Shown here in pieces: positions 1 through 64,000 of a stretch of 64,000 bases of DNA. This DNA is from Sediminibacter sp. Hel_I_10 (GTDB taxonomy: Bacteria; Bacteroidota; Bacteroidia; Flavobacteriales; Flavobacteriaceae): assembly GCF_000688335.1 (NCBI RefSeq), contig NZ_JHZX01000001.1:3162001-3226000 (forward strand). The letters run 5' to 3'. The position numbers and the translations under genes are program-made. Below the pieces are notes generated by a model, which ran no database searches, was not told the DNA's origin, and worked only from the letters and a program-made list of their open reading frames with translations. Numbering within the stretch: the first letter of the stretch is position 1; every line of letters starts with the position of its first letter.

Positions 1-1
1 A

Positions 2-1681
2 ACTTATGATAATCAATTATTTATAGGTCACAATCTTGGGACTTTTGTACTGAAGAATAAGGAACTAGAGCAAATCAGTTTTGATCAAGGTACTTGGGAC
101 ATTCAAGAAATTGAAGGTCAGCCAAATCTTTTGTTGCAAGGGAACTACTATGGTTTAAGTGTTTTGGAAAGAAATAATAATAAATGGACTTTACGTAACA
201 AGGTAGACGGTTTTAATATTTCATCTAAGTATTTTGGCATTTCAAAAGAAGCCCGTGTTTTTGTAAATCATGAATATAAGGGGGTTTATAAACTGCAATT
301 AAATCAGGCGCTTACAAAGGTATTGGAAGTTGAAAGGGATACCTCACTAGGTAAGGGCTTGAACTCATCGCTTTTAAAATATGGAGCAGATATCATTTAT
401 GCCTATAAACAAGGTGTTTTTAAGTATGATGTTTCCGAAGATCGATTTAAGAAAGATTCCATTCTGAGTCAATTTTATGATAGTAAGAGCTATCTGTCAG
501 GGAAATTAATTAAAGATTCATTAAAGCATTGGCTCTGGGGATTTACCGAGAATGATGTGTCTTATGTGTCACAAGGTCAAATGACCATTACGCCAAAAGT
601 GACTCATATTCCGTTTCCCAATTCAGTAAGAAAGATGATGATCGGTTATGAAAACATCTTGAACCTTGGAGGGGAGCGCTATTTGCTAGGAACCTCTACC
701 GGGTATATTATCATGGACCTTAATAAGGTACAGACTAATGATTATGAAGTTTCCATAAATACCATAGAAAATTATTCGCTTCATTCTAATCGGCGAACTA
801 TCAGTAAGAATGAATCTGTTGAATTAGAGAACGGCTATAATAATATAAAGTTTTCATACAGTGTGCCTGAGTATAAAAAGTTTGTTCAAACAAAGTATAA
901 ATATAAACTTGATGGTATCTACAATGAATGGAGCAATTGGTCAACACAGTCCAATACTTTATTTGAAAATTTACCTTCTGGTGCGTACGATTTTCAAGTA
1001 CGTTCTAAAGTTGGAAATACAGAGTCCAAGAACATCGCATCCTTTACATTTAATATCCAGAAACCTTGGTATGCCACCAATCTTGCCATAGCAATGTACT
1101 TGCTTATTGTGGTGTTGTTTTCAGTTTTTATGCATAATGTCTATAAAAGCTATTATAAAAAACAGAAAGAAAAATTAATTTTAGCGAATAAACGAGACCT
1201 AGAGTTAAAGGAACTTGAGACAGAGCAACAATTGATGCAGTTAAAAAATGAGAGTCTGCAACAAGATATCGAGAATAAAAATAGGGAATTAGCGATCTCT
1301 ACAATGAGCTTAATTAAGAAAAACGAATTTTTGAATAGTATCAAAGATGAGCTGAAATCTTCGGAAACAGAAAAAGGCTTAAAGTCTGTTGTCAAAATTA
1401 TTGATAAGAATATCAACAATACCGATGATTGGAAATTCTTTCAAGAGGCCTTCAATAACGCCGATAAGGACTTTCTGAAAAAGGTGAAATCTATACATCC
1501 TAAATTGACGCCTAACGATCTGAAGTTATGTGCCTATTTACGCTTAAACCTTACTTCAAAAGAAATTGCCCCACTTCTCAATATCTCTCCTAGAAGTGTA
1601 GAGGTGAAACGGTATCGATTGCGTAAAAAAATGAATTTACCGCATGAAGCGAGTCTTACCAACTATATTTTAGAGATGTAA
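2..1681 (+). CDS. SusR-like membrane-spanning transcriptional regulator (5' partial)
   Basis: The reading frame is open to the left edge, so the true start lies outside; 559 residues are visible. Beta-propeller-like repeats are followed by a Y_Y_Y domain (YKYKLDG...NEWSNWS), one transmembrane segment (about residues 358-380), a Lys/Glu-rich coiled coil and a C-terminal LuxR-type helix-turn-helix (LTPNDLKLCAYLRLNLTSKEIA, then SPRSVEVKRYRLRKK). This architecture is that of SusR-type polysaccharide regulators: a periplasmic sensor on the inner membrane with a cytoplasmic DNA-binding domain. No histidine kinase domain is present, so it is not a classical hybrid two-component system. It ends directly in front of the promoter of the beta-glucan locus and probably senses a glucan oligosaccharide and activates that locus. 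The ligand is inferred from the neighbours. Confidence 0.85.
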   Translation, partial: TYDNQLFIGHNLGTFVLKNKELEQISFDQGTWDIQEIEGQPNLLLQGNYYGLSVLERNNNKWTLRNKVDGFNISSKYFGISKEARVFVNHEYKGVYKLQLNQALTKVLEVERDTSLGKGLNSSLLKYGADIIYAYKQGVFKYDVSEDRFKKDSILSQFYDSKSYLSGKLIKDSLKHWLWGFTENDVSYVSQGQMTITPKVTHIPFPNSVRKMMIGYENILNLGGERYLLGTSTGYIIMDLNKVQTNDYEVSINTIENYSLHSNRRTISKNESVELENGYNNIKFSYSVPEYKKFVQTKYKYKLDGIYNEWSNWSTQSNTLFENLPSGAYDFQVRSKVGNTESKNIASFTFNIQKPWYATNLAIAMYLLIVVLFSVFMHNVYKSYYKKQKEKLILANKRDLELKELETEQQLMQLKNESLQQDIENKNRELAISTMSLIKKNEFLNSIKDELKSSETEKGLKSVVKIIDKNINNTDDWKFFQEAFNNADKDFLKKVKSIHPKLTPNDLKLCAYLRLNLTSKEIAPLLNISPRSVEVKRYRLRKKMNLPHEASLTNYILEM

Positions 1682-1684
1682 ATA

Positions 1685-1724
1685 CCATACAATTCCTTTT
1701 TAGTCCTATACATTACCCATACAA
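1685..1724 (+). promoter_or_regulatory. Direct-repeat operator candidate, CCATACAA x2
   Basis: CCATACAA occurs at 1685-1692 and again at 1717-1724, with starts exactly 32 bp apart (about three helical turns). The second copy is preceded by CATTAC. The same arrangement with the same 32-bp period lies at 18495-18534. A 32-bp same-face direct repeat suits a dimer of the LuxR-type domain encoded just upstream. Binding by that protein is inference. Confidence 0.55.
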
Positions 1725-1746
1725 AATAGCTTAAATCCTCTATTAC

Positions 1747-1758
1747 AACGTTTTCGTT
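1747..1758. promoter_or_regulatory. Palindromic operator candidate AACGTTTTCGTT
   Basis: AACG and CGTT arms flank TTTT, and AACGTT itself is a perfect palindrome with a central CG, which is typical of LacI-family operators. The identical 12-mer occurs at 18480-18491, and a LacI-family regulator is encoded at 20114. The link between them is inferred. Confidence 0.5.
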
Positions 1759-2026
1759 CAATAATTTTTAATTGCTAACAGCGCCGTAAAACCTGATAAT
1801 AATTATCGATTTCCTAATTTTTAAACGGTTTTATTGAGATGTATGCTATTTGTTGGGGTGAAATTTATTATATTGAAATAGATTTCGCCTAGATTTATCA
1901 TTCCCAAATTATACCTACAAGTTACAGCTTGATCCTTTTAATCAGATTCACCATAGATTTTGATAAAGAGAAGCATATCAATCGAGTTAGCAATCAGTTT
2001 TCAATTAATGTTAAATTTTTATTTGA

Positions 2027-5000
2027 ATGAATAGAATAATAAAAAAGCAAGGCTTCCTTTTCATGTTCTTGTTGTTTTCTGCAATGTCTTTTTCCCAAAA
2101 CGAAAAGGTTTATGTGAGAAATGACCAAGATGGAATGACTTTAATGGTCAATGGAGAAGCGTTTATGGTCAATGGTATGAACTGGGATTATATTCCAATT
2201 GGTACCAATACAGTGGACGCCAATTTTTGGAAAAAATCTGATGATATTATTAAGGCGGGCCTAGATTCTGAAATGTCTTTGCTTAAGAATATGGGGGTTA
2301 ATGTCATTAGACAGTACACGGGTGTGCCTGCAAGATGGATTGAGTACATCTACAAAAATTATGGCATCTACACCATGTTAAATCATCCGTTTGGAAGATA
2401 CGGACTTACTCTAGACGGTGTTTGGACGCCTGTTACCATTTATGATGATGCCGCAACCCAAGAACATTTAATGGATGAAGTCAACAATTTGGTTAATGAA
2501 TATAAAGATACGCCAGGATTGTTGTTGTATTTATTGGGAAATGAAAATAACTACGGACTTTTTTGGCAAGGGGCAGAAACCGAAGATTTCCCAGATGATG
2601 AGGAAGAAAAGAAATTTATTGGTGAAAAGCGCGGGCGTCCCATGTATCGTTTAATGAATGATGCAGCAAAAGCAATGAAAGCTATAGACGGTTCGCATCC
2701 TGTAGCCATTTGTAACGGCGATGTTCTTTTTATAGATATTGTAGCAGAAGAGTGTAAAGACGTAGATATCTACGGAACCAATACGTATCGAGGTGTCTCA
2801 TTTACAGACATGTTTGATGTGGTAAAAGAAAAATTAGATATGCCGGTCTTGTTTACAGAGTTTGGTGCAGATGCTTTTAATGCTAAGGAAAATAGAGAAG
2901 ATCAGAAAGCACAAGCGTATTACATGGTAGAAAACTGGAAAGAAATTTACCAAAATGCTTCAGGATTAGGAAAAACAGGAGTATCCATCGGTGGCTTTAC
3001 ATTTCAATTTAGCGATGGCTGGTGGAAATATGGTTTTGACGACAGGGAAAATGCAGATATTCATGATAATAATGCATCCTGGGCAAACGGAGGTTATCTT
3101 AAAGACTATGTCCCAGGACGTAACAACATGAATGAGGAGTGGTTTGGGATTTGTGCCAAAGGCCCAACGAACGAGCGTGGTCTTTATGAGCTCTATCCAC
3201 GTGCTGCTTATTATGCTTTAAAAGAAGCCCATCAGCTTAATCCTTACGATACGGATATGACAGGGGATTTTGTTACTAATTATTTCAATAATATTCAATT
3301 GGTCGATGCGGTTTTGAGAGCTAGAGGAGATAAAGCGGCCTTAGGCGGTAATGACCAAAAAATAAGATTAAGTCAATTGACAGCAAAATTCACAACGTTC
3401 AATACGGGAGGAAGCCTCATTACAACCCCAGAAACTCCAGAACCCGATGGTAATGTATTTCCTAACCAGTTGGGTTTTGATCATATGCAATCTTACTTTA
3501 TTGGTGTAGAAGGAAACCCCGCTCCCAATGTAAGGGCAGAAGTTAATTTTAACGTAGTTGGAAATGTAGCTCAAAACCCAATAGATGAAATTTTCTACGA
3601 AAATAGATCAAGACCATTAACTGTTAATTCAGATGACGGTGACGTTGTTTTGGGAGATGTCAATAAGGTAAACCTCTATCAAGCGGAATTTGAATGGAAT
3701 GCAAAGGATTTTGACCTTCGTGGATTTTATAGAACAAGTCATTACCATTGGCAATATGAAGGGGATTTTTTCGGTCTTTATCCAGAGGCTAATTATGGTC
3801 CTAATCTAGACATATACGGAGGAGAAATTCTAGGTATAGAGATGGATGGGAAAGGTGCTTTTGATGGTTTAAAGGCGGCCTTTGGTCCGCAATTATGGTG
3901 GGGTGCAAATCCAACCATGTTATTTAAATATCAAAAAAGTCTTGGTAATTATGATATTACAGGGATTTATCATAGGGACGTTGAGACGGAGCTGCGATTT
4001 GACGAAAGTGGTCGTCGTGTTCTAGATCAAAACCAGCTGCGAAGTGGTATCATTCCAGCGTATCCAACAGAGAGAGCAACCATTGCTGTAGAGCGTGAAC
4101 TTGGTGATTTTGGAATAACTCTTGGCGGTATTTGGAGTGGAAGCCCATTAAACGGAAGTTCTTTTCAAGATGTTAAAGATGGGGTCGTTTATGTAGATAA
4201 AGTAGAAAGTAATGATAACTGGGGAGCAAAAGCTAAAGTTACCTATGAAGGTGGTCGATTTAATGCCTATGCCCAAGGTGCTGTTATGGGTTTAGTGGCA
4301 AATGGAGGAGCAGATGCCACCCAAACTTTCACCGGTTGGAAGTTAAAGGACTCTGGAAGTGGAAACCTCAATAATGTCTTAGCAGGATTTACGTATTCGT
4401 TTTCAAACTTTCAAATTGCTCCAAACTTTATGTGGCAAAAACCATTGGTTGATCCAATGCCAAATGGGGTCAATGCTCCGGGCAGATTGAGAAATGTTAT
4501 TGATGATCCATTCGCCGTTAGAGGTGGTAATAGAGAAACCACTGCAGGAGAGATTCTTTTTACATATGATCCTACTCCTGGGACATGGATGTATCAATGG
4601 GATAATGACCGATCAGAAGATGCAGAGTTCGCCATGAATTTAGGTTTTGTTTTCCGTCATCTGCCAACCACGCAAGATGGTGCTATCGGTTTTCAGGCAG
4701 ATCGTACGTTTTTTGCTTTTCCTAATTCTGCACCGGCAGAAGACCTTTGGGAAATTCATTCTAGAATGGTCTCTAAGCTCACTCCAGATTTAGGATTAAT
4801 AGGTAATTTCTACTACGGAAATGGTCAGGCTAATGGAGATAGTCAACGATTAATAAAACGCTTTGGAGGAAACGTTAGAGCGATCTATAAGAAAATGAAA
4901 GTAGAAACTCATGTGAAAGTAAACGATTGGGGACCTTTTGATTACCATCGTGATTTCAACTTAACGTTTCCGCTTCAGCTCATGTTAGATTTTTCAACAT

Positions 5001-5212
5001 CTTTAGGAAAGCCAGATTGGTTCGTTTTACCGAGTACCACGATTGGTATTAGAGGAACTTGGCGTTCATTAAATCAATTTTCTCCACGATACGCACCAAA
5101 TGCTTTAGACCCCAACGGGTTTGATAATGTACCAATTGTTAGTCCTGTTGGTTTTCCTAACGGAGATGAGTGGGAAATAAGAACGTACGTGCATATCAAT
5201 ATTGGCAAATAA
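2027..5212 (+). CDS. Clan GH-A (GH2-like) glycosidase fused to an outer-membrane-barrel-like C-terminal half
   Basis: This 1061-residue protein has a signal peptide ending near residue 24 (MSFSQ). Residues about 30-400 form a TIM-barrel glycosidase related to the GH2 catalytic domain. GNEN places the probable acid/base at Glu173, and FTEFGAD places the nucleophile at Glu278. Residues about 430-1061 are unlike any glycosidase accessory domain I recognise. They are rich in alternating hydrophobic/polar strands, aromatic residues and Gly/Asn turns, and end in a strand (VHINIGK), as outer-membrane beta-barrels do. It is the first gene of the surface module and directly precedes a binding lipoprotein. 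The likely role is exo- or endo-cleavage of beta-glucan at the outer membrane. Exact GH family and linkage specificity are uncertain. Confidence 0.7.
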   Translation: MNRIIKKQGFLFMFLLFSAMSFSQNEKVYVRNDQDGMTLMVNGEAFMVNGMNWDYIPIGTNTVDANFWKKSDDIIKAGLDSEMSLLKNMGVNVIRQYTGVPARWIEYIYKNYGIYTMLNHPFGRYGLTLDGVWTPVTIYDDAATQEHLMDEVNNLVNEYKDTPGLLLYLLGNENNYGLFWQGAETEDFPDDEEEKKFIGEKRGRPMYRLMNDAAKAMKAIDGSHPVAICNGDVLFIDIVAEECKDVDIYGTNTYRGVSFTDMFDVVKEKLDMPVLFTEFGADAFNAKENREDQKAQAYYMVENWKEIYQNASGLGKTGVSIGGFTFQFSDGWWKYGFDDRENADIHDNNASWANGGYLKDYVPGRNNMNEEWFGICAKGPTNERGLYELYPRAAYYALKEAHQLNPYDTDMTGDFVTNYFNNIQLVDAVLRARGDKAALGGNDQKIRLSQLTAKFTTFNTGGSLITTPETPEPDGNVFPNQLGFDHMQSYFIGVEGNPAPNVRAEVNFNVVGNVAQNPIDEIFYENRSRPLTVNSDDGDVVLGDVNKVNLYQAEFEWNAKDFDLRGFYRTSHYHWQYEGDFFGLYPEANYGPNLDIYGGEILGIEMDGKGAFDGLKAAFGPQLWWGANPTMLFKYQKSLGNYDITGIYHRDVETELRFDESGRRVLDQNQLRSGIIPAYPTERATIAVERELGDFGITLGGIWSGSPLNGSSFQDVKDGVVYVDKVESNDNWGAKAKVTYEGGRFNAYAQGAVMGLVANGGADATQTFTGWKLKDSGSGNLNNVLAGFTYSFSNFQIAPNFMWQKPLVDPMPNGVNAPGRLRNVIDDPFAVRGGNRETTAGEILFTYDPTPGTWMYQWDNDRSEDAEFAMNLGFVFRHLPTTQDGAIGFQADRTFFAFPNSAPAEDLWEIHSRMVSKLTPDLGLIGNFYYGNGQANGDSQRLIKRFGGNVRAIYKKMKVETHVKVNDWGPFDYHRDFNLTFPLQLMLDFSTSLGKPDWFVLPSTTIGIRGTWRSLNQFSPRYAPNALDPNGFDNVPIVSPVGFPNGDEWEIRTYVHINIGK

Positions 5213-5222
5213 TAAAAATATC

Positions 5223-6638
5223 ATGAATAAAATAAAAAATATATTCTCAAAAAATAACTGGTCAATCTTATTTCTGTTTTTGATCATTACTGGCTGCGAA
5301 AGAGACTTAACCGATGAAGCCGTCTTTGCTGAATTTCCAAATAATGGAGATGTGTTTACAGATTCATTTTCAGCAGGATTAGATTATTTCCCATTTGTTG
5401 GGGAAGGTGCCGATCCAGAGGCTTTTACTGTTGTTACCGATGAGGTTTACGAAGGTGATGCCGCAATGCGTTTTGATGTGCCTTCGTTTGGTAACGGATT
5501 TGTTGGTGCAACTTTCAATACAACCGTCAAAAGAAACCTTTCGGGCTTTGATGCACTTACTTTTTATGCAAAAGCATCACAGGCTGCAACCATAAACGAG
5601 ATAGGATTTGGTATTGATGGTGAGAATAGTGATAGATATCAAACTACTTTAAATAATGTGGCAATAAGTACAAGTTGGAAAAAATATATTATACCAATAC
5701 CTGATCCCTCTAAGCTTATTAATGTCTCTGGCTTACTTTGGATTGCAGAGGGAGCAACAAACGCGGATGATGAGGGCGGATATGTATTTTGGCTAGATGA
5801 AGTAAAGTTTGAGAGATTAGGGACTTTAGCTCAGCCACAACCGAGAATATTTGGCGGTATTGATTTAGAGCAGCCAGGATTTTTGGGTATTTCTACTTCA
5901 GTTACTGGGCTCAGCCAAACTTATAATTCAGCTAGTGGAGAAAATATCACTGTGAGCACTCAACCCGTTTTTTTTAATTTTCAGTCTTCAAATACTGATG
6001 TTGCAATAGTTGATGAATCTGGTGTAATATCAATTATTGGTATAGGTTCAGCAACAATAACGGCAATGATTAATGGAGTGGAAGCTGAAGGTTCGATTCA
6101 GCTAAATGTGGAAGGCGGTTTTGATTTCGCTCCTATTCCTCCAAGTAGAAATCCAGAAGATGTTGTATCCGTCTTTAGCGACGCCTATAATAACGTGCCT
6201 GTGGATTATTATAATGGGTTTTTTAATGGAGACGGTCAAACTACAGAAGGAGGAGAACCGCCTTTAGATATTTCGGAAGATAATATCATCAATTATACAT
6301 CTTTGAACTTTGTTGGTATAGGCACTTTTCTCAACGTGTCTCCAATTGATATTTCTGAAATGACACATTTGCATATAGATATTAAACCAAACGAAGCAGT
6401 ACAAGGTGGAGACTTCATTTTGATAAGATTATTGAATGGCGTTCAAACTAATAATGAAACTTCAGGCTTCGTTCAATTTAACTCAGGTAATTTTGAACAA
6501 GATGTATGGCAAAGTTTTGATATTCCAATCGAAGATTTCAATCTTTCTGATACTTCTCAAATAGGACTTCTCTTTTTTGAATCGGGTGGAACATTACAAA
6601 ATATTTTCGTTGATAATATTTATTATTACAGGGAATAA
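5223..6638 (+). CDS. Surface glycan-binding lipoprotein with bacterial Ig-like domain
   Basis: I start at ATG 5223 rather than the in-frame TTG at 5202, because only the ATG gives a clean lipoprotein signal (FLIITGC, lipid Cys25); 471 residues. An N-terminal jelly-roll-like module (about 35-190) resembles carbohydrate-binding domains and ends in FWLDEVKFE. A BIG2-like Ig domain follows (about 195-295: SSNTDVAIVDESGVISIIGIG...). A second binding-like module (about 305-471) begins PPSRNPEDVVSVFSDAY; the same module recurs in the protein at 18759. It is likely a surface glycan-binding protein. It lies 10 bp after the barrel-fusion glycosidase and 33 bp before the laminarinase, within one transcription unit. 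Confidence 0.75.
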   Translation: MNKIKNIFSKNNWSILFLFLIITGCERDLTDEAVFAEFPNNGDVFTDSFSAGLDYFPFVGEGADPEAFTVVTDEVYEGDAAMRFDVPSFGNGFVGATFNTTVKRNLSGFDALTFYAKASQAATINEIGFGIDGENSDRYQTTLNNVAISTSWKKYIIPIPDPSKLINVSGLLWIAEGATNADDEGGYVFWLDEVKFERLGTLAQPQPRIFGGIDLEQPGFLGISTSVTGLSQTYNSASGENITVSTQPVFFNFQSSNTDVAIVDESGVISIIGIGSATITAMINGVEAEGSIQLNVEGGFDFAPIPPSRNPEDVVSVFSDAYNNVPVDYYNGFFNGDGQTTEGGEPPLDISEDNIINYTSLNFVGIGTFLNVSPIDISEMTHLHIDIKPNEAVQGGDFILIRLLNGVQTNNETSGFVQFNSGNFEQDVWQSFDIPIEDFNLSDTSQIGLLFFESGGTLQNIFVDNIYYYRE

Positions 6639-6671
6639 TAACTGATTTTAAGCTATAAAAATTGATAATTT

Positions 6672-7514
6672 ATGAAAGTTAGATATAACGATAAAATTAA
6701 TCCTTTTGTTCTTTTTTGGATGTTTTCAATGTCCTTAATTATCGTGAGTTGCAATACAGATGACACACAGACGGTGACCACTTTTGATAATCTGGTCCTT
6801 GAGGATAATTTTGATATTGATGGCGCTCCAGATTCTAATCTATGGGCCTTTGATATTGGAACAGGAGAAGATCAAGGTTTGGACAGATGGGGCAATAATG
6901 AACTGCAATACTACACCGACAGAACTGAAAATGTAAAAGTTGAAAACGGATTTTTATTAATTACAGCTAGACAAGAAGCTTTTGAGAATTCATCTTACAC
7001 ATCAGCACGTTTGAAGACTAAGGGTAAATTTCAGCAAAAATATGGGCGTTTTGAAGCACGAATTCGATTGCCTTATGGGCAAGGCATGTGGCCAGCGTTT
7101 TGGATGTTGGGTGATGATAGCGATGGTGCAGAATGGCCGCAAATTGGAGAAATCGATATCATGGAAAATCGTGGGCAAGAACCAACCTTGATCACGGGAA
7201 GTGTTCATGGTCCAGGCTACTCGGCAGGTAATGCAGAATCAAAATCATACACGCTTAATGGCGACAGGTTTGATACGGGCTTTCATGTTTTTGGTATAGA
7301 GTGGGGACCAGATTACATCAACTACTATGTTGATGATGTGCTTTACAATCAAATTACTCCAGAAGATGTTTCTGGAGAATGGGTCTTTAACGATCGCCCT
7401 TTCTATATGCTCCTCAATTTGGCTATAGGCGGTGATTTTGTTGGAAACCCAACCGATGATACAGAGTTTCCACAAACCATGCTCATTGATTATGTGCGTG
7501 TTTATCAAAAATAG
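6672..7514 (+). CDS. GH16 laminarinase (endo-beta-1,3-glucanase), lipoprotein
   Basis: This 280-residue protein has a lipobox ending at Cys27 (SLIIVSC). The GH16 catalytic signature EIDIME gives the nucleophile Glu160, assisting Asp162 and acid/base Glu165. Upstream RWGNNELQYYTDR and RLKTKGKFQQKYGRFEARI and downstream GSVHGPGYS and FHVFGIEWGPDYINYYVDD are characteristic of the laminarinase subgroup. It is a compact single-domain enzyme, probably anchored in the outer membrane, that cuts the beta-1,3 backbone of laminarin-type glucans into oligosaccharides. It sits between two binding lipoproteins. The GH16 family call is secure; laminarin as native substrate rests on motif and neighbours. Confidence 0.92.
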   Translation: MKVRYNDKINPFVLFWMFSMSLIIVSCNTDDTQTVTTFDNLVLEDNFDIDGAPDSNLWAFDIGTGEDQGLDRWGNNELQYYTDRTENVKVENGFLLITARQEAFENSSYTSARLKTKGKFQQKYGRFEARIRLPYGQGMWPAFWMLGDDSDGAEWPQIGEIDIMENRGQEPTLITGSVHGPGYSAGNAESKSYTLNGDRFDTGFHVFGIEWGPDYINYYVDDVLYNQITPEDVSGEWVFNDRPFYMLLNLAIGGDFVGNPTDDTEFPQTMLIDYVRVYQK

Positions 7515-7608
7515 CAAGATCAAAAAAACACCCCTTAAAAGGGAATCCTTAGATATTTGAACATTAGAGAGGATGGAATTAATAAGTTATAAATTAAAAT
7601 ATAAAAAA

Positions 7609-9450
7609 ATGATTAAAGGAATTAGAATAATAGGTTTGCTAATCTTTGCATTGGCTTTTTGTGGGTGTGAGGATGATGACGCCTTGCTTCCTCAAATAGA
7701 AGCGGTATTTACGCACACTATAGATCAAGAGAGTGGTGTGGTAACATTTATCAATGCATCCAGTAATGCCGATACGTATTCTTGGGATTTTGGAGATGGT
7801 ACAACGTCTTCTCAAATCAATCCCGTCAAAATGTATTCAACAGGGACTTATACCATAGTATTGACAGCAGAAAATGCTGCAGGAGCTTCAGATAGTTATG
7901 AAGATACGATCTCCATTCAAATTCCTGAGCCAATAACGTTGCCTATCACTTTTGATAATCCGCAGGTATCTTACAATGCCACGACTTTTGGAGGTGTTTC
8001 ATTTAGTGTAGTTGAAAATCCAGATCTTTCTGGAGTTAATGATGTGGCATCAAACGTAGGTGAGATTGTTAACAGTGGCGCAGCCTTTGAAGGATTGTTT
8101 TTTGATTTAGATACCTCACTTAATTTGAGTGATGATAACTCAGTAAAAATGAAATTTTGGTCTCAGTCGCCAATAGATGTGCTTTTAAAACTTGAAGAAG
8201 GAACGGGTTCCGACGCAGAAACGACAGCCAGTCATGGTGGTACAGGTTGGGAAGAATTAATTTTTACCTATACTTCTTCATCTAGTTATTCAAGATTAAC
8301 ATTGTTTGTTGACGGTCCGGGAGCCACAGCAGGAACATTTTACTTAGATGATATTGAACAAGCTTTTGTTGTAGTTGGCCCTAATTGTGTGCCAGAAACC
8401 ACACAATCACTTAACGCAGCAGATTTTAACCTTACGTTCCAGAATGATCCAACCGCAAGCATCGAATCTGATGGTGCAGGATTTGCCTGGATCGATAATC
8501 CCGATGTGGACAACTCAGTAAACAGCTCTTGTAAAGTAGGACAGATCGATAGAACTAGCGCCGCGATGTTTGCAAATAATCAAATTACACTAGATGCTAA
8601 ATTGGATTTTAATGCAAATTCTGGCTTTAAAATGAAGGTTTGGGCTCCTCAAGGAGAAACAGAAGTTTTACTAAAATTAGAAGATCAAAATGCAGCAGGA
8701 ACGTTTAAGGAAGTATTTGCTACAACATCGGCAGGAAGTGGAATGCAGTGGGAAGAATTAACCTTTAATTTTGTTCCAGAAGATTCTAATAAATATGACA
8801 AGATTGTATTGTTCTTTGAATTAGGCACTAGTACTCAAGAAACCTACTACATCGATGACCTCGCATTGTTTGGTGACGGCGGAGGTGGTGGCACTGGTGG
8901 AGGTGGCGGCGGATGTGACGGTGATGCCGTTGCTGCAACATCACTTCCAGTTACTTTTGAAGGCTGCGAGTCGTTTATAAGTACGTTTTCTAGTAGTGAT
9001 GCAACACCGGTGACTACGAGCTTAGTAGATAACCCTTCACAATCGGGTATCAATACTTCAGATTACGTAATGCAAATTATCAAGCCTAGCGGTATCAATC
9101 GTTGGGGAGGTATCCAAAACTCTTTTCCAGCAGGTACAATAGATTTTACAACGCAAACCTTTAAGGTTAAGGTGTATTCTAGCATTCCAGATGTGACTTA
9201 CAGGTTTGAAATAGCATTAGATCCACAGACTACTCCTGTAACAGGAAATCCAGCACCACAGTTTCGTCAAGTAACTGGAGGCGCTAATGAGTGGGTTGAA
9301 CTAGAGTTTACTTTTATAAACCTGCCGCCATCTGGATCTCCTACGGTGTATAACCAACTTGTTATTAAGCCAGATAATCCAGATGGTACCGATGGCGATG
9401 TTACAACCGAGGAGCGCGTGTATTATATAGATGATTTAAGATTAGACTAA
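7609..9450 (+). CDS. PKD-domain surface glycan-binding lipoprotein with three jelly-roll modules
   Basis: I chose the ATG at 7609 over the ATG at 7573, because the later start gives the lipoprotein signal (LIFALAFCGC; Cys18 or Cys20); 613 residues. A PKD domain (about 30-105, with NADTYSWDFGDGTTS) precedes three related beta-sandwich modules (about 115-250, 270-425 and 445-613). Each ends in a Y-Y/F-hydrophobic-DD signature (FYLDDIE, YYIDDLA, YYIDDLR). A Gly-rich linker (GGGGGTGGGGGGC) joins modules two and three. No catalytic residues are evident. It is likely a multivalent surface glycan-binding protein of the SusE/F-position type for beta-glucan. A terminator follows at once, so this gene closes the surface module. 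Confidence 0.75.
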   Translation: MIKGIRIIGLLIFALAFCGCEDDDALLPQIEAVFTHTIDQESGVVTFINASSNADTYSWDFGDGTTSSQINPVKMYSTGTYTIVLTAENAAGASDSYEDTISIQIPEPITLPITFDNPQVSYNATTFGGVSFSVVENPDLSGVNDVASNVGEIVNSGAAFEGLFFDLDTSLNLSDDNSVKMKFWSQSPIDVLLKLEEGTGSDAETTASHGGTGWEELIFTYTSSSSYSRLTLFVDGPGATAGTFYLDDIEQAFVVVGPNCVPETTQSLNAADFNLTFQNDPTASIESDGAGFAWIDNPDVDNSVNSSCKVGQIDRTSAAMFANNQITLDAKLDFNANSGFKMKVWAPQGETEVLLKLEDQNAAGTFKEVFATTSAGSGMQWEELTFNFVPEDSNKYDKIVLFFELGTSTQETYYIDDLALFGDGGGGGTGGGGGGCDGDAVAATSLPVTFEGCESFISTFSSSDATPVTTSLVDNPSQSGINTSDYVMQIIKPSGINRWGGIQNSFPAGTIDFTTQTFKVKVYSSIPDVTYRFEIALDPQTTPVTGNPAPQFRQVTGGANEWVELEFTFINLPPSGSPTVYNQLVIKPDNPDGTDGDVTTEERVYYIDDLRLD

Positions 9451-9472
9451 CATATTACAAGTTCATTTATTC

Positions 9473-9500
9473 AAAAGGTCGAGATAGCTCGGCCTTTTTT
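9473..9500 (+). terminator. Rho-independent terminator inside the glucan locus
   Basis: The hairpin AAAGGTCGAG-ATAG-CTCGGCCTTT (one T:G wobble) is followed by a T run. It lies between the binding lipoprotein and the phosphorylase gene and would partly uncouple the surface module from the downstream module. Confidence 0.75.
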
Positions 9501-9558
9501 CAAAATTTTTTTTTGTAAAAAGACACAAGAAAGGTCAATTAATACAACAATTTAGACA

Positions 9559-12500
9559 ATGCAAAGTGAGAAGTCAATAGATTTAAAAAGCGTTACCATT
9601 GATAACGAATCCTTTTTCAAGATTACTAATAGCGATCAATTACGACCATTTTTTATGAGCATTGTGAGTGATGCCAATCATTGGTTATTTGTTGCAAGTA
9701 ATGGCGGTATCTCTGCCGGTCGAAAAAATAGCGAGTATGCCTTTTTTCCATATTATACAGATGATAAGATCACAGAATCTGTTGAAGTTACGGGTAGTAA
9801 ATCTGTATTCATCGTAGACACTGAAGACGGTAAGAAAACCTGGGAACCTTTTTCCATTCGCAATGCCGGCATTTTTAAGAAAACGCGAAATCTCTATAAA
9901 AATAACTTCGGAAATAAGGTCATTTTCGAGGAAGAAAATCATGATCTCAACCTCACCTTCAGATACCAATGGAGTTCAAGCAATACTTACGGTTTTGTAA
10001 AAACGGCCACATTGATCAATACCTCAAGCTCAGCGCAGCAGGTTTCTGTACTAGATGGCTTACAGAATATTTTGCCGTTTGGTGTTCCTTCAGAAACACA
10101 AATGCGGGTTAGTAATCTTGTAGATGCCTATAAACGTAGCGAACTAGTTAAAGACGCAGGTCTCGGCATTTTTGCATTGAGCGCCATTATAGTTGATAAG
10201 GCAGAGCCTAGTGAGGCGCTTAAAGCCAATATCGCATGGTCTTTAGGCTTAGAGAACGCTAAATATTTGGTCTCCTCAAAACAAATTTCCGAGTTTAGAA
10301 AAGGGCTTCCTATCACTCAAGAGCTGGATGTTAAAGCAGAAAAAGGTGCTTATTTTATTAATGCGGAAATGAGCTTACCAGCAAACTCTGAAAAGAAATG
10401 GATGATTATTGGTAATGTTAATCAAAATCATTCTGCAATCGTAGCGCTCGTAGACGAGATAAAAAACGATAAGCACCTCGGTTCGAAGGTTAAGGCGGAT
10501 ATTGAAAAAGGTACAGAAACCTTGATTAAATTAAATGCCGGTGCAGATGCAATGCAGCTTACGGCAGACCATCTTAGAGATACCAGACACTTCTCGAACA
10601 CTTTGTTCAATATCATGCGAGGTGGCATTTTTGATCATAATTATCAAATTGAAAGACAAGACTTCAGTACATACATCTCTAAAGCAAATACGAAGGTCTA
10701 TACTGAAGTAAAAGACATTTTAAATGCACTCCCAGAAACTTTTGACTTATCAAAGCTAAAAGACACAGCAGGCTCAAGTGAGGATTTAGATTTTAAACGA
10801 CTTTGTTTAGAATATATGCCATTAAAGTTTAGTCGTAGACATGGGGATCCTAGTAGACCTTGGAATAAGTTTTCTATAAACACTACAAATGAAGAGGATG
10901 GTTCAAAAATTCTAGATTACGAAGGGAATTGGAGGGACATTTTTCAAAACTGGGAGGCTCTAGCACATGCTTACCCAGAGTTTATTGAAAGTATGATCCA
11001 TAAATTTTTAAACGCGAGTACCTTTGATGGGTATAACCCTTATCGCGTCACAAAAGATGGTTTTGATTGGGAAACGATCGAGCCAGATGATCCTTGGTCT
11101 TACATAGGATATTGGGGTGATCATCAAATTATTTATTTGCTCAAATTTCTTGAGTTTATAGAACACCATAAGCCAGGTAAATTGAAGTCTTATTTTGATG
11201 CTTCTATCTTTGTCTATGCCAATGTGCCTTATAGAATTAAGGCTTATGATACTATCTTGAGCAATCCAAAAGACACGATTGATTTTGATATAGATATTCA
11301 AAAACAAATAGAGGCAGAGCGTCTTCAGCTTGGTGCAGATGGTACGCTTCTAAAAGCTCGTGATCATTCCATCTATAAAGTCAATTTTATTGAGAAGTTA
11401 TTAGCCACAGTATTGGCAAAGCTATCCAATTTTATTCCAGAAGGAGGGATTTGGTTAAATACCCAAAGGCCAGAATGGAACGACGCCAATAACGCATTGG
11501 TTGGTAATGGTGTATCCATGGTGACCTTGTATTATTTAAGGCGCTTTCTCCATTATTTTCAAAGTATTTTGTCTAATGCCGATGTGCAAAATGTTCATAT
11601 TTCCGAAGAATTATTGGAGTTTTTCAACGGGGTACATGATGCATTTAAGGAGCATGAGTCGTTATTAAGCGGTGCCTTCAATGACAAGCAGCGTAAAGCA
11701 GTTTTAGATCAATTGGGAACTAGTGCCAGTCACTACCGATTGGCGATTTATAAAAATGGGTTTTCCGGTAAAAAGCAAGCCCTAAAATTAGATGATCTTC
11801 AAGCTTTAATTACAATAAGCTTAAACTATTTGGACCATTCAATTGAAGCCAATCAAAGAAAAGATAAGTTATATCACGCTTACAATTTGATGACTGTAGC
11901 ATCAGACAACAGCGTTTCTATATCTTATTTAGAGGAAATGTTAGAGGGTCAGGTAGCGGTGTTGAGTTCCGGTTATTTAGATTCTAAAACAGCCTTAGAG
12001 GTGTTGAATGCCATGAAAAACTCTAGATTATTTCGTCCAGATCAATACAGTTATTTACTCTATCCAAATAAGGAACTCCCCGGGTTTATGGTAAAAAACA
12101 CCATTCCTAAAGAAGCGGTTTCCAAATCACAATTGATAAAACAACTTACAGATCATGGCAACACATCCATTGTAGAAAAGGATGTGCACGGTGATTATCA
12201 TTTCAATGGAAATTTCAACAACGCCGAGAGTCTGAAACAGGCATTAGCCAAATTGAAAACCTCTCAATTTTCCGATTTAGTTGAACAGGAAACCCCGCTG
12301 CTTCTTAGCACTTTTGAAAAGGTGTTTAATCACAAAGCGTTTACAGGCAGATCGGGCACATTTTATGGCTACGAAGGTCTGGGGTCTATTTACTGGCACA
12401 TGGTATCTAAGTTGCAATATGCAGTGCAAGAAGTGTGCTTAGGTGCTATTAAAGACAAAGAAAGTGATGAGGTAATTGGTAAATTGTTAGAGCATTATTA

Positions 12501-12993
12501 CGAAATAAATGAAGGGATTGGGGTACATAAGTCGCCAGAACTTTACGGGGCTTTCCCAACCGATCCTTATTCTCATACTCCCGCAGGAAAAGGTGCACAA
12601 CAACCTGGGATGACGGGGCAGGTTAAGGAAGACATCTTATCTCGAATTGGAGAGCTTGGCGTATTTGTTCAAAATGGTCAGATACGCTTCAATCCGTGTC
12701 TGTTGAGAACCGATGAATTTTTAAAAACACCTAAAGTATATCACTATACAGATGTTGTTCAAAGCGCTCGCCATATAGAGTTGGAAGCAAATATGTTGGC
12801 CTTTACCTATTGCCAAGTACCAGTTATATATGAATTGGGCAATACAACAGGAGTTGAGGTTACGTTTTCAAATTCAGAAACAACAGCCTTTGACACCCTA
12901 ACCTTAGACGAGGCCATAAGCGCTCATATTTTTAAAAGAAACAATAAAATTAAACAGGTCAAAGTATACGTAACGAAGCAGATTTGTAATTAA
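9559..12993 (+). CDS. Beta-1,3-glucan phosphorylase, GH149-type (GH94-like clan)
   Basis: At 1144 residues with no signal peptide, this is a cytoplasmic enzyme. Length and layout (N-terminal beta-sandwich, long central (alpha/alpha)6 barrel) match beta-1,3-glucan phosphorylases GH149/GH161 rather than the shorter GH94 enzymes. RPEWNDANNALVG around Asp642 corresponds to the WND motif carrying the general acid in GH94-clan phosphorylases. The conserved segments YIGYWGDHQ (515-523) and YGAFPTDPYSHTPAGKG (996-1012) are probably part of the substrate and phosphate sites. It would phosphorolyse imported beta-1,3-oligoglucosides to alpha-glucose 1-phosphate. It stands 55 bp before a GH17 gene and upstream of an MFS importer. 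GH149 is favoured over GH161 because I recall GH149 members in Bacteroidetes glucan loci. Confidence 0.75.
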   Translation: MQSEKSIDLKSVTIDNESFFKITNSDQLRPFFMSIVSDANHWLFVASNGGISAGRKNSEYAFFPYYTDDKITESVEVTGSKSVFIVDTEDGKKTWEPFSIRNAGIFKKTRNLYKNNFGNKVIFEEENHDLNLTFRYQWSSSNTYGFVKTATLINTSSSAQQVSVLDGLQNILPFGVPSETQMRVSNLVDAYKRSELVKDAGLGIFALSAIIVDKAEPSEALKANIAWSLGLENAKYLVSSKQISEFRKGLPITQELDVKAEKGAYFINAEMSLPANSEKKWMIIGNVNQNHSAIVALVDEIKNDKHLGSKVKADIEKGTETLIKLNAGADAMQLTADHLRDTRHFSNTLFNIMRGGIFDHNYQIERQDFSTYISKANTKVYTEVKDILNALPETFDLSKLKDTAGSSEDLDFKRLCLEYMPLKFSRRHGDPSRPWNKFSINTTNEEDGSKILDYEGNWRDIFQNWEALAHAYPEFIESMIHKFLNASTFDGYNPYRVTKDGFDWETIEPDDPWSYIGYWGDHQIIYLLKFLEFIEHHKPGKLKSYFDASIFVYANVPYRIKAYDTILSNPKDTIDFDIDIQKQIEAERLQLGADGTLLKARDHSIYKVNFIEKLLATVLAKLSNFIPEGGIWLNTQRPEWNDANNALVGNGVSMVTLYYLRRFLHYFQSILSNADVQNVHISEELLEFFNGVHDAFKEHESLLSGAFNDKQRKAVLDQLGTSASHYRLAIYKNGFSGKKQALKLDDLQALITISLNYLDHSIEANQRKDKLYHAYNLMTVASDNSVSISYLEEMLEGQVAVLSSGYLDSKTALEVLNAMKNSRLFRPDQYSYLLYPNKELPGFMVKNTIPKEAVSKSQLIKQLTDHGNTSIVEKDVHGDYHFNGNFNNAESLKQALAKLKTSQFSDLVEQETPLLLSTFEKVFNHKAFTGRSGTFYGYEGLGSIYWHMVSKLQYAVQEVCLGAIKDKESDEVIGKLLEHYYEINEGIGVHKSPELYGAFPTDPYSHTPAGKGAQQPGMTGQVKEDILSRIGELGVFVQNGQIRFNPCLLRTDEFLKTPKVYHYTDVVQSARHIELEANMLAFTYCQVPVIYELGNTTGVEVTFSNSETTAFDTLTLDEAISAHIFKRNNKIKQVKVYVTKQICN

Positions 12994-13048
12994 AATCAAA
13001 TTGAGTCTTTTACGCCGTACTCTATTTCAGTCCATAAACCAATCAAAA

Positions 13049-14347
13049 ATGAAGTATTTAAAATCATCACTTATTGTGCTTTTGGCGATGCTCTTTTGTG
13101 CGGCATGTAAAGAAGAAGCCAAGGACAAAAACCAGCCAGAAATCGTGAAAAAACCATCAACTATAACCGCAAAGGATATCTTGGGTAATCCAAACTATCA
13201 TGCCATTTCATTTGGCGCTTACAGAGAGAAAACCTTAGATGTTGAGCCTACATTAGAAGAACTCAAAGACGATATGAAATTACTATCTGCTATGGGGATT
13301 AAGGTCATACGTAATTATAAAGTGCATTTACCAGAGGCTACAAACATCTTAAAAGCGATAACCGCATTAAAAAAGGAAGATCCTTCTTTTGAAATGTATG
13401 TGATGTTGGGAGCATGGATCGATTGTAAAAATGCGTGGACAGACAAAGCTCCAGATCATAATGTAGAGAGTGAGGCCAATAAGCCTCAAATAGAAAAGGC
13501 CGTAGCACTAGCCAACCAATATCCAGATATTGTTAAGGTTATAGCCGTAGGTAATGAGGCTATGGTGAAATGGGCAGAAACCTATTATGTGCAACCAAGT
13601 GTTATTTTAAAATGGGTCAACCATCTGCAGGCTCTCAAAAAGGACGATAAACTTCCCAGGGATTTATGGATTACAAGTTCAGATAACTTTGCCTCATGGG
13701 GTGGCGGAGATCCCTTGTATCATACTGAAGATTTAACAAAGCTCATTCATGCGGTCGATTTCATTTCGATGCACACCTATCCTATGCATGATACGCACTA
13801 TAATCCTGCATTTTGGGGTGTTCCTAAATATGAAAAAAACCTATCAGATAAGCAGAAGGTAAAAGCGGCGATGCTGCGCGCTAAAAATTACGCCATCTCA
13901 CAATATAATGGGGTTAAGAACTACATGGAAAGTCTTGGGGTGAATAAACCAATTCATATAGGAGAAACGGGTTGGGCTTCACATTCTAACGGATTTTATG
14001 GTCCTAATGGTTCTAAGGCCTGTGACGAATATAAAGAGGCCTTGTACTATCAACATATGCGAGAATGGACCGATAGCGCAGGTATCTCTTGTTTTTATTT
14101 TGAAGCCTTTAATGAGCAATGGAAAGATGCGGCAAACCCTGGAGGCTCAGAAAATCATTTTGGACTCTTTAAAATCAACGGCGAAGCAAAATATGTGCTT
14201 TGGGATTTGGTAGATAAAGGCAGATTTGAGGGGTTAACCAGAAATGGAAACCCGATAGTCAAGTCATACAACGGTAATGAAGAACAGCTCATGCAGGATG
14301 TTTTGGTTCCGCCTACAGTTCAAGAAATAGCATCGCGATCACATTAG
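13049..14347 (+). CDS. GH17 family beta-1,3-glucanase/glucosidase, lipoprotein
   Basis: The start is set at ATG 13049 (an in-frame TTG at 13001 lacks a signal), giving 432 residues with lipobox LFCAAC (Cys20). A GH17 TIM barrel occupies about residues 45-400: VGNEA supplies the acid/base Glu170 and IGETGWA the nucleophile Glu306. The sequence is that of a bacterial GH17 rather than a plant-type glucanase. The enzyme probably trims beta-1,3-oligoglucosides in the periplasm or at the membrane. It follows the phosphorylase by 55 bp and precedes the GH30 by 35 bp. A second, cytoplasmic GH17 lies at 17456. Exo versus endo mode cannot be read from sequence. Confidence 0.88.
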   Translation: MKYLKSSLIVLLAMLFCAACKEEAKDKNQPEIVKKPSTITAKDILGNPNYHAISFGAYREKTLDVEPTLEELKDDMKLLSAMGIKVIRNYKVHLPEATNILKAITALKKEDPSFEMYVMLGAWIDCKNAWTDKAPDHNVESEANKPQIEKAVALANQYPDIVKVIAVGNEAMVKWAETYYVQPSVILKWVNHLQALKKDDKLPRDLWITSSDNFASWGGGDPLYHTEDLTKLIHAVDFISMHTYPMHDTHYNPAFWGVPKYEKNLSDKQKVKAAMLRAKNYAISQYNGVKNYMESLGVNKPIHIGETGWASHSNGFYGPNGSKACDEYKEALYYQHMREWTDSAGISCFYFEAFNEQWKDAANPGGSENHFGLFKINGEAKYVLWDLVDKGRFEGLTRNGNPIVKSYNGNEEQLMQDVLVPPTVQEIASRSH

Positions 14348-14382
14348 ATATAGACGACCAATTCATAAAAAAGGAAAGAGAT

Positions 14383-15888
14383 ATGAGACTTACAAAACCG
14401 CTTATTGCCATTCTTGTCTTCATGGTTGTCACAAATTGTAAGGAGAACTCAAAAATAGGATCAACTCAAATGAAATTTGAAGTATTTGAAACTTCTGAAC
14501 GTGGAAATAAACTCGAGAAAGTAACACAGTTTTCTTCGGAAGGAGACTCCGTTTCCATTAAACTAAATCCAGATCAAAAATTCCAGACCATCACGGGGTT
14601 TGGCGGTTCATTTACGGAAGCCTCGGCCTCTTTGATCAATCAACTTTCAGAAGCGAAACGCAATGAGGTTTTAGAAGCCTATTTTGGCAAAGACGGTGCG
14701 CGATATTCTTTGACAAGAACCCATATGAATTCTTGTGATTTTTCGCTTTCTAATTACTCTTATGCTCCGGTAGAAGGCGATGTCAATCTCGAGCATTTTT
14801 CCATAGAGGAAGACCGAGATGATCTTATTCCGATGATTAAGGATGCCATGACCATTTCCGAAGATGGATTTAAGATCATAACCTCACCATGGACGGCTCC
14901 ACCGTGGATGAAAGATAACAACAGCTATGTTGGCGGAAAACTATTGCCTAAATATTATGACACTTGGGCGCTTTTCTTTTCAAAATATCTGGAAGCTTAT
15001 AAAGCTGAAGGTATTGAAATCTGGGGATTTACAGTTGAAAATGAGCCTTTAGGCAATTCCAATAATTGGGAAAGTATGCATTTTACGGCAGAAGAGATGA
15101 CCAATTTTGTGCAGCACCATTTAGGCCCCAAATTAGAAGAAAAAGGCCATGACGCCAAGATTCTAGGCTATGACCAAAATAGGGGAGATGAACTCAAGCA
15201 CTGGATTGATGTGATGTATGCCGATAAAGCATCTTCAAAATATTACGATGGTACGGCCGTGCACTGGTACGCGAGTACTTATGATTATTTTCCAGAATCT
15301 TTAAATTATGCTCATAACGCAGCGCCTGATAAATACCTTATTCAAACCGAAGCCTGCGTAGATTCTGAAATTCCAAAATGGAAAGATGATCAATGGTATT
15401 GGTCAAAAGAAGCCACAGATTGGGGATGGGACTGGGCTAGTGAGCAAGAAAAATATCTACATCCAAAATATGCACCGGTAAACCGATATGCAAGAGATAT
15501 CATTGGCTGCCTTAACAATTGGGTTGATGGTTGGGTAGATTGGAACATGGTGCTCAATAAGCAGGGTGGTCCCAATTGGTTTAAAAACTGGTGTGTAGCT
15601 CCGGTAATTGTAGATCCTGAAACCGATGAGGTGTATTATACGCCTATTTTTTACACCATGTCACATTTCAGTAGGTATATAAGACCAGGAGCAGTGAGAA
15701 TAGGATTAGAAAGCTCTGACGATCAACTCATGGCTACAGCAGCGAAAAATACAGATGGCTCTTATGTGGTTGTGGTATTCAATGAAACTGAAGCTCCCAA
15801 ACAACTCACAATATCATTAGAGGGACAGTCTGTACAATTACAAATAAGTCAAAAGGCAATTCAAACCATAGTCATTCCTAATAATTAG
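14383..15888 (+). CDS. GH30 beta-glucosidase/beta-1,6-glucanase, lipoprotein
   Basis: This 501-residue protein has lipobox MVVTNC (Cys19) and a strong AAGGAAAGAG ribosome-binding site. The N-terminal GFGGSFTEAS is the GH30 signature. TVENEP gives the acid/base Glu221 and LIQTEAC the nucleophile Glu323. A C-terminal beta-sandwich (about 425-501) completes the usual GH30 fold. Subfamily features point to GH30_1/30_3 glucosidases and beta-1,6-glucanases rather than xylanases. In laminarin loci such enzymes remove beta-1,6-linked glucose branches, so it probably debranches oligosaccharides before transport by the adjacent MFS protein. Confidence 0.88.
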   Translation: MRLTKPLIAILVFMVVTNCKENSKIGSTQMKFEVFETSERGNKLEKVTQFSSEGDSVSIKLNPDQKFQTITGFGGSFTEASASLINQLSEAKRNEVLEAYFGKDGARYSLTRTHMNSCDFSLSNYSYAPVEGDVNLEHFSIEEDRDDLIPMIKDAMTISEDGFKIITSPWTAPPWMKDNNSYVGGKLLPKYYDTWALFFSKYLEAYKAEGIEIWGFTVENEPLGNSNNWESMHFTAEEMTNFVQHHLGPKLEEKGHDAKILGYDQNRGDELKHWIDVMYADKASSKYYDGTAVHWYASTYDYFPESLNYAHNAAPDKYLIQTEACVDSEIPKWKDDQWYWSKEATDWGWDWASEQEKYLHPKYAPVNRYARDIIGCLNNWVDGWVDWNMVLNKQGGPNWFKNWCVAPVIVDPETDEVYYTPIFYTMSHFSRYIRPGAVRIGLESSDDQLMATAAKNTDGSYVVVVFNETEAPKQLTISLEGQSVQLQISQKAIQTIVIPNN

Positions 15889-15921
15889 AGGACAGTAGTC
15901 TTCCTTGCTAAATACATTAAA

Positions 15922-17430
15922 ATGAAAAAAGAAGTCACACCGCTAGAAGATAGAGTGCCCTTAGGCCAGAAACTTTCATTTGGTGCCGGGCATTTGGTAC
16001 TCAATTTACTGCCAGGATCCTTGGGCATATTTATGTTCTTTTTGCTAACTGCTTTTGGTATGGACCCCTTTTTGGCGGGGCTACTTGGCGGACTTCCAAG
16101 AATTTTTGATGCGATTACAGATCCAATTATGGGTTTTATATCAGACAATACGAAGTCGCGTTTTGGTAGAAGACGACCCTATATTTTTGTGGGTGCTATT
16201 TTAAGTGGTGTTTTATTTGCAGTATTATGGCAGTTAGATCCTGATAACTCTCAGCACTACAATTTTTGGTACTTTTTAATACTATCAATGGTGTTTTTAA
16301 TAGGAAATACCATGTTCGCGACGCCACTCATTGGATTAGGGTACGAAATGACCTCAGATTATAATGAGCGTACACGGCTAATGGCATTTTCTCAAGTGTT
16401 AGGACAAGTAGCCTGGATGATTGTCCCTTGGTTTTGGGTCATCATAGCATCACCTGATATTTTACCAATTTCTGCGGAAGAGACTGCAAGAATTGCTCAG
16501 TTAGGCCTTGGAGACGAAGAAACCGCAAAAATGACATTGCAGTCACTTCAAGCTAATGGTGTTCGAAAACTTTCGGTAATTGTTGGTGTGATCTGTATTG
16601 TGCTTGGTCTTTTGCCAGCGATTTTCTGTAGAGGTATAGATTCTGCTCGTATGGAAAACCGAAAGAAAATCACTTTTAAAACGCTTTGGTCAAATATCAA
16701 GGATTTGGGCGAAGGGATTAAACAGGTTTCTAAAAGCAAACCATTTATGAAATTGTGTGGCGCTACATTTTTAGTATTTAATGGATTTCAACTTGTAGCC
16801 TCATTTAGCTTCTTTATAATCGTCTTTTATATGTTTGATGGAGATTATGGAGCCGCTGGTAATTGGCCAGCTTGGTTCTCAACAGTAACAGCCTTGGTGA
16901 CCGCTTTTTTAGTGATCCCTATAATTTCTTGGATGTCTGATCTTTGGGGCAAAAGAACTGCTTTTATTGTGTCTACCTTTATTTCTATAATTGGTTACGT
17001 GCTAAAATGGTGGGGCTTTGATCCTGATAATCCTTGGTTAATCTTTATGCCAATCCCGTTTATGGCATTTGGTCTAGGAGGTCTGTTTACCTTAATGATG
17101 AGTATGACGGCAGATGTATGTGATTTGGATGAATTAGAAAATGGGATGCCTCGAAAAGAGGGCACCTTTGGTGCGATCTACTGGTGGATGGTCAAATTGG
17201 GACAGGCGCTCGCATTGGTTTTAGGAGGTTTGGTACTTAAATTGGTTGGTTTTAATCAAGACGCTGTCACACAAACAGCGGAAACAATGACTAATCTTAG
17301 AATCGCAGATATTATTATTCCAGCAGCTACAGCAGGTGTTGCTATTATAGTGATGTGGAGATATAGTCTAAATGAAGATCGCGCAAGAGAGATCAAGACC
17401 GAATTGGTAAAAAGACGCGGAAGACTATAA
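15922..17430 (+). CDS. MFS transporter, glycoside-pentoside-hexuronide (GPH) type
   Basis: This 502-residue inner-membrane protein has about twelve hydrophobic helices. The N-terminal GHLVLNLLPGSL and DAITDPIMGFISDNTKSRFGRRRPYIFVG form the typical GPH-type loop 2-3 motif (D-x-x-x-D/N-x-x-x-G-R-R-R-P). A larger cytoplasmic loop lies between the two halves (about 185-210). Members import glycosides with Na+ or H+. Between GH30 and a cytoplasmic GH17, and downstream of a cytoplasmic phosphorylase, the cargo is most probably glucose or short beta-1,3-gluco-oligosaccharides. Confidence 0.88.
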   Translation: MKKEVTPLEDRVPLGQKLSFGAGHLVLNLLPGSLGIFMFFLLTAFGMDPFLAGLLGGLPRIFDAITDPIMGFISDNTKSRFGRRRPYIFVGAILSGVLFAVLWQLDPDNSQHYNFWYFLILSMVFLIGNTMFATPLIGLGYEMTSDYNERTRLMAFSQVLGQVAWMIVPWFWVIIASPDILPISAEETARIAQLGLGDEETAKMTLQSLQANGVRKLSVIVGVICIVLGLLPAIFCRGIDSARMENRKKITFKTLWSNIKDLGEGIKQVSKSKPFMKLCGATFLVFNGFQLVASFSFFIIVFYMFDGDYGAAGNWPAWFSTVTALVTAFLVIPIISWMSDLWGKRTAFIVSTFISIIGYVLKWWGFDPDNPWLIFMPIPFMAFGLGGLFTLMMSMTADVCDLDELENGMPRKEGTFGAIYWWMVKLGQALALVLGGLVLKLVGFNQDAVTQTAETMTNLRIADIIIPAATAGVAIIVMWRYSLNEDRAREIKTELVKRRGRL

Positions 17431-17455
17431 TATTCAAATTTAAACCCATACAACA

Positions 17456-18364
17456 ATGTCATTTAGAAGAGCTAACGATTATGTTTTAGAGCATGTAGAT
17501 TATTCAGAACATGCAGGAATAGATACTAGTAATTATTCAGAAACTGAGCTTAAAGATCTTTGGCGGGCCACATTAAAAAACGGGATGCATGGTCTTTGCT
17601 TTAGTATGTATGAAGATGGCCAAACACCAGGAGATACTATTACAGAAGCTCAAGTAGAACGGCGCATTAAAATTATTAAGCCTTACACCAAATGGGTGAG
17701 ATCTTTTTCGTGTATAGAGGGTAATGAACACATTCCTAGAATTGCAAAACAACAAGGATTGAAGACTTTGGTTGGAGCTTGGCTTAGCGGTGATAAGGAC
17801 GATAATGAAAAAGAGATTGCGGGTTTAATAGAATTAGGTAAAGCCGGTGTCGTCGATATTGCAGCTGTAGGTAACGAAGTGCTTTATAGAAATGATTTAA
17901 CGCTTGAAGAATTATTAGAATACATCAAACGCGTAAAAGAAGCCCTTCCAAACGTGACCGTTGGGTATGTAGATGCGTATTATGAATTTACAGTGCATCC
18001 AGAGTTGGTAGATGCGAGTGATGTGGTTTTAGCCAACTGCTACCCCTACTGGGAAAGTTGCCATATCGATCATGCCCTTACTCATATGCAACACATGTAT
18101 GCGCAAGCCATAGATGCAGCCAAAGGAAAAAAGGTGATCATTACAGAAACAGGCTGGCCTAGTGAAGGCGGGAGTTTGGGTGGTGCAATGTCTTCTGGGG
18201 AAAATGCAATGCGTTATTTTATAAACACACAAAAGTGGTCCTCAAATGATCAGATCGATGTGTTCTATTTTTCATCTTTTGATGAATCTTGGAAAACCGG
18301 AGACGAAGGCGACGTCGGCGCATTTTGGGGACTTTGGGATAAACATGAAAAATTGAAGTTTTAA
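17456..18364 (+). CDS. GH17 family glycosidase, cytoplasmic
   Basis: This 302-residue protein has no signal peptide, unlike the lipoprotein GH17 at 13049. The TIM barrel covers the whole length: AAVGNEVLYRND contains acid/base Glu141 and IITETGWPSEGG the nucleophile Glu231. It probably hydrolyses or transglycosylates short beta-1,3-glucosides after import, working beside the phosphorylase. It lies 25 bp after the transporter gene and is the last gene of the operon. A single CCATACAA copy sits just before its start but lacks the 32-bp partner. Confidence 0.87.
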   Translation: MSFRRANDYVLEHVDYSEHAGIDTSNYSETELKDLWRATLKNGMHGLCFSMYEDGQTPGDTITEAQVERRIKIIKPYTKWVRSFSCIEGNEHIPRIAKQQGLKTLVGAWLSGDKDDNEKEIAGLIELGKAGVVDIAAVGNEVLYRNDLTLEELLEYIKRVKEALPNVTVGYVDAYYEFTVHPELVDASDVVLANCYPYWESCHIDHALTHMQHMYAQAIDAAKGKKVIITETGWPSEGGSLGGAMSSGENAMRYFINTQKWSSNDQIDVFYFSSFDESWKTGDEGDVGAFWGLWDKHEKLKF

Positions 18365-18477
18365 ACTCATTTTAACTTAGAAAACTCATGATTTTATGAA
18401 TCAAAAAAGAAATACTAAGATCATCACAAAATCTAAGATTTGCAGTTTTAAGTCTAAATCAAACGAAATTTTCAACT

Positions 18478-18493
18478 AAAACGTTTTCGTTTT
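18478..18493. promoter_or_regulatory. Palindromic LacI-type operator candidate
   Basis: AAAACGTTTTCGTTTT has perfect AAAACG/CGTTTT arms around TTTT and contains the perfect palindrome AAAACGTTTT with a central CG. Its 12-base core is identical to 1747-1758. Here it sits one base before the direct repeats, whereas in the first promoter it lies 22 bp after them. Confidence 0.55.
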
Positions 18494-18494
18494 A

Positions 18495-18534
18495 CTATAC
18501 AAACTACTAATTGACTACAACATTACCCATACAA
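18495..18534 (+). promoter_or_regulatory. Direct-repeat operator candidate, CTATACAA/CCATACAA
   Basis: CTATACAA (18495-18502) and CCATACAA (18527-18534) start exactly 32 bp apart. The second copy sits in CATTACCCATACAA, identical to 1711-1724. The spacer sequences are otherwise poorly conserved, which favours functional half-sites over recent duplication. Confidence 0.55.
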
Positions 18535-18664
18535 TATTGTATTAAACTGATGATGAGACTCTAATGGAAAAGCGTCTCGTGACCTTAAAAATAAGGGTCT
18601 GATCGTTATAAATTGATGATATCATCATTATTTGTGAGAATGTATGTATTTTGTAGCGGTATAT

Positions 18665-18699
18665 TTTGCGTATTTATCAAAAAATGAGTATTATATTTG
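18665..18699 (+). promoter_or_regulatory. Candidate Bacteroidetes-type core promoter
   Basis: TATATTTG (18692-18699) matches the -7 consensus TAnnTTTG exactly, with TTTG at 18665-18668 as a possible -33 element. The 23-bp spacing is longer than usual. It lies about 60 bp before the start codon at 18759. Confidence 0.4.
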
Positions 18700-18758
18700 T
18701 GAATATCGAAAAATTAAATATTTCAGATTCAATTATTAATAATTAAACTTTAACAAAC

Positions 18759-20045
18759 ATGAAAAAAATTACATTACTCACTTTTTTACTGGTTACTACT
18801 TTTACATTTAGCCAATCCTTTCCGCTTGATTTTGAAGACGTCGAAGATGACGCCTGGACAGGATTTGATATAACTTCCGTAGCTGTAGTAACAGATCCTA
18901 CTGATTCTGGTAATATGGTATTGGAATTAGTTGGTTCTGGTATTTTTTACGATGGGGCCATAATGGAACTTGACACTTATATCGATTTATCCGATGATGC
19001 TAACAACACTATTACGTTTGAATTTTGGTCTGCAAGTGATGAGGAGAGAACACATTTATTAAAATTTGAAGGAGGACCGGCTGGTGCACAGGTAGAGTTA
19101 GAGTTCAATAGCAATGTGACCGGCTGGCAAACTATAAATGTTGATTTTGGACCAGGGTTAAGTGCAGAGTACACTAAAATAGTTTTCTTTCCAGATTTTG
19201 CGAGTGAACAAACTGGCACTTATTATGTAGATGATGTTGATGGACCCAATGGCGAAGTTATACCTGGAGAGGAATTTCCTAGCGTAGCGGCTCCGGTGCC
19301 ACCTGCGAGAGATCCGGCAGAAGTAGTGTCTATATTTAGTGGTGCTTACGAGAACATTTCAGTCAATACATTTGATACAGATTGGTGTCCGGCATCTACT
19401 ACAGAGATTGAGATTGATGGTAACGCAACAAAGCAAGTTGTTAATCTTGGTTGTGAGGGTGTTGATTTTCAATCAGGACGTTTTGATGCCACAGGGTTTT
19501 CAACGTTTCATATAGACTTTTTTACGTTTTCAGACACTGAAGATCAAAGTTTTAATGTAAAATTCTCCAACTGGAATGGAGGAAATGGGGAAGCTAATGC
19601 TATTGAATACTCAATAACAAACGCTAATTTCTTAACAGCACCAAACCCTGGGACTTGGTATTCTGTTGATATTCCGCTTGATGATTTTACTGCAATTACT
19701 AATGCAGACAGAAATGATCTAGTACAATTTGTTATTACCTCTAGTTTAGGAACTGTCTTTTATGACAATCTTTATATGCATAATAACACAACGCTTAATA
19801 ATACTCAATTTACAGCAGTTGATTTCAAAGTTTTTCCAAACCCAACAACTAATGTATGGACTCTTAATTCTTCAAAGGAGGTTGCTCAAGTACAAGTGTT
19901 TGATGTTCTTGGAAAAAGCGTGATGACCTTAAGCCCTAATGCTAAAAATGTAGAGCTTGATGCGTCAACTCTAAATAAAGGAATCTATTTTGCAACTATT
20001 CAAACCAGCAATGGTTCAGAAAGTGTGAAATTGATTAAAAACTAA
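18759..20045 (+). CDS. Secreted glycan-binding-like protein with T9SS sorting domain
   Basis: This 428-residue protein has a signal peptide (cleavage near FTFSQ, residue 20). Module one (about 20-165, ending YYVDDVDGP) resembles the jelly-roll units of the lipoprotein at 7609. Module two (about 175-345) begins PVPPARDPAEVVSIFSGAY, closely matching the last module of the lipoprotein at 5223 (PPSRNPEDVVSVFSDAY). The C-terminal 75 residues (KVFPNPTTN...VFDVLGKSV...LNKGIYFATIQT...VKLIKN) are a type IX secretion sorting domain, so the protein is exported across the outer membrane. No catalytic residues were recognised. It is probably an extracellular beta-glucan-binding protein. Confidence 0.78.
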   Translation: MKKITLLTFLLVTTFTFSQSFPLDFEDVEDDAWTGFDITSVAVVTDPTDSGNMVLELVGSGIFYDGAIMELDTYIDLSDDANNTITFEFWSASDEERTHLLKFEGGPAGAQVELEFNSNVTGWQTINVDFGPGLSAEYTKIVFFPDFASEQTGTYYVDDVDGPNGEVIPGEEFPSVAAPVPPARDPAEVVSIFSGAYENISVNTFDTDWCPASTTEIEIDGNATKQVVNLGCEGVDFQSGRFDATGFSTFHIDFFTFSDTEDQSFNVKFSNWNGGNGEANAIEYSITNANFLTAPNPGTWYSVDIPLDDFTAITNADRNDLVQFVITSSLGTVFYDNLYMHNNTTLNNTQFTAVDFKVFPNPTTNVWTLNSSKEVAQVQVFDVLGKSVMTLSPNAKNVELDASTLNKGIYFATIQTSNGSESVKLIKN

Positions 20046-20066
20046 ATTAATCGTTTTTATAAAACT

Positions 20067-20104
20067 AAAAGAGTGTATTTTTATCCAATACACTCTTTTT
20101 TTAT
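20067..20104 (+). terminator. Rho-independent terminator
   Basis: Hairpin AAGAGTGTATT / AATACACTCTT (20069-20079 with 20087-20097) with a T-rich tail ends transcription of the T9SS protein gene just before the LacI-family gene. Confidence 0.85.
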
Positions 20105-20113
20105 TTTTGGGAT

Positions 20114-21121
20114 ATGGTCACATTAAAACATTTAGCAGAACAATTGAACGTTTCGGTATCTACAGTGTCAAAGGCGCTGCACAATAGTGAGGAAATAAGT
20201 CCAGATACTATAGAGCGTGTTAAAGCACTTGCAAAACATCTTAATTATAAACCCAACAAGCTCGCCGTAAGTCTTAAAAATAGTAAGAGTTATACTATTG
20301 GTGTTATTATTCCAAATATCCTTAATCACTTTTTCGCGAAGGCTTTATACGCAATCGAGATGGAGGCCACCAAGCAGGGTTACAATATTATTACCTGCGT
20401 GTCTAATGAGTTAAAATCTAAAGAGGAAAATAGTCTACAATTGTTATCTAACGGCAGTGTGGATGGATTCATCATGTCTCTCGCCGAGGAAACTCAAATT
20501 GTAGATAAAATAGAGCATATTAGTGATATCCTAAAACAGGATATTCCTGTGGTGCTTTTTGATCGGGTTTCTGATCAGCTCAATTGTGATAAAGTCATCA
20601 TTGACGATTTTGGTGCTGCTTACGAGGCAACTAACCATCTCATTTCCGAAGGACGCAAACACATTGCTTTAATTGGTAATATAGAAGATTTAAGTGTTGG
20701 TAAACTAAGAACCAATGGTTATTTAAAAGCCATCGAAGCAGCCTCTGATTATAGTAATGAACCTACCGTTTTAAGTATTAAAAAAAATGAATCTATAGAA
20801 ACTCAAATTGAGAACCTGCTCATACACACTCCAGATATAGATGGTATTATTGCTATAGATAATGTCTCTGGTGTCATCATGTTGCAAAAAGCGCTTAAAC
20901 TAAATCGCGCTGTACCTAAAAATTTATCGATCATTGGGTTTTCAGATGAGAACGTGCTTCAGTTTACAGATCCTAAACTGTCCAGTGTCTCACAGCATAC
21001 TTTGGATATTGGTAAAACAGCAGTTGGTTTATTATTGAACAGAATCAACAATAAAGATTATAGAGAAACCACCACAAAGACCATTAAGACCCAATTGATA
21101 TTAAGGGAAACAACTTTGTAA
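20114..21121 (+). CDS. LacI-family transcriptional regulator
   Basis: This 335-residue protein has an N-terminal LacI helix-turn-helix (VTLKHLAEQLNVSVSTVSKAL), a hinge helix (NYKPNKLAVSLKN) and a periplasmic-binding-protein-like effector domain (about 60-335, from TIGVIIPNILNHFFAKAL). It is a cytoplasmic, sugar-responsive regulator. It closes the glucan locus. The AACGTTTTCGTT-type palindromes in both locus promoters are its best operator candidates. A terminator lies directly before it, so it needs its own promoter or readthrough. Its effector might be glucose or a beta-glucoside, which is inference. Confidence 0.92.
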   Translation: MVTLKHLAEQLNVSVSTVSKALHNSEEISPDTIERVKALAKHLNYKPNKLAVSLKNSKSYTIGVIIPNILNHFFAKALYAIEMEATKQGYNIITCVSNELKSKEENSLQLLSNGSVDGFIMSLAEETQIVDKIEHISDILKQDIPVVLFDRVSDQLNCDKVIIDDFGAAYEATNHLISEGRKHIALIGNIEDLSVGKLRTNGYLKAIEAASDYSNEPTVLSIKKNESIETQIENLLIHTPDIDGIIAIDNVSGVIMLQKALKLNRAVPKNLSIIGFSDENVLQFTDPKLSSVSQHTLDIGKTAVGLLLNRINNKDYRETTTKTIKTQLILRETTL

Positions 21122-21220
21122 TTTTGTTTGTACGTTATCCATTAAAATAAGATTCCTATTCCAATTTCCATTTCAGCAGCTTTTAAAATAGCCTTATCTT
21201 AGTAAGAAAGTTTTAAGCTC

Positions 21221-22243
21221 TTGAAATTAATTAAATTCACAAAAAAAGGAATTTACTGCATTCCTGGTAAATTCTATCTAGATCCATGGTTTCCTGTTGA
21301 TTTGGCCATCATTTCGCATGGTCATGCAGATCATGCCAAATGGGGTATGAAACACTACTTGTGCCAAGACGATTCTAAAGCGATCCTCAAGCATCGCATA
21401 GGTCCAGAAATATCCATAGAAAGCTTACCCTACAATGTTGAAAAAAGTATCAACGGTGTGAAGGTTAGTTTTTTTCCTGCTGGGCATATCATTGGCTCCG
21501 CTCAAATCAAACTAGAGTACAAAGGGTATGTCGTGGTTTTCTCTGGAGATTACAAAGTGAAAAATGATGATCTTACCACCGCTTTTGAGCCTGTAAAATG
21601 TCATGAGTTTATTACAGAAAGTACTTTTGGGCTGCCTATTTACAATTGGCAAAAAGAAGAAGACATCCAACAGCAAATGCGAAGTTGGGTGCTTAATAAC
21701 CAATCCAAAAACAGAACAAGCGTCTTTATTGGGTATTCTTTGGGTAAGGCCCAACGCATTATGAAATTAATGGATGGGCTTGATGAGATATACGTGCACA
21801 GCGCCATTTATAATATCAACGAAGCCATACAGTCCTCAGGTATAGAATTACCTAAAACGAAACGATGGACGGTAGATCTAGACAAGAAAGCGATTCAAAA
21901 TAAAATTATCATTGTTCCTCCTGCCTTGTTGGGCTCTAATATGATTAAGAAAATCCCTAATGCTGCAACCGCCATCTGTTCTGGATGGATGCAAATACGG
22001 GGCAATAAACGATGGCAATCTGTAGATGCGGGTTTTCCAGTGAGTGACCATGCCGATTGGAATGGATTGCTTTCCGCAGTAAAAGCTACCGAAGCAGAGA
22101 AAGTATATGTAACGCATGGATCTCAAGCGATTTTTTCAAAATATTTAAATGAAATCGGTATTTATTCCGAAGAAGTTAAAACCGAATATGGCTCAAATGA
22201 AGAAGATACTGTTGATGATGCCAATACCAAAAAAGACTCATGA
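21221..22243 (+). CDS. Ligase-associated DNA exonuclease (metallo-beta-lactamase fold)
   Basis: This 340-residue protein starts with TTG; no ATG is available before an in-frame stop at 21203. The SHGHADH motif (H33, H35, D37, H38) is the zinc-binding signature of the MBL superfamily, and FPAGHIIGSAQ and FSGDYK are typical of the beta-CASP-like DNA/RNA nuclease branch. It is the first gene of the four-gene ligase-associated cassette, whose members are predicted to process damaged DNA ends. Its stop overlaps the ligase start (ATGA at 22240), so translation is probably coupled. Function is by family; the exact polarity of degradation is not visible. Confidence 0.9.
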   Translation: MKLIKFTKKGIYCIPGKFYLDPWFPVDLAIISHGHADHAKWGMKHYLCQDDSKAILKHRIGPEISIESLPYNVEKSINGVKVSFFPAGHIIGSAQIKLEYKGYVVVFSGDYKVKNDDLTTAFEPVKCHEFITESTFGLPIYNWQKEEDIQQQMRSWVLNNQSKNRTSVFIGYSLGKAQRIMKLMDGLDEIYVHSAIYNINEAIQSSGIELPKTKRWTVDLDKKAIQNKIIIVPPALLGSNMIKKIPNAATAICSGWMQIRGNKRWQSVDAGFPVSDHADWNGLLSAVKATEAEKVYVTHGSQAIFSKYLNEIGIYSEEVKTEYGSNEEDTVDDANTKKDS

Positions 22244-23835
22244 AACATTTTTCTAAATTGATTAGTGCGGTTGAGATTACCAACAAAACCAATGATAAGA
22301 TTGCTGCTTTTGTAGAGTATTTTAAAACCGCACCAGATAAGGATAAACTTTGGCTCATCGCTATTTTTACAGGGAAACGTCCCAAGCGCCCGGTTAAAAC
22401 TACTTTGATGAAACAATGGTGCATGGAGATTACCAATATCCCAGAATGGCTGTTTTTAGAAAGTTATAGTACCGTTGGGGACTTAGGCGAAACCATGTCC
22501 CTGCTATTGCCAGAACCATCCCATACCATTGATAAATCCTTTAGTGAGTGGATGCAGGATATCGTAGCACTAAAATCTCAATCAGATGCCCAAAAAGAAG
22601 CGTTTATCCGTAACGCTTGGTCTGGTCTAGATGTTCAAGAGCGGCTCATCTTTAATAAACTCATAGGAGGAAGCTTTAGAGTGGGCGTCTCTAAAAAAAC
22701 ATTGGTCAATGCCTTAGCCAAATTTTCGGGAATTGAGGCCAACCAGCTCATGCACAGTATTATTGGTAATTGGCAAATTAGTGACATCACGTTTGATGAA
22801 CTCCTAAGAGGGGAACATATTAATTATGACAACTCAAAACCTTATCCTTTTTGCTTAGCATATGCTCTAGAAAAGGAGTTGGAAGAACTTGGCGCTGTTC
22901 AAGACTGGCAAGTAGAGTATAAATGGGACGGTATTAGGGGGCAAATTGTGAAACGAAACAACGAGATATTTATATGGTCTAGAGGAGAGGAATTGGTGAC
23001 AGAGCAATTTCCAGAATTGGTAGAGGCCATCGCAAAGTTGCCTGGTGATTTTGTAATTGATGGCGAAATTTTAGCGTTGAAGGACAATGCCATCCTATTA
23101 TTTAACGATTTACAAAAACGCTTAAACCGAAAAAACGTCACTAAAAACTTGTTGCAAGACGTGCCCATTGGCTTTTACGTTTATGATATGATGGAGTGGC
23201 AAAACACCGATATTCGTGAGAAACCTTTGTCCTACCGAAGATCTCTTTTAGAAGAGCTATTTGATAAGTCGGCAACAAACAATAAAACATTATTTTTATC
23301 TGAAATTTTAACGGTAGATCACTGGCAAGATCTTATTCCTATTCGTGCCGAAGCCAGATCTAAAGACAGCGAAGGTTTGATGTTAAAACGGAAGCAGTCT
23401 CCTTATCACACTGGAAGGAAAAAAGGCGACTGGTGGAAATGGAAAGTAGATCCGTTGACCATTGATGCTGTAATGATCTATGCCCAAAAGGGAAGTGGCC
23501 GAAGGAGTTCGCATTATACCGATTATACTTTTGCCGTAAAAAAAGACGATGGTTTGGTTACGGTCGCAAAAGCGTATTCTGGTTTAACTAATGAGGAAAT
23601 AAAAGAGGTGAGCAGATTTGTAAAGCAAAATTCTATTGAGAAATTTGGACCGGTGAGAACGGTAAAGCCAGAGTTGGTGTTCGAGATTGCTTTTGAGGGC
23701 ATAGCTTTGAGCAATAGACATAAATCTGGCGTCGCGCTTCGTTTTCCAAGAATCTCCAGATGGCGAAAAGATAAACCCGTAGATGAAATTGATACCATAG
23801 AGAGCGTTAAACAATTGATCCATTCTCCAAATTGA
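22240..23835 (+). CDS. ATP-dependent DNA ligase (ligase-associated cassette type)
   Basis: This 531-residue protein has an N-terminal helical DNA-binding domain (about 1-200), a nucleotidyltransferase domain with YKWDGIR (adenylated Lys228, Asp230, Arg233) and DGEILA, and a C-terminal OB domain (about 410-531). It seals nicks using ATP, in addition to the NAD-dependent replicative ligase expected elsewhere in the genome. It overlaps the exonuclease gene by 4 bases and the helicase gene by 4 bases, forming a tightly coupled repair operon. Confidence 0.93.
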   Translation: MKHFSKLISAVEITNKTNDKIAAFVEYFKTAPDKDKLWLIAIFTGKRPKRPVKTTLMKQWCMEITNIPEWLFLESYSTVGDLGETMSLLLPEPSHTIDKSFSEWMQDIVALKSQSDAQKEAFIRNAWSGLDVQERLIFNKLIGGSFRVGVSKKTLVNALAKFSGIEANQLMHSIIGNWQISDITFDELLRGEHINYDNSKPYPFCLAYALEKELEELGAVQDWQVEYKWDGIRGQIVKRNNEIFIWSRGEELVTEQFPELVEAIAKLPGDFVIDGEILALKDNAILLFNDLQKRLNRKNVTKNLLQDVPIGFYVYDMMEWQNTDIREKPLSYRRSLLEELFDKSATNNKTLFLSEILTVDHWQDLIPIRAEARSKDSEGLMLKRKQSPYHTGRKKGDWWKWKVDPLTIDAVMIYAQKGSGRRSSHYTDYTFAVKKDDGLVTVAKAYSGLTNEEIKEVSRFVKQNSIEKFGPVRTVKPELVFEIAFEGIALSNRHKSGVALRFPRISRWRKDKPVDEIDTIESVKQLIHSPN

Positions 23836-26294
23836 GCAAGGCATTTCAAAATTCTGAAGGGCATCGCATCATTTTAGATTGGATGGACTCAAAAGGAAAC
23901 AAACCCTTTAAATTTCAAGAGCAAACTTGGGCAAAATACCATAGCGGACATAGCGGGATGGTTATTGCACCAACAGGTTTTGGCAAGACATTTTCGGTGT
24001 TTTTGGCCGTAGTGATTGATTATCTCAATAAACCAGAGCATTATAAAAAAGGGATTAAGCTGTTGTGGGTAAGTCCGTTGCGGTCCTTAGCCAAGGATTT
24101 GGCAAAAGCCATGTCTGTTGCGGTAGCCGAAATTGGCCTCGACTGGGAAGTTGCCGTTAGAAATGGAGATACACCAACAAAGATACGGCGGCAACAAGAG
24201 CGCTTAATGCCAGATGTGCTTATTGTAACTCCAGAAACCCTACACTTGCTATTCTCACAAAAGAACAATTCCAGATGGTTTAAATCGATTAGATGTGTTG
24301 CCGTAGATGAATGGCACGAACTTATAGGAAATAAACGAGGGATTTTAGTAGAGCTGGCACTAGCTAGATTGCTTCACATTTCCGAAGCATTACGCATTTG
24401 GGGTATTACGGCTACCATTGGTAACCTTGAAGAAGCAGCCAAGGTATTGATGCCCTATCCCAATTTAAAGACCGTTATGATTACGGCAAAGGAGAATAAA
24501 AAAATCAAGGTCATCCCTGTGCTACCAGATGAGGTAGAGGTATTGCCGTGGGCAGGACATTTGGGCAGGAGTATGGCCGATAAGATTATTCCCATCATCC
24601 ATCAAAATAACACGACCCTTATTTTTACAAATACCAGAGGACAATCAGAATTGTGGTATCAGATTATTTTAGAGGCAGATCCAGATTTAGCCGGTTTACT
24701 GGCCATCCACCATGGTTCTATTGATAAAAAACTGAGAAATTGGATAGAAAATAGCATTTCCGAAGGCATTTTAAAAGCAGTGGTTTGTACATCATCTTTA
24801 GATTTAGGTGTAGATTTTAAACCTGTAGACTGCGTCATTCAAATTGGGTCGGCAAAAGGGGTAGCGCGGTTTATGCAACGTGCTGGACGTAGCGGACATT
24901 CGCCTTACGAACTGTCTAAAATTTACATCATTCCAACCCATTCCTTAGAAATTGTTGAGGCCGCTGCTTTAAAGGAGGCTGTGCAATTGAGACGCGTAGA
25001 GGCGAGACAACCCATGGTACTAACCTTTGATGTCATGGTGCAGTTTATGGTCACCTTGGCCGTGGGAGAGGGATTTAAAGCCGATGAGGTTTTACATCTC
25101 TTAAGAAGTACTCATGCTTTTGGGATGATGACCGATGATGAATTTGCTTGGGCCATCCAGTTCATCACTCAAGGCGGAAACACCTTAAAGTCTTACGAAG
25201 AATTCCATAAAGTGTTTAAGGATGATGACGGATTTTACAAGGTGAAATCAAGACGTATTGCCATGCTGCACCGCATGAATATTGGTGCCATTGTAAGCGA
25301 GGCTATGCTGAGAGTAAAGTTTCTGTCTGGTGGTTATGTGGGGATGATTGAAGAATATTTTATCACCAAATTAAAACCAAACGATAGCTTTGTACTTGCT
25401 GGGCGTATGTTGGAGTTGGTGCACATCAAGGATATGACCGCCTATGTTAAAATCAGTAAGGCAAAAAAAGCCATTACGCCAAGTTGGTTGGGAGGTAGGC
25501 TGCCTTTGACTTCCTACATGAGTCATTTACTTCGTAAAAAATTATCAGATGCCATGAATCCAGGGACTCGTGAAAAAGAGCTCAAATTTTTACATCCCTT
25601 AATTGCGAGACAAAGTCAATATTCCCACATTCCGAGAGAAGATGAGTTTCTTGTGGAGATCATTACAACAAAAGAAGGATTTCATATGTTTATGTATCCC
25701 TTTGAGGGGCGATTGGTGCATGAGGTAATTTCTGCATTGATGGCATATCGCATAAGTAAAATTAAGCCCTTGACCTTTACAATAGCCATGAACGATTACG
25801 GATTTGAGTTATTGAGCGATCAGGAGTTTCCGTCAGATGATCAAACTATTGAAAGCTTATTGAGTAAGGAACATTTAATGGACGATGTTATTGCAAGTAT
25901 TAATGCTGCGGAAATGGCCTCACGGAAATTTCGGGATATTGCAGTTATTTCTGGATTGGTGGTACAAACCATGCCGGGCGCTAATCGAAATAATAAAAGT
26001 CTGCAATCGTCTTCAGGATTGATTTTTAGAGTGCTTGAAGATAATGAACCCAATAATTTACTGTTACGTCAAGCCTATGCTGAGGTGTTTGATCAGCAGT
26101 TGGAAGAAGTAAGACTCAAGGAGGCTTTTGAAAGAATTAATAATGGAAAGCTGGTGATTAAGAGATCGGATGCTTTTACGCCCTTGAGTTTCCCAATAAA
26201 AGTAGATAGTTTGAGACAGAGTTTGAGCAGTGAGAAATTAGATAAACGTATCGCGCGTATACAGAATGACGTCTATAGAAAACACAAGAAATGA
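23832..26294 (+). CDS. Ligase-associated Lhr-like DEXH-box helicase
   Basis: This 820-residue superfamily 2 helicase has Walker A APTGFGKT (46-53), VDEWHEL (DEWH 160-163), ATIGN, and motif VI QRAGRSGHS, followed by a long C-terminal region typical of Lhr-type enzymes. The start is a TTG overlapping the ligase stop (TTGA). It should translocate on single-stranded DNA and unwind DNA or RNA-DNA duplexes next to the ligase and nuclease. Its stop overlaps the next start (ATGA at 26291). Confidence 0.92.
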   Translation: MSKAFQNSEGHRIILDWMDSKGNKPFKFQEQTWAKYHSGHSGMVIAPTGFGKTFSVFLAVVIDYLNKPEHYKKGIKLLWVSPLRSLAKDLAKAMSVAVAEIGLDWEVAVRNGDTPTKIRRQQERLMPDVLIVTPETLHLLFSQKNNSRWFKSIRCVAVDEWHELIGNKRGILVELALARLLHISEALRIWGITATIGNLEEAAKVLMPYPNLKTVMITAKENKKIKVIPVLPDEVEVLPWAGHLGRSMADKIIPIIHQNNTTLIFTNTRGQSELWYQIILEADPDLAGLLAIHHGSIDKKLRNWIENSISEGILKAVVCTSSLDLGVDFKPVDCVIQIGSAKGVARFMQRAGRSGHSPYELSKIYIIPTHSLEIVEAAALKEAVQLRRVEARQPMVLTFDVMVQFMVTLAVGEGFKADEVLHLLRSTHAFGMMTDDEFAWAIQFITQGGNTLKSYEEFHKVFKDDDGFYKVKSRRIAMLHRMNIGAIVSEAMLRVKFLSGGYVGMIEEYFITKLKPNDSFVLAGRMLELVHIKDMTAYVKISKAKKAITPSWLGGRLPLTSYMSHLLRKKLSDAMNPGTREKELKFLHPLIARQSQYSHIPREDEFLVEIITTKEGFHMFMYPFEGRLVHEVISALMAYRISKIKPLTFTIAMNDYGFELLSDQEFPSDDQTIESLLSKEHLMDDVIASINAAEMASRKFRDIAVISGLVVQTMPGANRNNKSLQSSSGLIFRVLEDNEPNNLLLRQAYAEVFDQQLEEVRLKEAFERINNGKLVIKRSDAFTPLSFPIKVDSLRQSLSSEKLDKRIARIQNDVYRKHKK

Positions 26295-26938
26295 CCTTTA
26301 CCGAGAAACCTATTGAACTCAAAAATGAGACGTTGATCTTAAATAATCTTCGGGCCATGTTTTGGCCTAAACAGAATGCTTTAATCGTTTCTGACCTTCA
26401 TATTGGTAAATCGGCGCATTTTAGGCGTCACGGCATTCCTGTTTCTGTAGATGTACAGCGTAAGGATTTGGATCGATTGTCTTTTTTGGTATCGCACTAC
26501 CAAGCCAAGCAATTAATAGTGGTTGGAGATCTGTTTCATGCAGAAGTCAACACCGATATGGATTTATTTAAGCGCTGGCGTGATAAGGAAACTGATCTAG
26601 AAATTTTGCTCATTAAAGGCAATCATGACAGGTTGAAAGCTGAGGTTTATGAGGGGTTTAAAATTAATTGCTGCCAAGATCAATGGGATATGGCGCCATT
26701 TCGGTTTGTTCATGAGCCAAAATTGTTATCAGATCGGTTTGTGATCTCTGGCCATATTCATCCAGGAGTCGAAATAAAGTCTAGAGGTAGACCAAGATTA
26801 CGGTTGCCCTGCTTTCAAGTGTCTGCTTCGCAACTCATTTTGCCGGCCTTTAGTGAATTTACAGGTTTGGCAACCTCAAAAGTTAAAAAGAACCAGATAT
26901 TTCATGCGTTTACAGAAACGGCCTTCTTTGAGTTTTGA
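26291..26938 (+). CDS. pdeM: Ligase-associated metallophosphoesterase
   Basis: This 215-residue calcineurin-like phosphoesterase has all metal-binding motifs: SDLHIGK (Asp35, His37), VVGDLFH, KGNHDR and SGHIHPG. Family members in this cassette are described as DNA-damage-response nucleases or phosphodiesterases. It is the last gene of the four-gene operon and overlaps the helicase stop by four bases. Confidence 0.88.
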   Translation: MTFTEKPIELKNETLILNNLRAMFWPKQNALIVSDLHIGKSAHFRRHGIPVSVDVQRKDLDRLSFLVSHYQAKQLIVVGDLFHAEVNTDMDLFKRWRDKETDLEILLIKGNHDRLKAEVYEGFKINCCQDQWDMAPFRFVHEPKLLSDRFVISGHIHPGVEIKSRGRPRLRLPCFQVSASQLILPAFSEFTGLATSKVKKNQIFHAFTETAFFEF

Positions 26939-26968
26939 CAGCAATTAATTATACGTTTTAATGGTATT

Positions 26969-27559
26969 ATGGAAGAGTTATCAGCACATTATTGGGAGCA
27001 AAGGTATCAATCTGGGGATATTGGTTGGGATTTAGGAACCATCTCAACACCCTTAAAAACGTACATTGACCAATTGAAAGATCCCTCATTGTCTATACTA
27101 ATCCCTGGTGGCGGAAACGCTTATGAAGCGGAGTATCTTCATCGGCAAGGTTTTAAAAATGTGCATGTGGTTGATGTTTCTAAGACTGCTTTAGACAATG
27201 TCTCAAAACGATTTACAGAGTTTCCAAAAGACCAATTATGGCATGCTAATTTTTTTGATTTAAGTCTAGAGCTAAAGTTTGACTTAGTTTTAGAACAGAC
27301 CTTTTTTTGTGCTTTAGACCCCAAATTAAGATTAGACTATGTGTCTCAAATGCATCAACTCTTAAAGCCTAAAGGTAAAATTGTTGGCGTACTTTTTAAT
27401 TTGCCTTTACACAAGGATCGGCCCCCTTTTGGTGGAAATGAGGAGGAATATAAAAGATTATTCGAAAATAAATTTGAGATCGATGTGATGAGTCCTTGCT
27501 ACAATTCAGAAGAGGGGCGAAAGGGTAAGGAGCTATTTATCAAATTGCTAAAGCGTTAA
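26969..27559 (+). CDS. SAM-dependent methyltransferase, TPMT family
   Basis: This 196-residue class I methyltransferase has the N-terminal YWEQRYQSGDIGWDLG typical of the thiopurine methyltransferase family, the SAM-binding LIPGGGNAYEAEYL and acidic VVDVS. LEQTFFCALDP and FNLPLHKDRPPFGG are further TPMT-like motifs. It is cytoplasmic. It would methylate a small thiol, selenium or tellurium compound, but the substrate cannot be read from sequence. It lies 30 bp after the repair operon on the same strand, so it may be co-transcribed. Confidence 0.85.
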   Translation: MEELSAHYWEQRYQSGDIGWDLGTISTPLKTYIDQLKDPSLSILIPGGGNAYEAEYLHRQGFKNVHVVDVSKTALDNVSKRFTEFPKDQLWHANFFDLSLELKFDLVLEQTFFCALDPKLRLDYVSQMHQLLKPKGKIVGVLFNLPLHKDRPPFGGNEEEYKRLFENKFEIDVMSPCYNSEEGRKGKELFIKLLKR

Positions 27560-27641
27560 ATTGCATGGATTTTTAGAAAAAGTTTGTAACAAAACTTAAA
27601 AATTTGCGTCCTATAGATGTTAATCAAAAAAATCAAAACTC

Positions 27642-27980
27642 ATGCGACAAGATAACCAACTCATAGTATTAACCCATCTCAGCCAACTACTTACCTTTTT
27701 AACTGGCTTTGGAGGGCTTATAGTGCCCTTGATCATTTGGGCAAGTCAAAAAGATAATGTGTATCAAATGGATGAACAAGGCAAACGCATCCTTAATTTT
27801 CAGATCAGTTTAGTGTTGTGGGCCATCATTTGTGTTCCCTTGATATTAGCTTTAGGACTGGGTATTGTAGGATTGATCATTCTAGGTCTTGTATCGTTTA
27901 TCTATCCTATCATTAATGCCATAAAGGCCAGCCACGGCGAAACTCCAACATATCCTTTATCTCTTAATTTTATTAGTTAG
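27642..27980 (+). CDS. DUF4870-type small membrane protein
   Basis: This 112-residue protein has three hydrophobic stretches (about 15-33, 50-75, 75-100) and the pattern LTHLSQLLTFLTGFGGLIVPLIIW...DEQGKRILNFQIS of the DUF4870 family of inner-membrane proteins. The function is unknown. A strong terminator follows it at once. Confidence 0.85.
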   Translation: MRQDNQLIVLTHLSQLLTFLTGFGGLIVPLIIWASQKDNVYQMDEQGKRILNFQISLVLWAIICVPLILALGLGIVGLIILGLVSFIYPIINAIKASHGETPTYPLSLNFIS

Positions 27981-28001
27981 TTATTTTATAAAGAGATAGG
28001 A

Positions 28002-28034
28002 AAAACGCTCACCTAAAAAGGTGGGCGTTTTGTG
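28002..28034 (+). terminator. Rho-independent terminator
   Basis: Hairpin AAAACGCTCACC / GGTGGGCGTTTT (28002-28013 with 28020-28031, wobble pairs included) around a TAAAAA loop, after the DUF4870 gene. Confidence 0.8.
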
Positions 28035-28241
28035 TATTATAGAATTCGATTATAAAATGTGTCTTTTTGCCTGAACGTCAAATACAAGAAGAACTTCAGA
28101 TTGAAGCAATTGAATAGCTTCAAAAGTTTCATTTTTATTGAAAGCATGTTATCAAGTTATTCTTCTGTCAATTTGTAAATTTTAATACTAATCTTTTGGT
28201 TTTAATTGGGTTGTGTTTTATTTTTATGTAAAAAATTGACT

Positions 28242-28952
28242 ATGATTGCGAGAACTAACATTGAAGAAAAGTTGCGTGAGCGGCGTTCCCGGCAGCTAGA
28301 ACGGGATAGTGTAGAAGAGATGCTGGCTAAATTAATTGCAGATGCTAAAGAGGAGCATCGTATTGAAAATGTGTTACAATCGGGAGGCACTGAGGTTAAT
28401 AATCCCTTTGATATCGATTTGTTAGAGTCAGATAAAGTGTATCATATTGATAGCATTAAAACCATCTGTATCGATTATAGATTGCGTTTTTTAGATTCTA
28501 AATATTTCAAAAATGAATTTCCTGAAGAAGCCATTTCAAAAATAAAAGCACTTGAGGAAGCTCACAATATTAAATTGGCGGGATTTAAGGTGATGGCACC
28601 TTCTAAGTTATTTAGATTAGAAAATCCTGACGACCCCTTATTATTTGCACCAATAGGAAATGGATATTACTACTTGATCCATAAGTGGGGAAGAGATCTT
28701 AGTCCACTTAGAAAGCTATCGGTACTTCCATTCAAAAACTTAGACAACTTAATGTTCTCAACCTTTATGGTGAGTCTTTTAATCACTTATCTGTACAGTT
28801 TTACTTTAGCCGATAATGACCAATTTATGAGTCACGTGTTATTATTGTTCTTATTCTTATTTAAATCTGTAATTGCAGTGGTTATTTTTTATGCCATTCC
28901 AAGAGGGAAAAATGTGAATGAAGCGATTTGGGACAGTAAATACAACAAATAA
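28242..28952 (+). CDS. Conserved hypothetical membrane protein
   Basis: I start at ATG 28242; the longer frame from TTG 28206 adds an implausible leader. The 236-residue product has a charged coiled-coil-like N-terminus (EEKLRERRSRQLERDSVEEML), a soluble middle (about 45-165) and two hydrophobic segments (about 175-195 and 203-222). The termini are probably cytoplasmic. I recognise no domain. It stands alone between two terminators, so it is a monocistronic unit. Confidence 0.7.
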   Translation: MIARTNIEEKLRERRSRQLERDSVEEMLAKLIADAKEEHRIENVLQSGGTEVNNPFDIDLLESDKVYHIDSIKTICIDYRLRFLDSKYFKNEFPEEAISKIKALEEAHNIKLAGFKVMAPSKLFRLENPDDPLLFAPIGNGYYYLIHKWGRDLSPLRKLSVLPFKNLDNLMFSTFMVSLLITYLYSFTLADNDQFMSHVLLLFLFLFKSVIAVVIFYAIPRGKNVNEAIWDSKYNK

Positions 28953-28969
28953 GACAAACTATTGTAACT

Positions 28970-29005
28970 AAAAAAAAAAGCAACTCGTTAGAGTTGCTTT
29001 TTTTT
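28970..29005. terminator. Bidirectional terminator
   Basis: GCAACTC-GTTA-GAGTTGC (28980-28997) is flanked by an A run on the left and a T run on the right, so it works on both strands for the convergent genes at 28242 (+) and 29004 (-). It overlaps the minus-strand stop codon. Confidence 0.88.
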
Positions 29006-29234
29006 ATGAGTTATGACCAATATGATCTATTTCAGATGTTTGTTTCTTTGAGGTCCATTTGAGTCCATATTTAAAAAGTACAAAAGCAAAAGTTCCAGCC
29101 ATAAGAACTGCGGATATGATCTCATAGGTTGGCTCTTTTCGTCCAATAATAAGACTTATGACGTTGCCAATTATACTAAGGATACACAAGATGCCCAATA
29201 AAAAGAAGACATATGCTAAAATCTTTTTTCCCAT
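29004..29234 (-). CDS. Small two-helix membrane protein
   Basis: This 76-residue protein has two hydrophobic helices (about 5-28 and 39-58), a short KEPTYE loop between them and a polar tail (KKQTSEIDHIGHNS). It lies 44 bp after dnaN on the same strand, followed by a bidirectional terminator, so it could be the last gene of the dnaN transcript. No family was recognised. Confidence 0.6.
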   Translation of the reverse strand: MGKKILAYVFFLLGILCILSIIGNVISLIIGRKEPTYEIISAVLMAGTFAFVLFKYGLKWTSKKQTSEIDHIGHNS

Positions 29235-29278
29235 TGCGACGCATTCACGACTAGTTTCTTTGAAAAATAGCGTTGCAT

Positions 29279-30397
29279 TTAGCTATTTAACATCACAGGC
29301 ATCACCAACATGGTAACTTGCTCACCTTCATCAAGGCCATCAACCGGCGTTAGAATACCAGCTCTATTTGGTAAGCTCATTTCCAATTGTACGTTATCAG
29401 CGTTGAGGTTATTAAGCATTTCCGTTAAAAAGCGGGAGTTAAAACCAATCTGCATATCATCACCTTGATAATCACAGGTTAAACGCTCTTCGGCTTTATT
29501 ACTGTAATCAATATCTTCTGCGGAAATGTTAAGTTCTGCACCAGCGATTTTTAAACGGATTTGATGCGTCGTTTTATTAGAGAATATACTAACACGTCTT
29601 ACAGAGTTTAAAAACTGCGTACGATCAATGGTGAGCTTATTTGGGTTCTCCTTAGGAATTACAGCTTCGTAATTAGGATACTTTCCGTCGATCAAACGAC
29701 AAACTAAGATTGAATTTTCAAAAGTGAATTTAGCGTTAGAGTCATTGTATTCAATCACTACATTTTCATCACTTGCCGCTAAAATCCCTTTTAAAAGATT
29801 TAGTGGTTTTTTAGGCATGATGAATTCTGCAACTTGGTCTGCAGTTACATCTTCTCGTGTGTACTTCACCAACTTGTGAGCATCGGTAGCCACAAAGGTC
29901 AAACCTTCCGTAGAAAATTGAAAGAACACACCACTCATCACTGGGCGTAAATCATCATTACCAGCGGCAAAGATGGTTTTTGATATCGCAGTTGCTAAAA
30001 TCTCGCCAGAAATTGTGGTTTTGCTAGGATCATCTAATTCAACAGATTTAGGAAACTCTTGTCCGTCAGCATAAGCCAAAGCATATTTACCATGATTAGA
30101 GCTAATCTCAACCGTGTTATTGTCTTCAACAACAAATGTTAAGGGCTGCTCAGGAAAGGTCTTTAGTGTGTCTAAAAGTAATCTTGCAGGTAAGGCAATG
30201 CTGCCATCTTCATCACTTTCTACCTCAAGGGTTGCAGACATTGTGGTTTCCAAATCGCTTGCCGAAACAGTCAAGTTAGATCCGCTAAGTTCAAAAAGAA
30301 AATTATCTAAAATTGGGAGCGTGTTAGAGTTGTTGATAACGCCTCCCAAGACTTGTAACTGTTTAAGTAAATACGTGCTGGAAACTATAAATTTCAT
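29279..30397 (-). CDS. dnaN: DNA polymerase III beta subunit (sliding clamp)
   Basis: This 372-residue protein has the usual clamp length with three repeated clamp domains. It begins MKFIVSSTYLLKQLQVLGGVI and contains the conserved GVFFQFSTEGLTFVATDAHKL and RFLTEMLNNLNADNVQLEM, ending in MLVMPVMLN. The dimeric ring tethers polymerase III to DNA. It lies 129 bp downstream of gldG on the same strand, a neighbourhood seen in gliding Flavobacteria. Confidence 0.97.
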   Translation of the reverse strand: MKFIVSSTYLLKQLQVLGGVINNSNTLPILDNFLFELSGSNLTVSASDLETTMSATLEVESDEDGSIALPARLLLDTLKTFPEQPLTFVVEDNNTVEISSNHGKYALAYADGQEFPKSVELDDPSKTTISGEILATAISKTIFAAGNDDLRPVMSGVFFQFSTEGLTFVATDAHKLVKYTREDVTADQVAEFIMPKKPLNLLKGILAASDENVVIEYNDSNAKFTFENSILVCRLIDGKYPNYEAVIPKENPNKLTIDRTQFLNSVRRVSIFSNKTTHQIRLKIAGAELNISAEDIDYSNKAEERLTCDYQGDDMQIGFNSRFLTEMLNNLNADNVQLEMSLPNRAGILTPVDGLDEGEQVTMLVMPVMLNS

Positions 30398-30526
30398 TTG
30401 TTTTTTATTTCTAATTGAGACTGACTTTCAAGAAAATTGGTCCTACAAATATATCCCAAACACGTTGGTTTCTAAAACAAACTTATTAACAAACAAGCCT
30501 CTAAAACAAGAGAGTGTTTGACGGGT

Positions 30527-32227
30527 TTATCTGTTGGTTTTACCGTAGCGTTTTCTACGAATAAAATTGAAGATGAGTCCGAAACCAGCCAATAAAATAA
30601 GGGGTAGCGCAATATTTAAGAATTGCCACTCACTTTTTTCGTCTTCTACTTTGTTACTGTCTAAAAACGCCAATTTCACTTCCTTGGTTCTAATGTTTAT
30701 AAGTCCGTCATCATTGAGAAGATAATTTACGGCATTAAGTAGAAACTCCTTGTTACCAAATTTACGTTTGGTCAAAAACTCAAAGCCCAATTCTTGCGGT
30801 TGGTTGTGTACCACATCATTTTTAATAACATCACCATCTGCAATGACAATCATTTTTGTAGGGACGCTTTCGGTCTTGTCTGCTGTTTTTGCTGTTTTCG
30901 AGTCCAAAACCTCGAAAGGTTTCACCCTGTTTTTGTAAACAGAAGTAAAAGAGCCTTCCAGTAATACGGCTAAGGTTTGAAATGGCTTATTGTAGGAGGC
31001 AGGATCTGGTTCTTGGGTAACTACATCTAAATTAATATCTTTAGGAACACCTTCTAATTTTGAGAGTTGCGAACTGCGCAGTAAAATGGTTTTATCAACC
31101 TCGTTTTTTAAGGTATCTATTTGGCTGGTAAAATCAAATTTTACGGGATCAAGGTTTGCTGTAATTGGGTGGTTGGGATTACTTGCGGCCAAAGGCGAAT
31201 AGGGCCATTGTACTGGTTGAAATTGCGCATTATTTCCTTCTCCAAAAGCTAAGGTTATCGGTGCTGAATATAAATCATTAACGATTACAGGATTGACCCT
31301 TACACCGTATTTAAAGAAGAAATCATTAAGGTTGAGGTCTTTCATAATGGCAACGGCGCGTCCGTTATTGTTGAGCAAACTGTCCCGATCCATAATAATG
31401 CTCTCGGTAAGCCAGAGACTTTTGCCGCCACTCATGGTGTATTGGTCTAATGCGTATTTTTCCTCTTCGGAAAAGGCGATGGTTGGTTTTGCTGAAATGA
31501 TCAGATCATAATTTTCTAAATCCTTCAACGTTTTTTGCGGATTGCTCGCAATGCTATCTAAAGTAAATGGGGCTAGAAAATAATGTTCTCCCAGCGTTTT
31601 AAGAAAATCGGCAACATAAACATCTTTTAATTGTCCGTTACCACGAAGAATGGCTATTTTTTTCTCTTTTGGAGTCACCAATTTTTTAAAGGCATCGGCA
31701 AAGGCATATTCTAAATTTTGAATCGAGGAGTTGACCAATTCCTGATCTGTAGCGCCAATTTTGTTTTTGATGAGCGGTACAATAACGGTTTGCTCGTTAT
31801 AACTTGCCAAGGCCCATGGAATAATAAGCTCTTGAGAGGTTTTACCACTTTCTTTAATGTTGATTTGAAACGGTTGCAATCCACGTTGGGACAATTGCTG
31901 TACATTTCGATCACGGTTGGCTTCATTTTCTAGCGGATTGATAAAGTTGAAGGAAACGTTGCTATTGTATAGTGAGAATTCTTCGAGCAGCTGTTGGGTT
32001 TCATTACGAAGTCTTCTAAACTCTGAAGGAAAATCGCCTTCTAAAAACACATCAATGATCAAGGGTGAATTGACTTCATCTACCGTGTTTAGTGCCGAGC
32101 TAGAAAGCGTATAGCGTTGGTCTTCCGTAAGGTCAAAACGCTTGTAAAGCTGAGACGATATCAGGTTGACCACAATGAGAATGACCAATGTGAGGAGAAT
32201 GATAAGTAAAGGTTTGTTTTTAGTCAT
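30527..32227 (-). CDS. gldG: Gliding-motility ABC-type protein GldG
   Basis: Start set at ATG 32227 (a TTG lies nine bases upstream); 566 residues. An N-terminal membrane anchor (about 8-26) is followed by RFDLTEDQRYTLSS and a large periplasmic region with IDVFLEGDFPSEFRRLRNET. A second membrane helix lies near the C-terminus (about 541-558). This matches GldG, which with GldF and GldA forms a membrane complex needed for gliding and associated with type IX secretion in Flavobacterium. GldA is not in the window. It overlaps the preceding 164-codon gene by eight bases. Confidence 0.92.
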   Translation of the reverse strand: MTKNKPLLIILLTLVILIVVNLISSQLYKRFDLTEDQRYTLSSSALNTVDEVNSPLIIDVFLEGDFPSEFRRLRNETQQLLEEFSLYNSNVSFNFINPLENEANRDRNVQQLSQRGLQPFQINIKESGKTSQELIIPWALASYNEQTVIVPLIKNKIGATDQELVNSSIQNLEYAFADAFKKLVTPKEKKIAILRGNGQLKDVYVADFLKTLGEHYFLAPFTLDSIASNPQKTLKDLENYDLIISAKPTIAFSEEEKYALDQYTMSGGKSLWLTESIIMDRDSLLNNNGRAVAIMKDLNLNDFFFKYGVRVNPVIVNDLYSAPITLAFGEGNNAQFQPVQWPYSPLAASNPNHPITANLDPVKFDFTSQIDTLKNEVDKTILLRSSQLSKLEGVPKDINLDVVTQEPDPASYNKPFQTLAVLLEGSFTSVYKNRVKPFEVLDSKTAKTADKTESVPTKMIVIADGDVIKNDVVHNQPQELGFEFLTKRKFGNKEFLLNAVNYLLNDDGLINIRTKEVKLAFLDSNKVEDEKSEWQFLNIALPLILLAGFGLIFNFIRRKRYGKTNR

Positions 32228-32714
32228 TCTTAGCAAATTCTAGTTCTTCTTGATATTGGATGGCTTCTTCAAGCGTATCGTTTTTAAATACCAATACCAT
32301 GCATTCTTTTTGATCATTAAAGGCGCCAGGCTCAATACCCAAACCATAATTCCATCGATTGTTGTCTGGTTGTTTTTGGATGCTGTCCCAGCCAAGCCAT
32401 TCTGGTGCTCCTAAAAGTGCTTTGATATCTTGCTTAGACTTGCCATCTAAAATTTCCGAAGATAGCATGTGATCTGTGAGTTCATACCGTAGGGCAGGAG
32501 ATTCTTGCCAAGCTAATTCAGTAAAATATTTTTTGTGATGGTAATCGACAAAAATATTGATCATAGGATATAGCATGTAAAAATAGACGATTGGTGTCAA
32601 TGCTAAACTTACTAGTATTGTGAGCCATTTTCGATGATCTATAGTGTTTACAAATAAAAACACCAGTACAAAAACCAAGCACATTAAGATGACTAAAGGC
32701 GCTGTAATAATCAT
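32220..32714 (-). CDS. Membrane protein between GldF and GldG, BamE/SmpA-like tail
   Basis: This 164-residue protein has two hydrophobic helices (about 4-25 and 30-52) and then a periplasmic region. GKSKQDIKALLGAPEWLGWD resembles the KxxVxxLLGxP turn of SmpA/BamE-like small domains. Its start overlaps the gldF stop (ATGA) and its end overlaps gldG, so all three are translationally coupled. In the gliding bacteria I know gldF and gldG are directly adjacent, so this insertion may be an extra component or assembly factor. The role is inference. Confidence 0.7.
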   Translation of the reverse strand: MIITAPLVILMCLVFVLVFLFVNTIDHRKWLTILVSLALTPIVYFYMLYPMINIFVDYHHKKYFTELAWQESPALRYELTDHMLSSEILDGKSKQDIKALLGAPEWLGWDSIQKQPDNNRWNYGLGIEPGAFNDQKECMVLVFKNDTLEEAIQYQEELEFAKND

Positions 32715-33439
32715 TGGTTGCTTCGTTTAAGGTTGAATTTAGTAAGTACAATAAAAAACGCTGTAATACTTAAAAAATAAATCATATCCCGAGTATCTAA
32801 GACACCGCGACTCATGCTGTTAAAATGAGTTTCCATACCAAGTTTCTCTATATAAAAAAGATCACCAAAGAGCTTGTAATTGGATAAGCCCTCAAAACCA
32901 AAGTAGAAAAAGAAACAAATAAAGACGGCGATAATGAACGCTACAATTTGATTATCTGTGGTGCTTGATGCAAAAACTCCAATGGCCGTATAAGCTGCCA
33001 CTAAAAATAATAGACCAAAGTAAGAACCTAAAGTACTACCGATATCAAGATTGCCCTCAGGATTCCCTAATTTTGAAATGGTGAAAACGTATAGTAGTGT
33101 AGGGATAATAGCAATAACAATAAGCAATACTGCACCCAAATATTTGCCAAAAACAATTTGTAGATGGCTAATGGGTTTGGTGAGGAGCAGTTCTAAAGTG
33201 CCTTGTTTTTTCTCATCAGCAAAGCTACGCATGGTCACTGCTGGCACAAGAAAAATTAAAATCCATGGCGCTAGCAAAAAGAAGCTGGAAAGGTCGGCAA
33301 AACCATTGTCCAAAATATTGAAATCTCCTTTAAAGAGCCAGAGAAAAAGTCCGTTCAATACCAAAAACACAGCAATGACCAAATAGCCGATGGGTGATGC
33401 AAAAAAAGTATTGATTTCTTTTTTTAAGATAGCGAACAT
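32711..33439 (-). CDS. gldF: Gliding-motility ABC transporter permease GldF
   Basis: This 242-residue protein has about six transmembrane segments. The N-terminal MFAILKKEINTFFASPIGYLVIAVFLVLNGLF and the MRSFADEKKQGTLELLLTKP motif identify the ABC-2-type permease GldF. It partners with GldG and the ATPase GldA (not in this window). It begins the minus-strand unit gldF-orf-gldG-dnaN. Confidence 0.94.
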   Translation of the reverse strand: MFAILKKEINTFFASPIGYLVIAVFLVLNGLFLWLFKGDFNILDNGFADLSSFFLLAPWILIFLVPAVTMRSFADEKKQGTLELLLTKPISHLQIVFGKYLGAVLLIVIAIIPTLLYVFTISKLGNPEGNLDIGSTLGSYFGLLFLVAAYTAIGVFASSTTDNQIVAFIIAVFICFFFYFGFEGLSNYKLFGDLFYIEKLGMETHFNSMSRGVLDTRDMIYFLSITAFFIVLTKFNLKRSNQ

Positions 33440-33592
33440 GCAGCGAAATTTAGATCTTCAAGGTTATAGGTTCTATATGAGAACCTAGACATTACGTGAT
33501 ATGCTTTAAAAGTAAATTCAAAGTTAAAATTAAAAAGGTTTCTGCCACGGAATACTCCATTTTTTTGTCTGGAAATGAAGTGTAATTTGTGT

Positions 33593-33889
33593 TTAATCTA
33601 GCATTTCTAATCGGTCTACGCTCCAAGCTTCGGGTCTAGCGTTAAATAGAGGTTTGGTTCTTGCCCATACGCCCTTGAAGAGTTCAGAATGCCGGTAGCG
33701 TTCTAGATCGGCCTCCTCTTCCCAATAACTATAGGTAAAAAAGACGTTGGTATCGTGTTTGTCTCTGTATAACTCGAGATGTTTACAACCTTCAAAATGG
33801 CGAATGGCTTCTTTTTTAGTTTCAAAATTTGCAAGAAATTCCTGAATTTTTGAAGGGTCAAAGCTCATTTTAACGATTCTGATTAGCAT
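33593..33889 (-). CDS. Antibiotic-biosynthesis-monooxygenase-fold (ABM) protein
   Basis: This 98-residue dimeric alpha/beta-barrel-type protein has MLIRIVKMSFDPSKIQEFLANF, then HFEGCKHLELYRDKHDTNVFFTYSYWEEEADLERYRHSELF, matching the ABM family. These act as heme-degrading or quinone-type monooxygenases or as small detoxifying proteins; the substrate is unclear. It is a compact minus-strand gene 38 bp after the oxidoreductase gene. Confidence 0.82.
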   Translation of the reverse strand: MLIRIVKMSFDPSKIQEFLANFETKKEAIRHFEGCKHLELYRDKHDTNVFFTYSYWEEEADLERYRHSELFKGVWARTKPLFNARPEAWSVDRLEMLD

Positions 33890-33927
33890 GTTGTGTTGTT
33901 TTAAGGTGATGTTGAAGTAAAGCGCGG

Positions 33928-34911
33928 CTAATATTCTAAGCCAATTTGTGTTCTTACCGTATCTAACAATTGCATCAAATTTTTGCTAAAATCGAACGTC
34001 ATGATCGGGCTTTCCGTTTTACCGTTTCTTATCAATTCATTAAAATGAATAATTTCGTAATTATAGCCTATGGTAGTATAATTAAAATCTAAAATTTTCT
34101 CTTTGCCTTCAGCTATTATGGTCACGGTTGAAGGTTCATGAAACTTTGTATTGATTTTGATGGTGCCTTTTTCGCAATGAAAGATGGCCTCGGTTTTTGT
34201 TTCTTCTAAAAACGTACTTTTAAGTTGGGCTTCAACGTTATCATCATAACCAAAAATCATGAGCGTAGACGAATCTGCTCCATTTTCAAAAAAGGTGGCC
34301 TTGGCTTCAATTGTTTTTGGTTTTCCTAGAGCAGACAGTGCCGCAAATATGGGGTAAATCCCAATATCTAATAAACTACCTCCACCAAGAGATTTTTTAA
34401 GTACTCTAGAACTCAGGTCTAATTTTGGTTTGAAACCGAAATCAGCTTCCAGTTTTAGAACATTTCCGTACGTCTTATGCTCCAATTCCTTGAGAACGTA
34501 TTGGTAGTGAGGTAGAAAATAGGTCCACAAGGCTTCCATTAAAAGCGTGTCGTTTTCTTTAGCAACGCTTATCATGTGCTCGACCTCGTTGCGGTTCATG
34601 GCAAATGGTTTTTCGCATAATACTGCCTTTTTATTTTGAAGACACAACACGCTGTGTTCGTTGTGAAAACTATGCGGTGTTGCAATGTATACAGCATCAA
34701 CATTTTGGTCTTTCGCTAGGGCCTCATAAGAATTATAAGCTTTGCTCGCTCCAAATTGGGAAGCAAAGTTATCTGCATTTTCTTGAGTTCTTGAGGCTAC
34801 GGCATAGAGTTTGGCATCAGATACTTTTGCTAAATCTGCGGCAAATTTATGAGCTATTTTTCCAAGACCAATAATTCCCCAATTGATGGTTTTAGGCAAG
34901 TTTGTTTCCAT
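33928..34911 (-). CDS. Gfo/Idh/MocA-family NAD(P)-dependent oxidoreductase
   Basis: This 327-residue protein has an N-terminal Rossmann domain (WGIIGLGKIAHKFAADL) and the family motif AVLCEKPFAMN with the conserved Lys in EKP. The C-terminal alpha/beta domain carries GGGSLLDIGIYP. It oxidises or reduces a sugar or polyol; the exact substrate is unknown. Its start lies 20 bases inside the SSS symporter gene, so transport and oxidation of the same solute is plausible. Confidence 0.9.
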   Translation of the reverse strand: METNLPKTINWGIIGLGKIAHKFAADLAKVSDAKLYAVASRTQENADNFASQFGASKAYNSYEALAKDQNVDAVYIATPHSFHNEHSVLCLQNKKAVLCEKPFAMNRNEVEHMISVAKENDTLLMEALWTYFLPHYQYVLKELEHKTYGNVLKLEADFGFKPKLDLSSRVLKKSLGGGSLLDIGIYPIFAALSALGKPKTIEAKATFFENGADSSTLMIFGYDDNVEAQLKSTFLEETKTEAIFHCEKGTIKINTKFHEPSTVTIIAEGKEKILDFNYTTIGYNYEIIHFNELIRNGKTESPIMTFDFSKNLMQLLDTVRTQIGLEY

Positions 34912-36598
34912 GATTTTTAGGCTTTAAAGTTTGTATTAAAAAGGCGATGGTCATCACAATGACGCAGCCCACAAAATTCAACCAAAGAAATGGTAGGTTG
35001 ATAAAGTCATACTCATTGAGAATAAATAATGCTATTATTAGCACTTGCGTGATCAGGGCGGCAGTAAATACCGCGTTACCCTTAACGAATTTCACAAAAA
35101 AGGCAAGCAGGAAAATACCCAGCACATTTCCGTAGAAAATAGAACCGATGATATTTACCAATTGTATTAAATTTTCAGCAAGGTTGGCCACACAAGCAAC
35201 ACTAATGGCCAAAATACCCCAAAGCAATGTAAACCATTTAGAGCTGTTGACCATTTGGCTTTCAGACTTCTCTTTGACGTTACGCTTATAAAGGTCCATG
35301 GCGGTTGTACTGGCCAAAGCATTCAACTCACTGGCAGTACTACTCATTGCAGCACTTAAAATAACAGCCAATAAAAGACCAATGAGCCCGCGTGGGAGGT
35401 TATTTAAAATAAAATGAATAAAGACATAGTCTTTATCATTACTCTCCACCTTGATATTTCTGGATTCGCCAGCCTTGTCGATTAAGTTTCGGGCTTGTGC
35501 TCTTAATTCATCTTGTTGCGTATTGGCCTCTGCAATGGTTTGAAATGTAGCGGCGTTATTATGATCAACAAAGTTGGTTAAAAGTGCTTGTTTCTCATTA
35601 AAAATGTCTTGTTGTTTTTGCTGAAGGACCTCGTATTCTTTGGCGTATTCTGAATTTAAAACCACCTCAGTGGCCGTAGGATTGAAATTTACAGGAGCCG
35701 CATTAAATTGATAGAATACAAACACCATGACACCAATGAGCAGAATAAAAAACTGCATCGGTACTTTTAGAATGCCATTAAAAATAAGGCCTAGTTGCAT
35801 TTCTCTTACCGATTTTCCTGATAAATAACGTTGCACTTGACTTTGATCTGTACCAAAATAAGAGAGCATTAAAAATGTACCACCAATAAGACCGGTCCAA
35901 ACTGTGTAGCGATTGTCTAAATCGAATGAAAAATCGAGCACATCCATCTTGCCACTTGCGCCAGCAATATCTAGCGCATTTGAGAAGTTGATATTTTCGG
36001 GAAGCTGATTTAAAATGATGATAAATGCCACGATCATTCCTGAGAAAATAACAATCATCTGGTGTTTTTGGGTCACGTTTACGGCTTTTGTGCCTCCTGA
36101 AACAGTATAAATAATAACCAATACACCAATAAGTACGTTGAGCAATAGGAGATTCCATCCTAAAACGGCAGATAAAATAATGGCAGGTGCAAAAATGGTA
36201 ATCCCTGCAGAGAGCCCACGTTGTATTAAGAACAAAATGGCAGTTAGGGTTCTGGTCTTTAGATCAAAACGATTTTCTAGAAATTCGTAGGCCGTGTAAA
36301 CCTTAAGTCTGTGATACAATGGGATAAATACCATGCAAATCACGATCATGGCAATAGGCAACCCGAAATAGAACTGCACAAAACCCATCCCGTCATTAAA
36401 GGCTTGTCCTGGTGTAGATAAAAAGGTGATGGCACTGGCTTGGGTTGCCATAACCGACAAACCTATGGTCCACCAGGGGGATGTATTACCACCTTTTAAG
36501 TAATCCTGTACGTTTTTACTGCCACGGGTTTGGTAAGTGCCGTAAGCTACAATGAGTACAAGTGTTCCTATTAAAATAGTCCAGTCTAGAGTTTGCAT
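34892..36598 (-). CDS. Sodium:solute symporter (SSS family)
   Basis: This 568-residue protein has about 13 hydrophobic helices beginning DWTILIGTLVLIVAYGTYQTRG. KNVQDYLKGGNTSPWWTIGLSVMATQASAITFLSTPGQAF is the SSS signature, with a long cytosolic or periplasmic loop around 325-385. It imports a small organic solute with Na+. It overlaps the oxidoreductase start and is directly preceded (zero gap) by a 36-codon membrane microprotein gene. Confidence 0.92.
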   Translation of the reverse strand: MQTLDWTILIGTLVLIVAYGTYQTRGSKNVQDYLKGGNTSPWWTIGLSVMATQASAITFLSTPGQAFNDGMGFVQFYFGLPIAMIVICMVFIPLYHRLKVYTAYEFLENRFDLKTRTLTAILFLIQRGLSAGITIFAPAIILSAVLGWNLLLLNVLIGVLVIIYTVSGGTKAVNVTQKHQMIVIFSGMIVAFIIILNQLPENINFSNALDIAGASGKMDVLDFSFDLDNRYTVWTGLIGGTFLMLSYFGTDQSQVQRYLSGKSVREMQLGLIFNGILKVPMQFFILLIGVMVFVFYQFNAAPVNFNPTATEVVLNSEYAKEYEVLQQKQQDIFNEKQALLTNFVDHNNAATFQTIAEANTQQDELRAQARNLIDKAGESRNIKVESNDKDYVFIHFILNNLPRGLIGLLLAVILSAAMSSTASELNALASTTAMDLYKRNVKEKSESQMVNSSKWFTLLWGILAISVACVANLAENLIQLVNIIGSIFYGNVLGIFLLAFFVKFVKGNAVFTAALITQVLIIALFILNEYDFINLPFLWLNFVGCVIVMTIAFLIQTLKPKNHGNKLA

Positions 36599-36709
36599 TT
36601 AAAAATGGTTTGTGATGAGGTAAAATGCAAGAATATACAGTGCGTTAGCCACAAGAACAATGGTGTACCAACGGCTCCATGTATATTTTTCTAAACCTGA
36701 TTTCGACAT
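36599..36709 (-). CDS. 36-residue single-helix membrane microprotein
   Basis: The minus-strand ATG at 36709-36707 opens a 36-codon frame ending at TAA 36601-36599, immediately before the symporter ATG at 36598. The product starts MSKSGLEKYTWSRWYTIVLV and has one transmembrane helix (about 14-32) with a charged, tryptophan-containing N-terminus. SSS transporters in other bacteria often have small membrane partners in the same operon, so an accessory subunit is likely. Evidence is position, start codon and helix only. Confidence 0.6.
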   Translation of the reverse strand: MSKSGLEKYTWSRWYTIVLVANALYILAFYLITNHF

Positions 36710-36748
36710 AGATGATCTTTTTAAAAATTGGTGGTATTCATAAATACG

Positions 36749-39271
36749 CTAGTTCTTGATTTGAGTTTTTGGTAGGTTATCTTTCCCTAAAGATAAGATA
36801 TTGGCGAATAAGCGATAAGCGCCAGAAACACCTGCGGGAAATTCCCTGAAAAAGCTTAAACCCGTATATACGTAGTAACCTTCGCCGTATTGAGCGACTA
36901 ATAAACTTCCTGTCTTTGCGGTTTCACCACTATCATTCATAGATAATATGGGCGTGAATTCAGAAGACCATTCATCGGGGAAATAAAGTCCGCGCTCTTG
37001 CGTCCACCCCTCAAAATCCTTTAAAGTGATTTTGTTTGGTGCGTTTAAGACATCATGATTTGGAGCAATAAGCTCAACTTTTGCGTTTTCATCGGTCACC
37101 CGATCTCTAGATAGTTTTAAATCGTATGGCGCCAGAGTATTAATTTTCAGACCTCTACTCGTGTTGTATTGTACAACCATGGTGCCTCCTTGAGCCACAT
37201 AATCAAACAATAGTTCTTGTTTGTATTTTAAATCTTCGACGGTATTGTAAGCTCTAATTCCAACCACGATAGCATCAAAACGTTTTAAGTTTTCTGCGGA
37301 AATATCCTCGGGTTTTAAAACAGCAACGTTGTAGCCAATTTGTCTTAAACTTTCTGGAACCACATCTCCGGCACCTTCAATATAGCCGACATTTTGACCA
37401 CGCTTTTGAATATCCAATCTTACGATTTTACTTTCACTGGGCATCAATACCGTTTGATAGGGAATGTGATCGTAATCTATTTCAACAAGTTCTTTGCTGT
37501 AAACAGCATCTCCAATATGAACCATTGGGGACAATGTGCCTTCACTTTGCTCTTTTGGAGGAATTAGTGTAAAAACCAATGTTTGGGTTTCTCCTTTATG
37601 AGCAATGGTGATTTTTTGTTTTTCGGGATAGACTTGCCAATCTTTAGGGTGAGCAAGTTCCACATAACCCTCTAGGTTTTCTCTGCTGGAGTTTACAATA
37701 ACCTCAATATCGCGTTGTTGGTCACTATCTACAATAATAACTTTTTCTTGAATTTTAGCTGAGGCTTCAGGTACAATTTCAAAAGGCTTATACACTTCAC
37801 CTTTTACAAGGTCATTTGTTTTATAGACCAAAGCCTTTTCGAAAGGAATTGCTATAGTTTCGATACTCAGATTAAAAGTGATTTTTAGATCTCTAGGGGT
37901 TTCAGGTTTTCCGATAAGAGATGTATCGTCTACGCGATACATGCCTAAACTTCCGGTTTGTGTTAACCAATACGGTGTTGTGAAGTTTTGGTTAGAATTG
38001 ATTTTTAAAGACTCTTTAAACTCGTAATCTGTATTATTATCTAAGTTGATGTTTTTCTCAATTTTAACGCCGTTAGGATTAACGATGTTTGAGAGCTTAA
38101 TGTTGGCGTCACTTCTATTGATCACTTCAACGCTCATATCAACTGTTTCTCCTGGAGTTGCCAAATTAGTATTGGTCACAGCTTCTAGGTACAGGCCAGC
38201 ACAAGCGGCAATGATCTGTTTGATCTCTTGAGTTTTGTAAGTGCGCCAGTGGTCATTTTCAAGATTTTGAATGAGTGTATAGGCACGCATGAGTTCTTTT
38301 AAGGATGCCGCAGGATTTTTAAAATTATAATTGCTTTGAACTTGATTTAGAATATCTCCAATAGCTTTTCCTCCTTTAACTCGATTCCATGTGGTGTCTA
38401 TGCCATCAAATAGGTTGGATTTATCTTTTGGTAAGTCACCGTTAATGAGTTCAATGTATTCTAATTGCTTACCGCGGCTTCCAGTACTTCCAAAGCCTTG
38501 TGATTTATGTTGGCTTCTACTTAAGGCGGCAATTTCGGGATTGCTCATTCCGCTTGATGGGAAATAGACGCCAGTATCAATTTGTAGTAAATTGGACTTA
38601 TCAGCATTGTCAAAGGCCTCTTGACTTCCGTAGAACCACCATGACGTGTTAAAAAATTGTCGTTTGGGTTGCCAAGGATTTACATATTTTAGTTGCTCGG
38701 GAAAGGCAGATTTTGAATTTGCCAAATCAAAGGCTTCAACGCTTAGCATGGCAGAACTTGTATGGTGACCATGGGTGCTTCCAGGACTGCGATGATCAAA
38801 ACGGTTGATGATAATGTCTGGTTGAAATCGTCTTATTGCTAAGACCACATCACTTAGTACATCGTCTTTATTCCAAATTTCTAATGTTTCATCAGGATGT
38901 TTAGAATAACCAAAGTCGTTTGCTCTTGTAAATAGTTGTTCTCCACCATCGGTACGTCTTGCGGCGAGAAGCTCTTGAGTTCTAATAACACCCAATAACT
39001 CTCTTATTTCTGGGCCAATAAGGTTTTGACCGCCATCACCTCTAGTTAGCGAGAGATAGGCAGTTCTTGCCTTAACCTCGTTAGATAAGTATGATATGAG
39101 CCTAGTATTCTCGTCATCTGGATGCGCTGCGAGATATAATACTGATCCTAAAAAATTGAGTTTTTTTATGGATTCAAATATTTCAGAAGAGGTGGGTTTT
39201 TTAGGTTGTTGTGCGTTAACTAATGTTGTGGTCAATAAAAATAGGACCAATAAGCGTAATGTGTTTTGCAT
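36749..39271 (-). CDS. PIG-L/LmbE-family deacetylase with C-terminal ThuA/GATase-like region
   Basis: Start set at ATG 39271, which gives a signal peptide (MQNTLRLLVLFLLTTTLVNAQ); the longer frame from 39394 does not. The 840-residue product has a PIG-L zinc hydrolase domain (about 40-320). The motif AAHPDDE (His50, Asp52, Asp53) and a downstream HGHHTSS form the metal site. The middle is beta-rich (about 400-640). A region near 660-800 (LKPEDISAENLKRFDAIVVGIRAYNT) is ThuA/GATase-like. It probably deacetylates an N-acetylated sugar, glycolipid or cell-wall fragment outside the cytoplasm. The symporter next to it may take up the product. Confidence 0.82.
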   Translation of the reverse strand: MQNTLRLLVLFLLTTTLVNAQQPKKPTSSEIFESIKKLNFLGSVLYLAAHPDDENTRLISYLSNEVKARTAYLSLTRGDGGQNLIGPEIRELLGVIRTQELLAARRTDGGEQLFTRANDFGYSKHPDETLEIWNKDDVLSDVVLAIRRFQPDIIINRFDHRSPGSTHGHHTSSAMLSVEAFDLANSKSAFPEQLKYVNPWQPKRQFFNTSWWFYGSQEAFDNADKSNLLQIDTGVYFPSSGMSNPEIAALSRSQHKSQGFGSTGSRGKQLEYIELINGDLPKDKSNLFDGIDTTWNRVKGGKAIGDILNQVQSNYNFKNPAASLKELMRAYTLIQNLENDHWRTYKTQEIKQIIAACAGLYLEAVTNTNLATPGETVDMSVEVINRSDANIKLSNIVNPNGVKIEKNINLDNNTDYEFKESLKINSNQNFTTPYWLTQTGSLGMYRVDDTSLIGKPETPRDLKITFNLSIETIAIPFEKALVYKTNDLVKGEVYKPFEIVPEASAKIQEKVIIVDSDQQRDIEVIVNSSRENLEGYVELAHPKDWQVYPEKQKITIAHKGETQTLVFTLIPPKEQSEGTLSPMVHIGDAVYSKELVEIDYDHIPYQTVLMPSESKIVRLDIQKRGQNVGYIEGAGDVVPESLRQIGYNVAVLKPEDISAENLKRFDAIVVGIRAYNTVEDLKYKQELLFDYVAQGGTMVVQYNTSRGLKINTLAPYDLKLSRDRVTDENAKVELIAPNHDVLNAPNKITLKDFEGWTQERGLYFPDEWSSEFTPILSMNDSGETAKTGSLLVAQYGEGYYVYTGLSFFREFPAGVSGAYRLFANILSLGKDNLPKTQIKN

Positions 39272-39393
39272 GGTGGTTTGATAACTTAGCTTGGTCTCAA
39301 ATATAACGAAGTGGGTTAGGGTAGTGGTGGCTTTTAGAGTTTCTTTAACGTTGCTAAACGTGAGAAATTGAGATGCTTTCCATAGGTAAAGCA

Positions 39394-40239
39394 TTAATCA
39401 CATCTCGAAGCATATTCATCAATGAGATTATAATATAAAGATAAAAAATACGCCACATCTAAATCGTCTTCTGCGTTTCGACGTTCGCGCCCAGCTTTGT
39501 ACGCTTTCAACTTTTCTTTTTTCTCTTTTCTAAATTGTTTGTAGGCTTCCCTTCCTTTTTGACGTGTATCCTTATCTATTATTTCATTTTTAGCAGCATC
39601 CAGATAGGCTAGAAATTCTGGACAATCACTGCCCGCTTCGGCAAATGATTTAAATAATTTATCAGTTAAACTGCCTGTATTAAAGAGGTTAATTCTATTA
39701 ACATCAATGGGGATGTAGGCATAATCTTGATTTGGATTTTTGATATAGGCAATCACATACATCATTTCACAATTACTGCCATTTGAACAGTTATAGGCTT
39801 TCAAACCATAAAGATCAAGTGCTCCAGCTTTAATTAAGGGTACGATCACCTCTCGTTCTAAATCTACAACCTCATTATTTGAATTGATAGTTTTAAGCTT
39901 TATTTTTTCATAAATAACAGCCTCTTCTCTTAACAACGTGATGCTCTTAATATCCTTAAGTTCCATTTTTTGTACTTCGCCATCTGTTGTGCTTTTGAAT
40001 TTTATATTGGGATTATCCATCCTCAATTTAGATTCAATGGATTTGAACTCAAACCCAACCCCGCGAAACTCAACCGTTTTGGGTAGTATAAAATCAGTTA
40101 TAAAACCGCTCAGTGTGTTTCCGTTTTCGAGAACGAGAGCCGCGGGAATGTATTCTTTTTTAGAAAAATCGAATAGTACCGACTGGCTATAGCTTTGAAA
40201 TGCTATAAGAATGATAAAGATGTTTATGACTTTTTTCAT
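39394..40239 (-). CDS. Hypothetical secreted protein
   Basis: This 281-residue protein has a signal peptide (MKKVINIFIILIAFQSYSQS). Beta-rich N-terminal half: FDFSKKEYIPAALVLENGNTLSGFI...PKTVEF...IKSITLLREEAVIYEK. A Lys/Arg/Glu-rich stretch (about 230-255) precedes the C-terminal YNLIDEYASRCD. Four cysteines are present in its latter half. I recognise no family with confidence. It is monocistronic on the minus strand, between the PIG-L and MscS-type genes. Confidence 0.6.
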   Translation of the reverse strand: MKKVINIFIILIAFQSYSQSVLFDFSKKEYIPAALVLENGNTLSGFITDFILPKTVEFRGVGFEFKSIESKLRMDNPNIKFKSTTDGEVQKMELKDIKSITLLREEAVIYEKIKLKTINSNNEVVDLEREVIVPLIKAGALDLYGLKAYNCSNGSNCEMMYVIAYIKNPNQDYAYIPIDVNRINLFNTGSLTDKLFKSFAEAGSDCPEFLAYLDAAKNEIIDKDTRQKGREAYKQFRKEKKEKLKAYKAGRERRNAEDDLDVAYFLSLYYNLIDEYASRCD

Positions 40240-40253
40240 ACGTTATTATTGAA

Positions 40254-40796
40254 TTAAACCGCCCTGCTATCGTCTTCCATATAATCTTCAATAGCATCTT
40301 TTTCAACTAGCGTTACGGCTTTTTGAAGCATCAAATTATTAGGGTAGGTTACAAGGTCTCCATTATCTTGTCTCAGGTGCAATTGAAAGGCTCTAATATC
40401 TTCTATGATGGCTTCAATTGGAAAGTCCTTATCGTGAATCATAATTTTATCTCCTACTTTATAAGGAAATGAAAAGAACATGATGATCCCTGAAGTTATA
40501 TTACTTAAAATAGACCAAATGGCAAATAATCCAATCCCTATGACTGCAAATATAGATGAAAAGATAAGTGCCATTTCTTTGAATTCTGCACCAAATACAA
40601 ATGCTTCTGCAAGGATTGCAATAAGAAATAACGTGACCGAAACATAGCGGCAAATCAAATTGATTCGGGCATCGTTAAGATTACTTTTTCTTCCTATTTT
40701 ACGAATGAGCGCATTGATCATTAATCTTACTAATAAGAGAAAGAGTAGAATAAAACCAGAGATGATGAGTTGGTTTTGATAAGTCTCAAAAAACAT
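40254..40796 (-). CDS. Short MscS-family mechanosensitive channel
   Basis: This 180-residue protein has an N-terminal helix (about 8-30), then TM helices, the pore-lining-like IFAVIGIGLFAIWSILSNITSGI and the MscS beta domain (FSFPYKVGDKIMIHDKDFPIEAIIEDI...PNNLMLQK). The usual C-terminal alpha/beta domain is absent, making it shorter than the classic MscS (about 286). It is an inner-membrane tension-gated channel, if functional. The family call is secure. Confidence 0.85.
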   Translation of the reverse strand: MFFETYQNQLIISGFILLFLLLVRLMINALIRKIGRKSNLNDARINLICRYVSVTLFLIAILAEAFVFGAEFKEMALIFSSIFAVIGIGLFAIWSILSNITSGIIMFFSFPYKVGDKIMIHDKDFPIEAIIEDIRAFQLHLRQDNGDLVTYPNNLMLQKAVTLVEKDAIEDYMEDDSRAV

Positions 40797-40864
40797 ATAA
40801 AAATCGATTTAATACTATTGCTCACAAAGATACGTTTCTATTATTTTGAAACGATAAGCTAAAT

Positions 40865-41821
40865 TTAATTAAGCTGAAGTGTTTCTCTCAGTCCCGCATC
40901 TGAATTGTTATTTTTATTCCAATACGCAGACTTAATGGTATTTAGTTTTGTGGCTGTAGTGGTTAAGGTTTCCGCACGGTCTCCAAATCCGCTGTTAAAT
41001 GTTTCTTCCCAAGATGTAATATCATATGGAAACTGTGGATTAAAATTTATGGATATTTTACGCTCCAATTCGGGGTAAGTAATACTGTAATTACCTTCGT
41101 TTAAGACAGCCTTTGCGTCATAGGCTTTTAATGTCACGTGTTTTAGACTTATAAATTCAAAAGCGGGAATCATTTTGATCTCTCCAACCGGTAAAGATGA
41201 CGGTTCAAGGCGTAATTGCGTCCAAATCTCATTTTCTAAAAGGGCTTTACTAAGTTTAAAATTTTCGTCAGCTTCGTTTTCAAAATAGCTGTGAGACGTG
41301 ACTTCAAACTGATCGCGATTGTTTAATTGAGAGTAAACATGACCGCACCATTCCTGGATGGAGCAACTTACCTTCAGGGCGTGCTGGGTATTTGCTACAG
41401 GATAAAACGTAGATTGCATAATCGCATACGGGTAGATTCCCGTAGTAAAGGTTTTGGTCGCATTTAGTTTTAAGACGGGAATATTGTCCGCGTTAGCATT
41501 ATCTGCTTTTACTTGTTTTTCTTTTAAAAAGGGCTCAGTGACAAAGACCAAAACAGCTTGTCCCTCTCTAAGTTCTCCATAGCGTGCTTGTTTTAATGTG
41601 TAGGATGAGATTTCAGCCTCGCCAGCATACCAATAGTCTTTGAATGCTGAGGTTTGCTCAAATTCACTTTTCTTCGGAAGCCTCTCTGATGTGGCTGCAG
41701 CATTAGAGGTTGAAAATGAGGCTTGATCTTTTTCTGAAGCATTGTCTTTACATGAGCTTAGTGTTCCGCAGAACATCAAAGCCAATATTAAAGGGCGAGG
41801 GGCTGAAAAGTTAATGGTCAT
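40865..41821 (-). CDS. Lipoprotein of the kind often found next to Maf
   Basis: Start set at ATG 41821, which gives a lipoprotein signal (LILALMFCGTLSSC); the ATG at 41851 is also in frame. The 318-residue product has no recognised catalytic motif. Sequences of this kind in Flavobacteria are sometimes labelled after the adjacent Maf gene, but it has none of the Maf motifs. It contains TTGIYPYAIMQSTFYPV and CSIQEWCGHVYSQLNNR. It lies 30 bp after maf on the same strand, suggesting co-transcription. Function unknown. Confidence 0.7.
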   Translation of the reverse strand: MTINFSAPRPLILALMFCGTLSSCKDNASEKDQASFSTSNAAATSERLPKKSEFEQTSAFKDYWYAGEAEISSYTLKQARYGELREGQAVLVFVTEPFLKEKQVKADNANADNIPVLKLNATKTFTTGIYPYAIMQSTFYPVANTQHALKVSCSIQEWCGHVYSQLNNRDQFEVTSHSYFENEADENFKLSKALLENEIWTQLRLEPSSLPVGEIKMIPAFEFISLKHVTLKAYDAKAVLNEGNYSITYPELERKISINFNPQFPYDITSWEETFNSGFGDRAETLTTTATKLNTIKSAYWNKNNNSDAGLRETLQLN

Positions 41822-41851
41822 GGTTTTTATTATAAAGATAAGATCTGTCAT

Positions 41852-42439
41852 TTATAACGCCATAGCGTTTAACGTTTTATAGAGTAGATGGGTTGGTAAA
41901 CCAACAACGTTAGCGTATGAGCCTTCGATGGCAGTAATCCCTATTTGTCCAATCCATTCTTGGATACCGTAAGCACCAGCCTTGTCAAAGGGTTTATAGG
42001 TATTGATGTAGTATTGAATTTCTTGGTCTGTCAAGCTTTTAAAGGTCACTTTAGTGCTTGAGTGTACCGTTTTTTGAGATGCTTTCGTGGTAAAACATAT
42101 GGAGCTAATCACCTCGTGAGTGGTGTTGCTCATAGACTTGAGCATTTCAAAAGCCTCTTGCGCATCTTTGGGTTTGCCCAAAGCTTTTTGCTGGTGCCAG
42201 ACGATGGTGTCACTGGTAACAAGAATGTCTTTTTCCTTGAGTTCATCTTTAAAAGCTAAGGCTTTGAGTTGCGCTAAATAATCGCTTATTTCAAAATGAA
42301 CCAATCGTTGCGGGTAGTTTTCAATAACGGGCTTTAATCTAATTTCAAAATCAAGGCCTAATTCTTTAAAAAATTGATGGCGTCTCGGAGATCCAGAAGC
42401 TAAAATAAGATGATAGTCTGTTAGTTTTTCAGCGAGCAT
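41852..42439 (-). CDS. Maf-family nucleotide pyrophosphatase
   Basis: This 195-residue protein has the Maf signature LILASGSPRRHQFFKELGL (about residues 11-29) and TSDTIVWHQQKALGKPKD around the catalytic Asp. Maf proteins hydrolyse non-canonical or modified nucleoside triphosphates such as dTTP/UTP analogues. It is cytoplasmic. It lies between a UbiA-type gene and a lipoprotein gene on the minus strand. Confidence 0.94.
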   Translation of the reverse strand: MLAEKLTDYHLILASGSPRRHQFFKELGLDFEIRLKPVIENYPQRLVHFEISDYLAQLKALAFKDELKEKDILVTSDTIVWHQQKALGKPKDAQEAFEMLKSMSNTTHEVISSICFTTKASQKTVHSSTKVTFKSLTDQEIQYYINTYKPFDKAGAYGIQEWIGQIGITAIEGSYANVVGLPTHLLYKTLNAMAL

Positions 42440-42473
42440 ATTGAATGTTTCTAAAGTTAAGTTTTATACTTTT

Positions 42474-42515
42474 AAAAAGACCTTTGGCACTAAAGCTTTA
42501 GAAATTGGTCTTTTT
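42474..42515 (-). terminator. Minus-strand terminator after the UbiA-type gene
   Basis: Arms AAAAAGACC and GGTCTTTTT (42474-42482 with 42507-42515) enclose an inner palindrome CTAAAGCTTTAG. On the minus strand the hairpin ends in T-rich sequence directly after the UbiA-type stop codon, so it separates that gene from maf. Confidence 0.65.
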
Positions 42516-43425
42516 ATTTAAGTATAAAAGGATATAGTAAAAGTGAGAGCATGCCCAAAAGCATGATCACCTTATAGATACCGCTTATTTTTTTATAATG
42601 GCTTTTATGTTCTGCACCAAAAATCTTGATGGTGGCATAAATTAATGGAGCAATGATCAAGATCAAAAAATAGGCAATGGCCAATTGCTGCTTGTATAAA
42701 TAGGTGGCCAAATAGTAAATGACCATTGCAATAGGGATCATGCTTACAGCAAATACAATTTTTTTGGCGCGTTCTCGGCCAATGGCGATAGGGATGGTGT
42801 TCATTCCAGACTTGTAATCCCCGTCAATATCTTCAATATCTTTAATTAATTCTCTTACCAAATTGATCATAAAAGCAAAAACGGCGTAATCAAAAATAAT
42901 ATTAAGAAATATCATTTGCGTGGCTTTGTTTTGGGAAAACGTAGCAGGAATCACATCAAAGATCCCAATGATGAGTACGCTAAGGCCCACTAAGATAGAA
43001 ATAGCAAGGTTGCCGATAAAGATGGTACGCTTTAAAAACGATGCATACAGATAAAGCGCTAATGAGGTAATTACAAAAATGCCAAAGAATGCGGGTTTGC
43101 CAATATGATTAGACAAATAAAAGCCTAAAAGAATCCCCGTAATGTTAAAACCAAAAAACAGATTGTAGGCTACTGACTCTGTGATGTGCTTTCCAACGAT
43201 TTGCTTATCAGATCTATTGATGGCATCGGTATCTACATCATAAATATCATTGATGATATTTCCAGCGGCTGCCAGACATATGGTTGCAAGGCTAAGTACT
43301 GCAAAATGAAGGTTGTCAAGAACCGTTAAAATATTAAAGGCTTCTAAAAGTGCGTATTTTATTAAAAGGTGCACTAAGAGAATTAATGCTAAATTTTTCC
43401 AACGAATGAGATTTAAAATATACAA
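42514..43425 (-). CDS. UbiA-family prenyltransferase
   Basis: This 303-residue inner-membrane protein has about eight helices. The two Asp-rich motifs NDIYDVDTDAINRSDK and DIEDIDGDYKSGMNT bind the prenyl diphosphate through Mg2+. In Flavobacteria this clade is usually called geranylgeranylglycerol-phosphate geranylgeranyltransferase-like, but the acceptor cannot be read here. A terminator closes it on its downstream side. Confidence 0.85.
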   Translation of the reverse strand: MYILNLIRWKNLALILLVHLLIKYALLEAFNILTVLDNLHFAVLSLATICLAAAGNIINDIYDVDTDAINRSDKQIVGKHITESVAYNLFFGFNITGILLGFYLSNHIGKPAFFGIFVITSLALYLYASFLKRTIFIGNLAISILVGLSVLIIGIFDVIPATFSQNKATQMIFLNIIFDYAVFAFMINLVRELIKDIEDIDGDYKSGMNTIPIAIGRERAKKIVFAVSMIPIAMVIYYLATYLYKQQLAIAYFLILIIAPLIYATIKIFGAEHKSHYKKISGIYKVIMLLGMLSLLLYPFILK

Positions 43426-43518
43426 GGAGTCACTTTTAGGATTGAAGTTAGTAAAGACTACAAAGGTTTAAAATTTCGGCTAAAGTTCGCAAAGGTTTTT
43501 AAATAAAAACAGAAGTTT

Positions 43519-44721
43519 TTAACTTTCAAAAAAACCGGTGCTTCCTCCAACCCAGGTTTTATCTTTATTGTATTTAACGCCAACCATTTCGCCTTTGCTC
43601 AAACGCATCAAATTACTCACAATTTGAGTTTTGTTGGTTTTAGAGTTGTGCAAAAGCATCATCCTTATTTCACATTTAGCAGGAACGTCCATAGTTTCAA
43701 TCACTGGGGCGTAAGCTACTCTTTCTTGTAAAAGGTAGGTGGATTTGTCTTCAATGGCATCAATCATAGCTCGTGTGACATGTATTTTAACACCAGCGCC
43801 AGCAAATGAATATAAAGGCTTTAAGACGAAATTTTCTAAATCGGTAGGAATTGTTTCTAGTTTATCGAGATAGTAAGATTTTGGTACATAATCGCCGTGC
43901 AACAATGGCATGGTGAATTTACTGATTCTAAAAAACCAATTGGGATGACCAATCCATTCTACATCCACATCATCGGAAAAGTGAAATGCTGTTTCTAAGT
44001 CTTTTCGTTGATCTAGCTCGTCAAAGATGATGCGATTATAGATTTTTAAAACGACAATTTTATCTCCTTTGTCATCAAGATAGTACAATTGCTTTCCGTC
44101 TTTTTTTAAATCGGTAATACAAAGTACCTTAATGCCTAGTGCCGCTTCCGTAGCATAAAAATCAATCGCTGTGGCCTGTTTTTCTGGCTCAATTTCCAAT
44201 AAAATCACCTGTTTGGGGTCTGTATCACCAACAATTTCGTCTCTTAAAAGATCCACATACTGCTCTGGGGTCATGCCGTCAATATGTTGAGAATAGTCTG
44301 CAGGTATGGCATCTCCAAAGTGTTTTCGGTACATGCGACCTAACAGTTCTTGAAAGAAATAAAGCGACGGAAATCCTTGTAATTCAATAAGTTTAGGCAC
44401 GAGTTCTCCTTGGTCATTTTTACATACTCCAAAATCTAATTGAATAAATTTAGCCTGATCATCTTCGTTGGGTACGATGTTGGTCTTGTCAAAAAAAGCA
44501 GCATCTGTAAGCGCTTTAAAATTGGGCTTATTGATCACCGTCATGATATCATGACACGCATCCACTAATTTTGTTTTTAGAGCTTTGGGAATGAATGCTG
44601 GAGTCTCAGCAATTTTAAATTGAGGCTTGTAATCGTAGGATCTTGTGATATCTTCCAAAAAAGAGTTGTATTTAGCCTCGGTAAATTGATTGTTATAGCG
44701 TTTACGGTGTTTTGGAATCAT
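43519..44721 (-). CDS. ATP-grasp-like (GspS-type) predicted amide ligase
   Basis: This 400-residue cytoplasmic protein does not match a named enzyme. The C-terminal half carries an ATP-grasp-like pattern: ENFVLKPLYSFAGAGVKI (nucleotide-binding Lys plus glycine loop), STYLLQERV and AKCEIRMMLL (metal-ligating acidic residues). The N-terminal VPKLIELQGFPSLYFFQELL resembles the pre-ATP-grasp segment of glutathionylspermidine-synthase-type ligases. It ends the five-gene operon, six bases after the amidotransferase. It probably forms an amide bond between a carboxylate and an amine; substrates are unknown. Confidence 0.6.
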   Translation of the reverse strand: MIPKHRKRYNNQFTEAKYNSFLEDITRSYDYKPQFKIAETPAFIPKALKTKLVDACHDIMTVINKPNFKALTDAAFFDKTNIVPNEDDQAKFIQLDFGVCKNDQGELVPKLIELQGFPSLYFFQELLGRMYRKHFGDAIPADYSQHIDGMTPEQYVDLLRDEIVGDTDPKQVILLEIEPEKQATAIDFYATEAALGIKVLCITDLKKDGKQLYYLDDKGDKIVVLKIYNRIIFDELDQRKDLETAFHFSDDVDVEWIGHPNWFFRISKFTMPLLHGDYVPKSYYLDKLETIPTDLENFVLKPLYSFAGAGVKIHVTRAMIDAIEDKSTYLLQERVAYAPVIETMDVPAKCEIRMMLLHNSKTNKTQIVSNLMRLSKGEMVGVKYNKDKTWVGGSTGFFES

Positions 44722-44727
44722 GTGAAC

Positions 44728-45564
44728 TTATGATATTAAAGATTGACCAACGTGATTTATGGCGTTGGAAATAAATTTAGGAAGAATCGCATTATAGGTC
44801 ATGGTAATTTTATCTGGATCGTCCATTTTATCCATCATGTCATTGTACTTTTCTTCCCCAAAATTGTTGATGACCTTCATCTTGTTCTCTTCAGCCAAAA
44901 AATAGGCTTTCATGCCAATAGGATCGGCTTCTGGGTGAAATTGAGTGCCTACAAATTCTTCGGAAAATCGAACCGCCATAATAGCGCGTTCATATTCAAC
45001 ATGAGTTCTTATTTTTTCTAGACTGAGAATGGTGGCACCTTGCTCTTTAAAGACTTTTAATCTGGGTTGAACCAATTGCCAATCTCTGGAGTCTACAGCA
45101 TAAAACGGATCATTCAATCCCTCCAACAAGGGATCCTTAATGCCTTTTTTTGTTTTATGAACAGGAAGAATACCAAAGGAAGTGCTCTTTCTGGGTTTGA
45201 TAGTGCCCAGTTTAAAGTAATTACAAACAACTTGGAACGAATAGCATATAAAGAAAACATGTTTCTTTTGAAACGCTGATGTTTCGTTGAAATCCCATAG
45301 TTGCTGGATCAAGTTGAGGTATGGTGCTCTCCACTCGCCATCTTCTAATGGGATACCAGGGCCGCCACTTGAAATATACACATCATAAGAGGTGTCTGGT
45401 AATTCGTTTTTTGCACGCACGTTAAAAACAGTGGTATCGGCATCTTCAGTAAAAAAAGCAGCAATCTCCTTGATGCAACGTAAACCTTGGTTTGGCGCAT
45501 CGTTGTTCATGTCTAAAATTGCAATTTTAGCTTTTTCTTTCGTCATATTCATGTGCTCTATCAT
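44728..45564 (-). CDS. Class I glutamine amidotransferase-like protein
   Basis: This 278-residue protein has a triad of Cys107 in VFFICYSFQ, His210 and Glu212 in GTQFHPEAD. The nucleophile elbow lacks the usual G-x-C-x-G glycines. SSGGPGIPLEDGEW is the oxyanion-region motif. It should release ammonia from glutamine, or act as a related peptidase. It lies five bases from the carboxylate-amine ligase stop and six bases before the ATP-grasp-like gene, so it likely feeds ammonia to one of these ligases. In-frame ATGs at 45552 and 45546 are alternative starts. Confidence 0.82.
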   Translation of the reverse strand: MIEHMNMTKEKAKIAILDMNNDAPNQGLRCIKEIAAFFTEDADTTVFNVRAKNELPDTSYDVYISSGGPGIPLEDGEWRAPYLNLIQQLWDFNETSAFQKKHVFFICYSFQVVCNYFKLGTIKPRKSTSFGILPVHKTKKGIKDPLLEGLNDPFYAVDSRDWQLVQPRLKVFKEQGATILSLEKIRTHVEYERAIMAVRFSEEFVGTQFHPEADPIGMKAYFLAEENKMKVINNFGEEKYNDMMDKMDDPDKITMTYNAILPKFISNAINHVGQSLIS

Positions 45565-45569
45565 TCTAA

Positions 45570-46664
45570 TTATGTTCCTAGTATAGTTTGGTCTGTAATG
45601 TAGTCGACCACTTTTTTAAGATCTTTGGTTTCTTCAAAAATGGCCAATTGGCGATCTGCGCCTGTACCGTTTTTGAGCATTTGCTCAATAAACTCAATCT
45701 CTTTTCTTGAGCCTAAATCATCTACAACATCATCTACAAAATCAAGTAGCTCTCCCATGAGTAACCTGGTCTCAACTTCGCATTCTTTTCCGAAATCAAT
45801 CATTTTGCCGTCAATACCATAACGACTGGCCCGCCATTTGTTTTCATTAATTAAAGCTCTATGGTACCAATTGAAATTAAGATTTTGATTTCTTAGTTTG
45901 TACAATTTAGCAACCAAAGCCTGTACTAGTGCTGCAATGCTCAATGTTTCTTCTATGGTTAAAGGAACATCGCATATGCGTACTTCTAGTGTTGGAAAAA
46001 ATGGGTGGATGCGAATATCCCACCAAATTTTCTTCGGATTGTCAATACACTTTGTTTTAACTAAAAGATTAACATAATGCTCATATTCTGCCACACTGTG
46101 AAAAATACCAGGGATCCCGGTTCTAGGGAATTTGTCAAAAACCTTTGATCTAAACGATTTAAATCCCGTATTTCTGCCTTCCCAAAAAGGAGAGTTTGTT
46201 GAAAGCGCATACAAGTGAGGTAAAAAATAGCGCATGGAGTTGACCAAGTGTAAGGCCAGCTGCTTATCTTCAATACCCACATGAACGTGAAGGCCAAAAA
46301 TTAAGTTAGACCTAGCTGTGTCTTGCAGCTCGTTAACAATTTCATCATAACGAGGGTTGGGTGTAATGAGCTGAGTTTCCCATTTGGTAAAAGGGTGGGT
46401 TCCAGCAGCACCAATTTTAAATCCTAAATCATGAGCTATAGAACCAATAGATTTTCGTAAATGCGTGATCTCGGTACGTGCTTCAGAAATATCATTGCAA
46501 ATATTTGTACCAACCTCAACAACCGCTTGGTGCATCTCTGCTTTAACTTGTTCATCGAGCAATTTTGCAGCATTGGTGACAATCTGCTGATCGTGCGAAA
46601 TTAATTCGCGCGTGCTGGGATCAATAACTTGATATTCTTCTTCTATGCCTAATGTAAACTTCAT
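45570..46664 (-). CDS. Carboxylate-amine ligase, GCS2 (YbdK-type) family
   Basis: This 364-residue protein has MKFTLGIEEEYQVIDPSTREL, MHQAVVEVGTNIC, the central HVHVGIEDK and FPTLEVRICD motifs of glutamate-cysteine-ligase-type enzymes. It uses ATP to join a carboxylate and an amine. Bacterial homologues with weak gamma-glutamyl ligase activity exist, but the physiological substrate is unknown. It lies in the middle of the operon, 56 bp after the tailed ATP-grasp gene. Confidence 0.88.
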   Translation of the reverse strand: MKFTLGIEEEYQVIDPSTRELISHDQQIVTNAAKLLDEQVKAEMHQAVVEVGTNICNDISEARTEITHLRKSIGSIAHDLGFKIGAAGTHPFTKWETQLITPNPRYDEIVNELQDTARSNLIFGLHVHVGIEDKQLALHLVNSMRYFLPHLYALSTNSPFWEGRNTGFKSFRSKVFDKFPRTGIPGIFHSVAEYEHYVNLLVKTKCIDNPKKIWWDIRIHPFFPTLEVRICDVPLTIEETLSIAALVQALVAKLYKLRNQNLNFNWYHRALINENKWRASRYGIDGKMIDFGKECEVETRLLMGELLDFVDDVVDDLGSRKEIEFIEQMLKNGTGADRQLAIFEETKDLKKVVDYITDQTILGT

Positions 46665-46720
46665 ATTAAATTACTCTAAATTAAAACATTAACTCGATTA
46701 TGTTGAAACTAAAAAGAAGA

Positions 46721-47839
46721 TTACTTCTTGGTAGTTTTTGTGGCTGCTTTTTTGATAGCAGTCTTTGGAGTTGCTGTCTTTTTTGTTGCAGGTTTAGGAG
46801 TAGCTGTCTTTGATTCTGCTTTTTTTACGGCTGGTTTAGGCGTTGCTGTTTTTTTAGCTGGCGCTTTTTTAATTGCGGTTTTAGCGGGTGCCATTTGATC
46901 TTTTACAAAGGTTCCCCATGTCAAATTCATTTGTCCCTTCTTGTAAGCTTTAGCCTTTTTGATGGCCATATTTGCAGCGTTTTCGACAATCCAGTCAAAA
47001 TTGTCTTGACCAACAGAGTGTATGTCTGCATCAGGAGCAGGGTTACAGAAATCAATGGCATACGGGATGCCATCTCGCACTGCAAATTCTACTGTGTTAA
47101 AGTCATAGCCTAAGGCTTTGTTAAGTGTGATGCAATATTTTTTGACAAGTGCCAGTAATTTTTTATCCACTTGAGGTCCGTCGATCACGTAACGTAAATG
47201 AAAAGGATTTCTAGGTTCGTATTGCATGATGTGCACATTGTCTGTGTCCAGAACGTAGCATCTAAAATATTCAGTAAACTGAATTTCCTCTTGAAGCATC
47301 ATTACCAAATGTTCTGTTTCCCCATGTTTTCTCCAGAGATCATCTGGATTATCTACACGGTACACACTTTTCCATCCACCTCCATCGTGAGGTTTCATGT
47401 AGGCAGGAAAGCCAATGGTCTCGAACATTTTCTCCCAATTGAAAGGAAATTTCATGTTTCTAAACGAATTTTGATCGGTATCTGGCGGACGATGTGATGT
47501 TGGTAGAATAAAGGTCTTAGGGACAGGGACGCCTACTTTTTCTGCTAAAGCATTATTGAAAAACTTTTCGTCGGCACTCCACCAAAACGGATTGTTGATA
47601 ACGGCAGTACCGGTAATGGCCGCATTTTTTAAATACGCTCTGTAAAAAGGGACGTCTTGTGAAATGCGATCAATAATTACAGCATATTCGTCAGATTTTG
47701 CCTGCTCAACCGTGTCAATTAGCACTGCTTCAGCAACCATATCCTTAATGCCTTGTTCTTTTATTTTTTGATTGGTACGGTCTATAAATGCTTGTGGAAA
47801 GGTGTTTTCCTGACCGAATAAAATTCCTATTTTCTTCAT
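46721..47839 (-). CDS. RimK-like ATP-grasp enzyme with lysine/alanine/proline-rich tail
   Basis: This 372-residue protein begins MKKIGILFGQENTFPQAFIDR. The ATP-grasp core includes FPAYMKPHDGGGWKSVYRV (nucleotide-binding Lys/glycine loop), LMMLQEEI-like VMMLQEEIQF and FNTVEFAVRDGIPYAIDFCNPAPDAD with the metal-binding acidic residues. The last ~58 residues are a basic, low-complexity tail of TPKP/KKTA/KKA repeats resembling histone H1. Such a tail might bind nucleic acid or polyanions. It is the second gene of the operon, 20 bp after the esterase gene. Confidence 0.8.
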   Translation of the reverse strand: MKKIGILFGQENTFPQAFIDRTNQKIKEQGIKDMVAEAVLIDTVEQAKSDEYAVIIDRISQDVPFYRAYLKNAAITGTAVINNPFWWSADEKFFNNALAEKVGVPVPKTFILPTSHRPPDTDQNSFRNMKFPFNWEKMFETIGFPAYMKPHDGGGWKSVYRVDNPDDLWRKHGETEHLVMMLQEEIQFTEYFRCYVLDTDNVHIMQYEPRNPFHLRYVIDGPQVDKKLLALVKKYCITLNKALGYDFNTVEFAVRDGIPYAIDFCNPAPDADIHSVGQDNFDWIVENAANMAIKKAKAYKKGQMNLTWGTFVKDQMAPAKTAIKKAPAKKTATPKPAVKKAESKTATPKPATKKTATPKTAIKKAATKTTKK

Positions 47840-47859
47840 GTTATATGGTTATTTAGTGA

Positions 47860-48564
47860 TTAAATTGTAGATAAATAATGTGGAAACATTTCCAGCCAAA
47901 TGGGCCAATCATGTTCTGCCCATCGGCGCTCATCAAACCAAAAGGGGATGTTTTTGTCGTTGAGTATTTTTGCAAGTCGTTGATTGGCCTCTAAGCAAAT
48001 GTCATATTCACCAACACCTAGAATGATTTTCATTTTCCAAAGCTCAGGATTATTGCTACCTGGTAAAAAATCCACGGGATTATTAAAAAAGACATTGTCA
48101 TCATAATAGCCTCCCAAAAACGACTTGATGTCAAAAGAACCACTCAAGCTAAACATGTGGCTTACCTTTTCAGGATGTTTGAATGCAAAATTAGCGGCAT
48201 GATAGCCGCCAAAGCTAACACCAGCCATGGCTACTTTCGAAATTCCCTTTTCATGACAAATAGCATTCACGACTTCATCCATGATAAACTTATCATACCA
48301 CATATGGTTTTTAACCTTTTCAGCCGGATGAATGCCTTTATTGTACCAACTCATATCGTTAATACTATCTGGACAGTAAATTTGGATGAGTCCTTGTTCT
48401 AAGAACCATCGTGCAGATTCTATAAGCTTAAAATCCTTACACTCGTAAAATCGTCCCATGGTTGTAGGAAATAATACTACAGGATAGCCAGCGTGGCCAA
48501 AAGTGAGCATTTCAATATCCTTGCTCAGAGTAGGTGAATACCATTTGTGATAATCTTCTTTCAA
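47860..48564 (-). CDS. Putative alpha/beta-hydrolase esterase
   Basis: This 234-residue protein has the nucleophile elbow AGVSFGGYHAA (Ser117) and a C-terminal AEHDWPIW likely carrying the catalytic His. The family is the esterase-D-like putative esterases. No signal peptide, so cytoplasmic. It leads the five-gene amidoligase operon, and its likely role is hydrolysis or transfer of an ester or peptide-like product. Substrate unknown. Confidence 0.82.
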   Translation of the reverse strand: MKEDYHKWYSPTLSKDIEMLTFGHAGYPVVLFPTTMGRFYECKDFKLIESARWFLEQGLIQIYCPDSINDMSWYNKGIHPAEKVKNHMWYDKFIMDEVVNAICHEKGISKVAMAGVSFGGYHAANFAFKHPEKVSHMFSLSGSFDIKSFLGGYYDDNVFFNNPVDFLPGSNNPELWKMKIILGVGEYDICLEANQRLAKILNDKNIPFWFDERRWAEHDWPIWLEMFPHYLSTI

Positions 48565-48945
48565 TCGTTTCGTTTTAAATTATTTACAGATATTAAGATG
48601 CGCAAAAATATTGGATTGGTACCAACTGTGGTTAAGAAATTTTGATTTGGGAGACTGTATTTTTTCATTTAGAATCAATACTGTTAACAATATCGTTTTT
48701 TTTCAATAAAATAGAGCATTGCAGGGCATTAAATATTTTATTTTATGAAAAAAAATGCATTTAAGTATGAGGTATGCGTGGATATTTGAGTTTCAAGATA
48801 GGTGTAATTGAAGATTTGACTCCTCCTCGAATAGCGGTTGACGGTTCATCATTAAAAACATACAATTGGGTAGATTGATTTTTAAGATCTGATAGCTTCG
48901 GTAGATATTTGTGGAACAATCCATCCATATTTAAAATCAGAACCT
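48565..48945. promoter_or_regulatory. Divergent intergenic region between esterase and TPR operons
   Basis: This 381-base AT-rich stretch separates the minus-strand amidoligase operon from the plus-strand TPR-kinase operon, so both promoters should lie here. CAAAAATA (48603-48610) reads TATTTTTG on the minus strand, a perfect match to the TAnnTTTG -7 consensus 39 bp before the esterase start; no clear -33 partner was found. No gene is credible here. Confidence 0.4.
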
Positions 48946-49569
48946 ATGAAACATTTAATTTACATTTTAATCACTTTTATTTCGACGGTAACAATGGCAC
49001 AGGGCAATTTCGAAAAAGGAATGGTAAAAGCCTTCGACCTTTGGAAAGCAGGAAACACAGAAGACGCTCAACATATGTTTGAACGTATTGCCGCTGCAGA
49101 ACAAGACCAATGGTTGCCGCATTATTACATTGCCCAGATCAACAGTCTTAAAAGCTGGAATGAAACCGATGCACAAGTCTTAAAGCGCCAGTTAGAAAAA
49201 GCACAAGACCATTTAAATATAGCTATGGCCATAAGTAAAGATAATCCTGAACTACTAGTGCTACAGGCTCATGTTTGGACCAATTGGGTCGCATTTGACG
49301 GGATGACTTATGGCATGAAATATAGCGGTAAGATTACTGCCTTATACCATAAGATCATCAAGATGGCGCCAGATAATCCTAGAGTAGTGTTTAGCAAAGC
49401 TGAGTGGGACATGGGAAGCGCCAAGTATTTTGGGCATGACACAGCGCCCTTTTGTGCAGACATAGAAAAGTCTACCAAACTTTTTGCTACATTTAAACCA
49501 GAAACAGAGTTGCATCCCAATTGGGGTAAGGAACGCGCCGAAGAAGCTTTGGAATCTTGTAAAGGCTAA
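48946..49569 (+). CDS. Periplasmic TPR-like protein
   Basis: This 207-residue protein has a signal peptide (MKHLIYILITFISTVTMAQG) and helical repeats (FEKGMVKAFDLWKAGNTEDAQHMFERIAAAEQDQWLPHYYIAQI; LNIAMAISKDNPELLVLQAHV) of tetratricopeptide type. Two Cys near the C-terminus. It lies 10 bp upstream of the LytS-type kinase, so it may modulate kinase sensing in the periplasm. That role is inference. Confidence 0.78.
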   Translation: MKHLIYILITFISTVTMAQGNFEKGMVKAFDLWKAGNTEDAQHMFERIAAAEQDQWLPHYYIAQINSLKSWNETDAQVLKRQLEKAQDHLNIAMAISKDNPELLVLQAHVWTNWVAFDGMTYGMKYSGKITALYHKIIKMAPDNPRVVFSKAEWDMGSAKYFGHDTAPFCADIEKSTKLFATFKPETELHPNWGKERAEEALESCKG

Positions 49570-49579
49570 ACCATAAATT

Positions 49580-50935
49580 ATGAAACTAAAAGAATTGCCA
49601 AAACGCATATGGATTACCTTCATCATTGGCTCTATTGTATATGTTATAGGAACATTTTTATCTGATGGGTTTCAATATGATAGCATTAATGAATTTCTTT
49701 TAGATTTTACAATCTGGCAGCTTTATGCTTTTGTGTTAGGATTTTCCAACACCTACTTCTTTAATTATATGGAGCGTAGAAATTGGAAAAAATACGATAC
49801 GCTAAAACGTATTTTCTTCGGAATATTGGGCTCTACCATAATCACCTTGATCGATTTGTTTTTATTGAGAGTTGCTGTGGAAGTACTTTATTTCGGAGCA
49901 CCGTTCAACACCTTTATAGAAAACGAGTCATGGCAAGGTTATGCCTTTGGATTTTGGGTAACGCTTATTATCGTTTCGGTTTTTCATGTCATTTACTTTT
50001 ACAATCAGTATCAGAAAAATAGAATTAAAGAACAGAAGGTTATTGCTGGAGCTGCAAGTGCAAAGTTTGATGCGCTTAAAAATCAATTAGATCCTCATTT
50101 TTTATTCAATAGTCTGAATGTCTTAACCAGTCTTATTGAAGAAAATCCAAAAAATGCGCAAAAGTTCACGACCTCTTTGTCAAAAGTGTACCGTTACGTA
50201 CTTGAGCAAAAAAACAAGGAATTAATTCCTGTAGATGAGGAGCTCGCATTTGCCAAGACCTATATGTCTTTATTAAAAATGCGTTTTGAGGATAGCATTA
50301 TTTTTGAAATTCCAGATCAGGCCTCAGATCCAGAAATGAAAGTGGTGCCGCTGTCATTACAATTGCTTTTGGAAAATGCGGTAAAACATAATATGGTTAC
50401 CCCAAGCAAACCGCTACATATTAAGATTTATGAAGATAGCAACCACTTAGTGGTTATGAATAATTTACAACTCAAGCAAATCGTGAAGAAGAGTAGTGGG
50501 GTTGGTCTTGAAAATATCAAGCAGCGCTATAGGCTACTTTCAAATAGAAAAATAATTATAAAACAACGTGAGCAGGATTTTGTTGTCGCAATACCTATGC
50601 TCACCAAACAAGTATCAGTTATGAGAAGATTAGAACCCGCAAGGTCAGGTGTTAGTGACCAGTATGTAAAGGCGCGCAAACGCGTAGAAGAGCTTAAGGC
50701 ATTTTACTATAGCCTCATTTCTTACTGCCTCGTCATTCCTTTTTTAATATTTATATATTTTAAATATTCAAGTCATACCATTCAATGGTTTTGGTTCCCT
50801 TTATTAGGGTGGGGACTTAGCCTTGTATTTCAGGCTTATCGTGTATTTGTGGATGATGGAGCTTTTGGAGCTAAATGGGAGCAGCGTAAAATAGAAGAAT
50901 TTATGCAAAAGGAAGATAGAAACCGATGGAGTTAA
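49580..50935 (+). CDS. LytS-type sensor histidine kinase with C-terminal 2TM domain
   Basis: This 451-residue protein has four N-terminal transmembrane helices (about 10-27, 44-62, 78-100, 122-141). The His_kinase signature LDPHFLFNSLNVLTSL (phospho-acceptor His173) and an HATPase with LLENAVKHN and SGVGLENIKQRY follow. Unusually, residues about 355-445 form a 2TM domain (KARKRVEELKAFYYSLISY...KWEQRKIEEFMQKE), shared with the three small proteins that follow. It should phosphorylate the LytTR regulator at 52008. The stop overlaps the next start. Confidence 0.9.
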   Translation: MKLKELPKRIWITFIIGSIVYVIGTFLSDGFQYDSINEFLLDFTIWQLYAFVLGFSNTYFFNYMERRNWKKYDTLKRIFFGILGSTIITLIDLFLLRVAVEVLYFGAPFNTFIENESWQGYAFGFWVTLIIVSVFHVIYFYNQYQKNRIKEQKVIAGAASAKFDALKNQLDPHFLFNSLNVLTSLIEENPKNAQKFTTSLSKVYRYVLEQKNKELIPVDEELAFAKTYMSLLKMRFEDSIIFEIPDQASDPEMKVVPLSLQLLLENAVKHNMVTPSKPLHIKIYEDSNHLVVMNNLQLKQIVKKSSGVGLENIKQRYRLLSNRKIIIKQREQDFVVAIPMLTKQVSVMRRLEPARSGVSDQYVKARKRVEELKAFYYSLISYCLVIPFLIFIYFKYSSHTIQWFWFPLLGWGLSLVFQAYRVFVDDGAFGAKWEQRKIEEFMQKEDRNRWS

Positions 50936-51261
50936 AATCAATTGACATGAACAAAATAGATTCAGAATTAAAGTATAACAGAGCTAAAAATAGAGTTAAG
51001 AAATTAAGAGGGTTTTACAATCATGTTGCCATATATTTTATAATAAACTTTATTATCACAGGATTTAAAACTTATAACTATTTGGATAACTGGGAGATGT
51101 TTTTTGGTAGAGTAGTTAGTATTGATGTGTTGAGTTCATGGGTGGTTTGGGGAATGATGTTACTGCTGCATTTTCTAATGGTTACTTACGGATTGGGTTG
51201 GGAAGAGCGCAAAATTGAACAATACATGAACGAAGAATTGAATAACGACTCAAAACTTTAA
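50926..51261 (+). CDS. 2TM-domain protein 1
   Basis: This 111-residue 2TM protein contains YNRAKNRVKKLRGFYNHVAIYFIINF, two hydrophobic helices and WEERKIEQYMNEE. Start at ATG 50926 overlaps the kinase stop by ten bases; ATG 50947 is an alternative. It is a paralogue of the kinase tail and of the next two proteins. Confidence 0.82.
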   Translation: MELKSIDMNKIDSELKYNRAKNRVKKLRGFYNHVAIYFIINFIITGFKTYNYLDNWEMFFGRVVSIDVLSSWVVWGMMLLLHFLMVTYGLGWEERKIEQYMNEELNNDSKL

Positions 51262-51262
51262 A

Positions 51263-51610
51263 ATGATGGAAAAATATAAATTAGAACTTTACGATAACGA
51301 AGAAGAGACCTATTCTTATAAACGCGAAGAAGCTTATATAAGAGCGAAAAAGCGGGTAGATAGTTTAATCGGATTTTACTGGCACCTCGCCTCTTATGTT
51401 ATTGTCAATCTCTTCTTGATTGTTGTAATAGGGATGTATTCCAATCAGGGATTTACTAGTTTTGGGACTTATGCCACAGCTTTTTTCTGGGGTATTGGAT
51501 TATTGTTTCATTTCTTAGGAGTTTTTGGACCAAACTTCATGTTCGGAAAAAATTGGGAAAAGCGAAAAATTCGGGAGTTTATGAATAAGGAAAATGAGAA
51601 CTGGGATTAG
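51263..51610 (+). CDS. 2TM-domain protein 2
   Basis: This 115-residue protein shares the layout RAKKRVDSLIGFYWHLASYVIVN, two helices, and NWEKRKIREFMNKE at the C-terminus. It lies one base after the previous stop. Both ends are predicted cytoplasmic. It may be a membrane partner of the kinase. Confidence 0.82.
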   Translation: MMEKYKLELYDNEEETYSYKREEAYIRAKKRVDSLIGFYWHLASYVIVNLFLIVVIGMYSNQGFTSFGTYATAFFWGIGLLFHFLGVFGPNFMFGKNWEKRKIREFMNKENENWD

Positions 51611-51630
51611 AATTTTAAGAATTGAAACTT

Positions 51631-51957
51631 ATGGACACTAAAGAGAAAGACGCTCAAAACTTAATTCAGGCAAAGCAAAAATTACGAAAACTTAAGATCT
51701 TCTACATTCATTTGGCTGGGTATTTTGTATTAACGGCATTACTACTTTATAACTTATATATTATTGAAGACAACGGTTACAAGCAGACCATTACTATTCT
51801 AAACATGACAACTATAGTAGTGTGGGGTGTTTTTCTTTTTGTACATGGGTGTTTTGTTTTTAAAGGAAGATTTTTATTTAAGAGAAGCTGGGAAGAAAAG
51901 AAGATCAACGATTATTTAAATAAGGAAGAAGGCCAGAATTCTGGTTTTTGGGAATAA
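51631..51957 (+). CDS. 2TM-domain protein 3
   Basis: Start set at ATG 51631; the frame opens at a TTG (51622) without advantage. The 108-residue product contains QAKQKLRKLKIFYIHLAGYFVL, two helices and WEEKKINDYLNKEE. Third small paralogue in the row, 50 bp before the response regulator. Confidence 0.82.
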   Translation: MDTKEKDAQNLIQAKQKLRKLKIFYIHLAGYFVLTALLLYNLYIIEDNGYKQTITILNMTTIVVWGVFLFVHGCFVFKGRFLFKRSWEEKKINDYLNKEEGQNSGFWE

Positions 51958-52007
51958 TTTATTCTGAATACGAGTTTTGAGAATATTTAAAAAATGTAAT
52001 TTAAACT

Positions 52008-52769
52008 ATGAATGTTATTATAATTGAAGACGAAAAACCGTCTGCAAGGCGCTTACAGCGTATGCTTAAAGAATTGAATGTTGACGCAGAAACCATGTTG
52101 CACTCTGTAGAAGAAGCTATTGATTGGTTTCAAAAGAATGCCCATCCTGATTTGATTTTTTTAGACATTCAATTGAGTGATGGTCTCTCATTTGAGATTT
52201 TTGAAGCGGTAGATATTAAATCTGCAGTTATTTTTACAACGGCTTACGATGAGTATGCGCTTCAGGCCTTCAAACTAAATAGTATCGATTATTTATTGAA
52301 ACCTATTGATGAAGAAGATCTAGCAACGGCTGTAGAAAAATACAATAGTAGAACTGCAAATAGAGAAACTCAAGCCGTAAAATTAGACTTTGACGATATT
52401 AAAAAACTTTTGGTCAACCCTATTGAAAGAGAGTATAAGAAACGATTTTCAGTAAAAGTTGGTCAGCACCTCAAGTTGATCAATATCGATGACATTGAAT
52501 GTTTTTACAGCGAAAATAAAGGCACTTATGCCTATACAAATGAAGGTAGAAATTATCTTTTAGACCTAACTTTAGAGCAATTGGAAGAGGAGCTAGAGCC
52601 GCATAAGTTTTTTAGAGTGAGCCGAAAATTTATTGTCAACGTTAATGCCATTGATGATATGATTAGCTATACAAACTCAAGATTAAAAATTAAATTAAAG
52701 ACGTTTAAAGATGGTGAAATTATTGTGGCTAGAGAGCGCGTCAAAGAATTTAAGGATTGGCTGGCATAA
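52008..52769 (+). CDS. LytTR-family response regulator
   Basis: This 253-residue protein has a receiver domain (1-120: IIEDEKPSARR, phospho-acceptor Asp53 in LIFLDIQLSDG, LLKP Lys98) and a LytTR DNA-binding domain (about 145-250: IDDIECFYSENKGTYAYT...HKFFRVSRKFIVNVNAI). It is the output partner of the kinase at 49580; the genes between encode 2TM proteins, so the set is one signalling operon. Target promoters are unknown. Confidence 0.95.
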   Translation: MNVIIIEDEKPSARRLQRMLKELNVDAETMLHSVEEAIDWFQKNAHPDLIFLDIQLSDGLSFEIFEAVDIKSAVIFTTAYDEYALQAFKLNSIDYLLKPIDEEDLATAVEKYNSRTANRETQAVKLDFDDIKKLLVNPIEREYKKRFSVKVGQHLKLINIDDIECFYSENKGTYAYTNEGRNYLLDLTLEQLEEELEPHKFFRVSRKFIVNVNAIDDMISYTNSRLKIKLKTFKDGEIIVARERVKEFKDWLA

Positions 52770-52786
52770 TTTAAGTGAAGGCTATT

Positions 52787-53971
52787 TTATTTACTGATCC
52801 TGTTGTCATCAAATGCTGAAGGCAATAGATTGGGAATCAATTTCGCAAAAATAGGCAATAGAATAGCGCCACCAGGTAACATGAAGATTGCCAAGCTTGG
52901 AATAGTCTTAAGGATATCTACAATTTGAGCATACATCAACTTTTGTTCTTCCTTGGTCAGCTCAGTGTGGGTAGACTTGCTTATTAAGAATAGTAAATCC
53001 TTGCTTTGTCGTAACTCTTTAACCAAACGCTTGCTATTTCTTCTAATTAGCTTATTGACCAATTGAGAAGAATTTTCAAAGAAATTATGAATAGGATTGG
53101 TTTGCTGAAAAAGTAAGATCGTCTTTCTATTGGTTTGATGAAACTTAGAGACTTCTACAATTGATTTTTGAATTACAGTAATAGGGATCTCTAAACGTTT
53201 CGCTAAACTTTTTAAAAACTGATATTCCGTTTTTTCTAAAACTTCATCGTCCCATACCGAAAGACATACAAGATCTATTAAATATAATTTTTCATGAGGT
53301 TTGATATTATACTCAATATCATAAATGAGATCTTGAACCTCTAATTCGTCATCGACAAGTGCGGTTGAGAACTCAATAATTTCTATAACATCCTTATCCT
53401 CTTCGGTTATTTTGCTCTTTGAATTAAGGGATTGATAAAGTGTTCCAATAATCATCTGCTCTAGATTAGCGGCAGTTGATTTGACGTCAATCTTCTCTCT
53501 GATGTAATTGTCAAAGACAAGTACATCTACAAATAATAAAGAGTTTGTTATAGACTTGTTGAAATTTTTGGTAAGCAAGTCGTCGTCTATGTTAACACGA
53601 TCATTGATTAAGCGTTCCAATTTTGTACTGGCACTTTTTCCTATGAGCAATCGATCCCATAAAGAAAAGTCAGACACTTCCAGTTCTTCATAAAACGTAA
53701 GTAATGTTTTAGAAAACTCTTTAAAATCAAAATTCTCGTGCTTAAATGAGTAGCTGTGATATAAGGCGGTAATCAAATTTATTTTTGCCAGCTCATCTTC
53801 CGAATAGCGATGAATCTTCTTAAACCCATCGGTGGCACTAATGTTTACGCCATAAATAAAGCCATACTGTTTGAGTGCAGCATAAAGTTGTGCGTAATCT
53901 TCAAAAGGTAATTGACGCTTTGAGAGTTGAGAACATAAATTCTCAACCCAGCCATTGGTTGATGGATTCAT
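52787..53971 (-). CDS. LETM1-related protein
   Basis: This 394-residue protein is largely helical, with a TerB-like middle (LIDLVCLSVWDDEVLEKTEYQFLKSLAKRLEI) and a C-terminal LETM1-like segment (VDILKTIPSLAIFMLPGGAILLPIFAKLIPNLLPSAF) that includes one hydrophobic helix. In Bacteroidetes this family is labelled LETM1-related biofilm-associated. It may be a membrane-associated protein of ion or metal homeostasis. Convergent with the LytTR gene (17 bp apart). Confidence 0.85.
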   Translation of the reverse strand: MNPSTNGWVENLCSQLSKRQLPFEDYAQLYAALKQYGFIYGVNISATDGFKKIHRYSEDELAKINLITALYHSYSFKHENFDFKEFSKTLLTFYEELEVSDFSLWDRLLIGKSASTKLERLINDRVNIDDDLLTKNFNKSITNSLLFVDVLVFDNYIREKIDVKSTAANLEQMIIGTLYQSLNSKSKITEEDKDVIEIIEFSTALVDDELEVQDLIYDIEYNIKPHEKLYLIDLVCLSVWDDEVLEKTEYQFLKSLAKRLEIPITVIQKSIVEVSKFHQTNRKTILLFQQTNPIHNFFENSSQLVNKLIRRNSKRLVKELRQSKDLLFLISKSTHTELTKEEQKLMYAQIVDILKTIPSLAIFMLPGGAILLPIFAKLIPNLLPSAFDDNRISK

Positions 53972-54121
53972 TTTAGAATAAACTAATAAAAGACAAAGGT
54001 AATTGATTGCCGCAAATCTCTAGAAATATTTTAGTTAACAAAGTTTTAACAAAACCGCATCTGTAGTTTTTGCGTAAACATAGCAGAGACAATTATTAAT
54101 TAACAAAAATCTCATGTTATT

Positions 54122-54769
54122 ATGAAAAAATCAAAACTTTTAATTGGAGCTGTCGTCATTGCGATGGGAAGCTTGGTCGCTATCGCGGCAGATCACATTG
54201 ATGCACCTGCTGTTGCAGGAACATCAAGTGACATTACAGATTATTATGCCTTTCAAGGTCAAGATGAAAGCACCATTGCTTTTGTGGCAAACACGCAAGG
54301 TTTTATTTCACCTGCAGATACTGGAGCTGCTCAGTTTGATGAAGATGTGATCATTGAGTTCAATATTGATACCGATGGTGATGCTACTGAGGATTTAGTG
54401 ATTCAGGCCGTTGCAAGAGACGGTAAAATGTATGTTTTTGGACCAGCAGCTCCATCATCAACTGGCTTAAACAGTACGATTTTAACAACCACACCTATGG
54501 TTGTAGATATTACTGCTTATGGCACCGCAAATCCGGTAATCGCGAGTTCTAATGGTATGCGCATTTTTGCAGGACCAAGAGACGATCCGTTCTTTTTTGA
54601 CTTTACAAGATATAATGAAGTCTTAGAAGGAGCTCCAGGATTCAGCGATCCTGGAACAGATACTTTTGCAGCTTCCAACGTCATGTCTATAGTGGTTGAA
54701 GTACCAAAAGACCAAATTGGAGGAACCGGTACGATCAACACTTGGGTTGAGTCTAAAAGAAAACAATAA
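54122..54769 (+). CDS. DUF4331-family protein, N-terminal half type
   Basis: This 215-residue secreted protein has a signal peptide (MKKSKLLIGAVVIAMGSLVAIAADHIDAP). DHIDAPAVAGTSSDITDYYAFQ and FFFDFTRYNEVL are hallmarks of DUF4331. Only the first half of the longer DUF4331 fold is present; the next gene supplies the other half. No function assigned. First gene of a four-gene set ending in a TonB receptor. Confidence 0.85.
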   Translation: MKKSKLLIGAVVIAMGSLVAIAADHIDAPAVAGTSSDITDYYAFQGQDESTIAFVANTQGFISPADTGAAQFDEDVIIEFNIDTDGDATEDLVIQAVARDGKMYVFGPAAPSSTGLNSTILTTTPMVVDITAYGTANPVIASSNGMRIFAGPRDDPFFFDFTRYNEVLEGAPGFSDPGTDTFAASNVMSIVVEVPKDQIGGTGTINTWVESKRKQ

Positions 54770-54788
54770 TTATTAAAATTTAGAAATT

Positions 54789-55340
54789 ATGAAAATCAAT
54801 AATATAAAATTAATGGCAATTGCTGTTCTCGTTGCTTTTTCTGCAATCAACTGTAGCGATGACGATGATAATACACCCATGGGAGAAGTGCTTCCGAACT
54901 TTACAGGAACTTACACACAGGAAGATCAAATGGGTCGCCCTGCAATTAACACCGTTTTTGTAAATATGGCAGATAAAAATGCATTCAATAGAACCATTCC
55001 TAGTAATCAAGATGCCGCATTTCAAACCAAATTTCAGAACAAACTTTTGGCTTTGAATCCTAACTACACAACCAATGCTCTTGGGTTTACGGCAGAAGCT
55101 TTTACAACTGCTTTAGCTACAGATGTACTGACTGTTAGTTTAGATGGTACCACCACGTTTTTTGATGGTACTAACGTATTAACTGGTCGTGCATTAGGTG
55201 ATGATGTCATAGATACTGAGTTACTCTTAATCTTCGGTGGACCAGACGGTACTGCAAACCCTGGTTTAACTAGTGATAATGTAGATTCAAATGACAAAGC
55301 ATTTAGTGACTCCTTTCCTTACCTAGCTTCGCCTTGGTAA
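54789..55340 (+). CDS. DUF4331-family lipoprotein, C-terminal half type
   Basis: This 183-residue lipoprotein has lipobox FSAINC (Cys22) followed by SDDDDN. The body (EDQMGRPAINTVFVNMADKNAFNR...LTSDNVDSNDKAFSDSFPYLASPW) corresponds to the C-terminal part of DUF4331 proteins. It has its own signal, so the split between two genes is not a frameshift. The pair probably associates at the membrane. A strong terminator follows. Confidence 0.83.
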   Translation: MKINNIKLMAIAVLVAFSAINCSDDDDNTPMGEVLPNFTGTYTQEDQMGRPAINTVFVNMADKNAFNRTIPSNQDAAFQTKFQNKLLALNPNYTTNALGFTAEAFTTALATDVLTVSLDGTTTFFDGTNVLTGRALGDDVIDTELLLIFGGPDGTANPGLTSDNVDSNDKAFSDSFPYLASPW

Positions 55341-55350
55341 AATAATGTCC

Positions 55351-55392
55351 AATCTTGAAGTTGGAGCTAACAATCCAACTTCAAGATTTTTA
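55351..55392 (+). terminator. Rho-independent terminator after the DUF4331 pair
   Basis: A perfect 14-bp stem (AATCTTGAAGTTGG 55351-55364 with CCAACTTCAAGATT 55375-55388), a 10-base loop and a following T run. It separates the DUF4331 genes from the TPR-lipoprotein/receptor genes. Confidence 0.85.
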
Positions 55393-55430
55393 TTACAACT
55401 CTAAAAATAAATAACATTAAACTTTCTTAT

Positions 55431-56729
55431 ATGAACTCAAGAATTTTAACGATTGCTGTTGCAACGTTACTGATTTTCAGTTGCTCAAATTCTTCAACAT
55501 CGAAAGTCACAGACAAAAAAGATTACAATAATTACTTGGCCTTAGCTGAAAATAGCACTTACGAGACCGCTAAAAAATCTAACGAATTTTGGTCTAACAA
55601 ATTAGATGCTACTCCAGAGCAATACCCGTACTTGGCAAAAAAGGCGTCCACTTATAATCGCATGTTTTCCGCTTCGGGAGAGATCGAATATTTGAAATTG
55701 GCCGAAGAAAACTTGGTTCTTCTCAACGAAAAAACAAAATTTAAAACTCCAGGCTATTTAAGGAGCTTGGCCCATAATTATATATCGCAACACCGTTTTA
55801 AAGAATCTTTAGAACTGTTGGAAAAAGCGGAAGCACTTAAAGAAAATCTCCCAGCAACAAGAAAAATGCTGTTTGATGTGCACTTAGAATTGGGTAATTA
55901 CAGTAAGGCAAAAGCCTATTTAGATCAAATTGAAAACTTTAGTGACTTTGATTATCTCATCCGTTTGGCAAAATGGAATGATCACAAAGGAAACCTAGAT
56001 GCTGCAATCAAATACATGGAAAAAGCTATGGAAAAAGCCGAGTCGGGTAACCTTAAAGGTTTAAAGCAATGGTCTTATACTAACATTGCAGACTTTTATG
56101 GTCATGCAGGAGAAATAGAAAAATCTTATGCCTATTACTTAAAAGCGTTGGAATTAGATCCTAACGATGCTTACTCAAAAAAGGGAATCGCATGGATACT
56201 CTATTCTTACGAGAAAAATCCAGATGAGGCTCTCCGTATTTTAAATTCTGTTTCAGAATATTACAAAGCACCAGATTATTTCTTGCTCAAGGCTGAAATT
56301 GCCGATTATAAAGGAGATGCTAAGCTCAAATCAGAACAGCTTATTCTTTATCGAGAAGCTTTAGAAAATAAAGCTTACGGTGATATGTACAATTCGTACA
56401 ACGTGATGCTCTATACAGATCAGTCGTCTGGAAGCAAAGAGGCTATTAAAATAGCTAAAGAAGAAGTGCAAAATAGGCCAACTCCACAATCTTACGATCT
56501 TTTGGCCTGGTCTTATTTCAAGGACGGTAGTATCGATGCGGCACTACAAGTTATAGATGAACATGTCATCAACAAAACATTTGAGCCTGTAGCTCTATAT
56601 CATAGTGCTGAAATTTATAAAGCCGCCGGAATGCAGGAAAAGGTGAAGCCATTAAAAAAGGAATTATTAGCCAGCGTCTATGAATTGGGACCTATGATGG
56701 AAGATAAAATTAATAAATTGCAGCCCTAA
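55431..56729 (+). CDS. TPR lipoprotein
   Basis: This 432-residue protein has lipobox LLIFSC (Cys18), then a run of tetratricopeptide repeats, e.g. RFKESLELLEKAEALKENLPATRKMLFDVHLELGNYSKAKAYLDQI and IEKSYAYYLKALELDPNDAYSKKGIAWILYSYEKNPDEALRIL. It is likely a periplasm-facing scaffold. It lies 15 bp before the TonB receptor gene, so it is probably co-transcribed with it. Confidence 0.85.
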   Translation: MNSRILTIAVATLLIFSCSNSSTSKVTDKKDYNNYLALAENSTYETAKKSNEFWSNKLDATPEQYPYLAKKASTYNRMFSASGEIEYLKLAEENLVLLNEKTKFKTPGYLRSLAHNYISQHRFKESLELLEKAEALKENLPATRKMLFDVHLELGNYSKAKAYLDQIENFSDFDYLIRLAKWNDHKGNLDAAIKYMEKAMEKAESGNLKGLKQWSYTNIADFYGHAGEIEKSYAYYLKALELDPNDAYSKKGIAWILYSYEKNPDEALRILNSVSEYYKAPDYFLLKAEIADYKGDAKLKSEQLILYREALENKAYGDMYNSYNVMLYTDQSSGSKEAIKIAKEEVQNRPTPQSYDLLAWSYFKDGSIDAALQVIDEHVINKTFEPVALYHSAEIYKAAGMQEKVKPLKKELLASVYELGPMMEDKINKLQP

Positions 56730-56744
56730 ACACGCCAACCAACT

Positions 56745-58979
56745 ATGAAACCGTATAAATACTTTATAATTATTACGTTAGCTTTTGCCTCGGTAAATAC
56801 TTTTGGGCAACAGCTCAAGGGGAAAGTGGTAAACCATATCAATCAACCCTTAGAAGCAGCATATATCTATAACATTACCACTAAAAGTCATTCACACTCT
56901 TTAGAAAATGGAACCTTTATTCTAGAAAATTCTAAAATTGGAGATTCAATTAGAGTAGGGTTATTGGGTTATGAAAATGAGAACAAAATGCTTACGGCAT
57001 CAGATTTTGATATGGAAGTAACGATTACCTTGAAAGAGAAAACCTTTCAGTTAGAAGAAATGACAATTACAGAAGAGCTTAATGCGCTAAGTACCATTTC
57101 AAGATTGGATATTCAAACCAACCCGGTCAATTCATCTCAAGATATTTTGAGAAAAGTGCCTGGGTTAATTACAGGTCAGCATGCTGGTGGTGGTAAGGCA
57201 GAGCAGTTGTTTTTAAGAGGTTTTGATATAGATCACGGTACAGACATTTCCATTTCAGTAGATGGTATGCCAGTTAATATGGTGTCTCATGCGCATGGTC
57301 AAGGTTATAGCGACCTGCATTTTGTAATTCCAGAAACAGTTGATAAAATTGACTTCGGAAAAGGGCCTTATTATGCCAAAGAAGGCGATTTTAATACTGC
57401 TGGTTACGTTAATTTTGCTACCCGAGATTATCTCAAAGAAAGCATGATTTCCTTATCAGCTGGGCAGTTCAATTCTGTAAGAACCTTAGGGATGTTCAAT
57501 CTCTTGGAAAAAACTCAAAATCAAAATGCCTATATGGCGGTAGAGTATTTAGCAACGGACGGTCCTTTTAAGTCCCCTCAAAATTTCAACCGCTTAAACC
57601 TCTTCGGAAAATACGTGATGTACTCTCCAGAGAATGATAAACTCACATTGTCAGCTTCGCATTTTACCAGTAGATGGGATGCTTCAGGACAAATTCCGCA
57701 GCGAGCCGTTGATGCGGGTTTAATTACAAGATTTGGTGCTATTGATGATACTGAAGGTGGCCAAACAAGTAGAACAAATCTTAACGCAGAATATAGTAAG
57801 CACATTTCAGATCAAACACGCTTGAAGGCTAATGCTTTTTACTCACAATATGATTTTGAACTGTATTCTAATTTTACGTTTTTCTTAGAAGATCCTATTA
57901 ATGGCGATCAAATTAAACAAAAAGAAAATCGCAGTATTTTTGGATTAAATACAAGCATAATACATGAGACTTTTTTAGGAGCTGCGCCTATAACGGTGAC
58001 CTCTGGACTTGGTTTTAGACATGACGTTATTGATGATGTGGAGCTGTCGAGAACTCTTAATAGAAGCACTACATTAGAGCAAATTCAGTTGGGAGATATC
58101 AATCAGACTAATATTGACGGATTTGTCAACGCTGAGTTTGAGTTCGGAAAATTTAGGATGGCACCAGGTCTAAGATTGGATTATTTCAATTTTATATATA
58201 ATGATAAGCTTCAAGATGTCTATACCTTACTTTCTGAAACAAAAACAAGAGTGAGTCCTAAATTGAATTTTTTCTACGACGCCAAAGAAAATTTACAATT
58301 TTTTGTAAAATCGGGAATAGGTTTTCATTCTAACGATACCCGTGTTGTAGTGAGTAATTTAGGTAAGGATATTCTGCCAAAAGCCTATGGTTTGGATGTG
58401 GGAGATATTTGGAAACCCACTTCAAGATTAGTTGTGAACACGGCCTTATGGTATTTGTTTTTAGAACAAGAGTTCGTGTATGTTGGAGATGCCGGTATTG
58501 TTGAGCCTAGCGGAAAGACAGAACGCTTTGGTATAGATCTTGGGCTGCGCTACCAATTTAATGATTGGTTGTATTTTGATACTGATGCTACCTATACAAA
58601 AGCTAGAAGTTTAGAGGTTGTTGATGGAGAAGATTTTATTCCATTAGCACCAGATTTCACGATGGCAGGCGGACTTTCGGTTAATGATCTCGATGGGTTT
58701 TCAGGAGGATTACGCTACAGATATATTGACGATAGACCAGCGAATGAGGATAATAGTATTGTGGCAGAAGGTTATTTTGTCACAGATTTTAATGTCAATT
58801 ATAGTTTTAATAAAATAACTTTGGGACTAATCGTTGAAAACCTATTTGATGTAGACTGGAATGAAACCCAATTTGCTACAGAATCCCGACTTCAAAATGA
58901 GGCAATGCCTGTTGAGGAAATTCATTTTACACCGGGAACACCATTTTTTGTAAGAGGCAGTATTGCCTATAAATTTTAA
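56745..58979 (+). CDS. TonB-dependent receptor
   Basis: This 744-residue outer-membrane receptor has a signal peptide (ending TFGQQ), a carboxypeptidase-like regulatory domain (25-105), a plug (about 110-235) with LFLRGFDIDHGTDISISVDGMPVN and HAHGQGYSDLHF, and a 22-strand barrel ending SIAYKF with terminal Phe. No SusD partner accompanies it, so it is not a typical glycan SusC. The linked DUF4331 and TPR genes suggest another substrate, which is not identifiable here. Confidence 0.92.
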   Translation: MKPYKYFIIITLAFASVNTFGQQLKGKVVNHINQPLEAAYIYNITTKSHSHSLENGTFILENSKIGDSIRVGLLGYENENKMLTASDFDMEVTITLKEKTFQLEEMTITEELNALSTISRLDIQTNPVNSSQDILRKVPGLITGQHAGGGKAEQLFLRGFDIDHGTDISISVDGMPVNMVSHAHGQGYSDLHFVIPETVDKIDFGKGPYYAKEGDFNTAGYVNFATRDYLKESMISLSAGQFNSVRTLGMFNLLEKTQNQNAYMAVEYLATDGPFKSPQNFNRLNLFGKYVMYSPENDKLTLSASHFTSRWDASGQIPQRAVDAGLITRFGAIDDTEGGQTSRTNLNAEYSKHISDQTRLKANAFYSQYDFELYSNFTFFLEDPINGDQIKQKENRSIFGLNTSIIHETFLGAAPITVTSGLGFRHDVIDDVELSRTLNRSTTLEQIQLGDINQTNIDGFVNAEFEFGKFRMAPGLRLDYFNFIYNDKLQDVYTLLSETKTRVSPKLNFFYDAKENLQFFVKSGIGFHSNDTRVVVSNLGKDILPKAYGLDVGDIWKPTSRLVVNTALWYLFLEQEFVYVGDAGIVEPSGKTERFGIDLGLRYQFNDWLYFDTDATYTKARSLEVVDGEDFIPLAPDFTMAGGLSVNDLDGFSGGLRYRYIDDRPANEDNSIVAEGYFVTDFNVNYSFNKITLGLIVENLFDVDWNETQFATESRLQNEAMPVEEIHFTPGTPFFVRGSIAYKF

Positions 58980-59104
58980 AAAATTAGAGAATTTGCTAAT
59001 GATTTGAGGGAGTTATTAGTAAATGCTAACATAAAGAAATAGTAGATTCTACAACGACATACCATGTAGAGATATGTGGTATTTTTAGAGTTTTTTTGTT
59101 AGTT

Positions 59105-59147
59105 GAAAGCACCTGTTCTGAGTCTGTGAACAGGTGTTTTCTTTTTT
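59105..59147 (+). terminator. Rho-independent terminator
   Basis: Stem CACCTGTTC / GAACAGGTG (59110-59118 with 59128-59136) followed by a T-rich tract ends the receptor transcription unit. The remaining 58980-59249 stretch shows only AT-rich sequence and a weak imperfect hairpin. Confidence 0.8.
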
Positions 59148-59249
59148 AATAGATTTAAGTTTGTGATTTTGACGAAAAATAGTGCGCGCTATCCTTTCAT
59201 AAACAGCCAAATCAAATTCTTTTTTATCTTTATCGGAAATGTGACATCT

Positions 59250-60464
59250 ATGAATAGACCTCTACTCCCTCTCATTTTTTTATTCGTAACATTTTTGATT
59301 CATGCTCAACCAGATACTGAGGTGTTTTTGTTTGACTTTGAATTTAGTAAAGACAGTCTTAGACTTTTCAATCTTAAAAATATTTCTGATAGTCCAGGAT
59401 ATGATAACCAACCTTCATTCTATAATGATACATTGGTATTGTTCGCCTCTACACGTAATGATCAAACCGATATAAGATCTTACAATTTGAATAATGCGGA
59501 AACAACTTGGCTCACAGATACCGAATTTAATGAATACTCACCATTAAAAATTCCATTTCAAAATGCATTTTCTGCAGTTACATTAGAGAAAGATGAAAAT
59601 CAACGCCTGTTGCAATATGATATTTTAGTAAAACTAGAACCTCTTATGCTTATTGATGATATCCTTATCGGCTATCATTTATGGCTTAACCGAAACATTG
59701 TGATCTCCTCGATTTTAAAAGATGAGAATCTAACGCTTACGGTTTCAGATTTTCGTTTTAAAAAGCATAAAGATTTAGTGGATCACGTGGGTAGATCTTT
59801 GTTTAAAATACCTAGTGAACGTAAAGATCCTTTGTTCAGTTTTGTAGATAAAAACAGTAATCCTTGGCAGCTCATGAGTTTTGATTTAGACGAACTTGAG
59901 GCCGAGGCTCTTTTTGAAATGATGCCAAACGTGGAAGACATGGTCTGGCTTAATGAGAAAATTGCGTTTTCTGGTAAAGGCCATAAGATTTACGCCCATA
60001 ATCTGAAAAAACGCGGTGATTGGGAACTTGTTGCCACTCTTGATAATTTTGGCATAACAAATGTCACAAGATTGGCGATAAGTCCTAACGGAAAGAAAAT
60101 AGCCATTGTTGGGGAGTATGTTCTTGATTATGATCCTGAAACGCCTGATGCTATTGTACAGCAGCAGTTAGATGCCTATAATTATCAAGACATTGATATG
60201 TTCTTAGAAACATATACAGAGGATGTTAAACTGTATAATTATCCAAATGAATTGATTTCAGAAGGAAAGGTGCAACTTCGTGAGCGTTACGCTGATTTTT
60301 TTGAAAATACGCCAGATTTGTATGCTGCGCTAGAAAACCGTACCGTCATAGGAAATAAGGTGATTGACAAGGAAAAGTTAACCGCTAATGGCAATACTTT
60401 TTTCGCCGTAGCCATTTATGAAGTGGAAAACGGATTGATTAAAAGTGTAACTTTTGTAAAATAA
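59250..60464 (+). CDS. Secreted beta-propeller-like protein with C-terminal SnoaL/NTF2-like domain
   Basis: Start set at ATG 59250, which gives a signal peptide (MNRPLLPLIFLFVTFLIHAQ); an upstream GTG frame does not. The 404-residue product has a TolB/PD40-like repeat region (about 40-290, e.g. GYDNQPSFYNDTLVLFASTRNDQTDIRSYNL) and, after DPETPDAIVQQQLDAYNYQDIDMFLETYTEDVKLYNYP, a SnoaL-like fold (about 300-404). The combination is unusual. Function is unknown. It lies 11 bp before a DUF6265 gene. Confidence 0.7.
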   Translation: MNRPLLPLIFLFVTFLIHAQPDTEVFLFDFEFSKDSLRLFNLKNISDSPGYDNQPSFYNDTLVLFASTRNDQTDIRSYNLNNAETTWLTDTEFNEYSPLKIPFQNAFSAVTLEKDENQRLLQYDILVKLEPLMLIDDILIGYHLWLNRNIVISSILKDENLTLTVSDFRFKKHKDLVDHVGRSLFKIPSERKDPLFSFVDKNSNPWQLMSFDLDELEAEALFEMMPNVEDMVWLNEKIAFSGKGHKIYAHNLKKRGDWELVATLDNFGITNVTRLAISPNGKKIAIVGEYVLDYDPETPDAIVQQQLDAYNYQDIDMFLETYTEDVKLYNYPNELISEGKVQLRERYADFFENTPDLYAALENRTVIGNKVIDKEKLTANGNTFFAVAIYEVENGLIKSVTFVK

Positions 60465-60475
60465 ATATTAAAATC

Positions 60476-60955
60476 ATGAAGCAGCTTTTTCTATTGATGT
60501 TATTCTTGGGGTCTTCTATTCCATCTCAGGCTCAAGAAAAACCATCCCAGTTAGAACCCAAGTTGGAAAATATAGCATGGATTGCAGGTACCTGGCGAGG
60601 CGAGGCTTTTGGCGGTATTACTGAAGAAATATGGAGCCAACCCTCAGGTGGCTCAATGATGGCGAGTTTTAAATTGATTAACGAAGGGGAAGTGACTTTT
60701 TATGAAATTGAAATCATTAAAGAAGTTGACAATTCCTTGCTGTTGCAGCTCAAACATTTTGATAAGAATCTAAAAGGCTGGGAAACTAAAAATGAAACCA
60801 TTGATTTTCCTTTAAAAGAGATTACTGCTCATAAGGTTGTCTTTGAGGGAATGACCTTTGAGAAAGTCAGTGATACCAAAATGACTGTTTTTGTAGATAT
60901 CAAAAACGAAGAAGGAGATGTTGAAATTGTAGCGTTTGATTATACCCGAGAATGA
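60476..60955 (+). CDS. DUF6265-family secreted protein
   Basis: This 159-residue protein has a signal peptide (MKQLFLLMLFLGSSIPSQAQ) and the DUF6265 pattern IAWIAGTWRGEAFGGITEEIWSQPSGGSMMASFKL. The fold is probably a small lipocalin-like beta barrel. Function unknown. It likely shares an mRNA with the preceding propeller gene. Confidence 0.82.
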   Translation: MKQLFLLMLFLGSSIPSQAQEKPSQLEPKLENIAWIAGTWRGEAFGGITEEIWSQPSGGSMMASFKLINEGEVTFYEIEIIKEVDNSLLLQLKHFDKNLKGWETKNETIDFPLKEITAHKVVFEGMTFEKVSDTKMTVFVDIKNEEGDVEIVAFDYTRE

Positions 60956-61115
60956 AATATTACAATATCTAAAGCACATTTTCAAAAGATATAGACCTAT
61001 TTAATTATCGTTTTTAATAAAGGATTCTAGTGGAATTTACCATTAAATATAAGGTTTAGTATCAGTAATTGCCTTCACTTTAATCATCTAAAATACATTC
61101 TAAAAAATTGATATT

Positions 61116-61162
61116 GAAAAAGCCACAAATACCCGATTTTAAGCATCGTATAAATGTGGCTT
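61116..61162 (-). terminator. Minus-strand terminator after the GH15 gene
   Basis: AAGCCACA and TGTGGCTT (61120-61127 with 61155-61162) pair across a 27-base loop; on the minus strand the stem is followed by TTTTTC. The large loop lowers confidence. Confidence 0.5.
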
Positions 61163-61187
61163 GATGGTTTCTAAATTTTGCTATAAT

Positions 61188-62993
61188 TTAGCTGTTAATA
61201 GATTCCATTACCGATTCTTCCTGAGTAATGGTCGAAAGATTGATAGCAGTTTCTATAAGTGCTAAATGCGAATACGCTTGAGGGAAATTACCCAACAGAC
61301 GCTTTGTTTTAAAGTCAATATCTTCACTAAATAATCCTAAATGATTGCTATAGCTCAATAATTGATCAAAGAGTTTTTTGGCTTTTTGTTCTTCACCAAT
61401 TTTGAACAAGCTATTGATAAACCAAAAGGTACAAATGGTAAAGGAGGAGGAAGGTAAACCAAAATCATCCTGATTTTTATAGCGGTAGAGCAGGCCGTCA
61501 TTACTTAATTCCTTTTCTATAGCTTTAACAGTGCTCACATATTTTGGATCTTTAGCATCTATAAACTCATAAGGCTCCATGAGTAATACAGCGGCGTCCA
61601 AATCTGTGCTACCATAACTTTGAGTAAATGCTTGTACGTCTTCATTCCAAGCATTATCCATAATATCCTTACGTATTTCGGCCTCTAACGGAAGCCATTT
61701 TTCAAGCTTATGAGTTTTTCCTAAAATTTTAGACACTTTAATCGCCTTATCTATGGCAACCCAACATAACACTTTAGAAAAGGTGAAGTGTCGGTCTTCC
61801 GTTCTAAATTCCCATATGCCTTTATCAGCCTCTTTCCAGTGCTTGCTTACTACCCAAACAATACCCTTAGTAATAGCCCAAAGTTCTTCGCCATTTTCAA
61901 TATCGGTTTTAAACTTCACCAACTGCTGATGAATGACATCCATCAAAATCCCGTAAATATCATTTTGACGTTGTGAATATGCTGCATTACCAATGCGTAC
62001 AGGTTTAGAACCCATATAACCGCTGAGGTGGTCTAGCTTTAATTCGGTCAATATTTTTTCACCATTAATGCCATACATGATTTGGAGTTTTTCATCCTTT
62101 TCAGGGATCAAGTGGGTGATGAACTCTAAGTAGCGTTTCGCCATGCGTTTGTGGCCCAATTGCGACACAACCTTGATAACCATAGAGGCATCACGAATCC
62201 AGCAGAAACGGTAATCCCAATTTCTAACCTCTCCAATGGTTTCAGGAAGTGACGTTGTTGCAGCAGCTAAAACAGCTCCTGTTTTTTCATAACTTAAAAG
62301 CTTGAGGGTCATTGCGCTTCTTGAAATCTGTTCATTATAAAGCGCATAGCTAGGTGTTCTAGTCATCCAGTTGAGCCAATACACTTTAGTGCGTTCCCGC
62401 TCTAAATCAATTTTATTGATGGTAGGAACAAATAGTTTTTCGTTATAACCAAATTGAAAAAAGCCGTCTGTTTTTAATTGAATGGGATGCCCTTCAACAA
62501 CAGCTTTCTTGTCAAAACTGGTATAAAGAAATAAAGTATCATAACGTTCTTTATCGGTAAGGCTTACTATGAAATCTTCTTTCACGTAAGTGTTGGTGTT
62601 GCCTAGCGCATACTCTAATTTCGGGTTGTAATTGACCTTAAATTCCGGCGTTCCTTTTAAAAGTTTGATATATCGTACGACTTCCGGTGGCGCGTAATAA
62701 TCATTGGTGTCTTTTTTGTAACGGGGCATGAAATCGTGGATTTCAAAACTATCCTTTTCCGTAGAAAAACGGGTTACTAAAATACAGGTGTTTTCTATGT
62801 AAGCTTGAGTGATCTCATAATCTTCTGAAACCGAAAAGCTAAAGCTCCCACCGATCTCATCGTCTAGGAGTTTTGCGAACACCGAAGAGGAGTCAAACTC
62901 TGGTAAGCAACACCAATCTAAAGAGCCTGTTTTTGAGATGAGTGCAGCGCTTCTGCAATTTCCTATAATGCCGTAGTCTAAATTCTTAATCAA
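61188..62993 (-). CDS. GH15-family glycoside hydrolase (glucoamylase/trehalase-like)
   Basis: This 601-residue cytoplasmic protein has MIKNLDYGIIGNCRSAALISKTGSLDWCCLPEFDSSSVFAKLLD typical of bacterial GH15. ETIGEVRNWDYRFCWIRDASMVI lies in the (alpha/alpha)6 barrel, and LGLFSEDIDFKTKRLLGNFPQAYSHLALI carries the second catalytic region. Members hydrolyse alpha-glucosidic bonds (starch fragments or trehalose). Its divergent neighbour is trehalose-6-phosphate synthase, so trehalose or an alpha-glucan is the probable substrate. Confidence 0.9.
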   Translation of the reverse strand: MIKNLDYGIIGNCRSAALISKTGSLDWCCLPEFDSSSVFAKLLDDEIGGSFSFSVSEDYEITQAYIENTCILVTRFSTEKDSFEIHDFMPRYKKDTNDYYAPPEVVRYIKLLKGTPEFKVNYNPKLEYALGNTNTYVKEDFIVSLTDKERYDTLFLYTSFDKKAVVEGHPIQLKTDGFFQFGYNEKLFVPTINKIDLERERTKVYWLNWMTRTPSYALYNEQISRSAMTLKLLSYEKTGAVLAAATTSLPETIGEVRNWDYRFCWIRDASMVIKVVSQLGHKRMAKRYLEFITHLIPEKDEKLQIMYGINGEKILTELKLDHLSGYMGSKPVRIGNAAYSQRQNDIYGILMDVIHQQLVKFKTDIENGEELWAITKGIVWVVSKHWKEADKGIWEFRTEDRHFTFSKVLCWVAIDKAIKVSKILGKTHKLEKWLPLEAEIRKDIMDNAWNEDVQAFTQSYGSTDLDAAVLLMEPYEFIDAKDPKYVSTVKAIEKELSNDGLLYRYKNQDDFGLPSSSFTICTFWFINSLFKIGEEQKAKKLFDQLLSYSNHLGLFSEDIDFKTKRLLGNFPQAYSHLALIETAINLSTITQEESVMESINS

Positions 62994-63122
62994 ATTTTAA
63001 TGTTTATGGATTGTACGTTGACCGATTTAAACTTAATTTTAACACAATTCGAAGATTGTTTTCTGTTCAAACCAATTTTTCTTAAATTAACGAAAATCCT
63101 TCAAAAAATCAAAGCTTCAAAG

Positions 63123-64000
63123 ATGAATAAAACGATAATTATTTCTAACAGACTCCCTTTACAGATCAAATTAGACCATGATAAACTCCAAGTTGAACCA
63201 AGTGTTGGAGGTCTTGCCACAGGACTTAAATCGGTACACAACGATGGTAATAGTCTTTGGATTGGTTGGTCTGGGCTCACTGAAGAAGAACTGAATGAGG
63301 AGCAAAGCAAAGAAGTGAAAAAAATGGTCAAGGAAGCCAAATGTGATGCGGTATCATTGACACAAAATGATCTCGAGAATTTTTATTACGGATTTAGTAA
63401 TAGAACGTTATGGCCGCTGTTTCATTATTTTATGGAGTTTACCGAATTTGAAAATGATTATTGGGAATCTTATAAAGAAGTGAATCAGAAATTTGCAGAT
63501 AAGGTTTTGGAGCATGTTGAAGATGGAGATACTGTTTGGGTTCATGATTACCAATTATTGCTCTTACCAAAACTTATTAAAGACAAGAAACCGAATACAA
63601 CTATTGGGTTCTTTTTACATATTCCATATCCGTCTTATGAGATTTTCAGGACTTTTCCATGGCGTGAAGAATTATTGCACGGTATGTTGGGAGCAGATTT
63701 GATTGGATTTCACACCTATGATTACGAGCGACATTTTTTAAGTTCGGTAAAAAGGATCTTAAGACTTGATGTTAATTTTAATGAAATCACCTATCATGAT
63801 CGCATTGTAAAGGTCGATTCATTTCCTATGGGCATTGATTATGACAAATTTCATGATTCTGCTATCAAACAAAAAGCTGAAGAAAAAAGCGAACTTCAAA
63901 AGCGATTGGATGATCACATCAACTCAAGTCCTGATGCCAGAATGATTTTGTCCATAGACCGTATGGATTATACTAAGGGTATTCCTAATAGGATTCGAGC
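63123..64000 (+). CDS. otsA: Trehalose-6-phosphate synthase (3' partial)
   Basis: The frame opens at ATG 63123 and runs off the right edge after 292 codons. The start MNKTIIISNRLPLQIK, GGLATGLKS, DTVWVHDYQLLLLPK, GFFLHIPYPSYEIFR, GMLGADLIGFHTYDYERHF and ILSIDRMDYTKGIPNRI are the trehalose-6-phosphate synthase (GT20) signature. It makes trehalose 6-phosphate from UDP-glucose and glucose 6-phosphate. In many Bacteroidetes this gene is fused to a C-terminal phosphatase domain, which cannot be judged here. Confidence 0.92.
   Translation, partial: MNKTIIISNRLPLQIKLDHDKLQVEPSVGGLATGLKSVHNDGNSLWIGWSGLTEEELNEEQSKEVKKMVKEAKCDAVSLTQNDLENFYYGFSNRTLWPLFHYFMEFTEFENDYWESYKEVNQKFADKVLEHVEDGDTVWVHDYQLLLLPKLIKDKKPNTTIGFFLHIPYPSYEIFRTFPWREELLHGMLGADLIGFHTYDYERHFLSSVKRILRLDVNFNEITYHDRIVKVDSFPMGIDYDKFHDSAIKQKAEEKSELQKRLDDHINSSPDARMILSIDRMDYTKGIPNRIR

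Follow-up and report, generated by a model that had tools for sequence, protein, structure and literature searches.

The five genes at positions 43519..48564 of the window (the whole 64,000-nucleotide stretch of the Sediminibacter sp. Hel_I_10 genome analysed here) belong to a larger conserved module, which may well constitute an accessory pathway that builds a short peptide-like metabolite through a series of ATP-dependent amide ligations, with dedicated hydrolases trimming it. Since the module encodes four ligases that form amides, three to four types in all, along with an aminopeptidase, an enzyme of the GATase fold and a pair of esterases, its product is predicted to be a new peptide-like metabolite, cofactor or protein tag, and the module provides a concrete gene list with which to find that product.

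A five-gene operon had been proposed from the letters of the window alone (hereafter the sequence-only reading), and this layout was borne out, with genes A to E lying on the minus strand and separated by intergenic gaps of 20, 56, 5 and 6 bp:

47860..48564, minus strand: A, alpha/beta-hydrolase of the esterase (PF00756) type, 234 aa, TTG start
46721..47839, minus strand: B, RimK/LysX-like ATP-grasp ligase, 372 aa
46721..46903, minus strand: C-terminal tail of B, rich in Lys, Ala, Thr and Pro, from residue 313 on, stop codon included; disordered in most of the model
45570..46664, minus strand: C, GCS2 (YbdK-type) carboxylate-amine ligase, 364 aa
44728..45564, minus strand: D, class-I GATase-fold cysteine enzyme, read here as a putative amide hydrolase, 278 aa
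43519..44721, minus strand: E, circularly permuted ATP-grasp ligase with the glutathione synthetase/GspS/YgiC fold, 400 aa

Between positions 43300 and 49000, promoter-like sites (20, relative to 18.3 in shuffled sequence) and terminator-like sites (7, relative to 4.3) were near chance, hence none are claimed.

All five genes were present as proposed, but across the 80 named loci the conserved set mostly numbered eight, the additional members including a fourth ligase (F, of the ATP-grasp type) and an M17 aminopeptidase (G), along with an esterase (H). The order and strand of A to E were identical in 58 of the 80 loci, and F, G and H lay convergently beside E in 48. In one locus (L116) the eight genes A to H share a single orientation, whilst in Sediminibacter sp. 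Hel_I_10 itself H-G-F forms a separate block approximately 630 kb from A-E. None of the eight families (each in at least 51 of the 80 loci) is a transporter, a carrier protein or an enzyme that modifies amino acids, an absence that is unusual for a secondary metabolite and counts against a metabolite pathway.

Co-inheritance was assessed in 296 genomes of the phylum Bacteroidota. B was present in about a third of these (104), none of which lacked both E and D, and 189 genomes encoded none of B, C, D and E. C, counted as present at an identity of at least 53%, was found in 87 genomes, every one of which also encoded E, and 89 of the 92 genomes with E carried B. A strong match to F was found in 23 of 39 genomes with B (absent from the other 16) versus 0 of 39 without (Fisher 2e-9, uncorrected). 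In one genus (g2) the pattern was all or none, in that three genomes encoded C, D and E together, and 12 named genomes without a match turned up in none of three further match lists; among the 23 genomes of the genus of Sediminibacter sp. Hel_I_10, four had E. There were several exceptions to this pattern. C was absent from 5 of the 92 genomes with E and from 18 of the 80 named loci, some of these being cut by contig ends; nine genomes lacking B harboured a distant C, with an identity of 43% or less, and one (G154) encoded C, D and E without B. C also fell outside the fetched stretch in 37 of 56 E stretches, which were picked non-randomly, yet its link with E holds. Genomes without E encode a different circularly permuted ATP-grasp protein between B and D (PF14403, 37.3 versus a cut-off of 32 in the one scanned). 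A was left out of the co-occurrence counts, as some match existed in 146 of the 296 genomes, many of these being paralogues. The co-conservation expected of the five genes was strongest for B, C and E, with D, A and at times C being exchangeable, and the module is best read as an accessory pathway that has been acquired and lost almost as one unit.

Of the ligases, C is by sequence a member of the GCS2/YbdK family, exceeding the cut-offs of PF04107 (227.4 versus 21) and NF010039 (539.7 versus 371 bits) and matching the YbdK structure 1r8g (E 4.6e-49), from which a glutamate-amine ligase activity is predicted. B has an ATP-grasp fold in which the metal- and ATP-binding residues are present, and comparison of structure models places it near RimK/LysX, with RimK, ArgX and LysX tied as the closest folds. 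Its sequence fell below the cut-offs of both the RimK family TIGR00768 (31.5 versus 143.4 bits) and the R2K ATP-grasp clade, family 2 (PF18299, 19.8 versus 26.2), the former score and the lysine-rich tail setting it apart from RimK, LysX and ArgX. The model of E matched the glutathione synthetase/GspS/YgiC fold over its full length, and E scored below the glutathionylspermidine synthase family cut-off (PF03738, 19.5 versus 29.3); a sequence search of the PDB returned no matches up to an E-value of 1 and a profile search returned weak matches only. The solved structures closest to E act on a (gamma-glutamyl) peptide carboxylate. Amongst the hydrolases, 49 of 65 aligned A sequences were 234 aa in length, and the GxSxGG and HDWP stretches were kept in the alignment.

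The product of such a pathway would be a short pseudopeptide, perhaps gamma-glutamyl in nature. What the data show are the gene set, the folds of B and E, the catalytic residues that are kept, the co-inheritance and the second block; the substrates, the order of steps and the direction of the hydrolases are those that we infer. C would join the carboxylate of an acidic amino acid to an amine, this amino acid being glutamate if YbdK and glutamate-cysteine ligase are a guide, and B, given its RimK/LysX-like build, would add or accept an acidic amino acid. E, which resembles glutathione synthetase, GspS and YgiC, may then activate the resulting peptide at its C-terminal carboxylate and couple it there to an amino acid or to an amine of the polyamine type, and F, encoded in the second block in Sediminibacter sp. 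Hel_I_10, could add one more unit. D (or the M29 peptidase that can replace it) and G would hydrolyse amide bonds in an intermediate or in the final product, for trimming, deprotection or turnover, and A and H would cleave esters.

The sequence-only reading had instead D, as a glutaminase, feeding ammonia to one of the ligases to yield an amidated cofactor or peptide. D does score above the class-I GATase cut-off (PF00117, 36.2 versus 22.8) and its triad of C107, H210 and E212 was intact in all 109 aligned sequences. The usual glutaminase nucleophile motif is G-x-C-x-G-x-Q, with Gly at +2, and the 109 sequences do not conform to it; they instead display F/L-I-C-H/Y-S-F-Q, with Phe or Leu at -2 in 105 and Ser at +2 in all 109. 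No matches to D were found in the PDB by sequence up to an E-value of 0.001, and its weak profile matches there were to O-succinyltransferases and one uncharacterised protein, with GMP synthase a weak match as well. Relatives of C, B and E take amines rather than ammonia, and no known family of ammonia-using synthase was found among the scanned window proteins, though such a partner might belong to a novel kind. Furthermore, D was absent from 37 of the 92 genomes with E, and in five genomes its slot was occupied by an M29 peptidase, all six close copies of which were in D-less E genomes (P 0.0033, uncorrected). This exchange is evidence against D being an ammonia-supplying glutamine amidotransferase; that assignment was not supported, and we regard synthesis by this route as improbable. 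Other parts of the sequence-only proposal were supported, namely the three ligase types and hydrolases together in one strongly co-conserved operon. The pairing of C with D also resembles that of PuuA and PuuD, a GCS2-type ligase and a class-I GATase-fold hydrolase, and the module could conceivably serve detoxification or catabolism along the lines of the Puu putrescine pathway, with an amine or foreign compound being gamma-glutamylated, peptide-tagged and then processed by the hydrolases. Consistent with such conjugation, the fetched loci include 14 with amidohydrolase-type genes in the vicinity of E, C or D (L096, L097, L103, L142-L150, L173 and L174; confirmed by Pfam in both of those scanned). 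The eight conserved families, however, hold no oxidase, dehydrogenase or transporter, genes of these types lying beside E or D in single loci only (an MFS transporter in L093, a short-chain dehydrogenase in L160 and a sodium symporter in L162), and four ligases exceed the needs of such a pathway, which we consider no more probable than the ammonia route.

A different role, in protein tagging, was raised by B and its tail. RimK, one of the closest folds to B, glutamylates the ribosomal protein S6, according to the available text of PMC4431377, and a B held by its tail at the ribosome or nucleoid might likewise add amino acids to a protein terminus, to be extended or capped by C, E and F and removed by D or the peptidase. 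The tail in Sediminibacter sp. Hel_I_10 comprises 60 aa, with a pLDDT under 50 at residues 320-347 and 349-372, and tails of at least 40 aa, with a Lys content of 29%, were present in 40 of 123 full-core B proteins. When four tailed B proteins were scanned, the histone-H1-like HC2 (42.1 versus 40), HHH_5 (27.3 versus 27) and DUF4332 (26.4 versus 23.2) each exceeded its cut-off in one. The tail end was bL21-like in three Winogradskyella loci; in one (L034) this domain was 77.5-80.8% identical to the C-terminal extension of bL21 in five genomes of the genus of Sediminibacter sp. Hel_I_10, the own-genome copy being identified as bL21 by Pfam. The lysine-rich tail and, in a few species, the bL21-like domain may thus point to nucleic acid or the ribosome, but the tail could also just bind a polyanionic product. 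Since 69 of the 123 tails were shorter than 20 aa and an HhH-type domain occurred in only 4 of 125 B proteins, the tail is dispensable for the core function of B; moreover, the B of Sediminibacter sp. Hel_I_10 had no HC2 match at an E-value of 0.01. The eight families encode no conserved target protein, and the folds of C and E, typical of small-molecule ligases, argue against a protein substrate. Tagging is therefore doubtful in our estimation, and slightly more so is a version in which the tethered B initiates a non-ribosomal peptide on a protein of the ribosome or nucleoid, which C, E and F then lengthen and cap, possibly using a polyamine, and which D, the M29 peptidase or G erases.

The metabolite pathway that we prefer was compared with systems already described. 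The synthesis of glutathione and of glutathionylspermidine (glutamate-cysteine ligase, glutathione synthetase, GspS and trypanothione synthetase) likewise combines a GCS2-type ligase with one of the eukaryotic glutathione synthetase/GspS fold, as C with E (87/87); the module differs in adding a RimK-like ligase, a fourth ligase of the ATP-grasp type and hydrolases, in E lying under the GspS cut-off and in co-occurring with bshC. No Alpha-E or transglutaminase protein, as in the peptide system of circularly permuted ATP-grasp, Alpha-E and transglutaminase, was detected among the nine window proteins scanned. E was only 14% and 12% identical to E. coli YgiC and YjfC, respectively, and those two genes are not known to lie with GCS2 or RimK-like ligases. 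Both are peptide-spermidine ligases according to the title of Pederick et al. 2023, as cited in PMC12568646. The latter concerns the pathway of E-64, which involves the ATP-grasp enzyme Cp1B and differs from the module in being fungal and in having an ANL-family second ligase, with no GCS2 or GATase-like enzyme mentioned in its available text. The module also resembles the amidoligase operons of Iyer et al. 2009 (doi 10.1039/b917682a), in which, as related by later citing papers, linked ligases of several folds were predicted to yield peptide-like products. The literature searched contained no known pathway matching the operon and no account of it or its product, though it may have been predicted in Iyer et al. 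2009.

Two further associations were considered. The gene bshC was equally present in genomes with B (39 of 40, the exception being G109) and without it (39 of 40, the exception being G156), so there is no sign of the product replacing bacillithiol. A connection with the nearby GGGP synthase, Maf and MscS genes was rejected because GGGP synthase was present in all 23 congeners and the position of the module relative to this block shifted, the module being upstream of it in the window, downstream in L202 and L203, elsewhere in L201 and not beside it in L204-L206.

Relatives of E, the operon's ATP-grasp protein of glutathione synthetase/GspS/YgiC fold, are numerous in the protein database (at least 7950 among 8000 candidates scored), and the best 80 of 134 found in a scan of named genomes served as the locus sample. 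The sequence-only reading of an amide-ligase operon is borne out in other Bacteroidota as far as co-conservation is concerned, with A (esterase), B (RimK/LysX-like ATP-grasp ligase), C (GCS2 carboxylate-amine ligase), D (class I glutamine amidotransferase fold) and E all present in 58 of these 80 loci, and with order and strand constant in all 58. Some of the other 22 loci were truncated by contig ends, and many belonged to Saprospiraceae or Chitinophagales lacking C. Eight gene families reached at least 51 of the 80 loci, the ninth only 16; beyond A-E these comprised three further genes, F, G and H.

Genes beyond A-E (Pfam scores from one scanned representative each) and their block in the window's genome
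F: ATP-grasp protein, PF13535, 31.7 against a cut-off of 27
G: M17 cytosol aminopeptidase, PF00883, 375.5 against a cut-off of 25
H: esterase, PF00756, 105.2 against a cut-off of 22
L210 5383-8893 (C1 about 3834400-3837900): H-G-F block (esterase, M17 aminopeptidase, ATP-grasp ligase)

In tblastn searches of the same best 80 of 134 relatives, F was present in 54 loci, G in 51 and H in 59. The arrangement A-B-C-D-E with convergent F-G-H was found in 48 of the 80 (44 intact, four with a split gene), and in seven additional loci an H-like gene was instead divergent from A. A more distant genome (L116) carried all eight genes co-directionally, as H-G-F-A-B-C-D-E. A second PF00756-type esterase gene was divergent from B in L172-L175 and L139-L141; past it, L172-L175 encoded a long gene, which in L174, the one scanned, was an outer-membrane beta-barrel protein (PF25183).

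Eleven loci (L082-L092) contained B and D without E. Nine of these encoded a gene of a single family between B and D, identified in the one scanned as PF14403, another circularly permuted ATP-grasp; the gene call was ambiguous in L086 and L088, and in L082 and L085 D was followed by F.

Co-inheritance was assessed by querying one set of 296 Bacteroidota genomes, in which E matched 93, D 73, B 108 and C 103. After removal of weak matches (E, G097; D, G127, G215 and G270; B, G007, G087, G160 and G287), and with 16 C matches at 34-49% identity kept separate (seven in E-less D genomes, nine in B-less genomes), 92, 70, 104 and 87 genomes respectively were retained, using thresholds chosen post hoc, once the gaps were visible. 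E was present in all 87 C genomes and occurred without C in five (Fisher P 1e-69, which ignores relatedness of the genomes). B and E co-occurred in 89 genomes, and no genome encoded B while lacking both E and D. B-E were complete in 50 of the 296, B, C and E occurred without D in 34, and 189 encoded none of the four. F, counted at 42% identity or more with matches at 31% or less discarded, was found in 23 of 39 genomes with B versus 0 of 39 without.

Relatedness is partly controlled for by patterns within genera. Three genomes of one genus, g2 (G142, G154 and G218), encoded C, D and E, and two of these also B, whilst 12 g2 genomes listed as lacking an E match were absent from the D, B and C matches as well; in the window's genus, E was present in 4 of 23 genomes. 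One exception, G154, lacked B genome-wide, and both A and B were absent from the fetched 12 kb of its 21.6 kb contig. The genes were unlinked in many genomes, C lying in the fetched stretch of E in 19 of 56 cases (stretches selected partly for D absence), hence linkage is not what holds them together.

The proposal that D serves as an ammonia source fared less well. Residues C107, H210 and E212 were invariant in all 109 D sequences, yet in the nucleophile motif position -2 was F or L in 105 of 109, and position +2 was Ser in all 109, where glutaminases have Gly. D was missing from 37 of the 92 E genomes, and in G093, G271, G255, G055 and G251 its slot between C and E was occupied by an M29-type metallopeptidase (PF02073, 53.4 against a cut-off of 27 in the one scanned). 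A sixth, unlinked copy was present in G208, and every one of the six genomes with a close M29 copy had E and lacked D (hypergeometric P 0.0033, uncorrected). In total, M29 matches were obtained in 88 of the 296 genomes, those in the other 82 at 40% identity or less. Together, the motif departure, the absences and the M29 replacement favour, short of proof, D being an amide hydrolase rather than an ammonia supplier. Fourteen fetched loci had an amidohydrolase-type gene adjoining or close to E, C or D, two of them Pfam-confirmed, and no consistent D substitute was found in the remaining D-less genomes. In one D-less group (L142-L150, L096 and L097) an amidohydrolase gene was followed by E, and in several of these loci preceded by a small gene, a ferredoxin in the one scanned.

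For the module's substrates, order of steps and product, all assignments are inference. The pairing of a glutamate-cysteine-ligase-type enzyme (C) with a glutathione synthetase fold (E) resembles glutathione synthesis, to which the module adds a RimK-like ligase, another ATP-grasp ligase, at least two enzymes of peptidase type and a pair of esterases. There was no sign of the product substituting for bacillithiol, since bshC was equally frequent in genomes with and without B (39 of 40 each). No description of the cluster was found in the portions of the literature searched (including PMC4431377, PMC2922099, PMC3597751 and PMC12568646); Iyer et al. 2009 was outside this scope, thus novelty is claimed only with reserve.

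None of F, G and H lies within the 64-kb window. In the same genome F is encoded at C1:3836696-3837892 (83% identity), adjoined by G and H in the order H-G-F (L210), approximately 630 kb from the window operon; for the majority of the 80 named relatives, this block is adjacent to E. F adjoined A-E in three relatives of the same genus, with G and H in L202 and L203, and with G at the stretch edge in L201. The GGGP synthase gene adjoining the window operon was present in 23 of 23 congeners. The window has the module upstream of the GGGP-Maf-hypothetical-MscS block; L202 and L203 have it downstream, L201 has it at another site, and in L204-L206 it is absent beside the block. A UbiA-family protein (window 42514-43425) scored 360.6 against a cut-off of 278 for the NCBIfam geranylgeranylglycerol-phosphate geranylgeranyltransferase, and all 23 of the 23 genomes searched in the genus encode it. 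Window 49580-52769, as labelled by eye, encodes a histidine-kinase-like protein with a C-terminal part similar to three small two-helix membrane proteins in succession (50926-51957); a response regulator of LytTR type (52008-52769) comes next.

The B tails reached at least 20 aa in 54 and at least 40 aa in 40 of 123 full-core proteins, with 29% Lys in those of at least 40 aa. Among four tailed proteins scanned, HC2 (histone H1-like), HHH_5 and DUF4332 each exceeded the cut-off in one; the window's B had no HC2 match at E 0.01. An EGIGP helix-hairpin-helix-type domain was present in 4 of 125 B proteins, three from Winogradskyella and one from Chitinophagales. That of L034 shared 77.5-80.8% identity with the bL21 C-terminal extension of five genomes from the window's genus; identity to the extension in the window's own genome, where Pfam confirmed the protein as bL21, was 59%. 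A related domain in further proteins (L187-L195) marks it as a reusable module. Within the window's genus, bL21 carries a lysine-rich linker and a helix-hairpin-helix domain (L185 1096-1761, L176-L180), to which the terminal piece of the Winogradskyella B proteins L025, L031 and L034 is similar.
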